DNA from: Acholeplasmataceae bacterium
Lineage (GTDB): Bacteria; Bacillota_I; Bacilli_A; Acholeplasmatales; Acholeplasmataceae
Reading direction: 5' to 3'
Assembly: GCA_021736335.1 (NCBI GenBank)
Contig: JAIPGC010000006.1
Location: forward strand, 1 to 41,145
Length of the DNA: 41,145 nucleotides
The notes under the pieces were generated by a model. The model saw only the letters and a program-made list of their open reading frames with translations, did no database searches and had not been told where the DNA came from. A program made the position numbers and the translations under genes. Below are positions 1 through 41,145 of this stretch, piece by piece; the first letter of the stretch is position 1; each line of letters starts with the position of its first letter.

Positions 1-1692
1 ATTATAATCAAAACTATGTTCAACAGGTGTTTCTTCAATTTGTGGCACATCATAAACTTTATTATCTCTTTCATTAATTGCTAAGAATGATGTGTATTTT
101 GAATCGATTTGATTTTCGATAGCTATTTTAACAATTAAAGCTTGATAACCTTCTGTTTTTATTAAATCCCTATTCATCAATGATTCGTAATAACCTATTT
201 TACAGGTTGCGAAGACTTTATTCAATTCAAGATCAGTAGTTTTGATTTCTTCTTTCTTGATGACTACTGGTGTGCCATCAACCGTTATAACAATATCTTC
301 TGTAAGACTATCAAGTTTTAATATAGCTGTCCAATATTCATAATTAAATAATGTGTCGGAATAGATATAACGATCTAATTCTTTATCATTTGTTGTGAGT
401 TTTACTTTAGCTGAAATTGCACCATTGATATTAGAGAAAGCTCTGATTAGTTTGTTTGTATAATTATCTTCGTCAGGTGCAAAATAATAGGCTTTACCAT
501 GTCCCACTTTTGAAATCTTATCTAAGAATGAAGCATTAACATTCATATCTAGCCCAAATAAGAACAAATGGTTGTTTTGTATTTTATTTGCAATTCGATC
601 ACAAATATAATCTTCATTTCCTACTTGACCATCTGTAATTAAGATGATATTTGCATCATTTGAATATAGTAGTGATGCTTCCAATGCACTAAGTAATTCC
701 GTTCCACCCATATCTGCAGAGAGTGTACTTATATAATCATTTAATTCTCTTCTTACATTACGGACAATTTTTAATGAATTAAACAGCGCAATATGATGCC
801 TTCCAAATGAGATTATTTCGATTAAGTCATCTACTTCTAATTGGGCTAACACGGCTTTCAGCAAATCTTTTACTGCATTTATATTTCTTCCTTCCATTGA
901 ACCCGATCTATCAATAACAAATACATATTTTTTTTGAACTCTTTCATTTGGTTCTTGTAATTTAGGCATTAAGTCAATTAATAGATACTGTCCATTAACA
1001 AGTGCAGTTGTTTTAAATTCTTTGTTTAGTTCGATTGCTAATTTAAAGTCACGATTCAAACGATTGTTTAAACTAATCACTTGTTTATCATTAATAACTT
1101 TAATCTTATGCGAGCTTGAGTTAACATCTTTAACTGATAAATTTTCTTCAATATTCACTATAAAATCGCAAGTATAACTTACTTTGTCTTCTCTTGCTAA
1201 ACTATTTGAAATAACATCGTTATATCTTTGTCCTACTAGAGTTGGTACTAATATATCAATTTGATTGTCATAAACATCGCACATTTCAATGTAATTAATC
1301 GTGATTTTAATAAGCTCATCTGGCATTACACGACCCAAAGATAATTTAAAAATATTAGAATCGAATCTTTCCATCAAATAAGCAGAATCACCTTTAGCGA
1401 TTGCATGTTGATACTCTTTATTAGCTTGTTGTTTTTCCTTGACTACTCCTTTTATAACTTTATCACCAATGGTTGCTATGAAAGATGTTACAGTTGCATT
1501 AGCTTTTAAAGGAAATGTATAGTATATTTCAATAGATTTATCCTTATTTAAATTTAAATACTCCTGCTCAACTTTCCAAGTATTAAACTTACCAACTATA
1601 TTGCCTGCATAAATAACTTTGGTCAGTGATATATTACTTTCTTCATCTAAAATATTATAGAGCACTTCTTGTTTATTTACTTCATTTTCCAT
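1..1692 (-). CDS. VIT domain / von Willebrand factor A domain protein (3' end outside window)
   Basis: The frame is open from an ATG at 1692 to the window edge (564 codons), so the C-terminus is missing. An SD (AAAAGGAGA) lies just upstream of the ATG. Residues about 10-130 resemble a VIT domain. Residues about 255-430 form a VWA domain with an intact MIDAS: D261-R-S-G-S, a later GGTE threonine and an ITDG aspartate. Proteins of this kind bind divalent metal and protein ligands. No signal peptide or membrane segment is visible in the N-terminal part, so a cytoplasmic location is likely. It starts 12 bases after the MerR gene and is probably cotranscribed with it. The cellular role is unknown; the domain call is good. 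Confidence 0.8.
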   Translation of the reverse strand, partial: MENEVNKQEVLYNILDEESNISLTKVIYAGNIVGKFNTWKVEQEYLNLNKDKSIEIYYTFPLKANATVTSFIATIGDKVIKGVVKEKQQANKEYQHAIAKGDSAYLMERFDSNIFKLSLGRVMPDELIKITINYIEMCDVYDNQIDILVPTLVGQRYNDVISNSLAREDKVSYTCDFIVNIEENLSVKDVNSSSHKIKVINDKQVISLNNRLNRDFKLAIELNKEFKTTALVNGQYLLIDLMPKLQEPNERVQKKYVFVIDRSGSMEGRNINAVKDLLKAVLAQLEVDDLIEIISFGRHHIALFNSLKIVRNVRRELNDYISTLSADMGGTELLSALEASLLYSNDANIILITDGQVGNEDYICDRIANKIQNNHLFLFGLDMNVNASFLDKISKVGHGKAYYFAPDEDNYTNKLIRAFSNINGAISAKVKLTTNDKELDRYIYSDTLFNYEYWTAILKLDSLTEDIVITVDGTPVVIKKEEIKTTDLELNKVFATCKIGYYESLMNRDLIKTEGYQALIVKIAIENQIDSKYTSFLAINERDNKVYDVPQIEETPVEHSFDYN

Positions 1693-1704
1693 TGATTTCT
1701 CCTT

Positions 1705-2103
1705 TTAGATATTATTGATTATTTTTTTAATGTAGTTGACTAATGTTTCAACTTTTTCCTTATCCAATACATCTTCTCTTACGCTTAATTCTATCCCAGG
1801 TATAACCAGTACTTTTCGAAATAGAGACTCTGTATCACTTTTATGAATGTCTTCTTTTAAATTAATATCAACATCCTTCTCCCCTTTGAGCAGTTTTTCT
1901 CTAATGACATCAAGCGGTAAATATTTTTCTTGATATGCTTTAATTAATTTAAGTTCTTTCAGGTTAATTTCTGAATAGTAACTGTACATACCATCCTCTA
2001 TAGGTGGTGTCAGTAAGCCTTTGCTTACATAATATCTAATAGTTCTTACAGTAACCCCAGCAGCTTCAGCCAGTTCACTGATTTTATATTTAGTTTTATC
2101 CAT
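1705..2103 (-). CDS. MerR-family transcriptional regulator
   Basis: A 132-residue protein with an N-terminal MerR winged-helix domain. Residues 7-33 contain ISELAEAAGVTVRTIRYY followed by VSKGLL, the standard helix-turn-helix plus first wing. A helical region and a short C-terminal segment follow, with no cysteine cluster, so it is not an obvious metal-sensing MerR. The SD GTGAGGT precedes the ATG. A consensus promoter lies just upstream, and the VIT/VWA gene follows 12 bases downstream. The pair most likely forms an operon that the regulator controls (inference). The ligand is not recognisable. Confidence 0.85.
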   Translation of the reverse strand: MDKTKYKISELAEAAGVTVRTIRYYVSKGLLTPPIEDGMYSYYSEINLKELKLIKAYQEKYLPLDVIREKLLKGEKDVDINLKEDIHKSDTESLFRKVLVIPGIELSVREDVLDKEKVETLVNYIKKIINNI

Positions 2104-2148
2104 GCTTTTACCTCACTTCCAATCAATTTCATTTGTACTAACAATCAT

Positions 2149-2176
2149 ATTATACACTATTACGTTACATTGTCAA
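2149..2176 (-). promoter_or_regulatory. Sigma-A-type promoter for the merR-VIT/VWA operon
   Basis: Read on the minus strand, TTGACA (2171-2176) and TATAAT (2149-2154) are both perfect matches, separated by 16 bases. It sits about 45 bases before the MerR start codon. MerR proteins often act on the spacer, but no clear dyad is visible here. Confidence 0.75.
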
Positions 2177-2587
2177 TAGTTTTTTTAAAATTTTTATTTT
2201 GTATAGGGTTATTGTGCTAGACCAAACTATAGACGTTGAAAATTATCCGGGTTAGAAAACACCAGAAACACCGAAAACACCGGTGTTTTTTTATAAGAGG
2301 ATGCCTAGATATTCATACCTCTGAATTTTAGCATTTACTACACAAAACTCCAAGAAGCTCCAAGGGTCCATAGTTTTTTTGGATTTTGGTAAGTTACTGA
2401 TGCTGATCTAATAACAAACATAAACCACCTATGAACTATTAGGCTTTATAGACGTGTTAAATCCCTCTATTCTAGTAGAATGAAACACACGGGTTAGTTG
2501 TCGACTTTTGGGGTACACCCCTAGAAGTTCTGTGCATTTTAGGTACCAAACACTGATTTTAGTTAAAAAACACCCTTTTATTAAGTG
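2177..2587. other. Gene-poor intergenic stretch
   Basis: No convincing gene is present. The stretch contains the orphan plus-strand hairpin at 2257-2292. It also holds related segments ACTATAGAC (about 2226) and, inverted, GTCCATAGT (about 2368), plus TATAGACGT again near 2450. Short open stretches, such as about 25 codons ending in a stop near 2550, look like decayed coding sequence but match nothing I recognise. It is best read as remnants of a lost gene or mobile element. Confidence 0.4.
2257..2292 (+). terminator. Orphan plus-strand terminator with triplicated AAACACC
   Basis: Three copies of AAACACC (2257-2263, 2266-2272, 2275-2281) are followed by GGTGTTT (2282-2288) and a T-run to 2292. 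The second copy can pair with GGTGTTT across a 9-base loop. The polarity is plus strand, but no plus-strand gene lies upstream in the window. Confidence 0.5.
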
Positions 2588-2616
2588 AAAAAGTTGATAT
2601 TTTCCATCAACTTTTT
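2588..2616 (-). terminator. Terminator hairpin downstream of the CotH-like gene
   Basis: A perfect 11-base stem (AAAAAGTTGAT / ATCAACTTTTT) surrounds the loop ATTTTCC. The outer stem provides a U-rich end in either direction. It lies about 90 bases past the stop of the minus-strand CotH-like gene and is the likely end of that transcript. Confidence 0.55.
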
Positions 2617-2659
2617 GGCTTTACTGAGGGATTTATATACAAAAGTACGTGGGTAGGAA

Positions 2660-2695
2660 TGGTGCCGAAAATAGGACTCATACCTACGACCTATC
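2660..2695 (-). pseudogene. Decayed 3' end of a tRNA gene
   Basis: Read on the minus strand this is tRNA-like: AGGTC, a T-arm stem GTAGG/CCTAT, then TTTTCGGCACCA, which matches an acceptor 3' strand with encoded CCA at 2660-2662. The seven-base T loop reads TATGAGT instead of the usual TTCGAGT/TTCGAAT type, and no D-arm, anticodon arm or 5' acceptor strand follows in the adjacent sequence. It is a partial tRNA, such as an old attachment-site duplicate, not a working gene. Confidence 0.5.
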
Positions 2696-2705
2696 CAAAC
2701 CAACA

Positions 2706-4238
2706 CTAAACAAAAATCCCATTCAAATATTCATCCTCAAACATAATCCCATACATCCAATTAGATCTTTCATGCAAATATAACTCTAAATATGCAACTT
2801 GACCCATAAAAGTATTTTCATTCATCACTTCTTCTGGATTAGGCCATACATAAATCTCCATGATTTCCCATTTATCAAAATTACGATTTGCTTGTGTCTC
2901 AATAGATTCAGAAAGAATAGGAATCATATCATAGACCTCTGGTAACACATCATAAAATATATCATTAAATCTTTCTCTAAACTGTAATCTAAGTTCTGGA
3001 ACATCCATCATCAATTTAAATAATCTATTTTTATATGCCTTCATGCCGTAAAAATTTTCAGGTCCATAATCGATATAATCTGCATTTCCTATTGCGAAAT
3101 CAAAATCCCATAGTGGTCCTGGTCTTAAAGGTCCACCAGCTTCCTTATAATAAAATACACTTGAGTACCCCACATCAACATTTTTCATCAACTCATGCAT
3201 GATAAAGAAATCAATCCATCCAGGGACATCCATTAAAGTTTCATATCCTGATTTTGCTGCTAAGGCATTTTCAACTGATGTCATATAGCTAGTTAAGTAT
3301 TCTGCATGAACACTCGAATACTCTAAATCATCACTATCTGGTTCTTTGATATTATAGGGCTTATCAGCAACCATAAACCATTCGTCATTAAGCGTTGTAA
3401 AATTATCATAGTATCTCATATCTAACTCGAATAAATATCCAGTATCTGCAATACCAGCAATCGTTTCAACATTGAGCTTATTCTTATGAAACTCTACTTG
3501 TTCAGTTAAAACATATAACCCCATATAAACTGTATTGATATAGAGTTCAACAAATCTGGTTTCCAATGTATAACTTAAGTTATCTAGCAAAATACTCATT
3601 TTATGAACCACAGCATTTCTCATCAAAGACTTATCAGCATATTCAGCTAACAGAACATAGTTCTTCGCTTCTGGCATGCCAAAAATAGACGTATTTTCAT
3701 CAAATCTCAATCTAAAGGGCTTCTTAGGATATGAAAACCAAGTCGAATTACCTCTACCTCTTATTTGAGCTGCACTTGTATCAACAACCGTTTCAGCAAC
3801 TCCATTTTTTGTCATAATGCCTAATACTGTAGCCTGTGTATACTCATCTAATGTAACGTTATTGACTGAGTATGGTAAATCGATATATAATTTATATCCA
3901 TTGTATCCGGAATCATCAGCTAGCAAATGAATGGTCTTAGTAAACTCTGCTGTTTGATTCCCTTTACTAATGATGTAATTGAGTTCTACATCCTGATCAT
4001 AAAAAGGTGATTCATAGATAAACTCACCCTCACCAAAACTCACGTCATGATACTCAAAAGACACTTCTACATCATCAAATGTGGGTAGAGCAAAGTTTGT
4101 ATTGATTGTATCAGGAATTGCTGCTAGAATTTCATTAGATCTCTCTTCAAATAACAGATCATAATCAACCGTTTCGCAACCAAAAATCCCAAAACTCATG
4201 GCTACAATCATAATCATCATTGTAATTTTCTTCATCAT
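2706..4238 (-). CDS. CotH-like (spore-coat H kinase fold) lipoprotein
   Basis: A 510-residue protein. The N-terminus is a lipoprotein signal, with a hydrophobic stretch ending FGIFG-C21, so it should be anchored outside the membrane. The CotH core begins about residue 159 with IRGRGNSTW and KKPFRLRFD. It continues with an NYVLLAEYADKSLMRN stretch (193-208), a VYMGLYVLTEQVE stretch (237-249) and the acidic motif GPLWDFDFAIGN (374-385), which corresponds to the metal/ATP-binding part of CotH kinases. Family members are atypical protein kinases or polysaccharide-associated surface proteins; the target here is unknown. Its SD (AGGAGA, 4240-4245) lies three bases after the U-tract of the ATP operon terminator, leaving no room for a separate promoter. 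Confidence 0.85.
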   Translation of the reverse strand: MMKKITMMIMIVAMSFGIFGCETVDYDLLFEERSNEILAAIPDTINTNFALPTFDDVEVSFEYHDVSFGEGEFIYESPFYDQDVELNYIISKGNQTAEFTKTIHLLADDSGYNGYKLYIDLPYSVNNVTLDEYTQATVLGIMTKNGVAETVVDTSAAQIRGRGNSTWFSYPKKPFRLRFDENTSIFGMPEAKNYVLLAEYADKSLMRNAVVHKMSILLDNLSYTLETRFVELYINTVYMGLYVLTEQVEFHKNKLNVETIAGIADTGYLFELDMRYYDNFTTLNDEWFMVADKPYNIKEPDSDDLEYSSVHAEYLTSYMTSVENALAAKSGYETLMDVPGWIDFFIMHELMKNVDVGYSSVFYYKEAGGPLRPGPLWDFDFAIGNADYIDYGPENFYGMKAYKNRLFKLMMDVPELRLQFRERFNDIFYDVLPEVYDMIPILSESIETQANRNFDKWEIMEIYVWPNPEEVMNENTFMGQVAYLELYLHERSNWMYGIMFEDEYLNGIFV

Positions 4239-4247
4239 ATCTCCTAT

Positions 4248-4271
4248 AAAAAAGCATAGGCTTCCCTATGC
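4248..4271 (-). terminator. Terminator of the rpiB-upp-atp operon
   Basis: Minus strand: GCATAGG, loop GAAG, CCTATGC, then six U. The 7-bp GC-containing stem followed directly by the U-tract is a strong intrinsic terminator. It follows the DUF1146 gene and immediately precedes the SD of the CotH-like gene. Confidence 0.85.
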
Positions 4272-4279
4272 GTTTTCTC

Positions 4280-4486
4280 TTATAAATTATTTGTGAGCAG
4301 TTGTGACAACTTGAGCATAATCTCAGCCAAAATATGACCACCAATAAGTGCAATCAAAAAATATGCCGCCTTAATTTCCCAAATCTTCATCTTTTCGAAT
4401 TTGTTTTCAATATGAAGTGCTCTCAAGATTCTTAGATTGAGAGCGAAGAAAACGGTCAAGGATACAAAATAAATGAGTTCATCCAT
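4280..4486 (-). CDS. DUF1146 / YwzB-like small membrane protein
   Basis: A 68-residue protein with two hydrophobic segments (about 3-20 and 40-62) separated by a basic stretch (NKFEKMKIWEIKAAY). Length, topology and position directly after atpC match the DUF1146 family seen next to the ATP operon in Bacillus and relatives. The function is not known. It lies 12 bases after atpC and just before the operon terminator, so it is expressed with the ATP synthase. The SD GGAGGT precedes the ATG. Confidence 0.75.
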   Translation of the reverse strand: MDELIYFVSLTVFFALNLRILRALHIENKFEKMKIWEIKAAYFLIALIGGHILAEIMLKLSQLLTNNL

Positions 4487-4498
4487 TTAAAATACCTC

Positions 4499-6282
<1,784 letters not shown>

Positions 6283-7125
6283 TTACACGTTGGAGCCATT
6301 GATAACATCAATGATCTCACTTGTGATTTCTTGCTGTCTTGCTCTATGATAAATCGTATGCAGTCTTTCAACAATCTCATTCGCATTATCAGTCGCACTT
6401 TTCATCGCGATCATTCGCGATGCATGTTCACTCAGCTTGGCATCAGCCAAAGCAGTGAATATACTGCTTTCAATATAAATATTAATCGTATGATCTAGCA
6501 CAATTTCAGGTGCTGTATCATAAATAAATTCTCTTTTAGGCTCATCTGTTTCTTCAAAGATCACAGGCAAAATAGTTCTGTTCTTCACAACTTGAGTCGC
6601 TGTATTGATATAGTGATTGTAAAATAAAATGACTTCATCAATACTCTTTTGCATAAAGACGTCTTTAATTAAATCTGCATAGTGTCTAAAATACATGGTC
6701 GTTATATCATCACGATTGTAGATAATCTCTTGATTAACCATAGGCAACTTTCTTTTTTGTGCAAAATAGAACCCTTTTTTTCCAAGAACGAAGACACGAT
6801 AATTCTCTTTTTTCATATCTTTAACTTCATCTAAAAATGCTTTGAATAATTGAGAATGATAACTACCTGCAAGTCCGCGATCACTGGTGACTAAAACATA
6901 CAACTTCGTTTTGCCTTCATTGATGGTTGTTAATCGGTGCTCTTCTTCAATATTTTGATTGGCATAATCTAAGATGCCATGAAGCTTAACAACAAAATCT
7001 CTTGTCGTATTAAGAAGTAAAGAAGATTTTTTTATTTTGGATAAGGCAATATTATGCATTGCTTGAGTAATGGAGGCAGTTTTCTCAATGGCCTGCATTC
7101 TCAGTTTAATATCCTTTAAGCTCAT
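6283..7125 (-). CDS. atpG: ATP synthase F1 gamma subunit
   Basis: A 280-residue rotor shaft subunit. The N-terminal helix (LKDIKLRMQAIEKTASITQAM) and the C-terminal helix with ALADAKLSEHASRMIAMKSATDNA are the two coiled-coil strands. VLVTSDRGLAGSYH is the conserved central Rossmann-like motif. It lies one base after atpA and 15 bases before atpD, in the standard A-G-D-C order. Confidence 0.97.
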   Translation of the reverse strand: MSLKDIKLRMQAIEKTASITQAMHNIALSKIKKSSLLLNTTRDFVVKLHGILDYANQNIEEEHRLTTINEGKTKLYVLVTSDRGLAGSYHSQLFKAFLDEVKDMKKENYRVFVLGKKGFYFAQKRKLPMVNQEIIYNRDDITTMYFRHYADLIKDVFMQKSIDEVILFYNHYINTATQVVKNRTILPVIFEETDEPKREFIYDTAPEIVLDHTINIYIESSIFTALADAKLSEHASRMIAMKSATDNANEIVERLHTIYHRARQQEITSEIIDVINGSNV

Positions 7126-7126
7126 A

Positions 7127-8632
7127 CTAAATCATCCTCTTAAGCTTATTAATAAATTCATCGAGTTCCTTAGCATTGGGAAGTGTTTTGGTTTCTACTA
7201 AATGCTTATATAATTTTTGACCAAGGTCATTCATGTGAAGACCTTGATTGATTTCTTTTTCTAATAATTTGACATGATCAATATCTAGATCATCCATAAG
7301 TCCAGTTGAAAGAGCATAAATCGTTACGATTTGTGTTGGCATTTCAATTAATTCATGAACATCCTGTTTCAATATCTCAACAGTCTTTCTACCACGTTCA
7401 AGTCTTCTCTTCGCACTAGCATCAAGATCAGAGCCAAACTGAGCAAATGATTCAAGTTCTCTGAAGTTAGCTAAATTGATACGAACTGTACCTGATACTT
7501 TCTTCATGCCTTTCCATTGAGCAGCACCACCGACACGAGATACAGAAAGTCCCGCACTAATTGCTGGACGAATGCCTGAATAGAATAATTCAGCTTCTAA
7601 GAAAATTTGACCATCGGTAATAGAAATAACATTGGTTGGAATATAAGCTGAAATATCTCCAGCTTTTGTTTCAATGATTGGCAATGCCGTAATTGATCCT
7701 CCACCTAATTTATCATTAAGGCGTGCAGATCTTTCGAGAAGTCTAGAATGAAGATAGAAGACATCTCCTGGATATGCTTCACGTCCTGGTGGACGACGAA
7801 GGAGAAGTGATAATTCGCGATATGCAACAGCATGTTTCGATAGATCATCATAAACAATCAAAACATCTTTGCCTTGTTCCATGAAGTATTCACCCATGGT
7901 AACACCAGCAAAAGGCGCAAGATAGAGTAACGTTCCTTCTCTAGATGCTCCAGCAGTTACGACGATTGTATATTCCATTGCTTGATGTTGTGATAGTAAT
8001 TGAACCAGTGTTGAGACACTGGATTCTTTTTGACCTATAGCAACATAGATACAAATAACATTCTTTCCTTTTTGGTTAAGAATGGTGTCTACTGCAAGTG
8101 TGGTCTTCCCTGTTTGTCTGTCGCCAATAATTAATTCTCTTTGACCACGCCCAATAGGTACTAACGCATCAATAACCTTAATTCCTGTTTCCATAGAAGC
8201 ATTGATTGATCCTCTAGCCATAACACCTTGTGCTCTTCTTTCAACTGGAAGAAAGTGTTTTGCATCAATAGTTCCACCAGCATCTAGAGGTTCACCAAGT
8301 GGATTTACTACTCTACCAAGTAGTTCTTCACCTACAGGTACTTCAAAAATGCGTTTGGTTGTCTTAACCAAATCGCCTTCTTTGATTTTTTCGCTTTCTC
8401 CTAAAAGAATAACACCAACACTTAATTCTTCTAAGTTAAAAACAAGCCCCTTAACATCATGAGGAAACTCTAGGAGCTCACCCATCATAGCTTGTTGGAG
8501 ACCATAAACGATAGCAATACCATCACCTACACTTAATACCTTACCTATATTTTCTAGTTTTACGTCTTGCTCAAATGACTCAATCTGTTTCTTGATGATT
8601 TCCGTCATTTCTTGGACTTTTAGTTTCGACAA
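7127..8632 (-). CDS. atpA: ATP synthase F1 alpha subunit
   Basis: A 501-residue protein with the noncatalytic nucleotide-binding P-loop GDRQTGKTT, an upstream [20 protein letters not shown] segment and the arginine-finger region [16 protein letters not shown]-like (here [16 protein letters not shown]). It alternates with beta in the F1 hexamer. It lies 13 bases after atpH and one base before atpG. Confidence 0.98.
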
Positions 8633-8645
8633 TTCCTACACCACC

Positions 8646-9158
8646 TTAAATCGTTGTATATAATTCTTTGAGTTCACGTGCAATAGAGCGATCAAGTGAT
8701 TGCCCTTGATGAACAATCTTGATACCTCCAAGTAAATGCTCATCAATCGTAATATTGAAATCGAGTTTCTGTTTTGGAAAACGTGGTTGAATCACTTTTT
8801 TTAATGTTTCTTCTTGTTCCTTTGTAATCGGTATAGCTGAATAAATATGAAGATGTGCGATGCCTTGGTATTTTCTCGACATATGAAGCCATTCTTGATA
8901 GATTTCTAAATAGAGATGAACATGATGCTTTTGTGCAAGCATTTTTAAAAATGCTAAAAATGAGGCATCATAAGGAAGAGCATCAATCTTTTGGCTTTTC
9001 TCATCGAATGTCATCATTGGAGAATCCATCATGGAAACCCAACCCTTCAATTCTTCCATAGCATCATGAAATAATCCAAATTGTTCTGTGATGAGATCTA
9101 TTTTATCCTGATTTTCGGCAATCGCATAAAGCGCCTTCGCATAAGTTGATACGCTCAT
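8646..9158 (-). CDS. atpH: ATP synthase F1 delta subunit (OSCP)
   Basis: A 170-residue protein. It starts STYAKALYAIAEN, matching the conserved N-terminal helix of delta/OSCP, and ends with HEHLLGGIKI-like (IDEHLLGGIKIVHQGQSLDRSI), the usual C-terminal signature. It links the F1 head to the b-subunit stator. It overlaps atpF by four bases and precedes atpA. Confidence 0.95.
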   Translation of the reverse strand: MSVSTYAKALYAIAENQDKIDLITEQFGLFHDAMEELKGWVSMMDSPMMTFDEKSQKIDALPYDASFLAFLKMLAQKHHVHLYLEIYQEWLHMSRKYQGIAHLHIYSAIPITKEQEETLKKVIQPRFPKQKLDFNITIDEHLLGGIKIVHQGQSLDRSIARELKELYTTI

Positions 9159-9691
9159 CGCACTTCACTATCCCGAACAATTTCATCAATGATATCTTGA
9201 TGAACATTTTCGTCTATTTCTCTTTTAACAATCTTTTCAGCAGCAGCAAAAGCAATCTCTTTAATCGACTGCTTGATTTGCTCGTTAGCTTGAATGATTT
9301 CAAACTCTATGTCTTTTTCAGCTTGCTCTAAACGACGCTTTGCTTCTTTTTTAGCACTGACAATGAGCTCTTCTTGTTGCTTATAAGCTTCTACTGTTAA
9401 TTTTTCTTTTAATACTCTTGTTTCTTCTTTCATCAATTCATAATCTTTTTGTGATTTTTCCTGAAGTGATTGAGCTAAAGCTCGTTCTTCTGCAGCACGA
9501 TCAAGTTCTTCACTAAGTGCTTTTTGTCTAGCATCTACAAAACTTGTTACATACTTCCACAAAAATCTTTTGACGAAAAATACAAGAACAATAAAAGCAA
9601 GAATGTTAAAGATGAGAACGTCTGGACGATCAAAAACAGAATTCAATCCATTTTGAATCATCTGAGTGACTTCTTCTAGTATTTCGTTCAC
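9155..9691 (-). CDS. atpF: ATP synthase F0 b subunit
   Basis: A 178-residue protein with one N-terminal membrane helix (about residues 22-45, VLIFNILAFIVLVFFV) followed by a long charged coiled coil rich in Glu, Lys and Ala. This is the standard architecture of the peripheral stalk. It lies 17 bases after atpE and overlaps atpH by ATGA. Only one b-type gene is present, so a homodimeric stalk is expected. Confidence 0.96.
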   Translation of the reverse strand: MNEILEEVTQMIQNGLNSVFDRPDVLIFNILAFIVLVFFVKRFLWKYVTSFVDARQKALSEELDRAAEERALAQSLQEKSQKDYELMKEETRVLKEKLTVEAYKQQEELIVSAKKEAKRRLEQAEKDIEFEIIQANEQIKQSIKEIAFAAAEKIVKREIDENVHQDIIDEIVRDSEVR

Positions 9692-9708
9692 AACATCAAT
9701 TCCTTTTC

Positions 9709-10002
<294 letters not shown>

Positions 10003-10009
10003 TTATTTT

Positions 10010-10711
10010 TTAATTTATTTCTAAATCCGCATCATCAACTTTTGTTGATGCGAAGATAATAGTCAATAACACAATGACAAGCGTTTGAATCAAACCAAAC
10101 GCAACATCAAATAACAAACTTAGAACGGGTTTAATGAAAATAGCTGTCCAGCTTGCATAAAATGGCAACATCATCAATCCCCTAAATGCTAAAGTCACGA
10201 TAACTGCACCACTGGCAATATTGCCAAATAAACGTAAGGCAATCGATAAAGCAGGAGTAATATCACCAATAATGTTAAGCGGTGTCATCAATTTGAAGGG
10301 TTTGGTTAATCCACCAAAATGTTTAATGACTCCTTGACTCCTAATACCTGTAGATTGGACCACGAAGACAGCAACCAATGATAATGAGAAAGTAATTGCC
10401 GTAAAACTTGTTGGAGATTCAATATTAACAACACCTGCGATGTTAGAAATCAAAACATAGATGGCCATCGATAATGTAATTGGTGCAACATATGTCCAAT
10501 GTTTTCCTACATAACTTCTCACATAGTTATTAAAAAATGAAACAAAACTTATAAACATTGTGATGACTTTTCCTGGTCTTGCTTTTGGATCTAAATGTTT
10601 GACTTTGAGTCCAACAATCACTGAAATGATAGATAGTGATGCTATGATGATCAGTGAAGTCACAAAGTATCCAGGAAGATTTTTAAAGTATTCCAAAATT
10701 TGATTGATCAT
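10010..10711 (-). CDS. atpB: ATP synthase F0 a subunit
   Basis: A 233-residue multi-spanning membrane protein. The essential stator arginine is R160 in ALRLFGNI, and the C-terminal helix GLIQTLVIVLLTIIF is typical. The frame is open further upstream, but the ATG at 10711 is chosen because AGGAGG lies just before it and the sequence from MINQILEYF onward fits the family. The start overlaps the end of atpI by 29 bases. Subunit a forms the ion half-channels beside the c ring. Confidence 0.95.
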   Translation of the reverse strand: MINQILEYFKNLPGYFVTSLIIIASLSIISVIVGLKVKHLDPKARPGKVITMFISFVSFFNNYVRSYVGKHWTYVAPITLSMAIYVLISNIAGVVNIESPTSFTAITFSLSLVAVFVVQSTGIRSQGVIKHFGGLTKPFKLMTPLNIIGDITPALSIALRLFGNIASGAVIVTLAFRGLMMLPFYASWTAIFIKPVLSLLFDVAFGLIQTLVIVLLTIIFASTKVDDADLEIN

Positions 10712-11114
10712 CGTTTTCTTCCTCCTCTTCGAGAGGTTTAATGTTTTCTTCTTTAGGTTTCTTAAAAAGTGGTGTCCAGTAAATAAAAACACCTACTTTG
10801 AGTGAAAATATCCCTAAGAGTAAAACAATATATGAGCGAATCATTACCGGCGTGCCGAGTTCTTTTGTGTCAAACCAGACAAACGCAATAATGATGAAAT
10901 ACAATACATATCTTTGAACCAAATGAAGCACTAGACGATCGGTTCTAAATCTGTTCTTATCTGTTAAGCGAATCATTTGTCCATGATTAAGAAGAGCTAC
11001 TGCAGACCCTAACACTGCCCACAATACATAATCAGTAAAAAAGATTAAAACAACCAGTGATAACACGATGGCATAAACAATTCCGATAAGTGCTATTTTA
11101 TGTACGTCTCTCAT
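10683..11114 (-). CDS. atpI: ATP synthase subunit I (AtpI-like membrane protein)
   Basis: A 143-residue protein with four hydrophobic segments and a short acidic C-terminal tail (EEEEEND). Position before atpB and topology match the ATP synthase I family, which assists c-ring assembly and, in Bacillus, works with AtpZ in divalent cation uptake. The start at 11114 is chosen because GTGAGGA lies five bases upstream; an earlier ATG at 11135 lacks an SD. It overlaps atpZ by 17 bases and atpB by 29. Confidence 0.8.
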   Translation of the reverse strand: MRDVHKIALIGIVYAIVLSLVVLIFFTDYVLWAVLGSAVALLNHGQMIRLTDKNRFRTDRLVLHLVQRYVLYFIIIAFVWFDTKELGTPVMIRSYIVLLLGIFSLKVGVFIYWTPLFKKPKEENIKPLEEEEENDDQSNFGIL

Positions 11115-11301
11115 AGCGTTCCTCACTTTTAACAAATTGCATAATTGTAATAAATCCTACAATAATGCCTAAAATTAATCCAATTGCTCCTAAAATCGTA
11201 GATAAATCACCTTCTGAATCTATTTTGCTGCCAATATAGATACCCAGAAGAGATAGTCCAATGATGGAAAAAATAACTTGCATAACCATCATGTATGTCA
11301 T
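11098..11301 (-). CDS. atpZ: AtpZ/AtpI-family small membrane protein
   Basis: A 67-residue protein of two hydrophobic helices separated by a short polar turn (GSKIDSEGDLSTILG), the layout of the AtpZ/DUF-type subunit that opens many ATP operons. I take the ATG at 11301; the open frame extends into the end of upp, but those residues are unlikely to be translated. The SD is weak (AGAAAAG). It starts 16 bases after upp and overlaps atpI. In Bacillus AtpZ helps supply Mg2+ to the synthase. Confidence 0.7.
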   Translation of the reverse strand: MTYMMVMQVIFSIIGLSLLGIYIGSKIDSEGDLSTILGAIGLILGIIVGFITIMQFVKSEERYERRT

Positions 11302-11317
11302 TAAAACTTTTCTTGAT

Positions 11318-11944
11318 TTACTTCGTTCCAAATAACCGATCCCCACAATCTCCAAGACCAGGCACAATATAGCCTATTTCATTTAAATGACTATCTAGTG
11401 CTGCAAGATAGATGCTTACATCTGGATGATCTTCTTGTAATCTTTTAATACCTTCGGGACACCCAACAAGACCTACATATCTAATGTCAGTTGCTCCGTG
11501 TTTTTTTAATATATCAATTGCTTTAGATGCAGATCCACCACTTGCCAGCATTGGATCAACCACTAAAACAACACTTTCTTTAATGCATGAAGGAAATTTA
11601 GAGTAATAAACTTGAGGTTGAAGTGTCACTTCATCACGATAAAGACCGATATGGCCAATCTTTGCAGTTGGAATGATATTATGGATACCATCAACCATGC
11701 CTAAACCAGCTCTAAGTATTGGGACAATAACAACTTGTTTTTCTAATTCATAGACAGTTGTCTCACACATTGGGGTTTCAATGGTTTTGGGAGTTGTTGT
11801 GAAATCACGCGTGATTTCATAAGTGATTAAACCACCAACTTCCGAAACACTTTCTCTAAACTCTTTTGTTCCAGTTCTTTTGTCTCTAATCTTAGCCATT
11901 TTGTGATCAATTAAGGGGTGATTAAGTATGACGACTTTACTCAT
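11318..11944 (-). CDS. upp: Uracil phosphoribosyltransferase (copy 1)
   Basis: A protein of about 208 residues converting uracil and PRPP to UMP. The PRPP loop reads [16 protein letters not shown], and the C-terminal uracil-binding signature is [17 protein letters not shown]. The start at 11944 is preferred over the ATG at 11953, because GAGGAG sits 10 bases before 11944 but only one base before 11953. It begins one base after the rpiB stop. upp next to the ATP operon is a conserved Gram-positive arrangement. A second upp lies at 17540-18160. Confidence 0.96.
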
Positions 11945-11945
11945 G

Positions 11946-12386
11946 CTATTCATTCTCCTCTATTTTATTTATTTTATCTAATCTTTTTTGATGTCTGAGT
12001 TCATAGGTTGCATTCATATAAGCATCAACAATTTTTAAAGCTTCATCTTTTGCTGTTGTTCTTCCACCTAGTGCGATGATGTTCGCATTATTATGTTCTT
12101 TTGCTAATCTTGCTGTCAGTTCATCATAGACAAGGGCTGCACGAACACCTTTGATTTTGTTTGCTGAGATGCTAATACCAATACCAGTTCCACAAAAAAC
12201 TATACCAAAATCATAGTCTTCCTTAGTTACTGCTAACCCAACCTTTTTACCGAAATCAGGATAATCAACTGGGTCTAATGAGTCTGTACCAAAGTCAACA
12301 ACATTGAACTTATTCTTTGTTAAATATGACTTAACGTACTCTTTTAATTCAAAGCCACCATGATCGCTACCAATTGCAATTTTCAT
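11946..12386 (-). CDS. rpiB: Ribose-5-phosphate isomerase B
   Basis: A 146-residue protein interconverting ribose 5-phosphate and ribulose 5-phosphate. It has the family N-terminus [14 protein letters not shown] and the active-site Cys65 in [15 protein letters not shown]. The SD GGAGG is well placed. First gene of the operon running through upp and the ATP synthase. The product feeds ribose 5-phosphate toward PRPP, the cosubstrate of the next gene. Confidence 0.95.
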
Positions 12387-12416
12387 AGAAAACCTCCTAC
12401 CTTTGACTCATAGAAT

Positions 12417-12425
12417 ATTATAACA
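12417..12425 (-). promoter_or_regulatory. Extended -10 promoter of the rpiB-upp-atp operon
   Basis: Minus strand TGTTATAAT is an extended -10 box about 30 bases before the rpiB ATG. No good -35 is found at 17 bases, which is normal for TGn promoters. It is the only evident promoter for the long operon. Confidence 0.5.
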
Positions 12426-12461
12426 TAAAACGTATTTTTCAAAGTATTTTTCGATATAAGA

Positions 12462-12494
12462 AAAGAATAGAGATGGAATACATCTTTATTCTTT
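12462..12494 (-). terminator. Hairpin at the end of typA
   Basis: A 14-bp stem (12462-12475 with 12481-12494, one G-U pair) with a five-base loop includes the typA stop codon. The U-tract is poor (TCTTATA), so termination may be weak or the hairpin may protect the 3' end. Confidence 0.4.
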
Positions 12495-14303
12495 AGTTTC
12501 GTTATAAAATGATTTTCTTCGATCAAGTGCTCTGAGTAATGCTTTTCTCAACCGAATATTCTTAGGTGTGATTTCAATCAATTCATCGTCATCAATAAAT
12601 GACATGCAGGCTTCAAGGTTCATCACTTGTGCTTTCTTAAGTACAACCGTGCTGTCTTTACCAGCTGAACGCATATTGGTTTGTTGTTTTTCCATGGTCA
12701 CATTAACGACCATATCGCTATCTTTATTGCCTTCACCAACAATCATGCCTTCATAAACAGCTGTTCTTGGTTCTATAAACATAGTTCCTCGGTCTTCAAG
12801 TCTACCAATTGCATAAGCTGTTGTCATACCATTGTTCATTGAAACTAGGGCACCTGTTCTACGATTACCAACGGTTTCATTGAGTGAGGGTCTATAATCT
12901 AAGAAGATATGTGATAAGATACCATAACCTTTGGTTGCAGTCAAAAATTGTGTCATAAATCCGATGAGTCCACGTGATGGTAGAGTATAGTGAATTCTGC
13001 TATAGTCACCATTTTGATGCATGGATATGAGATCGCCTCTGCGATCTCCAAGCATTTCAATAACGGTTCCTACGAATTCAGTTGGACAATCGATTTGTAC
13101 ATCTTCATAAGGTTCACACTTCACACCATCAATTGATTTAACGATAACTCTTGGACGAGAGACTTGAAATTCATAATTTTCACGACGCATGTTTTCAATT
13201 AGGATTCCTAAATGTAATTCACCACGTCCAGAAACTGTCCATGCTTCAGTTGTTCCAATACGTTCAACTCTTAAACTAACATCTCTTTGTGTTTCTTTAA
13301 ATAATCTTTCATCAATTTTTGATGCAGTAACAAACTTTCCTTCTTTACCTGCAAAAGGTGAAGAATTGGTTAAGAATGTAATCTGTACAGTTGGTTCATC
13401 TATATGTAGATGTGGTAGTGCTTCTTCGAAGCCTACTTCACAAATAGTTTCTCCAACATGAATATCAGGAAGTCCTGCAAGAGATACGATATCTCCTGAA
13501 TAAGCTTCTTCAACTTCAAATTTATCCATACCCATGCTTTGGAAAATCTTTTGTACTCTAAATGTGACAATCGATCCATCCATACGAACACATGATACTG
13601 TATCATTGGTTCTTAATGTTCCCTTATATATTTTTCCAATACCCATACGACCAACGTAATCGTTATAATCGATTAAAGCAGGTTGAAATTGAAGATGATC
13701 GGTTTCATCTTGATTGGGTTGAGGAATTGATTTGATGATGGTATCTAATATTGGTTCCATTTTGATATCTAAATCAAGATGTGGTTTATAATTAGCTAAT
13801 CCTTGAATACCTGATGCATAAAGCACAGGAAAATCGAGTTGATGCTCATCAGCACCTAAGTCGATAAATAGGTCATAAATTTCATTAACAGTCTTTTGAA
13901 TATCAGCAAATTTACGATCAATCTTATTAACGACAACGATAGGTAATAGTTTGGCTTCTAGAGCCTTTTTCAAAACGAATCTTGTTTGTGGCATCACGCC
14001 TTCAAAAGCATCAACAAGCAACAAAACACCATCCACCATGTGCATGATTCTTTCAACTTCTCCACCAAAGTCAGCATGACCTGGTGTATCTAAAATGTTA
14101 ATTCGATAATCTTTGTAAATGATGGCTGTATTTTTAGCAAGAATAGTTATTCCGCGTTCTCTTTCAATATCATTTGAGTCCATGACTCGATCATCTAATT
14201 GTGCATGCTCATCATAACGTTCGCTTTGCTTTAATAACTGGTTAACTAGCGTCGTCTTTCCGTGATCAACATGTGCAATTATTGCTATATTCCTAATTTC
14301 CAT
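12486..14303 (-). CDS. typA: Ribosome-associated GTPase TypA/BipA
   Basis: A 605-residue translational GTPase. The G domain has AHVDHGKTT (10-18), the switch I segment [16 protein letters not shown] and NKIDR. EF-G-like domains II, III and V follow, then the BipA-specific C-terminal domain (about residues 480-600) with [20 protein letters not shown] and [16 protein letters not shown]. It acts in 50S subunit assembly and stress adaptation. SD AGAGG; transcribed from its own promoter. Confidence 0.96.
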
Positions 14304-14329
14304 TGGTACCTCTTTTCATAACCTTATCT

Positions 14330-14359
14330 ATTATATACCATTTTTATTAAAATGAACAA
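14330..14359 (-). promoter_or_regulatory. Promoter of typA
   Basis: Minus strand TTGTTC (14354-14359), an 18-base spacer, TATAAT (14330-14335), then about 25 bases to the typA ATG. It is immediately downstream of the tsaC end. Confidence 0.55.
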
Positions 14360-14384
14360 AAAAAGTCCTTTTATAGACCTTTTT
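14358..14384 (-). terminator. Probable terminator of prfA-prmC-tsaC
   Basis: Minus strand AAAAAGGTC, loop TATAAAA, GGACTTTTTTT. The stem has one mismatch and one wobble but a long U-tract. It overlaps the tsaC stop codon and abuts the typA -35. Confidence 0.45.
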
Positions 14385-14958
14385 AGCAATCATTATATGA
14401 TTGTAGCGCATTTAATGCGTTTTTAATGGATTCTTCAGTAATTGTTCCTTGTCTAAGAATCTTTAGTGGCTTAACTGTTAAATCAACGACTGTTGATGAG
14501 ACGTGACTCTGATCTTCTGTTTGTTCATAAATCTCATCAATCATTGACCCAAATTGGTCTTTGATCTCGTTGATATCTGATAGTGGTGGTTCACCACTTT
14601 TATTTAAACTTGTGACTCTTAATACTCCATATTTCTTAATGATTTCTAAAGCTTTTGGATGATTTGGAATTCGAGCTGCAATCGTTTTTTCACCTGTTAA
14701 CTGATGAAATTTCTCTGTTGTGTTAAACACAAATGTTATTGGACCTGGCCAAAACTGCTTCATTAAAAATAGCGAGACTTGATCCAATTCAACAATGTCA
14801 ATTAAATCAGTCATATCATGACATAATATGGGGATTTGTTTTGACTGCTCTCTACCTTTGATTTCAAATATTTTCTTGAGCGCTTCTTCATCATAAAGCT
14901 TAGCTGCAAGTCCATAAACTGTGTCAGTGGGAATGATGATTAAATCTCCTTTATTCAT
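14383..14958 (-). CDS. tsaC: L-threonylcarbamoyladenylate synthase (Sua5/YrdC/TsaC family)
   Basis: A protein of about 191 residues making threonylcarbamoyl-AMP for the t6A37 modification of ANN-decoding tRNAs. It carries IIIPTDTVYGLAAK, KGREQSKQIPI, FWPGPITFV and RVTSLNKSG, covering the nucleotide and substrate site. The open frame reaches back to a TTG at 14982, but the ATG at 14958 follows GGAGGTG at a workable distance and is the better start. It overlaps prmC by eight bases. The C-terminal Sua5 domain is absent, as in short TsaC proteins. Confidence 0.92.
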   Translation of the reverse strand: MNKGDLIIIPTDTVYGLAAKLYDEEALKKIFEIKGREQSKQIPILCHDMTDLIDIVELDQVSLFLMKQFWPGPITFVFNTTEKFHQLTGEKTIAARIPNHPKALEIIKKYGVLRVTSLNKSGEPPLSDINEIKDQFGSMIDEIYEQTEDQSHVSSTVVDLTVKPLKILRQGTITEESIKNALNALQSYNDC

Positions 14959-15805
14959 CTTTGAGAACACCTCCAATACCAATAAATGTGAATCTATCTT
15001 TTCCTGCTAAATCTTTTAATTGAACGATTTTTGCTTGTGGATAATAATGCTTTGCAAATTCTAAAATTTGCGCCTTTTGTTGATATCCATGCTCAAAGCC
15101 TATAAGTCCTTTTTCTTTAATATAAGCTGCGGATTCTTTAATAATTCTCTCATAAAAATCAACACCAAGTTTGCCACCATAAAGGGCTACACTGGGCTCT
15201 TTTTTTACAATGTCTTCAACAATCTCAGTATCAGGAATATAGGGCGGATTTGAGATAATCATATCAAATGGATGACTCATATTATCAAATAAATCGCTTT
15301 GAATGATTTGTGCTTTTGCTTTCAAATTTTCTCTATTATCATGAGCAACTTTGAGTGCATCGCTACTGATATCAGTAATGGTCAATCTTAGATTTTCTTC
15401 TTCAAGTGCTAGGGTTAAACCAATGCACCCACTGCCTGTTCCTAAATCAAGAACATCCAGTTTTTCACCGTTAAAATACTTGTCATAGAAATATAGGACA
15501 TGCTCGACTAATTGTTCAGTCTCAGCTCTTGGAATTAAGACATCACCATTGACTTTAAATGGATGTCCAAAGAAATAAGAGTGACCGATTAAATGCTGAA
15601 CAGGTATATTATCAATTAAATATTGATCCAATGCTTCTAAGTATCTATTTTGAAAATCTGAATCAACTTCTTGGTTCAAATTCAAGTAAAACTGATGTGG
15701 CTCTTGATTCGATAATTCCATCAATAAGAGTTTTGCAGCTTCTTCTTCTTTATTTTTTGATTTTGTTTTCTTGTATGCTAATTTAAGCAATTGGTCGTAG
15801 GTCAC
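14951..15805 (-). CDS. prmC: Release factor glutamine N5-methyltransferase
   Basis: A 284-residue SAM-dependent enzyme that methylates the GGQ glutamine of release factors. It has an N-terminal helical domain (1-80), the SAM motif DLGTGSGCIG (120-129) and the catalytic NPPY (186-189). The start is GTG, overlapping the prfA TGA as GTGA, which implies translational coupling with its own substrate RF1. The adjacent order prfA-prmC-tsaC is widespread in Firmicutes. Confidence 0.95.
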   Translation of the reverse strand: MTYDQLLKLAYKKTKSKNKEEEAAKLLLMELSNQEPHQFYLNLNQEVDSDFQNRYLEALDQYLIDNIPVQHLIGHSYFFGHPFKVNGDVLIPRAETEQLVEHVLYFYDKYFNGEKLDVLDLGTGSGCIGLTLALEEENLRLTITDISSDALKVAHDNRENLKAKAQIIQSDLFDNMSHPFDMIISNPPYIPDTEIVEDIVKKEPSVALYGGKLGVDFYERIIKESAAYIKEKGLIGFEHGYQQKAQILEFAKHYYPQAKIVQLKDLAGKDRFTFIGIGGVLKDE

Positions 15806-16866
15806 ACTTTTTCTCCCATGAGCTGGCGCTTTTGGAATTCATTCAAGAGTGGTTCTAATACCAAATCAAGTCTGCCTTCCATAATGGCATCTAGTCTTTG
15901 AAGTGTAAGTCCAATACGATGATCAGAAACGCGATTTTGAGGATAATTATATGTTCTTATCTTTTCACTGCGATCGCCTCTTCCAATCATGGCTTTTCTT
16001 TCAGCATCAACCTTAGAATTTTGTTCTTCTAAGATGGAATCAAATAATCTTGTTTTTAATAATTTAAATGCACTTGCTTTATTTTCATGTTGGCTTTTTC
16101 CGATTTGGCATGCGACCATAAGACCACTAGGAATATGGGTTAAACGAACAGCTGATTTTGTGGTATTCACACTTTGTCCACCTGGACCACTTGAATTATA
16201 TGTGTCAACGCGAATATCATCCCACTTGATATCAAGTTCTATTTCTTCTGCTTCAGGCATGACGTGGACTGTTGCTGTTGATGTGTGAACACGTCCCATG
16301 GACTCGGTTTCAGGAACACGTTGAACTCTATGAGTTCCTGATTCATACTTTAAAAACGAATAAACAAGTTTTCCTGAAACGATGAATTCAATTGATGTAT
16401 ATCCACCCATAGCACCGTCCATCGCATTTAAAACTTCGATTTTCCAGCCTTTGGATTCAGCATACTTGGAATACATTCTAAAAAGATCTCCAGCAAAGAT
16501 ATTGCCTTCATCTCCTCCAGCAGCACCTTTGATATCGACGACAACGTTTTTATCGTCATTAGGATCCTTTGGAAGCAATAAGATTTTTAATTGTTCTTCG
16601 GTCTTTGCTAAAACCTCGCCTAAACGATCTATTTCTGCTTGGAGCATTTCAATCAAATCATGATCTTCTTCATCTTCAATCATGACTTCTAATTCCTTAA
16701 GTTCATTTGATTTAGTCTTAAAAAAACGATATGTTTCTACCGTTTCTTGAATGGAACTAGATTCCTTGAGTAAGCTTGTCATTTCTTTGACTTCAAGTTT
16801 ACCAGAAGCTAGTTTATCTTGAATTTCTTGATATTGTTTTTCAATTAAAGCCAATCGATCATACAT
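15802..16866 (-). CDS. prfA: Peptide chain release factor 1
   Basis: A protein of about 354 residues recognising UAA and UAG. The stop-recognition PxT motif reads PET (about residue 185, in RVPETESMGRVHTS), and the peptidyl-tRNA hydrolysis motif GPGGQSVNTT is at about 227-236. An ATG at 16866 is chosen: AGGTG lies six bases upstream, while the GTG/ATG at 16875/16872 overlap that SD. The gene itself ends in TGA, so RF2 must exist elsewhere in the genome. Confidence 0.95.
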   Translation of the reverse strand: MYDRLALIEKQYQEIQDKLASGKLEVKEMTSLLKESSSIQETVETYRFFKTKSNELKELEVMIEDEEDHDLIEMLQAEIDRLGEVLAKTEEQLKILLLPKDPNDDKNVVVDIKGAAGGDEGNIFAGDLFRMYSKYAESKGWKIEVLNAMDGAMGGYTSIEFIVSGKLVYSFLKYESGTHRVQRVPETESMGRVHTSTATVHVMPEAEEIELDIKWDDIRVDTYNSSGPGGQSVNTTKSAVRLTHIPSGLMVACQIGKSQHENKASAFKLLKTRLFDSILEEQNSKVDAERKAMIGRGDRSEKIRTYNYPQNRVSDHRIGLTLQRLDAIMEGRLDLVLEPLLNEFQKRQLMGEKV

Positions 16867-16931
16867 ATTCATCACCTGCTAGATAATATTACCATATTTC
16901 ACATCTATTTTCCATAGGAAAGGTTGTCTAG

Positions 16932-16970
16932 TTATAAGAAAATGTTCTTTACTAAGATAATCTCTTATAA
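16932..16970. repeat. Inverted repeat in the prfA-dps divergent region
   Basis: TTATAAGA (16932-16939) and its exact complement TCTTATAA (16963-16970) are separated by 23 bases. It is upstream of dps and could be an operator for an oxidative or iron regulator. It does not match the PerR consensus spacing, so the assignment is open. Confidence 0.35.
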
Positions 16971-16980
16971 GTCGTTATCA

Positions 16981-17009
16981 CTGCAATATTTGACTAAAAG
17001 TGGTATACT
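16981..17009 (+). promoter_or_regulatory. Promoter of dps
   Basis: CTGCAA (16981-16986), 17-base spacer, TATACT (17004-17009) with an upstream TGG giving an extended -10. The start codon is 37 bases downstream. Confidence 0.55.
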
Positions 17010-17045
17010 ATAAATGAAGAAAAAAAGAAAGGAAAGGTAATATTT

Positions 17046-17480
17046 ATGGAAAAATTATATCAGGCTTTAAACAAGCAAGTCGCAAACTTAAGTGTATTAT
17101 TCACTAAATTGCATCACTTTCATTGGTATGTGAGTGGACCAAATTTCTATCCACTTCATGCAAAATTTGAAGAATTCTACGATGAAGTCAATGAATTATA
17201 TGACGCATTCGCAGAAAGATTGTTGATGATTGGGGGACAACCCGTCTCTAATCTTAAGGGTTATTTAGCAATCACTTCACTCAAAGAAGCATCAGGAACT
17301 GAAAAACCCGAAGAAATGATAGGTCATATTTTGGATGACTTTAAATTGTTGGCTACTGAATTAAAAGAAGTTTTATTCTTGGCTCAAGAAAAGAATGATG
17401 AAACAACTGCTGATATGTTGATTACAACACTCGCAAGTTTTGAAAAACATATTTGGATGCTATCTTCAACATTGAAATAA
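17046..17480 (+). CDS. dps: Dps-family ferritin-like DNA-protection protein
   Basis: A 144-residue four-helix protein of normal Dps length. The inter-subunit ferroxidase residues are visible: H26 in FHWYVSGP, H38 in LHAKFEEF, E42, and D53 and E57 in YDAFAERL. Dps dodecamers oxidise and store Fe2+ using peroxide. The N-terminus lacks the lysine-rich DNA-binding tail, so iron detoxification may dominate. It is monocistronic on the plus strand, with its own promoter and a strong terminator shared with upp2. Confidence 0.93.
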   Translation: MEKLYQALNKQVANLSVLFTKLHHFHWYVSGPNFYPLHAKFEEFYDEVNELYDAFAERLLMIGGQPVSNLKGYLAITSLKEASGTEKPEEMIGHILDDFKLLATELKEVLFLAQEKNDETTADMLITTLASFEKHIWMLSSTLK

Positions 17481-17495
17481 CAAATGATTATTGAT

Positions 17496-17527
17496 AAAAA
17501 GTAGAAACAACGTTTCTACTTTTTTTT
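17496..17527. terminator. Bidirectional terminator between dps and upp2
   Basis: A 13-bp stem (AAAAAGTAGAAAC / GTTTCTACTTTTT) with loop AAC, a T-run on the plus strand and an A-run on the other side. It serves both dps and the convergent upp2. Confidence 0.85.
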
Positions 17528-17539
17528 ATATTTATTTCT

Positions 17540-18160
17540 CTATTTGGTATCAAACAAACGATCTCCAGCATCTCCAACACCAGGAACTATATATGCGTTT
17601 TCATTAAGTCTTTCATCTAAACTTCCGAGATAAATCATGATCTCGGGATGTTTTTCTTTAATCCGGTTTATACCTTCCATAACGCCAATAATAGAAACAA
17701 CTGTAATATCTTTAGCACCTTGCTCTTTGAGTTTATCAATAGCTACTTCTACACTTCCTCCTGTGGCAAGCAAAGGATCTAAAATAAAGACCTTAGCATG
17801 CTTGATATTTTCAGGAAATTTTGCATAATAGACATGTGGTATATGTGTGTCATGATCACGATACATTCCAATATGAGCAACCTTCAATGAAGGTATCAAA
17901 TTCTGAATACCTTGTGTCATTCCCAATCCTGCTCTCAAAATAGGAACAATAACAATCTCTTGACTTAACTCATATCCAATGGTTTTAGCAATTGGCGTTT
18001 CAATTTCTTTTTCTTTCAATTTCAAATCTCTACTGATCTCATAAACCATTAAAGCTGAAATCTCATCTGTAACTTCTCTAAACATTTTTGTACTACATGT
18101 TTTGTCACGAAGCATTGTAATCTTATGCTTAATGAGTGGGTGTTCAATTACTTGATACAT
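17540..18160 (-). CDS. upp: Uracil phosphoribosyltransferase (copy 2)
   Basis: A 206-residue paralogue of the copy at 11318-11944. The PRPP loop is ILDPLLATGGSVEVAI and the uracil signature YIVPGVGDAGDRLFDTK, so it should be active. It sits directly after the carbamate-kinase operon; only a terminator hairpin separates them, and the SD AGGAGG follows immediately. That placement suggests a link to the nearby NCS2-type permeases, for example salvage of an imported base (inference). Confidence 0.93.
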   Translation of the reverse strand: MYQVIEHPLIKHKITMLRDKTCSTKMFREVTDEISALMVYEISRDLKLKEKEIETPIAKTIGYELSQEIVIVPILRAGLGMTQGIQNLIPSLKVAHIGMYRDHDTHIPHVYYAKFPENIKHAKVFILDPLLATGGSVEVAIDKLKEQGAKDITVVSIIGVMEGINRIKEKHPEIMIYLGSLDERLNENAYIVPGVGDAGDRLFDTK

Positions 18161-18178
18161 TTTAATTTCCTCCTAAAT

Positions 18179-18200
18179 AAAAAGGTACTAAAAGTACCTT
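18179..18200 (-). terminator. Terminator after the carbamate kinase gene
   Basis: Minus strand AAGGTACT, loop TTT, AGTACCTT followed by U-rich sequence. The hairpin contains the arcC stop codon. The SD of upp2 begins about five bases past the U-tract, so it can act only as a partial attenuator if upp2 lacks a private promoter. Confidence 0.65.
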
Positions 18201-19125
18201 ATTCATATATGATCGTTCCTGCTTGTCCTTTAACAGCTAAAGCAGCATCTTCTAGACTTGCAATAATAGCTTGTCCATTTTTATTGTGTTCAACAAATGA
18301 AATAGCAGCAACAATCTTAGGTTCCATGCTACCTTTGCCAAATTGACCATCAAGTATATATTGCTTGGCATCTTTAATGGTTAACTTGCTAAATTCAATC
18401 TCATTAGGCTTGTTATAATTGATAGACACTCGTTTTACTGCTGTAAGAATGATAAAAATATCAGCTTTAATAAGTTCTGCTAATTTAGCACTACTAAAAT
18501 CTTTATCAATAACTGCAGATACACCTCTTAAGGTGTTTCCTTTAATGACTGGGATACCACCACCTCCAGCAGCGATAACCACATGATCGTTATCTAATAA
18601 TTCACGTATAATGTTTTTTTCAATAATATCGATAGGTCTTGGGCTTGGAACTACAAATCGATATCCTCTGCCAGCATCTTCTACCATAGGTAAATCAATG
18701 GTTTTCCTAAGTTCATCAGCTTCTTGCTTGGTGTGAAATTTTCCTATTGGTTTTGTAGGATTCTGAAAGGCTGGATCATTTTCATCGACAACAGTTTGTG
18801 TAACAATTGTAGCTACATCTTTTATTATATTTCTTGAGGCTAAGGAATTATAGATTGCGTTTTGTAAGTGATACCCTATATATCCTTGACTCATTGATCC
18901 ACATTCAGGTAAAAGCATAATAGGAATGTTTTGCTTATAATCATGTGCTGTTTCAAAAGCACTTTGTATCATACCAACTTGAGGTCCATTTCCATGTACA
19001 ATAGCAACATGGTGTCCTTGCTCAACAAGGTCAGCAACACTTTCAGCAGCATGTTTAACCAATTCCATTTGTTCTTGAGGATTATCGCCTAATGCGTTAC
19101 CACCAAGTGCAACTAATATTTTCAT
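18199..19125 (-). CDS. arcC: Carbamate kinase (AllK/ArcC type)
   Basis: A 308-residue enzyme transferring phosphate from carbamoyl phosphate to ADP and releasing carbamate (NH3 plus CO2). Conserved segments are LVALGGNALG (4-13), IVHGNGPQVG (43-52), MSQGYIGYHLQN and the glycine-rich AAGGGGIPV. It overlaps the DUF1116 gene by ATGA, and no arginine deiminase or ornithine transcarbamoylase is nearby. The carbamoyl phosphate therefore most likely comes from the FdrA/DUF1116/DUF2877 enzyme, as for E. coli AllK. Confidence 0.95.
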   Translation of the reverse strand: MKILVALGGNALGDNPQEQMELVKHAAESVADLVEQGHHVAIVHGNGPQVGMIQSAFETAHDYKQNIPIMLLPECGSMSQGYIGYHLQNAIYNSLASRNIIKDVATIVTQTVVDENDPAFQNPTKPIGKFHTKQEADELRKTIDLPMVEDAGRGYRFVVPSPRPIDIIEKNIIRELLDNDHVVIAAGGGGIPVIKGNTLRGVSAVIDKDFSSAKLAELIKADIFIILTAVKRVSINYNKPNEIEFSKLTIKDAKQYILDGQFGKGSMEPKIVAAISFVEHNKNGQAIIASLEDAALAVKGQAGTIIYE

Positions 19126-20543
19126 TTTGAAACCTCCTTTAAATGCTTTGTGTAATCGATTAAAGCTTTTTCAAAACATGCCATAGGTGGATTGACTAAT
19201 CCTGCACCTACTTGTCCAACGCCAGCATCTTTATGTGCCATGCCTGTGTTGATAATCGGTAATATGCCTGTTTCAATAACTTTTAATATATCAATACCTA
19301 AGGCAGTTGGCATGAAATCAAGTGGGGGTAATGTGAATACTTGATGCTCTCCAGCTGTGATTTCATGCATTTCACGAGAATAATTAAAGGCTTGTTCAAC
19401 AACACCACCGACAAATTGAACAATGGCTGGAGCTCCGCCCATTGCAAATCCACCAATACCACAGGTTTCAGTAATTGCACTATCTCCAATATCTGGTGCA
19501 GCATCATCTTCCTTAAATCCAGGAAACATAAGTCCTTTGACATAATTTGCTGGTGCGGTATACCATTGATTACTGCTAGCGAGTTGAATACCAAAATCGA
19601 CACCATTTCTACTCATTGCAGTAACAACAGTTGAATATGGAATGCCTTTTGCAGAATCCAGTGCGATTTTGCAAAATGGCATGGATAGATTTAAAAAATA
19701 ATGTTCATTATTCTTAATAAAATCAATCGCATTTTTCTTTTTCTGCTCTGATTGAGATGTGCTAACGATTGTAGATGCCACTTCTCTTAAAAAGAGGGCA
19801 CTTGCAGCTTTGTTGCGGTTGTGACATTCATCACCCATGTGTAAAGCTTGTGTAATGATTGATTTAACATCAACACCACCGATGAGCTTGAGTGTTTCAC
19901 TCATGACTGGCATAAATTCTTCTTCAATCCATTTTAAGCGATTTAAAACTTCTTCGTTATTTGCTCCATAGCGTAAAACTTTACCTAAACCTTCGTTAAC
20001 TGTACAGTAGCTATAATTCTTTGCCTTTTCGTTGTATAAAATGTGAACAGGCATACTAGCAGAAATGATGCCAGCCATAGGTCCAACAGCTTGATGATGA
20101 TGTGCAGGACTATAATGAATCTTGCCTGATTGTGCTATTTGAAGTGCTTCTTCATGTGAATTAGCCAATCCTTCATAAATCAATGCTCCAATAATAGCAC
20201 CTTTCATCGGACCTGCCATTTTATTAAATTCAATAGGTGGACCCGCATGCAAAATCGTATGCTTAGTCATTCCCGGAATGACATCAATTGCTTTTTTGAT
20301 ATCAATTAATCTACCTTCTGCCGATTTAATTCTAAATACAGCTTCAAGGTTTGCCTGATTGATTTTATCCATCCATGGGCGTAATTGATTTAATAGGGTA
20401 AGTAATGTGATATTTCCTTCAGCAGGTGGACGCCAATCTAGATGAATGAACTCAACATGCTGTTTTTCATAATCTTGAATAAAACTAGGAGAGCCAACAT
20501 TAACTACTTTAAGTTCTTCAGAAAATAATTTAGCAATACTCAT
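19122..20543 (-). CDS. allG: DUF1116 protein, AllG/YlbE-like oxamate carbamoyltransferase subunit
   Basis: A 473-residue protein recognised as DUF1116 by its gene context and conserved stretches such as HAGPPIEFNKMAGPMKGAI and MAGIISASMPVHILYN. In E. coli the homologue YlbE (AllG) is one subunit of oxamate carbamoyltransferase, with FdrA (AllF) and YlbF (AllH). It overlaps fdrA and arcC by four bases on each side, so the three products are made in coupled translation. The exact substrate in this organism is unproven. Confidence 0.85.
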   Translation of the reverse strand: MSIAKLFSEELKVVNVGSPSFIQDYEKQHVEFIHLDWRPPAEGNITLLTLLNQLRPWMDKINQANLEAVFRIKSAEGRLIDIKKAIDVIPGMTKHTILHAGPPIEFNKMAGPMKGAIIGALIYEGLANSHEEALQIAQSGKIHYSPAHHHQAVGPMAGIISASMPVHILYNEKAKNYSYCTVNEGLGKVLRYGANNEEVLNRLKWIEEEFMPVMSETLKLIGGVDVKSIITQALHMGDECHNRNKAASALFLREVASTIVSTSQSEQKKKNAIDFIKNNEHYFLNLSMPFCKIALDSAKGIPYSTVVTAMSRNGVDFGIQLASSNQWYTAPANYVKGLMFPGFKEDDAAPDIGDSAITETCGIGGFAMGGAPAIVQFVGGVVEQAFNYSREMHEITAGEHQVFTLPPLDFMPTALGIDILKVIETGILPIINTGMAHKDAGVGQVGAGLVNPPMACFEKALIDYTKHLKEVSK

Positions 20544-22075
20544 CGCTCTACCTCCTTAACTAAAAGTCCAGCTATGATTGCAGCATGTGCATTTGTCTTA
20601 GCAACAATAACACCTGCGCTTCTCAGTAGTTCTTCTGATTTTTCAAGACCTTGATGATCTTTATCTGTGCCACAAACATAAGCAACAATCGAAAGATTCC
20701 TATTTCCTTTTTTAGCGATTTCAAATGATTCTTTGATTGTGTCAAGTGTAATAGATACTGGGTCATCATGTGAACCAATACCTAACTCAAAATCTAGAAG
20801 CATAACTGCAGTTTCAGGATTTTTAGCTTCTTCAATCATTCGGCTAAATCGAATCGTTGGTTCAATCATAGGATGTGGTTTGCCTTGAGTGAAAATATCA
20901 TCACCCAAATCAACAAGGTTATGGCCATCACTTATTAATGGATTATGCATTTTTTCTTTATCTTTTTTAGCGACGTTACTTGTGATGTTTTCCACCATGG
21001 GTCTTAAGATGCTGAGTGATTCAGCAGTCAGAGTACCACCACAGTACAATCCTTTGATCTTCTTTTGAGTTTTTGAAAACAGCCTTTGTTGCTGCTCAAT
21101 GATTTCTTTAGTTTTTAAATCAACGTTAAGTAGGTCTGGTGTTTTACGTCCAACCAAACTAAGTGCTTTCATAGCAGCTTCGGTCATTGTTGAAGTAAAG
21201 TAAACATTTGTTATCTTTTCATCAAGATGAGAGTCAAGCAAACATAAAACTGTAGGTTTATGTATTTTTTTTAATCTATCTAGTATGCGTTCTAATACAG
21301 TAGGGTGAGGTGGTTTAGAGATTAAAACAATCACTTCTGTTTTCTCATCTTGATCAAGTGCATCGATGCCCTTAAGCATCATGCGTCCTCCTACGGCTTC
21401 AGATAGATCTCTTCCTCCAACACCGATGGCTTGAGTGATTCCTCCACCAAAACGATCTATAATAACTGTTACTTCTTGCAACCCTGTTCCACTTGCAGCA
21501 ACTAAACCAATGCTGCCTTCGCTGACTTGATTGGCAAAACATAAACCTTTACCATTAATTATTGCCGTTCCGCAATCAGGACCCATCACAAGCAAATCTT
21601 TTTTAATAGCAATATCTTTAAGTTGGATTTCATCCTCAACACTGACATTGTCACTGAAAAGCATGACATGCATGTTTTTATCAAGTGCTTTATATGCTTC
21701 ATTTGCAGCATAAATACCTGGAACACTAATGACAGCTATGTTAGCATCAATGGCATCTGCTGCCTGATTGATGGTTTTATACACTTTATCTGTTTCTTTT
21801 GCATCTTTTTTTCTCGAATTAAGTCGATTTAAAACTTCTTCTGCCCAGTCTGGGTTTCCTTGACTTAATTCAGCAGCAATAATCAAATCGTTAGGTAATG
21901 CTTCATCCATTGCCAGATGATATAACCCGATTGACTCTATCATTGCTTTATTCATTTCTGTACCCATAAACATAACGAGTTCTTTAAGTTCTAAATCTTT
22001 TTTTATAGTTACTGTTGTACTCATTAATGTAACAGAGTCATAATAACTGTTTTTTAATATTTTGTAATCTTTCAC
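20540..22075 (-). CDS. fdrA: FdrA-family protein, AllF-like carbamoyltransferase subunit
   Basis: A 511-residue protein with succinyl-CoA-synthetase-like architecture. Motifs include VMGPDCGTAIING (163-175), AASGTGLQEVT (193-203) and GVGGRDLS (218-225). E. coli FdrA/AllF combines with AllG and AllH to interconvert oxalurate plus phosphate and oxamate plus carbamoyl phosphate. The start is GTG at 22075, with GGGAG eight bases before it. An out-of-frame ATG lies within the spacing. It follows DUF2877 by 12 bases and overlaps DUF1116 by ATGA. Confidence 0.88.
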   Translation of the reverse strand: MKDYKILKNSYYDSVTLMSTTVTIKKDLELKELVMFMGTEMNKAMIESIGLYHLAMDEALPNDLIIAAELSQGNPDWAEEVLNRLNSRKKDAKETDKVYKTINQAADAIDANIAVISVPGIYAANEAYKALDKNMHVMLFSDNVSVEDEIQLKDIAIKKDLLVMGPDCGTAIINGKGLCFANQVSEGSIGLVAASGTGLQEVTVIIDRFGGGITQAIGVGGRDLSEAVGGRMMLKGIDALDQDEKTEVIVLISKPPHPTVLERILDRLKKIHKPTVLCLLDSHLDEKITNVYFTSTMTEAAMKALSLVGRKTPDLLNVDLKTKEIIEQQQRLFSKTQKKIKGLYCGGTLTAESLSILRPMVENITSNVAKKDKEKMHNPLISDGHNLVDLGDDIFTQGKPHPMIEPTIRFSRMIEEAKNPETAVMLLDFELGIGSHDDPVSITLDTIKESFEIAKKGNRNLSIVAYVCGTDKDHQGLEKSEELLRSAGVIVAKTNAHAAIIAGLLVKEVER

Positions 22076-22087
22076 TTGCTCATCTCC

Positions 22088-22897
22088 CTACAATAACCCA
22101 TATATGAAACCAGTTAAGATACCAGCACCGCTGGTAGCTCCATGCTTTAATATTGCTTTTGCAGATTCTATACTGCGATGGTTAAAGAAATCCTCAACCA
22201 GTTGTATATATGAATCTGGATAATATTTTAAATTTGTGTCAACTAAATTTTGATAGCTAAGTTTACTTGTTTTAATCGATGCTTCTTCAATGATTTGATT
22301 AATCCATAAAATATTTTTATCTATTGCTCTATGTGCTAAAACATATCCTGTCAAAATATCATCTCCAAGAGGTGTTAGTCCCATGCCTAATCCCAAAATG
22401 CTTTTTGCATTCTCGTGTGTTTGATGAGATAGGAAGTTGTTGATTTTATCAAATTGATATTTTAATACTGGATCTTTTTGATCATAATTAAATAAATTGA
22501 TATGGTGATTATTCATTATAAAATCTTTTAATGTATCAATCGTGTCCTTATAGGAATCATTCATTTCAAATTTCTTCTCATATGGATAAAATCGATTGAT
22601 CACATCACTTGAAATCTCAAAAATATGCTGACCAATCATCAGTTGATGATTGCTTAATGAAACTTTTTGGCATGGATAAAGATCCAACGTAAGAAAATCC
22701 ATAAGTTGATCAATTACGATATGATGTTTTCCATTTCCAATCGAATATCCAAGAGTTAATATGTCCTCATAAAGAGAAAGATGAATGGTGCTTGAGTAAA
22801 CTGCAAGCACTTCAGCACCATTCATCATCATATTTTTATAAATCTCTTGATCGATTGAAACTATATTAGCTCTCTTCACTAGGGTGAACATTTTCAT
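22088..22897 (-). CDS. allH: DUF2877 protein, AllH/YlbF-like carbamoyltransferase subunit
   Basis: A 269-residue protein. The conserved part is C-terminal: ILGLGMGLTPLGDDILTGYVLA (164-185) and LKHGATSGAGILTGFIYGL at the end, both typical of DUF2877 (E. coli YlbF/AllH). The start is uncertain: ATGs at 22897 and 22891 and a GTG seven codons into the frame are possible and none has a clear SD. The first codons overlap the preceding permease gene by 32 bases, so coupled re-initiation is likely. Confidence 0.82.
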   Translation of the reverse strand: MKMFTLVKRANIVSIDQEIYKNMMMNGAEVLAVYSSTIHLSLYEDILTLGYSIGNGKHHIVIDQLMDFLTLDLYPCQKVSLSNHQLMIGQHIFEISSDVINRFYPYEKKFEMNDSYKDTIDTLKDFIMNNHHINLFNYDQKDPVLKYQFDKINNFLSHQTHENAKSILGLGMGLTPLGDDILTGYVLAHRAIDKNILWINQIIEEASIKTSKLSYQNLVDTNLKYYPDSYIQLVEDFFNHRSIESAKAILKHGATSGAGILTGFIYGLL

Positions 22898-24395
22898 GAC
22901 TACGATAGAAGTTCATTAAGACTAGAACAACTGCCATTGAGACATAGCCTAGTGCAACTTCCCAACCTGTAGCAAATCCAATCGATGGTGCATGTATCAA
23001 ACCAAAGAATGCAAGTGCAGCAGTAATTAACGCATAGATTGCTGATGTTAAATATTTACGGTCAATAATAAATATAACAATTGAAGCAATTAACATACCA
23101 ACAAGAATATCACCGGCTGCTAATCTTTCCCAACCTAATAATGGAATACCTGTATTTGATAAAGCACCATAATCTAAAGTTCCACCAGTAGCATTAATTG
23201 CATTTTTGATCTGAAGTGTAACAAATCCAGCAATTAATGGGATAAATGATAGAGCTACAGCAGGCATATGACGTTTTTCAGTTGTAGCAAATGCTTGAGT
23301 CACGATAACCATACCAATGAACATTAGGATTGGTAACAACGCGACAAGTGGAATAACCGACAATATAAGGTTCATTACACCTAAGAATGCCAATAATAGA
23401 ATAGCAACACCTGTAACCCAAGAGTAACCAATACGAGCTCCAGTTGATTTCCAGCCAGGGTGACCAATATAGATAATTGTTGGGAATGGAGAACCTAAAA
23501 CAGATCCTAAGAGTGTCAATCCAGCAGGAACCATCATTGACTTAGGCACATTAAATTCTTCGCCAGAAACAGCAGCACTTTCCAAATTATCCAAACTTTC
23601 TAAGAAATCATAAATTGCCAATGGAATAGCAGCTGGAAGGAAAGGTAGAATTTGAGCAAACCCTTTACCTAACATATTGAATGCCAAATGAGGTAAACTT
23701 AATCCTACATTGCTAAATGAATCTCCAACAGCAACTGGATCCATATAACCTGTAAGCCAAGCTAAGATTGTACCAACCATAATAGCGAACGCACCAGCAG
23801 GAATACCAAAAGGCATTTTCTTAAGCGCAAACCAACCAACAAAAATAATTGCTAATGATGTTAACCCAATATATGGAGTCGTAAAGACTTGACCAGCAGG
23901 ATTCATCGCAATATAAGTAATTGCTAGACCAGCCAAAGCACCAAGCATCGCTGCACGAGGAATATATTTTTTAATATATATACCAACGAAAGCACCAATA
24001 CCCATGATAAGACCTTGAATCATATTCCAAGCTATACCAGCAGCCCAAGCTATTTGCCAATCGCCAGTTGTCACAAATACAACTCCGATAACACCAAATG
24101 CAACCACGAAATAATGTGGAACACTTAATCCATAAGGCATAGCCGTAACATTTTCTTTATTGTGCTTAATTGAATACATTTTTGCTTGCAAAGCAAGAAT
24201 AATACCACCAAGACCTACTGCAACAGCTGTACCAGGAACAATATTTCCAAATACGATGTCATTTGGCATACCAATGATAATCAGTAAGCCGGTTGCTGCT
24301 AGAAAATTGGTTAATACATTGGAAAATAATCCAAAAAAGCCATTTAAATCACCTTTAACCCACCAAGGTGTTCCACCTTTTAAATTTTTAAACAT
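22866..24395 (-). CDS. NCS2/AzgA-like xanthine-uracil permease (copy A)
   Basis: A 509-residue protein with about 12 hydrophobic segments. The N-terminal VKGDLNGFFGLFSNVLTN and the central DFLESLDNLESAAVSG motif place it in the NCS2 nucleobase permease superfamily, near AzgA-like members. SD GAGGAG. It lies 12 bases after the amidohydrolase and overlaps DUF2877. It resembles the second permease at 25051-26574 along its whole length, so the two are paralogues. The substrate may be a nucleobase or a ring-opened ureido derivative. Confidence 0.82.
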   Translation of the reverse strand: MFKNLKGGTPWWVKGDLNGFFGLFSNVLTNFLAATGLLIIIGMPNDIVFGNIVPGTAVAVGLGGIILALQAKMYSIKHNKENVTAMPYGLSVPHYFVVAFGVIGVVFVTTGDWQIAWAAGIAWNMIQGLIMGIGAFVGIYIKKYIPRAAMLGALAGLAITYIAMNPAGQVFTTPYIGLTSLAIIFVGWFALKKMPFGIPAGAFAIMVGTILAWLTGYMDPVAVGDSFSNVGLSLPHLAFNMLGKGFAQILPFLPAAIPLAIYDFLESLDNLESAAVSGEEFNVPKSMMVPAGLTLLGSVLGSPFPTIIYIGHPGWKSTGARIGYSWVTGVAILLLAFLGVMNLILSVIPLVALLPILMFIGMVIVTQAFATTEKRHMPAVALSFIPLIAGFVTLQIKNAINATGGTLDYGALSNTGIPLLGWERLAAGDILVGMLIASIVIFIIDRKYLTSAIYALITAALAFFGLIHAPSIGFATGWEVALGYVSMAVVLVLMNFYRSHENVHPSEES

Positions 24396-24407
24396 AGTTT
24401 TCTCCTC

Positions 24408-25070
24408 TTATTTTTTCAGTATTTTTAATAACTTATCGCTTGTCGTAGTCCAACCGAAAATACCATTTTGTTGATTGATCATCCGAATTGCTGCTTCCTG
24501 ATCACGTGGATCAAATGCTGCAGTGCCATCTTCAATCATTAAGCATTCATATCCTCTATCATTAGCTTCACGAATGGTTGTATGAACACATACATGTGTT
24601 GTTACACCACAAACGATTAGTGATTCAATTTGCTTGTTTTGAAGTATTGAATGTAAATCAGTTTGATAAAACGCACCTTTGCCTGGCTTATCAAGTACAA
24701 CTTCTCCCTTGAGTGGCTTTAATTCATCAACGATATCGTGTCCATATTCACCACGGATTAAAATTCTACCCATAGGACCAACTTCACCAATTGAATTAAA
24801 TCTTCTCATTTTTGCTTTTGGCACATCGCTCATGTCTGGGCGATGTCCTTCACGTGTGTGAACAATAAACATATCTGCTTCACGTGCTGCATCGAGTATT
24901 TTTCTTACTGTTGGAATGATTGATTTGGTTGGTGTGATATCATTTCCCAACGCTTCACCAAATCCCCCAAACTCACAAAAGTCACGTTGCATATCCACAA
25001 TGACCAGTGCTGTTTTTTTGAGCTCGAAATCAAATGTAAATGGTTTTGCTTCAACTTGATACTTGCTCAT
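24408..25070 (-). CDS. Isochorismatase-fold cysteine amidohydrolase
   Basis: A 220-residue protein. The catalytic triad of the family is visible: D26 in LVIVDMQRDF, K128 in VLDKPGKGAF and C161 in GVTTHVCVHTTIREA. The C-terminal NGIFGWTTTSDKL resembles the ureidoacrylate/biuret/N-carbamoylsarcosine amidohydrolase branch rather than isochorismatase itself. It probably hydrolyses an amide or ureido bond in the compound brought in by the flanking permeases. The start overlaps the upstream permease gene by 20 bases, with AAGGAG before it. The substrate cannot be fixed from sequence. Confidence 0.85.
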   Translation of the reverse strand: MSKYQVEAKPFTFDFELKKTALVIVDMQRDFCEFGGFGEALGNDITPTKSIIPTVRKILDAAREADMFIVHTREGHRPDMSDVPKAKMRRFNSIGEVGPMGRILIRGEYGHDIVDELKPLKGEVVLDKPGKGAFYQTDLHSILQNKQIESLIVCGVTTHVCVHTTIREANDRGYECLMIEDGTAAFDPRDQEAAIRMINQQNGIFGWTTTSDKLLKILKK

Positions 25071-26574
25071 CTATAGTTTCTCCTTTCTTTTTATAGTAAA
25101 AATAGTATGCTGCAAATAATAAAGATACAATTAAATATCCAATAGTCATTTCTAAATTTGCATTAATTGCTACTGTTCCTGCGTGTATAATACCAAAGAA
25201 GGTTAGAACAGCGGCTGTAACAGCGGTAAATCCCGCATGCATAAACTTGTGATCGATGACAAAGACAGCAATGCTACCTAAAATCATACCCACAATAATA
25301 CTACCTGCACCTAAGCTCATCATACCTGCGTAATTTAGGCCAGCAGTTTCTAAATTGAGTAATCCTACAGTACTTGCATTGGTTCCAGCAGCACCTAATG
25401 CGATGTCAACTGCGTTTTTCGTCCAATCAGCTAACCACGGTATAATTGCTAATACTACTGCTGGTGCGTATTTATGTTTGACTGAAGTAAATGCCTGTGT
25501 CGTTATGACGACACCAATATAAAGTAGAATTGGTAGAATGGCAACCACAGGGATGATATTAAGCAATATTGAAATCATGCCTAAGGTAGTTAAGATGAAA
25601 ATTAATGCACCACCAGCAAATGAATACCCAATTCTTGCTCCTGCTTCTTTCCAACCTGGGTGACCAATAAAGATTGCTGTTGGAAACGGATTTCCAAAAA
25701 TACTACCAATTATTGTTGTTGTTCCATCTGCAATAAGCGCTTCTCTTGTTGAATAGCTATCACCAGCAACAGCAGCACTTTCACAGTTATCAATCGTTTC
25801 AAAGAAATTATAAATACCTAATGGAATTGCACTGAATAAGAATGGTAAGGCACTCTCGAACCCCACAAAATAACGGGTAAAACTTGGAACAGGTGCTCCT
25901 AATGTAATGCCTTGGATACTATTGACTAATGCTGAACCACTCATCAATCCACTCGCCCAACCAATCATAACACCGACAATAATTGCGACTAACCCAGTTG
26001 GTATATTGAAAGGCATTTTAACCTTCCCAACCCAACCTAGTAGAACGATTGCTAAGGCTACTAAACCTATATAGGGTATAGCGAAGACATTAAATGCTGG
26101 ATTTAGAGCAATATAAGTAATTGAAACCCCAGCCAGTGATCCTAGCATTGCTGCTCTTGGAATTATCTTTCTCAATCTAGCTCCAAAAACACTTCCCAAT
26201 AACTCAATAATCCCCTCTAATAAAGACCATACTAGGCCTGCTGCCCAAGCTAAATATGCATCTCCTGTAGCCCAAAATACTGGTCCTATGATAAGGAATA
26301 CAATAAGAAACATATGTGGAACGCTTGTTCCAGCGGGTAAAGCTGTAACATCATCACGTTTTTCTTTTTTAGCAAGTTTAATAGCCATAAAGCTATAATA
26401 AACACTAGAAATGAAAATAGATAATCCCACAGCAGGAAGAATGCGTCCATAAACAATATTCCCTGGTAATCCTACAACTACTGAAAGTAAAGTAGCCATA
26501 ACTAAAATGTTGGTTAGGTTATTTGTAAACAGACCAAAAAGACCATTCCAGTCACTCTTAACAAAGTACTTAAT
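25051..26574 (-). CDS. NCS2/AzgA-like permease (copy B), apparent AUU start
   Basis: About 508 residues and 12 membrane segments, with NGLFGLFTNNLTN at the N-terminus and ETIDNCESAAVAG in the middle, paralogous to copy A. The start is unusual. A near-perfect SD (GAGGAGGTG, 26582-26590) is followed eight bases later by ATT at 26574, after which the protein aligns with copy A. The in-frame ATG at 26601 lies inside the likely -10 box and upstream of the predicted transcript start; the GTG at 26583 is inside the SD. If an ATG must be used, 26601 is the alternative. First gene of the catabolic operon. Confidence 0.82.
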   Translation of the reverse strand: MKYFVKSDWNGLFGLFTNNLTNILVMATLLSVVVGLPGNIVYGRILPAVGLSIFISSVYYSFMAIKLAKKEKRDDVTALPAGTSVPHMFLIVFLIIGPVFWATGDAYLAWAAGLVWSLLEGIIELLGSVFGARLRKIIPRAAMLGSLAGVSITYIALNPAFNVFAIPYIGLVALAIVLLGWVGKVKMPFNIPTGLVAIIVGVMIGWASGLMSGSALVNSIQGITLGAPVPSFTRYFVGFESALPFLFSAIPLGIYNFFETIDNCESAAVAGDSYSTREALIADGTTTIIGSIFGNPFPTAIFIGHPGWKEAGARIGYSFAGGALIFILTTLGMISILLNIIPVVAILPILLYIGVVITTQAFTSVKHKYAPAVVLAIIPWLADWTKNAVDIALGAAGTNASTVGLLNLETAGLNYAGMMSLGAGSIIVGMILGSIAVFVIDHKFMHAGFTAVTAAVLTFFGIIHAGTVAINANLEMTIGYLIVSLLFAAYYFYYKKKGETIDEQVSS

Positions 26575-26599
26575 AGTAAACACCTCCTCAGTTAACTTC

Positions 26600-26627
26600 A
26601 TTATACACAAATTAAAAATGAATGTAA
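26600..26627 (-). promoter_or_regulatory. Promoter of the permease-amidohydrolase-carbamoyltransferase operon
   Basis: Minus strand TGTATAAT (-10, 26600-26607, extended) with TTACAT (26622-26627) 16 bases upstream. The -35 is poor, which suits an activator-dependent promoter. It overlaps the dyad at 26623-26643. Confidence 0.55.
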
Positions 26628-26643
26628 TTATCATTAATTTACA
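26623..26643. promoter_or_regulatory. Candidate PucR operator, dyad 1
   Basis: TGTAA (26623-26627), 11 bases, TTACA (26639-26643). It overlaps the -35 of the minus-strand operon promoter. A second dyad with the same half-sites lies 36 bases away. Confidence 0.4.
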
Positions 26644-26660
26644 ATAAAAACGCTTTATTC

Positions 26661-26689
26661 TTGTAATATTTTACAGTTATTGCTAAAAT
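26661..26689 (+). promoter_or_regulatory. Promoter of the pucR-like gene
   Basis: TTGTAA (26661-26666), 17 bases, TAAAAT (26684-26689), then SD GAGGTG (26696-26701) and ATG at 26707. The short leader fits a start a few bases after the -10. Confidence 0.6.
26662..26675. promoter_or_regulatory. Candidate PucR operator, dyad 2
   Basis: TGTAA (26662-26666), four bases, TTACA (26671-26675). It overlaps the -35 of the regulator's own promoter, as expected for autoregulation. Confidence 0.4.
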
Positions 26690-26706
26690 ATGCCTGAGGT
26701 GAGCCT

Positions 26707-28266
26707 ATGCAAACAACTTTAAAAGATCTATTTGAGAGAGAAATCTTTGAATCCTATGAAATCTTATCAGGCAAGGATTATTTAAACCGAAGCTTTCATA
26801 GTATTTCAATTCTGGAAACTCCGGATTTTGAGAACTATATTATCGAAGAATCTTTAATTCTAACAACGTTCTATCCAGTAAAAAGTGAGATAGAAACATT
26901 TAAACACCTATTGTTTGCACTTAATAAGAAAAACACAGCTGGTATTATGATTAAGATGAACAGATATATTGATATCATACCCAGCGAAATTATTGAACTA
27001 GCTAATCAATTAAATTTACCAATAGTAGCACTAAATTATGATGCTAATTTGTCTTCTCTTTTTAACAACATTCTAGTTGAACTACAAAGTCAAGATTACT
27101 CCAACTATTCGTTTGACGCAAACTATTCGCAATTCTTAAAACAGATCAATGATCATCCATCAACTAAGACACTCTTGGATATCGTAGAGAAAATACCAGA
27201 TCTTGATATGCTCGTACAAAATCTAGATACTAAAGTTATCCATTATTCATCAGAAATAATGAATGATTATTTTATCCAATCAAAATCAACAAAACACTTA
27301 TTTCAAAGAGTAGGAGATACCTTATATTATTCTGAAGATGTCATTTATGACGATACGCCCATCTACCATATCATATTAAAAGCAAACAATGAGAAAAGAC
27401 ACATTCTTCATAATTACATAGAAATCTTTAAGTTAATGATTATTGTTATTCATCAAAAGAAGATTGAAAACACATTAAAACAAAACCAATTTTTATTAAA
27501 TTTTATTTCAAATATATCATCTAACCTTACAAATACTCAGTTAATAGAATCAAGTAAAAGATATAACTGGAGCATCAATTTTCCTGTTACTTTAATCTTG
27601 TTCTCAATTAAAAACGATAAGAGAAGTGACATCAATCCAAATGTTGTGGAATATATTAAGACTGTGATCATCAATAAATTCCATTTGAACAGCGAAGAGC
27701 TCAGATTTTCTATGATGAATGAACAATTATTTTTTATACTGAACACGATGGAATCCGTAGACATTGCACAAACAATGCATTATGTCTATGAAACACTACA
27801 AGCAAAATACAAACAAATGGTTCTGAAAGTCACATATTCAAATCTTATCAGAGAAGCTTCACAAATCTCTAGGACATATTCTCAGTTATCTGAAGCACTG
27901 CTTCATATTGAAAATAGAAACCTCAATATTAACCTGTTTTCAGAAGATAATATCAAACTGCTTAATTTGCTAAAAAATATCGATTATACACACTTAATGG
28001 ATTATACGAATAATGTTTTAAGTGCTTTGATTGCTTACGAGAAAAAAAATAATGTACCCTTAATCGATACATTATACAAATTCATTGAGTGCAAATTCAA
28101 CACAAAAAATACGGCTGACGCACTATTTATCCATTATAATTCGGTTAGATATAGACTTGATGTCATCAATCAGTTAGGTATTAATGTAACAGGAAATGTC
28201 ACGGGACATTTCGATTTATATTTTGCTTTATACCTTTATAAAAACTTTGATCATTATACAAAATAA
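26707..28266 (+). CDS. PucR/CdaR-family transcriptional regulator
   Basis: A 519-residue protein. Residues 1-125 match the PucR N-terminal sensory domain (LKDLFEREIFESYEILSG; later NTAGIMIKMNRYID and LNLPIVAL). A middle region of about 200 residues follows. The C-terminal PucR-type helix-turn-helix (about 455-515) includes FNTKNTADALFIHYNSVRYR. PucR proteins regulate purine and ureide catabolism. It reads divergently from the permease/carbamoyltransferase operon, sharing a 130-base control region with two TGTAA/TTACA dyads, and is the likely local regulator. Confidence 0.88.
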   Translation: MQTTLKDLFEREIFESYEILSGKDYLNRSFHSISILETPDFENYIIEESLILTTFYPVKSEIETFKHLLFALNKKNTAGIMIKMNRYIDIIPSEIIELANQLNLPIVALNYDANLSSLFNNILVELQSQDYSNYSFDANYSQFLKQINDHPSTKTLLDIVEKIPDLDMLVQNLDTKVIHYSSEIMNDYFIQSKSTKHLFQRVGDTLYYSEDVIYDDTPIYHIILKANNEKRHILHNYIEIFKLMIIVIHQKKIENTLKQNQFLLNFISNISSNLTNTQLIESSKRYNWSINFPVTLILFSIKNDKRSDINPNVVEYIKTVIINKFHLNSEELRFSMMNEQLFFILNTMESVDIAQTMHYVYETLQAKYKQMVLKVTYSNLIREASQISRTYSQLSEALLHIENRNLNINLFSEDNIKLLNLLKNIDYTHLMDYTNNVLSALIAYEKKNNVPLIDTLYKFIECKFNTKNTADALFIHYNSVRYRLDVINQLGINVTGNVTGHFDLYFALYLYKNFDHYTK

Positions 28267-28291
28267 AAAAGGTGCTCGACTTGAGCACCTT
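28265..28291. terminator. Terminator between pucR-like gene and dnaB
   Basis: AAGGTGCTC / GAGCACCTT stem of nine pairs with loop GACTT. Minus strand ends in a six-base U-tract, a strong end for dnaB; the plus side has AATTTT and may also end the regulator transcript. Confidence 0.85.
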
Positions 28292-28295
28292 AATT

Positions 28296-29651
28296 TTAGT
28301 CTTTGTTTTGAGCATCTTCATATCTTTCAGCTTGAGCAGTAAATCTACTAAATGCTGTATCAAACATGAAATGTAATGAAACGCCGGCAATACCTTGACG
28401 GTTTTTTGCAATACTTAAATCAACTTCACCAGTCAAATTCTTTTCATCACGTTCATAATAATCTTTACGATATAAGAACATGACAATATCGGCATCTTGT
28501 TCAATACTTCCGGATTCTCTTAAATCAGCTAAAACGGGTCTTTTATCTTCTCTTTTTTCTACTTCACGAGAAAGCTGTGATAAAGCGAGTACTGGAACTT
28601 TGAGTTCTCTTGCCATTTGTTTAAGAGCTCTTGAAATCTTCGCAACTTCCTCTTGACGATTACCTGAACGATCATCTCCTTTAATTAATTGGAGATAGTC
28701 GATAACAACAAAATCAAGCTTGCCTTGTTGGCTTAATTTTCTACATTTAGTTCTAATATCGGCAACTGTAACAGCAGCCGAATCATCAAAAGAAATATTA
28801 AGCTTTGCTAAAGACTGCATACCACCTTCTAGAAATTGCCATTCTCTAGGTGTTAAATGTCCTGTTTTGATTTTCATATTTTCAATATTCGACTCAGAAC
28901 TTAGCATACGACCAGCAAGCTGTTCGTTGCTCATTTCCAAACTGAATATCGCAACGCCTGCTTGACCATCTTTATTTCTTTTAGCAATGTTAAGTGCTAA
29001 ATTCATTGCCATAGCTGATTTCCCCATTGATGGACGAGCAGCTAAAATAATCAATTCTTCAGGTTGAAGACCTGCAGTTATATTATCAATATTGGAAAAT
29101 CCAGTTCTAAGTCCAGTGATTCCACCTTTCTTATCCCTATTTTTTTCCATCTTATCTTTAACTTCATGAATGACCTCTGACAAAAGTGAAAAAGCAGAGG
29201 TTTTTCTCTTTTGTGCAAGTGCAAAAATACTTTCTTCGGCCTTTGATAAATAATCATTGGCATCCATTTCGCCTTGGTATCCTTCTTCTAAAATACTTCC
29301 AGCAAGTTCAATGACTTGTCTCTTGAGAGAACCATCTTTAACCAAATCAACATAGGTTTCAAGGTGAGCAACTGAAGGGACAGCTTCTGATAATTGCAAA
29401 AGGTATTTCATACCTCCTGCTTTTTGAAGATTTTGATTTTGTTCCAGTCTTGAAGCTACGCTGGTGTAGTCAATCTTCAAATTATCAGCAAACAAATCTT
29501 TCATTACTTGATAGATGAGTGCATGTCCTTGTTCGAAGAAGTCTTCATTATTTAATTGGTCAATCACTGAACTGATTTGTTTCGGGTCTAAAAAGATTGC
29601 TCCTAAGACTGATTGTTCAGATTCATGATGATGTGGTAGGCTTTTAGCCAT
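28296..29651 (-). CDS. dnaB: Replicative DNA helicase
   Basis: A 451-residue hexameric helicase (DnaC in Bacillus naming). The N-terminal domain (1-105) begins LPHHHESEQSVLGAIFLDP. The RecA-like motor domain has Walker A ARPSMGKSA, FSLEMSNEQLAGRML and the Walker B region LDFVVIDYLQLI. No intein is present. It is seven bases after the gdpP-rplI gene and shares its promoter, the ancestral gdpP-rplI-dnaB order. Confidence 0.97.
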   Translation of the reverse strand: MAKSLPHHHESEQSVLGAIFLDPKQISSVIDQLNNEDFFEQGHALIYQVMKDLFADNLKIDYTSVASRLEQNQNLQKAGGMKYLLQLSEAVPSVAHLETYVDLVKDGSLKRQVIELAGSILEEGYQGEMDANDYLSKAEESIFALAQKRKTSAFSLLSEVIHEVKDKMEKNRDKKGGITGLRTGFSNIDNITAGLQPEELIILAARPSMGKSAMAMNLALNIAKRNKDGQAGVAIFSLEMSNEQLAGRMLSSESNIENMKIKTGHLTPREWQFLEGGMQSLAKLNISFDDSAAVTVADIRTKCRKLSQQGKLDFVVIDYLQLIKGDDRSGNRQEEVAKISRALKQMARELKVPVLALSQLSREVEKREDKRPVLADLRESGSIEQDADIVMFLYRKDYYERDEKNLTGEVDLSIAKNRQGIAGVSLHFMFDTAFSRFTAQAERYEDAQNKD

Positions 29652-29658
29652 AGTATCC

Positions 29659-30102
29659 CTACTTTTCTATGATATGTACTTCGAATTGTGCTTTGATATC
29701 CTTATGTAATGAAACTGTGGCTGTATAGATGCCTATCGAATTGATGTCGCTTGAGATTTCAATCTTTTTACGATCAATCAAGATATGGTGTTCTTTTTCA
29801 AATGCTTCAACAATCTGTTTTGTTGTAACACTTCCAAACAATTTGCCATCTTGACCAATTTGAATACCTAAGGTTACTTTCTTATTATCGATTTCTGCCT
29901 TTAGTTTCTTCATTAAATCAATGTGTCTTTGGTTTTCTTCAAATGCTTCTTCTTTTGCTCTATTTAATTCAGCAAGATTCTCATCAGTAGCCAATAATGC
30001 TTTCTTTTGGGTCACCAAGAATTGGCCATACCCACCAGCAACCTCAATTACATCTTCCTTTTTACCTTTGCCTTTAACATCTTCTAATAAAATGACTTTC
30101 AC
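29659..30102 (-). CDS. rplI: Ribosomal protein L9 from an internal GTG start inside the gdpP fusion
   Basis: The last 147 codons of the fusion encode a complete L9: KVILLEDVKGKGKKEDVIEV, the GGYGQFLV loop, the long connecting helix and the C-terminal domain. A GTG at 30100-30102 encodes the first residue of L9. GGAGGTGGAG (30108-30117) lies just before it, with GGAG five bases away. These same bases encode the glycine linker of the fusion. Independent translation of L9 for the 50S subunit is therefore likely, alongside any full-length fusion. Confidence 0.6.
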   Translation of the reverse strand: MKVILLEDVKGKGKKEDVIEVAGGYGQFLVTQKKALLATDENLAELNRAKEEAFEENQRHIDLMKKLKAEIDNKKVTLGIQIGQDGKLFGSVTTKQIVEAFEKEHHILIDRKKIEISSDINSIGIYTATVSLHKDIKAQFEVHIIEK

Positions 30103-32094
30103 AGGTTCTCCACCTCCACCATATTCTAAATCGATATAATTTTTCAACTCATCATACACATCGTGTACGGATTTATCTTTAATTTGTGCAGCAGCACTAT
30201 TTAAGTGTCCACCACCACCTAATGCTTCCATTAAGATTTGAACATTAATATTTTGATATGAACGTGCTGAAACACCAATCGTGTTTTGATTCATGCGTGC
30301 AATCATAAATGCTGCATCAACACCATTAATCTGCAAAGCCGCATCAGCAACTTGCGCCAATAGTATTCTATCTTCATAAATATCAGACGTAATCACGAAT
30401 GCAAATCTTTCCAAATATATTTCAACATTGCCCAAAAGATTATTAATCTCCAGGGTTCTCATTAAATCTCTTCTTAACCATAGCTTAACGCTTGTTACGT
30501 CAGCACCTAAGTCCTTAAGCTTAGCAGCAACCTCAAAGGTTCTCGCTCCAGTTCTATAACTGAAGTTATTGGTATCAACTACTAATCCACCATACATAAT
30601 CGTAGCTTCAAGTGGTGATATCTTGATTTCTTCTTCCATATTATAGAAATTGAGCAATTCCATCATCAACTCAATTGTTGAAGATGCATATGGTTCAATG
30701 AAACTAAAGAGTGAATTAAAGCTTTCTTCACTTGCTCGGTGGTGATCAACAACAATCAATTTGCCAACCTTTTCCAAAATGTCTGGGTTCATGACCATCT
30801 TTGGTGACTGAGTATCTACGACAATCAATAAACTATCAGCATTGATTTGTTTAATGATTGACTCTGAATCGTAACAATTTTCAACCAGTGCTGGAAGGTC
30901 TGCTTTAACAATTTCAAATATTTGTTGAACTGTCTTATCTAGTTTTGGCACATCTACAACTAGGTAAGCTAGCTTTTTACTGGCTTTAGCCATATGATAA
31001 ACAGCAATCATTGAACCAAAATCATCTAGGTCAGCTTGATTGTGTCCCATGATGATAACATTTGAAGATTTTTCAATAAAGTCTTTAATGGTTTGCGCAT
31101 TGATTCTTACACCAACACGTGAGTTCTTAGCTGATGCATCATTTTTAGCACCAAAGTAAGCAATCTTTTGGTCCTGAATATTGACAACGACTTGGTCTCC
31201 GCCTCGTTTTTCTGCAAGTTCAATCGCATTTTGTGCATAGATACCGAGTTCTTCATAATTGACATCCCAAGAGGCTATACCCATAGAAATGCTCACTCGA
31301 ACTTGGTTTTGGGTTGAAATTAAACGCACTTTATCCAAAATGTCAAATTTATCTTGAATCATCAGATTAAGCTGTTTGCGAGATAGAACAACAACCAATC
31401 TTTCATCTGAATAGGGTTTCAAGAATCCGTTATATTTATTTGCCCAGTCAGCAATCGCTGCTAAGTATTCACCCTTTAAACTCGATTGCTCAGAAACATC
31501 CATTGATCCTAACGCTTCATCAAGATTATCCAAATAGATGATACCTAATGCTGGGATTTGTTCATTGTATCTTTGTTTAACTGTTTCTCTATCGGTGACA
31601 TTAAACAAGTAAAAGAATTTATATTCAGCACGATAAGTCACATCATAGCTTTCATTTTTAACTTGAATGATAAACTGAATCTTATTATTCATTGCTGCTA
31701 AATGGAGCTGAGGATGAACATCTTTTAAATCTTTCCCCATGATTTTAGCATCAAAAATCGTTTTAGCATGAGGATTTGCCCATTTGATTTCAAAGTCCTC
31801 ATCTAAAGCGATAATTCCGATTGGCAATTCATTAAAAACTTCATCGCCTACTTGATTAACATGATAAGACAACTTCGTCCACATGGATAATCTATTTTGT
31901 AAAGTCTTTACTTTTTGTCTGTTTTGATAATTAAGAGTTACATATATAGCGACAAAAATAAGGACAAGACTGCCCAATAATAGAATAAACGAAGTTAGAT
32001 GTGCTGCAGATTCAAATTTCAGATAGGGTAAAAATAAATAAATACTACTACCTAAAACAATCAGAGCAAGTATGAGGAATAGCCAACGTTTCAT
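29659..32094 (-). CDS. gdpP-rplI: GdpP c-di-AMP phosphodiesterase fused to ribosomal protein L9
   Basis: An 811-residue fusion. Residues 1-55 hold two membrane helices. A PAS-like domain (about 80-160) and a degenerate GGDEF domain (about 180-305) follow. The DHH/DHHA1 phosphodiesterase (about 335-655) has GHNQADLDDFG (350-360), DTQ, VVDHHR (D450) and GGGGHLNSAA (626-635). All metal-binding motifs of GdpP are intact. After a short EYGGGGEP linker, residues 665-811 are full-length L9. The ATG at 32094 is preferred because AGGTGG lies five bases upstream. GdpP is normally a separate gene next to rplI. Confidence 0.9.
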   Translation of the reverse strand: MKRWLFLILALIVLGSSIYLFLPYLKFESAAHLTSFILLLGSLVLIFVAIYVTLNYQNRQKVKTLQNRLSMWTKLSYHVNQVGDEVFNELPIGIIALDEDFEIKWANPHAKTIFDAKIMGKDLKDVHPQLHLAAMNNKIQFIIQVKNESYDVTYRAEYKFFYLFNVTDRETVKQRYNEQIPALGIIYLDNLDEALGSMDVSEQSSLKGEYLAAIADWANKYNGFLKPYSDERLVVVLSRKQLNLMIQDKFDILDKVRLISTQNQVRVSISMGIASWDVNYEELGIYAQNAIELAEKRGGDQVVVNIQDQKIAYFGAKNDASAKNSRVGVRINAQTIKDFIEKSSNVIIMGHNQADLDDFGSMIAVYHMAKASKKLAYLVVDVPKLDKTVQQIFEIVKADLPALVENCYDSESIIKQINADSLLIVVDTQSPKMVMNPDILEKVGKLIVVDHHRASEESFNSLFSFIEPYASSTIELMMELLNFYNMEEEIKISPLEATIMYGGLVVDTNNFSYRTGARTFEVAAKLKDLGADVTSVKLWLRRDLMRTLEINNLLGNVEIYLERFAFVITSDIYEDRILLAQVADAALQINGVDAAFMIARMNQNTIGVSARSYQNINVQILMEALGGGGHLNSAAAQIKDKSVHDVYDELKNYIDLEYGGGGEPVKVILLEDVKGKGKKEDVIEVAGGYGQFLVTQKKALLATDENLAELNRAKEEAFEENQRHIDLMKKLKAEIDNKKVTLGIQIGQDGKLFGSVTTKQIVEAFEKEHHILIDRKKIEISSDINSIGIYTATVSLHKDIKAQFEVHIIEK

Positions 32095-32116
32095 GTGAAC
32101 CACCTACTTTAAGCAT

Positions 32117-32145
32117 ATTATATCAATAATATGATGCTATTTCAA
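32117..32145 (-). promoter_or_regulatory. Promoter of gdpP-rplI-dnaB
   Basis: Minus strand TTGAAA (32140-32145), exactly 17 bases, TATAAT (32117-32122), then about 22 bases to the gdpP ATG. Confidence 0.75.
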
Positions 32146-32166
32146 TTAAATTTAAGTTTCTTGAAA

Positions 32167-32192
32167 ATAAAAACTGCATATGTATGCAGTTT
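32167..32192 (-). terminator. Terminator of rpsF-ssb-rpsR
   Basis: AAACTGCATA and TATGCAGTTT form an 8-10 bp stem; minus strand continues TTTTTATTTT. It follows the rpsR stop by eight bases. Confidence 0.8.
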
Positions 32193-32199
32193 GAATTTA

Positions 32200-32448
32200 T
32201 TAGTCCTTGACGAATGGGATCAAAGCCATGTGACGTGCTCTTTTAATTGCTGTCGCAAGTGGACGTTGCCATTTAGCTGAAGTTCCTGTAATACGTCTTG
32301 GTAAAATCTTACCACGATCAGTAATAAATCTCTTCAATAGCTCTACATCCTTGAAATCTATGTGTTCAACTTTATTTTGTGTAAAGTAACATACCTTCTT
32401 GCGCTTTTTAAATCCACCGCCGCCACCGCTGCGTCTTTGTTGTTGCAT
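32200..32448 (-). CDS. rpsR: Ribosomal protein S18
   Basis: An 82-residue 30S subunit protein that pairs with S6. It has a basic glycine-rich N-terminus, then [20 protein letters not shown] and [17 protein letters not shown], the S18 signature. SD AAGGAGG, 12 bases after ssb. Last gene of rpsF-ssb-rpsR. Confidence 0.97.
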
Positions 32449-32460
32449 GATGTTTCCTCC

Positions 32461-32886
32461 TTAAAATGGTAGATCTTCTTCTGCAGCGAGTTGTTTACTT
32501 GTTTCGTAGAACTCGTCATTATCTGCAGTGTCAGTATCTTTTTCGTAAGTTGTTTCATTGTTGGTTTCGCCCTTGCTCTCTAAGAACTGGACGGAATCAC
32601 AAACAACTTCTGTAACATAACGTGTACCGTTGTCTGCTTCATACGTTCTTGTTTGTATGCGACCTTCGATACCTAGTAATGCACCTTTTTTTACAAAGCG
32701 TGCTAAATTTTCTGCTTGTTTGCGCCAGACGACGCATTGAATGAAGTCAGCTTGTTTTTCTCCCGATTGATCGGTAAATTGACGATTAACTGCAAGAGTA
32801 AAGCTAACTACGGCAATATTTGATTGTGTCGACTTCATTTCTGGATCCTTGGTAATTCTACCCACCAAAATGACTCTGTTCATCAT
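32461..32886 (-). CDS. ssb: Single-stranded DNA-binding protein
   Basis: A 141-residue protein with an N-terminal OB fold ([17 protein letters not shown], then [14 protein letters not shown] and [16 protein letters not shown]). An acidic disordered tail ends in EEDLPF, the conserved partner-binding peptide. It lies one base after rpsF, with AAGGAAGG as SD. It coats single-stranded DNA during replication and repair. Confidence 0.96.
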
Positions 32887-32887
32887 A

Positions 32888-33175
32888 TTATTCGCCTTCC
32901 TTTACAACAATAAATCGAATGACTTCTTCTGTAATTCTAACAACACGGTTAAATTCAGCAACTGCTTCTGGAGTTGCATCAACGAGTAGCCAAACATAAT
33001 AGCCTTTTTTGTGATGTTCAATTTCATAAGCTAAATCTTTCAAACCCAACTCTTTAAGTTCCAACACTTTACTATCGTAATTAACGAATATCTCGTTAAA
33101 ATGATTTACAATGGTTTTAATGTTTTCGCTTTCTACAGTTGGACGGATGATATACATAACTTCGTATTTTTTCAT
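32888..33175 (-). CDS. rpsF: Ribosomal protein S6
   Basis: A 95-residue protein of the 30S platform. [15 protein letters not shown] and [23 protein letters not shown] are the S6 signatures. SD AAGGAGGTGG. First gene of the operon, with its own promoter 60-90 bases upstream. In many Firmicutes the S6:S18 complex represses this operon through a leader RNA; the typical CCG-containing motif is not visible here. Confidence 0.97.
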
Positions 33176-33236
33176 CTATTCCACCTCCTTATGGTCTATG
33201 GTCTTTATAAGACAAGGATATATCTTATGCCAAATT

Positions 33237-33265
33237 ATTATATCATATATGATATGAGATTACAA
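33237..33265 (-). promoter_or_regulatory. Promoter of rpsF-ssb-rpsR with an internal palindrome
   Basis: Minus strand TTGTAA (33260-33265), 17 bases, TATAAT (33237-33242). A perfect 16-base palindrome ATATCATATATGATAT (33240-33255) covers most of the spacer and touches the -10. The leader also contains ATAAGA/TCTTAT that can form a small hairpin. Confidence 0.65.
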
Positions 33266-33285
33266 CGATTTTCAAACTGTTTTTT

Positions 33286-33747
33286 TTATAAGCTTTGATT
33301 GAGTTTTTGATAGGTCAATCGAACTGTTTTTCTGATTGCTTCTAAGCGTGTCAAATGATTAAATTTGAGATTGAATGCTTTAACATCGCCATTAAAATCA
33401 ATGGCAATCCAAGCTTCCAAATTCGAAGTTGACTCTTGCTTTTCTGGTCCAGCATTTCCTGTAACTGCGACACCAATATTGGTATTCATTAGTTTGCGAA
33501 CTGCTGTTGCCATTTCTATTGCGATGTGCTTACTGACGATGCCATATGTCTTAATATCTTCCAAAGAAATGCCTAATATTTTATTTTTTTGTTCGATATT
33601 ATATGCGATAATACTACCTGATATCACATGAGATGATCCGGGATTCTTAATCATTTCATATGCAAGCGCACCACCGGTCATACTCTCTGCAAACGCTATT
33701 GTTAAGCCATTTGCAAGACATTGTTCAAATACTTTTTGAGCAATCAT
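33286..33747 (-). CDS. cinA: CinA C-terminal domain protein (NMN amidohydrolase-like)
   Basis: A 153-residue stand-alone CinA C-terminal domain, as in PncC, which deamidates nicotinamide mononucleotide. It carries AESMTGGALAYEMI (20-33), SGSIIAYN, YGIVSKHIA and VAVTGNAGP (94-102). The N-terminal MoaB-like part of long CinA is absent. It overlaps the HtrA-like gene by four bases, last of three coupled genes. Confidence 0.88.
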   Translation of the reverse strand: MIAQKVFEQCLANGLTIAFAESMTGGALAYEMIKNPGSSHVISGSIIAYNIEQKNKILGISLEDIKTYGIVSKHIAIEMATAVRKLMNTNIGVAVTGNAGPEKQESTSNLEAWIAIDFNGDVKAFNLKFNHLTRLEAIRKTVRLTYQKLNQSL

Positions 33748-34817
33748 GACAATGTAATATTAACAACGAATTCTACGAATGTGCCATCAACGTTGCGTAA
33801 TACTTTAATGACATGTACATCGCCAAATTCAGCATCTTCAAGCTGAAGTGCTATATCAGCAATTGATGTGATTGCAGTACCATTCATCTCTACAATAAGG
33901 TCAAATTCTTCTAAAACGAGATGTGCATTTCTTGTTAGATCAAATCCTATAACTACGACTCCAACTGGATTTTCAGGAAGCAATGAAGCATCATGTGATT
34001 CTAGGAATACACTGATTTCTTGTACTGTAATACCTAATCTTGGTTTTCTTACAACAACCTCAAAATCAGCATTGGTAAATCCTCTGACAATCGGTGCTAT
34101 TTTGTTGATGCTTAAAGTATAATTCAAACCTTCAGCAGCTATTGTTCCTTCAACTGTTGAAATGTTTGCAACTTTTGCAACATTGATACCTATCAGTTCA
34201 CCATTCAAATTAAACAGTGGACCGCCACTATTTCCAGGATTTAATTCCGCATCATGCATGATGACTAAACCGGGAACACCATTATATGGATATGAGGCAA
34301 TACTGACAATACCTTGTGTCACATAATTGAATTTATCGATATTTTGAGGTGTGCCTATAGCATATACGTCTTGACCTACAATAATTTGTGTAATCGTATT
34401 ATCATCAATCGATGCCACATGGTGGACACGTAAAACTTCAGTAGTCTCAATACGGACTACAGCAATATCATATGTTGGGTTGCTCGCAAAATCCACTACA
34501 GAAATATCATCAATCACATCGCCAAAATGAACTGTCATCTCTCCACCATCTTCAACAACATGGGCATTAGTCATAATGTAATAGCGAAACATATTATTCT
34601 CTAAGGTTTCGCTCTTATAGATAATACCTGATCCATGTCCTGTTTCAGTCTTAACGACAACTACCGATGGTGAAACCTCAGCAATCATATCAATTCTTAA
34701 TTGCTCATAAGCGATAGGTGATGTATATGGAACTTCAGCTCTAAGCTCAAGTGAACAACCCACAAGTGCAAGTACAAAAAGCATTACAATAAACATACTT
34801 AATAATTTTTTCTTCAT
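33744..34817 (-). CDS. HtrA/DegP-like trypsin-type serine protease, lipoprotein
   Basis: A 357-residue protein. The lipobox LALVG-C21 indicates membrane anchoring outside the cell. The catalytic triad is complete: H86 in TNAHVV, D117 in YDIAVV and S197 in GNSGGPL. A single C-terminal PDZ-like domain (about 260-357) begins KPRLGITVQE. It likely performs surface protein quality control. It overlaps tatD and cinA by ATGA on each side. Lipid anchoring instead of a membrane helix is the less common form for HtrA. Confidence 0.92.
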   Translation of the reverse strand: MKKKLLSMFIVMLFVLALVGCSLELRAEVPYTSPIAYEQLRIDMIAEVSPSVVVVKTETGHGSGIIYKSETLENNMFRYYIMTNAHVVEDGGEMTVHFGDVIDDISVVDFASNPTYDIAVVRIETTEVLRVHHVASIDDNTITQIIVGQDVYAIGTPQNIDKFNYVTQGIVSIASYPYNGVPGLVIMHDAELNPGNSGGPLFNLNGELIGINVAKVANISTVEGTIAAEGLNYTLSINKIAPIVRGFTNADFEVVVRKPRLGITVQEISVFLESHDASLLPENPVGVVVIGFDLTRNAHLVLEEFDLIVEMNGTAITSIADIALQLEDAEFGDVHVIKVLRNVDGTFVEFVVNITLS

Positions 34818-35581
34818 GATGAAATACCTCCTAATTTGAATAAAACATGTGCATTTTCTGTTGTTTGTTTCATAACATCTGCAACAGATATCTTCTTAAT
34901 TTCTGCAATTTTTTCAACTACATATTTGGTGTATGCTGGTTCATTTCTTTTACCCCTAAAAGGCATTGGAGCTAAATAAGGGCTATCAGTTTCAACCAAT
35001 ATGTGCTTTAAATCAATGTTTTCTACAATTTCAACAAGTTCTTCTGCTTTTTTAAATGTGATGGGGCCGTCAATTCCAATATAGAATCCTAGCTCAACAG
35101 CTCTTTTCGCATCTTTTAGATCAGAACTAAAGCAATGAAAGACTCCTGTTACTTTTCCTTTAGATGGCAACAGGCATTGATATGCCTCTTCAAATGAGCT
35201 TCTCGTGTGAATGACTAAAGGCAATTTAAACCTTTTTGCCAGTTCAATCTGCTCAAGAAAGATCGACCTTTGCAAATCATAATTATCTTGCCTCCAATGT
35301 AGGTCAATACCACATTCCCCAATAGCAACAACCTTTTTCTTAGTAACAAGTGATTCTAAATGTTCAGTTGTTTCATGATCCACATAACCAGGATGCACAC
35401 CAACAGTCGCATAAAGCATGTCATGCTCATTTGCCAAGGATATTGCCAACTCATTAGAAGCTTCATCCATACCAATAACAATGATCTTTTTGACATTGTT
35501 CTTTTGAGCGCGCTTCAATACCTCATTTAAATCGTCTTTATACTCTTCTGTATTTAAATGTGCATGAGTATCAATAATCAC
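34814..35581 (-). CDS. tatD: TatD-family metal-dependent hydrolase (DNase)
   Basis: A 255-residue TIM-barrel protein. Metal ligands are visible: IDTHAHL (H5, H7), GECGID (Glu), VIHTR, FHCFS and ETDSPYLAP (Asp). TatD proteins act as 3'-5' exonucleases in DNA quality control. The start is GTG at 35581 with GAGGTG seven bases upstream. It heads the tatD-htrA-cinA unit. Confidence 0.94.
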   Translation of the reverse strand: MIIDTHAHLNTEEYKDDLNEVLKRAQKNNVKKIIVIGMDEASNELAISLANEHDMLYATVGVHPGYVDHETTEHLESLVTKKKVVAIGECGIDLHWRQDNYDLQRSIFLEQIELAKRFKLPLVIHTRSSFEEAYQCLLPSKGKVTGVFHCFSSDLKDAKRAVELGFYIGIDGPITFKKAEELVEIVENIDLKHILVETDSPYLAPMPFRGKRNEPAYTKYVVEKIAEIKKISVADVMKQTTENAHVLFKLGGISS

Positions 35582-35606
35582 AAGTCTTCACCTCAACTGT
35601 AAATAT

Positions 35607-35615
35607 ATTTTATCA
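35607..35615 (-). promoter_or_regulatory. Putative extended -10 of tatD
   Basis: Minus strand TGATAAAAT, 25 bases before the tatD start. No convincing -35. Confidence 0.35.
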
Positions 35616-35688
35616 TAGATAAATGAAAATAATAGAGTCTTGCATAAATTCGATAAAATCACATGATTATGTTTGTATAATAATCAAC

Positions 35689-35721
35689 AAAAAACCATGT
35701 CAGGATTAATCTGACATGGTT
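35689..35721 (-). terminator. Terminator of the 43-residue protein gene
   Basis: Perfect 11-bp stem AACCATGTCAG / CTGACATGGTT, seven-base loop, then a six-base U-tract on the minus strand. One of the strongest terminators in the window. Confidence 0.88.
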
Positions 35722-35760
35722 GACTCATCATTTTTGAGATACCTTTGATCCAAAGAAGCG

Positions 35761-35892
35761 TTATTTTTTAACTGCTGCTTTAGTTGGTTGTACTTGAGTT
35801 TTTTGTGGTTGTTTTGCTGGTTGTTGAAATGTAGCTTTTGGTGCTGGTTTAGCTTGTTCTTTACCCTTTGTTACTGGTTTGAATTGTCCCAT
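35761..35892 (-). CDS. Small basic Ala/Pro/Gln/Lys-rich protein, 43 residues
   Basis: ATG at 35890-35892 preceded by GAGAGGTG, stop TAA at 35761-35763. The product starts MGQFKPVTKGKEQAKPAPKA and ends TKAAVKK. It has about ten lysines, a single acidic residue and many Gln, Pro and Ala, so it should be disordered and strongly positive. It has its own promoter, a leader of about 155 bases and its own terminator, which argues for a real gene despite its size. I do not recognise a family. A nucleic-acid or ribosome-binding role would fit the charge but is conjecture. Confidence 0.7.
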   Translation of the reverse strand: MGQFKPVTKGKEQAKPAPKATFQQPAKQPQKTQVQPTKAAVKK

Positions 35893-36048
35893 TGATATTC
35901 ACCTCTCTTTCTGATTTTTAACATACAAAATCATCTGTTTGGTGATTATCTATTAAGGGATTACTTGCGTTTTCCTATAAGCTTTTCATCATCGACCAGC
36001 ATGATTTATGCTGCCCAAATTAAGGGATAAATCATATTTGCTCCCTAT
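35893..36048 (-). promoter_or_regulatory. Structured 5' leader, candidate cis-regulatory RNA
   Basis: Two helices compete. A nine-pair stem joins 36001-36009 with 36027-36035 and encloses a CCC/GGG hairpin (36014-36016 with 36024-36026). An alternative six-pair hairpin, CAGCAT/ATGCTG, uses 35997-36002 and 36008-36013. The 10-base sequence ATTAAGGGAT occurs twice (35952-35961 and 36019-36028); on the RNA each copy could pair with AGGGA near 36043. It matches no riboswitch class I can name. Confidence 0.45.
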
Positions 36049-36054
36049 ACCTTT

Positions 36055-36082
36055 ATCATACTCTTTTCTTTTCGATTTGTAA
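36055..36082 (-). promoter_or_regulatory. Promoter of the 43-residue protein gene
   Basis: Minus strand TTACAA (36077-36082), 16 bases, TATGAT (36055-36060). Predicted start near 36048. Confidence 0.5.
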
Positions 36083-36175
36083 CAATTTTTGAACCGATTT
36101 TTATAGATTTTTTATACAAATTTGAGTCCTCAATCCATAAGATATTCTCTTGTCAAAACAAAGCAAAAAAACAAC

Positions 36176-36200
36176 AAAAAAGAGGTCCATTTGGGCCTCT
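36176..36200 (-). terminator. Terminator of tuf / str operon
   Basis: AGAGG-CC / GG-CCTCT hairpin with one mismatch and a four-base loop, followed by a U-tract on the minus strand, 19 bases after the tuf stop. Confidence 0.8.
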
Positions 36201-36218
36201 GATTTTAATGTTTAAAAC

Positions 36219-37403
36219 CTATTCAAGAATCTTAGTTACAGATCCTGAACCAACAGTACGTCCACCTTCACGAATTGAGAACTTAGTAGTTTCTTCAATA
36301 GCGATTGGGTGAATCAATTCTACGATCATGACGGTGTTATCACCAGGCATAACCATTTCTGTACCTTCTTGAAGTGTAATAACGCCAGTGACGTCAGTAG
36401 TACGGAAATAGAATTGTGGGCGGTAGTTTGAGAAGAACGCTGTATGACGTCCGCCTTCTTCTTTAGAAAGGACGTAAACTTGAGCTTCAAATCTGAAGTG
36501 TGGGTTAACGGATTTTGGTTTAGCTAATACTTGACCACGTTCAACTTGATCGCGGTTAATACCACGAAGAAGGGCACCGATGTTGTCACCAGCTTGAGCA
36601 AAGTCTAATAACTTTCTAAACATTTCAACACCAGTTACAACTGTTTGCTTAGTATCAGTGATACCAACGATTTCAACTGGATCTCCAACTTTGATTGTTC
36701 CACGGTCTACACGGCCAGTAGCAACAGTTCCACGACCAGTAATTGTGAAGACATCTTCAACTGGCATTAAGAAAGGTTTGTCAGTAGCACGAACAGGATC
36801 GTCGATATAGCTATCAACAGCATCCATTAATTCTTGTACACTTGCTTCACCTTTTGGATCGCCATTAAGAGCTAATAATGCTGAACCACGGATAACAGGA
36901 ATGTCATCTCCTGGGAATTCATATTCTGTTAATAATTCACGAATTTCCATTTCGACTAAGTCTAATAATTCTTCATCATCAACCATGTCGCATTTGTTCA
37001 TGTAAACAACAAGCTTAGGTACACCAACCTGACGAGCAAGTAGAATGTGTTCTCTTGTTTGAGGCATAGGACCATCTGCTGCTGATACAACTAAGATTCC
37101 ACCGTCCATTTGAGCAGCACCTGTAATCATGTTCTTGACATAGTCAGCATGACCTGGGCAGTCAACGTGAGCGTAGTGACGCTTTGTTGTTTCATATTCA
37201 ACGTGTGCAGTATTAATAGTTATACCGCGTGCTTTTTCTTCTGGTGCACTGTCGATAGATGCATAATCTTTAATTGTTGCTAACCCTTGCTTTGCGAATA
37301 CTGTAGTGATCGCTGCAGTTAGAGTAGTCTTACCGTGGTCAACGTGGCCAATTGTACCGACATTAACGTGAGGTTTAGTTCTTTCAAATTTTTGTTTTGC
37401 CAT
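36219..37403 (-). CDS. tuf: Elongation factor Tu
   Basis: A 394-residue GTPase that delivers aminoacyl-tRNA to the ribosome. [10 protein letters not shown], the switch I ARGITI segment, [12 protein letters not shown] and [10 protein letters not shown] are intact; domains II and III are complete. SD AGGAGG. It lies 101 bases after fusA, with a probable secondary promoter in the gap. Confidence 0.98.
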
Positions 37404-37470
37404 TTTAAATAGTTCCTCCTATAATTAGTTTATTTTTTGTTTTTATTTTAAATTTTGTTTAGCCATAATC

Positions 37471-37499
37471 ATTGTATATTAAAATATACATTTTTGCAA
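37471..37499 (-). promoter_or_regulatory. Probable tuf promoter in the fusA-tuf gap
   Basis: Minus strand TTGCAA (37494-37499), 17 bases, TACAAT (37471-37476). An 18-base perfect dyad TGTATATT-AA-AATATACA (37473-37490) fills the spacer. Just upstream, GCGGAT/ATCCGC (37500-37518) can form a hairpin across the fusA stop codon without a U-tract. Confidence 0.5.
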
Positions 37500-37504
37500 G
37501 CGGA

Positions 37505-39577
37505 TTAGTTCGATCCGCGCTTTTTAATAATTTCTTCCATAATTGATTTTGGACAACGTTCGTAACGAGAGAATTGCATCATAAATGTTGCGCGTCCTTG
37601 AGTGTTTGAACGAAGTGATGTCGCATATCCAAACATTTCAGATAAAGGCACACTGGCGCGTATAGCGACAGCATTACCACGACCTTCTTGACTCTCTAAA
37701 CGGCCACGTCTAGACGTTAAATCGCCAATAACGTTACCTACATAATCATTTGGAACAACAACTTCAACATCCATAATAGGTTCTAATAGAATAGGATGTG
37801 CCTTTGTCTTGGTTTCTTTAAGTGCCATAGATGCAGCAATCTTAAATGCCATTTCAGAGGAGTCGACATCATGGTATGATCCATAATGAAGCGTTGCTTT
37901 AATATCAATAACTGGATAACCAGCAATAATACCATTTGGTAATGCTTCTTCAATCCCTTTTTGAACTGCTGGAATGTATTCTCTTGGAATGACACCACCA
38001 ACAATTTTATCTACGAATTGGAAGCCTTTGCCTGGGTTTGGTTCAAATTTAATCACAACGTGACCATATTGACCACGACCACCAGATTGACGTACGAATT
38101 TACCTTCGATATCAGCTTCACCAGAGATCGTTTCACGATAAGATACTTGAGGTTCAGCAACATTAGCTTCTACCTTAAATTCTCTTTTCATACGATCAAC
38201 AATGATTTCCAAATGAAGTTCACCCATACCAGCAATAATTGTCTGGCCAGTTTCATGATCAGTAAATGTCTTGAAGGTTGGATCTTCTTCAGCAAGTTTT
38301 GTTAAGGCCATTGTCATCTTGTCTTGGTCTTGCTTTGTCTTTGGTTCAATCGCGACGTTGATAACTGGTTCTGGGAACACCATGGATTCTAAGATGATAT
38401 CATCTCTTTCTCCAGCAAGTGTATCTCCTGTAGTTGTATCCTTAAGACCAACAACAGCAGCAATATCACCAGCAAATACTTCTTTGATTTCTTCACGGTG
38501 ATTAGCATGCATCTGAAGCACACGTCCGAATCTTTCTTTGTTGTCTTTATTGGTATTTCTGACATATGATCCAGCACTAATCTTACCTGAATAAACTCTA
38601 AAGAATGTAAGACGTCCCACATAAGGGTCTGTCATGACTTTAAATGCTAGTGCAGTAAATGGTTCATCATCCGAAGGATGGCGTTTGACTTCTTCACCAT
38701 GACTGTTATGTCCTATCACAGCATCAACATCAGTTGGTGCAGGAAGATAATCGACAACAGCATCTAGCATTAACTTAACACCTTTATTTTTGAATGAACT
38801 TCCGCAAATCACTGGGAAAAATTTGACTGCTAACGTTCCTTTACGGATTGCTGCTTTAATTTGAGGAATACCAATGGGTTTACCTTCAAGATATTTTTCC
38901 ATCAAATCTTCATCAAAATCAGCGATTGCTTCAACCAGTTCTTCTCTTTTTTGTTCAACGATTTCTACCAAATGTTTTGGTATGGGTACTACTTGACTTA
39001 CTTCATCAGCGTCTCCATCATACAAGTATGCTTTTCTTTCAATGATATCAATGATGCCATTGAAATCAGATTCAGCGCCAATTGGCCACTGAATAGGATA
39101 AGCTTTAACTCCTAAGCGATTATGCATCGTTTTGATGGAACGGGCAAAATCTGCACCGATTTTATCCATCTTATTAACGTAAACAATTCTTGGAACCTTA
39201 TATTCGGTAGCTTGTCTCCAAACAGTTTCTGTTTGAGGTTCAACTCCGGCTTGCGCATCTAAGACAGCAACAGCGCCATCTAAAACACGAAGTGATCTTG
39301 ATACTTCGACCGTGAAGTCAACGTGACCTGGGGTATCAATAATATTCACACGGAAATCCTTCCAATATGCTGTTGTTGCAGCAGATGTAATGGTAATTCC
39401 ACGTTCCTGTTCTTGAGCCATCCAGTCCATAGTAGCAGCACCATCGTGAACCTCACCGATCTTATGAATTTTACCCGTATGGTATAAAACTCTTTCAGTC
39501 GTTGTTGTTTTTCCCGCGTCGATATGAGCCATGATGCCAATATTACGGGTTTTATTTAATGGGTATACACGAGGCAT
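37505..39577 (-). CDS. fusA: Elongation factor G
   Basis: A 690-residue translocase. GTPase motifs [31 protein letters not shown] and [11 protein letters not shown] are intact. Domain IV contains [10 protein letters not shown]. It is the single EF-G in the window, 16 bases after rpsG, in the canonical str order. Confidence 0.98.
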
Positions 39578-39593
39578 ATTTTAATCTCCTTAC

Positions 39594-40064
39594 TTACCAG
39601 CGATAGTGAGCAAATGCTTTATTTGCTTCAGCCATGCGGTGCACATCTTCACGCTTCTTCACAGATGCTCCTAAACCTTGTGACGCATCTATAATTTCTT
39701 TCGCAAGTTTTTCTTCCATAGTTTTCTCATTACGCAAACGTGCGTAATTGATTAACCATCTCAATGCTAATGTTTGTTTTCTTGAAGCTCTAACTTCAGT
39801 TGGTACTTGGTAGTTTTGACCACCAATACGGCGTGAACGAACTTCTAATATTGGGGTAATATTATTTAATGCTTCATTGAACACTTCAATTGGTTCGCGT
39901 CCAGTAGCTTCTTTGACGCGATTGAATGCTCCATATAAAATACCTTGGGCAGTTCCTTTTTTACCATCAACCATGATTGTGTTAACAATACGTGTAACAA
40001 GTTTTGATTGATAGATTGGATCTGGTAAAACGTCGCGTTTTACTATATGACCTTTACGTGGCAT
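39594..40064 (-). CDS. rpsG: Ribosomal protein S7
   Basis: A 156-residue primary 16S rRNA-binding protein of the 30S head. It has [20 protein letters not shown], the beta-hairpin [17 protein letters not shown] and a C-terminal [20 protein letters not shown]. It lies 47 bases after rpsL. Confidence 0.98.
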
Positions 40065-40111
40065 GAGTTCACCTTCTTCCTTTCATTTTGATAGATGATT
40101 TTTTATATTAA

Positions 40112-40543
40112 TTACTTTTTCTTTACAGCTGCAGCCTTAGGACGCTTAGCGCCATACTTTGAACGTGACTGTTTGCGGTTTGCAACGCCGGATGTATCTA
40201 ATGTTCCGCGTACGATGTGATAACGAACTCCTGGAAGGTCTTTAACACGACCACCACGAATGAGTACCACACTATGTTCTTGAAGTGAATGTCCGATTCC
40301 TGGAATATAAGCAGTAACTTCTGTTTGATTGCTTAAACGAACACGGGCATACTTTCTAAGAGCAGAGTTAGGTTTCTTTGGTGTCATTGTAGTAACACGT
40401 GTGCATACACCACGTTTTTGAGGTGAGGTGTAGTCACTTTCACTTTTGTGTAGACTGTTGAAACCATAGCCTAGTGCAGGTGATTTAGATTTGTACTTTT
40501 TGTCTGTTCTTCCGTTTTTTACAAGTTGTGAAATAGTTGGCAT
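40112..40543 (-). CDS. rpsL: Ribosomal protein S12
   Basis: A 143-residue decoding-centre protein. [20 protein letters not shown] carries the lysine (in TPKKPNS) where streptomycin resistance mutations occur; here it is the wild-type Lys. [21 protein letters not shown] is the second conserved block. First gene of the str operon. Confidence 0.98.
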
Positions 40544-40594
40544 TTGTAGTTCTCCTTTCTTCTAACACATATCCAAGTGTTTCTTTTTTGGTTT

Positions 40595-40627
40595 AAAAAA
40601 TTAATTTTGGCTTTATTGAGCCAAAAT
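40595..40627 (-). terminator. Terminator-like hairpin in the str operon leader
   Basis: Minus strand ATTTTGGCT, six-base loop, AGCCAAAAT, then TAATTTTTT. It lies inside the about 115-base untranslated leader between the promoter and rpsL, so it would act as an attenuator. Confidence 0.55.
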
Positions 40628-40664
40628 AATGGTAATTCTTACGTGTAATTAACACAGCGTATTT

Positions 40665-40693
40665 ATTATATAATAAGTGGTGATTATTGTCAA
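40665..40693 (-). promoter_or_regulatory. Consensus promoter of the str operon
   Basis: Minus strand TTGACA (40688-40693), exactly 17 bases, TATAAT (40665-40670). Both boxes are perfect, as expected for a major ribosomal protein operon. Confidence 0.9.
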
Positions 40694-40724
40694 CTTTTTT
40701 GAGTGAATTTTTCATTAAAATGAG

Positions 40725-40749
40725 AAAACACCCATATGCTGGATGTTTT
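40725..40749 (-). terminator. Terminator of the M1 peptidase-like gene
   Basis: AAAACACCC / GGATGTTTT stem (one G-U pair), seven-base loop, then TTTTCTCATTTT on the minus strand. It begins six bases after the stop of the small frame at 40755. Confidence 0.7.
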
Positions 40750-40754
40750 ATGTT

Positions 40755-40886
40755 TTAAATCTTATATTCCATATCATTTAAATATGTTGTTTCATTTTCT
40801 TCATGATCACTGTAATCCGTAAAATAACCCTTAAAATGAATGTGATTTTTATTTTTATGGACGATTTTCGAATGCTTGAAGTTCAT
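40755..40886 (-). CDS. Small 43-codon frame overlapping the peptidase end (or its shifted tail)
   Basis: ATG at 40884-40886, stop at 40755-40757, in another frame than the M1 peptidase and overlapping its last 32 bases. The product (KNKNHIHFKGYFTDYSDHEE near its centre) has normal codon choice and ends immediately before the terminator. No SD precedes the ATG. It is either a short coupled gene or the true C-terminus of the peptidase reached by a frameshift near 40860-40872. Confidence 0.35.
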   Translation of the reverse strand: MNFKHSKIVHKNKNHIHFKGYFTDYSDHEENETTYLNDMEYKI

Positions 40887-41145
40887 TTAATTGAAGATAA
40901 AACCATTCCTTTGTATTTTCAATACCGCTCTCTTGTTCCATCAAATCTAAAAACTCATCAATTGTAGCACTGGAAAAAGCAAATGTTTCATAATAGACAG
41001 TTAGTATATCGATCATCTTCTCAATATCTCCATCAAGAAATTCATCAACATAATATCGAAACATAGAAGGTCCATGATAATAAATTAGAAATGCATAATA
41101 ATCCCCATATTCATCGACTTCTCTTAAAAGATTTGCACCTACATT
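40855..41145 (-). CDS. M1-family metallopeptidase, C-terminal fragment (5' end outside window)
   Basis: The frame is open to the window edge, giving the last 96 residues. HGPSMFRYYVDEF, a YYETFAF segment and ATIDEFLDLMEQESG resemble the helical C-terminal part of the M1 aminopeptidase catalytic region, where a conserved tyrosine precedes the G-P motif. The catalytic HExxH site would lie upstream, off the window. The assignment rests on this pattern alone. Confidence 0.55.
   Translation of the reverse strand, partial: NVGANLLREVDEYGDYYAFLIYYHGPSMFRYYVDEFLDGDIEKMIDILTVYYETFAFSSATIDEFLDLMEQESGIENTKEWFYLQLNELQAFENRP

Follow-up and report, generated by a model that had tools for sequence, protein, structure and literature searches.

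The window (the whole 41,145-nt stretch of Acholeplasmataceae DNA analysed here) carries on its minus strand a gene in which the coding sequences of GdpP, predicted to be a c-di-AMP phosphodiesterase, and of ribosomal protein L9 (rplI) are joined in one reading frame. The genes around it and the features within it are listed here from high to low coordinates.

32888..33175, minus strand: rpsF (S6), Pfam PF01250; upstream of the fusion, in a ribosomal-protein neighbourhood
32461..32886, minus strand: ssb, Pfam PF00436; upstream of the fusion
32200..32448, minus strand: rpsR (S18), Pfam PF01084; upstream of the fusion
29659..32094, minus strand: gdpP-rplI fused gene, 811 aa; ATG start at 32094, TAG stop at 29661-29659
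30103..32094, minus strand: GdpP part, 664 codons (N-terminal helices, PAS, GGDEF, DHH, DHHA1, linker)
30108..30117, minus strand: putative internal Shine-Dalgarno (SD) sequence GGAGGTGGAG, within the linker GGGGE codons of the fusion
30100..30102, minus strand: putative internal start codon GTG, L9 residue 1, the V of VKVILLEDV
29659..30102, minus strand: L9 (rplI) part, 147 codons plus stop; both domains complete (Pfam)
28296..29651, minus strand: DnaB replicative helicase, Pfam PF00772/PF03796; directly downstream of the fusion

Translation of the minus strand gave no internal stop between the ATG and the TAG, and Pfam assigned, all above cut-off, the domains PAS_GdpP (residues 79-166), GGDEF_GdpP (186-310), DHH (345-503), DHHA1 (573-654), L9_N (665-710) and L9_C (728-809). 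PAS, GGDEF, DHH and DHHA1 are present in the order expected of GdpP, whose GGDEF domain is a degenerate one; the match concerns presence and order only. The L9 part covers positions 1-47 of 47 in PF01281 and 3-85 of 86 in PF03948, and it matches TIGR00158 with 108 bits (cut-off 58.6). A first-pass annotation had proposed that two complete proteins are fused here in a single 811-codon frame, and translation and Pfam confirm this. Residues H351, D355, D357, D427, H451, H452 and D507, which we take to be the metal ligands of the DHH domain, were the same in all 161 loci of the alignment, in which the window appears twice. The long product is best read, from its sequence, as a predicted membrane c-di-AMP phosphodiesterase GdpP with a C-terminal L9 domain. 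The frame also matched the NCBIfam model NF011110 with 1016 bits (cut-off 707) over model positions 57-835 of 838. No other L9 match was found in the 1.75 Mb assembly of the window's genome, which is 85% complete. A structure prediction of the fusion, based on a shallow alignment of 17, reached a mean pLDDT of 70 and a pTM of 0.38; pLDDT was below 50 at residues 660-712, in the linker and the L9 N-domain, and the mutual arrangement of L9 and GdpP carries no confidence in this model.

The linker bases pair with the anti-SD at -10.6 kcal/mol when scored for the internal GTG, as compared with a best value of only -6.4 kcal/mol for the 42 other in-frame ATG, GTG and TTG codons in the GdpP part of the window. 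The start of gdpP itself scored -6.5, that of rpsR -12.1 and that of rpsF -13.5 kcal/mol, and 7 of 36 gene starts in the window had an SD as strong as that of the internal GTG or stronger. Among 200 synonymous recodings of the linker, a fraction of 0.545 gave an SD as strong or stronger; the SD of the window is thus no stronger than the peptide dictates, because four Gly codons yield GG runs anyway. The window taken alone does not make the case for a selected internal site, and that case rests on relatives. With regard to the anti-SD, a search for the 16S rRNA tail matched in 1 of 21 genomes, giving one 16S rRNA from the window's genus with a canonical anti-SD at its 3' end. The pattern had no match in the other 20, the window's genome among them, and a version with different preceding bases gave zero matches.

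GdpP and L9 were found in one frame in at least 145 of 395 genomes of the class (a hand count among the matches listed, including G066). By family, and again among the matches listed, the fused genomes number 29 in f1, 6 in f2, 20 in f3, 13 in f7, 29 in f14, 26 in f17, 3 in f21 and 19 in f22, and every drawn genome of these eight families that has an L9 match is fused. The loci of G344, G229 and G187, which are included, are cut by contig ends; seven genomes of the fused families (G087, G328, G284, G252, G321, G350 and G356) have no L9 match and are uncounted. At least 54 of the 395 genomes scored above the cut-off of NF011110, while divergent families fell below it though fused. Deeper scans gave an L9 match in 153 of 160 genomes of the window's order (seven rows, including G422, G451 and the second match of G471, lie outside the matches listed), in 83 of 90 genomes of the order of G374, and in 26 of 28 and 13 of 15 genomes of families f17 and f7, respectively. 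In the rows listed, all frames were fused, either at full length or up to a contig end, save for second copies and the second L9 of G512. The fusion was also present in 17 named records of Acholeplasmataceae and kin from other assemblies. It is an old, widespread and catalogued arrangement, and the loss of the gdpP stop that the first-pass annotation had proposed is not a recent event in the window's genome. Several frames in these scans deserve a separate remark. Eight genomes (G423, G456, G454, G471, G535, G520, G523 and G511) have short L9 frames that are fused as far as the contig end, and in G472 the frame is fused but starts 34 codons inside the contig, so that a stop lies within the GdpP part. 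A 397-aa L9 frame in G143 and G205 was rejected as another fusion, because gdpP ends there at a stop of its own and the open stretch runs over it in a different frame, in GC-rich DNA.

To compare the junctions we aligned 161 loci, made up of 143 genomes of the 395-genome draw, the window again and the 17 named loci (G344 and G066 were left out); 156 junctions remained after removal of the window's second copy and of identical junctions. L9 residue 1 is a start codon in 153 of the 156 (138 ATG, 14 GTG and 1 TTG), the remaining three having AAG, AAG and ACT. In these 153 junctions the SD energy averaged -9.3 kcal/mol, versus -1.1 kcal/mol for the 2437 Met codons inside the corresponding GdpP parts, and an SD match of four bases or longer was found in 152 of 153, versus 15.7% at the internal Met codons. 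One locus counted among the 152, L105, has an energy of -1.5 and its SD is not usable. Synonymous recodings of the linkers gave a mean of -5.9 kcal/mol and retained a four-base match in 75% of cases; much of the SD is therefore implied by the linker peptides. Nevertheless, 135 of 153 junctions beat their own recoded mean and 18 do not. Where L9 residue 1 is Val, the codon was GTG in 14 of 14 non-identical junctions, whereas GTG makes up 13% of the Val codons in the GdpP parts. The SD is also read in differing phases: the three phases account for 91, 61 and 4 of 157 junctions, and 1 junction lacks a four-base match. The peptides encoded over it differ as well, with GGGGE in the window and several related loci, with KEE or QEE across much of f14 and f22, and with DGR in part of f17.

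A larger set of 176 non-tandem fused junctions, consisting of the 156 aligned ones and 20 more of genus g12 with identical ones retained, showed the same trend: a start codon in 176 of 176 (158 ATG, 17 GTG and 1 TTG) and an SD energy of -4 kcal/mol or better in 175 of 176. Across relatives, then, the RBS and the start codon are conserved beyond the constraint set by the protein, and the putative internal L9 start is strongly supported by this comparison. The first-pass annotation had suggested that the old L9 start survives as an internal start at GTG 30102-30100, that the linker codons double as its RBS, and that relatives be surveyed for the fusion and for the linker SD; the survey bears out both suggestions, with an SD conserved through differing peptides. 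In 123 of 151 cases the internal SD outscored the strongest SD in the vicinity of the gdpP start.

Five genomes have a second, free L9 gene immediately downstream of the fusion and on one contig with it; they belong to two genera found in separate parts of the tree (G408 is absent from the tree). The genomes are G286, G293 and G300 in genus g78, whose other two of five genomes have no L9 or GdpP-L9 match, and G081 and G408 in genus g12 (2 of 27 genomes, 26 of them with L9). A two-product gene would be expected to lose its internal RBS once a free L9 gene is present. Indeed, all five fused copies have lost the internal SD (energies of -1.5, -1.5, -1.9, -1.9 and +1.0), three of the five (those of g78) have lost the internal start codon as well, and the free copies have their own ATG preceded by SD-like bases. 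Each of these assemblies is split into 30 to 220 contigs, and their contamination lies between 1 and 6%; since fused and free L9 are directly adjacent on one contig in each of the five, contamination is an unlikely source of the second L9. Four further candidates for a tandem arrangement were rejected: G449 (two equal-score frames of 874 aa far apart on one contig, contamination 7%), G471 (the contig start truncates the frame with the first match, and the second match is unlisted), G511 (two pieces at contig ends) and G512 (contamination 6%; the second L9 lies on a different contig, within a frame of 222 aa, and its motif GYGRNYLIP sets it apart from its kin).

We take Gly24 and positions 25 and 28 of L9 to contact 23S rRNA. 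All 180 single fused rows, in which four genomes appear twice, have Gly24, as do the five free copies and the six unfused L9 sequences; none of the five tandem fused copies has it, the residue there being N, E, H, E and N. Position 25 is Tyr in 76% and Phe in 13% of the single fused rows (Tyr/Phe 89%) and Tyr in all five free copies; the tandem fused copies have L, Q, T, Q and L. Position 28 is Tyr or Phe in 94% of the single fused rows and in three of the five free copies, His in both g12 free copies, and K, I, E, N and K in the tandem fused copies. The C-domain glycine of GKLFGSVT is retained in 5 of 5 free copies and lost from 5 of 5 tandem fused copies. The C-terminal LHK motif is absent from the five tandem fused copies and also from the g12 free copies, so that not all motifs separate fused from free copies (position 28 and LHK do not in g12). 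Because the fused copy loses Gly24 in genomes with a separate free L9, we read Gly24 as being kept for free L9. These substitutions suggest that, in the tandem lineages, ribosome binding is probably not what maintains fused L9; evidence for the lineage of the window itself is indirect.

The tandem fused L9 domain is open and of full length in 5 of 5 genomes, and the seven DHH residues are intact in four tandem loci on the alignment. NG86 estimates of dN/dS in g12 were 0.115 for fused L9, 0.133 for free L9 and 0.155 for GdpP. In a close pair of g78 the values were 0.327, 0.157 and 0.153, respectively, placing fused L9 about twofold above the other two. In the distant g78 pair L187-L188 they were 0.92, 0.43 and 0.49, a figure that is unsafe, and constraint on fused L9 in this pair is weak or not measurable.

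We consider it about 80% probable that the locus is a two-product gene yielding GdpP-L9 and free L9, in which free L9 would serve the ribosome and fused L9 would have another job. Initiation at the ATG at 32094 would give a membrane c-di-AMP phosphodiesterase ending in an L9 domain, while initiation at the internal GTG at 30102, by means of the SD in the linker codons, would give an ordinary free L9 for the ribosome. Of the two, free L9 would probably be in excess, given that its SD outscores the one at the start of gdpP. Selection would act on two things at once, keeping the linker free of stops and maintaining the internal RBS and start codon. As for the long product, its L9 domain would do something other than dock to rRNA, the simplest role being that of a stabilising or partner-binding tail of GdpP. 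We infer the production of both proteins, their ratio and the role of fused L9 from sequence comparison; in single-copy genomes, L9 conservation is uninformative on the fused form because free L9 uses the same codons.

Other explanations of the locus have to be weighed against the two-product gene. It is conceivable, though rather unlikely in our estimate, that the fused L9 tail is functionless, the frame being open by chance and only free L9 mattering. The SD and start are indeed the most clearly kept features, the fused copy loses Gly24 and its neighbours where a free copy is present, and in g78 fused L9 evolves faster than free L9 and GdpP, all of which would fit such a tail. However, the junctions offer on average 3.8 single-base changes that would create a stop and spare the SD core (6 of 157 junctions offer none), and a separating stop is absent from the at least 145 fused genomes of eight families. 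The open frame thus seems to be selected, since so many easy routes to a stop exist and none has been taken in these genomes. Moreover, the tandem fused copies could be cut off, yet they keep a full-length L9 domain in 5 of 5 genomes, with the low dN/dS of g12 given above. The first-pass annotation had further proposed that both a membrane L9 and a free L9 may be made and that ribosomes may thereby be tied to the membrane enzyme. Two products remain the best reading of the sequences, but the tie has been weakened. In favour of a long product that docks on 23S rRNA via L9 and holds ribosomes near membrane GdpP, both L9 domains are complete and Gly24 is intact in every single fused row; these conserved residues are common to free L9, however, and hence no proof for the fused form. 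Given a separate free L9 gene, the fused copies in two lineages (the five tandem genomes) have lost Gly24 and the aromatics at 25 and 28, and we regard such docking as distinctly improbable.

Still less credit can be given to the idea that the long protein alone is made, with free L9 released by proteolysis of the linker or dispensable. The linker is predicted with low confidence and is perhaps disordered, which would fit this idea, but its peptides vary by lineage (GGGGE, KEE, QEE, DGR) with no conserved cleavage motif seen. What is conserved is the SD and the start codon, with the SD missing from the five genomes that have a free copy, which argues against proteolysis; we consider it very improbable. 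An assembly or sequencing error that removed the gdpP stop, which the first-pass annotation had named as a way for its proposal to fail, can in practice be dismissed: the fusion recurs in independent assemblies, namely the 17 named records and at least 145 of 395 class genomes, and nothing in support of an error was found.

Parts of this arrangement are known from other contexts. The fusion itself is catalogued as NF011110 / PRK14538 ("putative bifunctional signaling protein/50S ribosomal protein L9", NCBIfam), a name that implies one bifunctional protein and makes no reference to an internal start or a free L9 product. The separate gdpP and rplI genes of other Firmicutes have the same neighbours, but there a stop divides the genes, whereas here the frame is continuous. 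In injectisome C-ring genes of the SctQ family, a C-terminal second product is initiated internally, and we know of no gene-fusion origin for these two-product genes. A literature search on internal translation initiation pointed to an injectisome paper (PMC4295842). In Streptococcus gallolyticus, according to the portion of the paper available, the last 69 bp of gdpP were left in place to preserve the ribosome binding site of rplI (PMC6398277). In the accessible text on Cas11, an in-frame internal start in cas8 or cas10 gives a smaller C-terminal protein, at a higher level by the authors' reckoning (PMC11899642). The mechanism is alike, but Cas11 is no kin of the present system, in which a housekeeping ribosomal protein is the smaller product and was fused to the gene of an unrelated signalling enzyme. 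Thus, an rplI RBS inside the 3' end of gdpP and internal in-frame starts are both known elsewhere. A literature search, with subscription papers mostly outside it, found no paper on an internal L9 start in a GdpP-L9 fusion or on the tandem split. The accessible text of PMC4014445 and PMC3750655 has no mention of an internal L9 start, and the main text of the former, on the Mollicutes translation apparatus, is without the words "fused" or "gene fusion".

Since the database model names one bifunctional protein, annotation of these bacteria may overlook free L9, and ribosomal-protein surveys may score their L9 as missing or fused. The tandem lineages look like a clean case of duplication splitting a two-product gene, and they suggest a ribosomal-protein fold recruited to a c-di-AMP enzyme. 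This raises the questions of why a signalling enzyme has retained its L9 tail, and whether control through c-di-AMP is linked to the supply of ribosomes.

As to origin, we give even odds to a history in which the c-di-AMP enzyme captured L9 in frame in a remote ancestor of several Mollicutes-related families, whose descendants retained the two-product gene-in-gene. In this history the L9 fold would have acquired a second, non-ribosomal role as a permanent component of the phosphodiesterase, and tandem duplication would twice have split the roles into a pure GdpP-L9, without the invariant L9 residue, and a pure ribosomal L9. Translation of a ribosomal protein and of a second-messenger enzyme would then be coupled through a shared mRNA. 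Family f5, which is unfused, bears on this history. It groups beside f1-f3 with a support of 81, in a tree made by a quick method and with long branches, and this placement would mean either one fusion and a later split or several fusions. In one f5 locus (L181) gdpP ends in TAA and the next codons, still in frame, are AAA and ATG; in another (L185) a TAG stop lies one base ahead of the L9 ATG. Family f5 may be a case in which a junction stop was acquired.

The fusion of GdpP, the c-di-AMP phosphodiesterase, to ribosomal protein L9 appears to extend beyond what its dedicated model recovers. The curated cut-off (707 bits) of NF011110, the NCBIfam model for a putative bifunctional signaling protein/50S ribosomal protein L9, was passed by 54 of the 395 class genomes, whereas by hand we counted at least 145 of the 395 as fused, and thus many GdpP-L9 fusions may be named otherwise than by this model. 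We rejected one look-alike, a 397-aa frame with L9 in G143 and G205 (loci L252 and L253) that resembles a fusion in the frame list: it overlaps, out of frame, a gdpP that stops normally, and the DNA around it is GC-rich.

Beside the fused families stands family f5, represented by G002 and G015, in which we found gdpP and L9 unfused:

Locus L181 (G002): TAA in frame, one codon ahead of the L9 ATG; gdpP and L9 unfused
Locus L185 (G015): TAG one base ahead of the L9 ATG; gdpP and L9 unfused

This arrangement may reflect a reversal of the fusion, or it may be the forerunner of the fusion.

In G472 (locus L246), a stop lies 34 codons inside the contig and the fused frame starts after it, and the GdpP part is therefore interrupted in this genome; the cause may be a genuine change, an error at the contig end or a frameshift. 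The phytoplasma-like genome G449 (contamination 7%) carries two fused frames of 874 aa each and of equal score on one contig (C1), at 328029 and 454421, perhaps a large duplication or an assembly effect.

In G087 and G328, both from the tandem-copy genus g78, we found neither an L9 match nor a GdpP-L9 match; completeness is 97% for one of the two.

Lastly, within 29965-30102 the L9 of the window contains the motif GGYGQFL. At L9 position 27 the window has Gln, which the alignment gives in 16% of the single fused rows (those from genomes without a tandem L9 copy), Asn being the commoner residue (81%).
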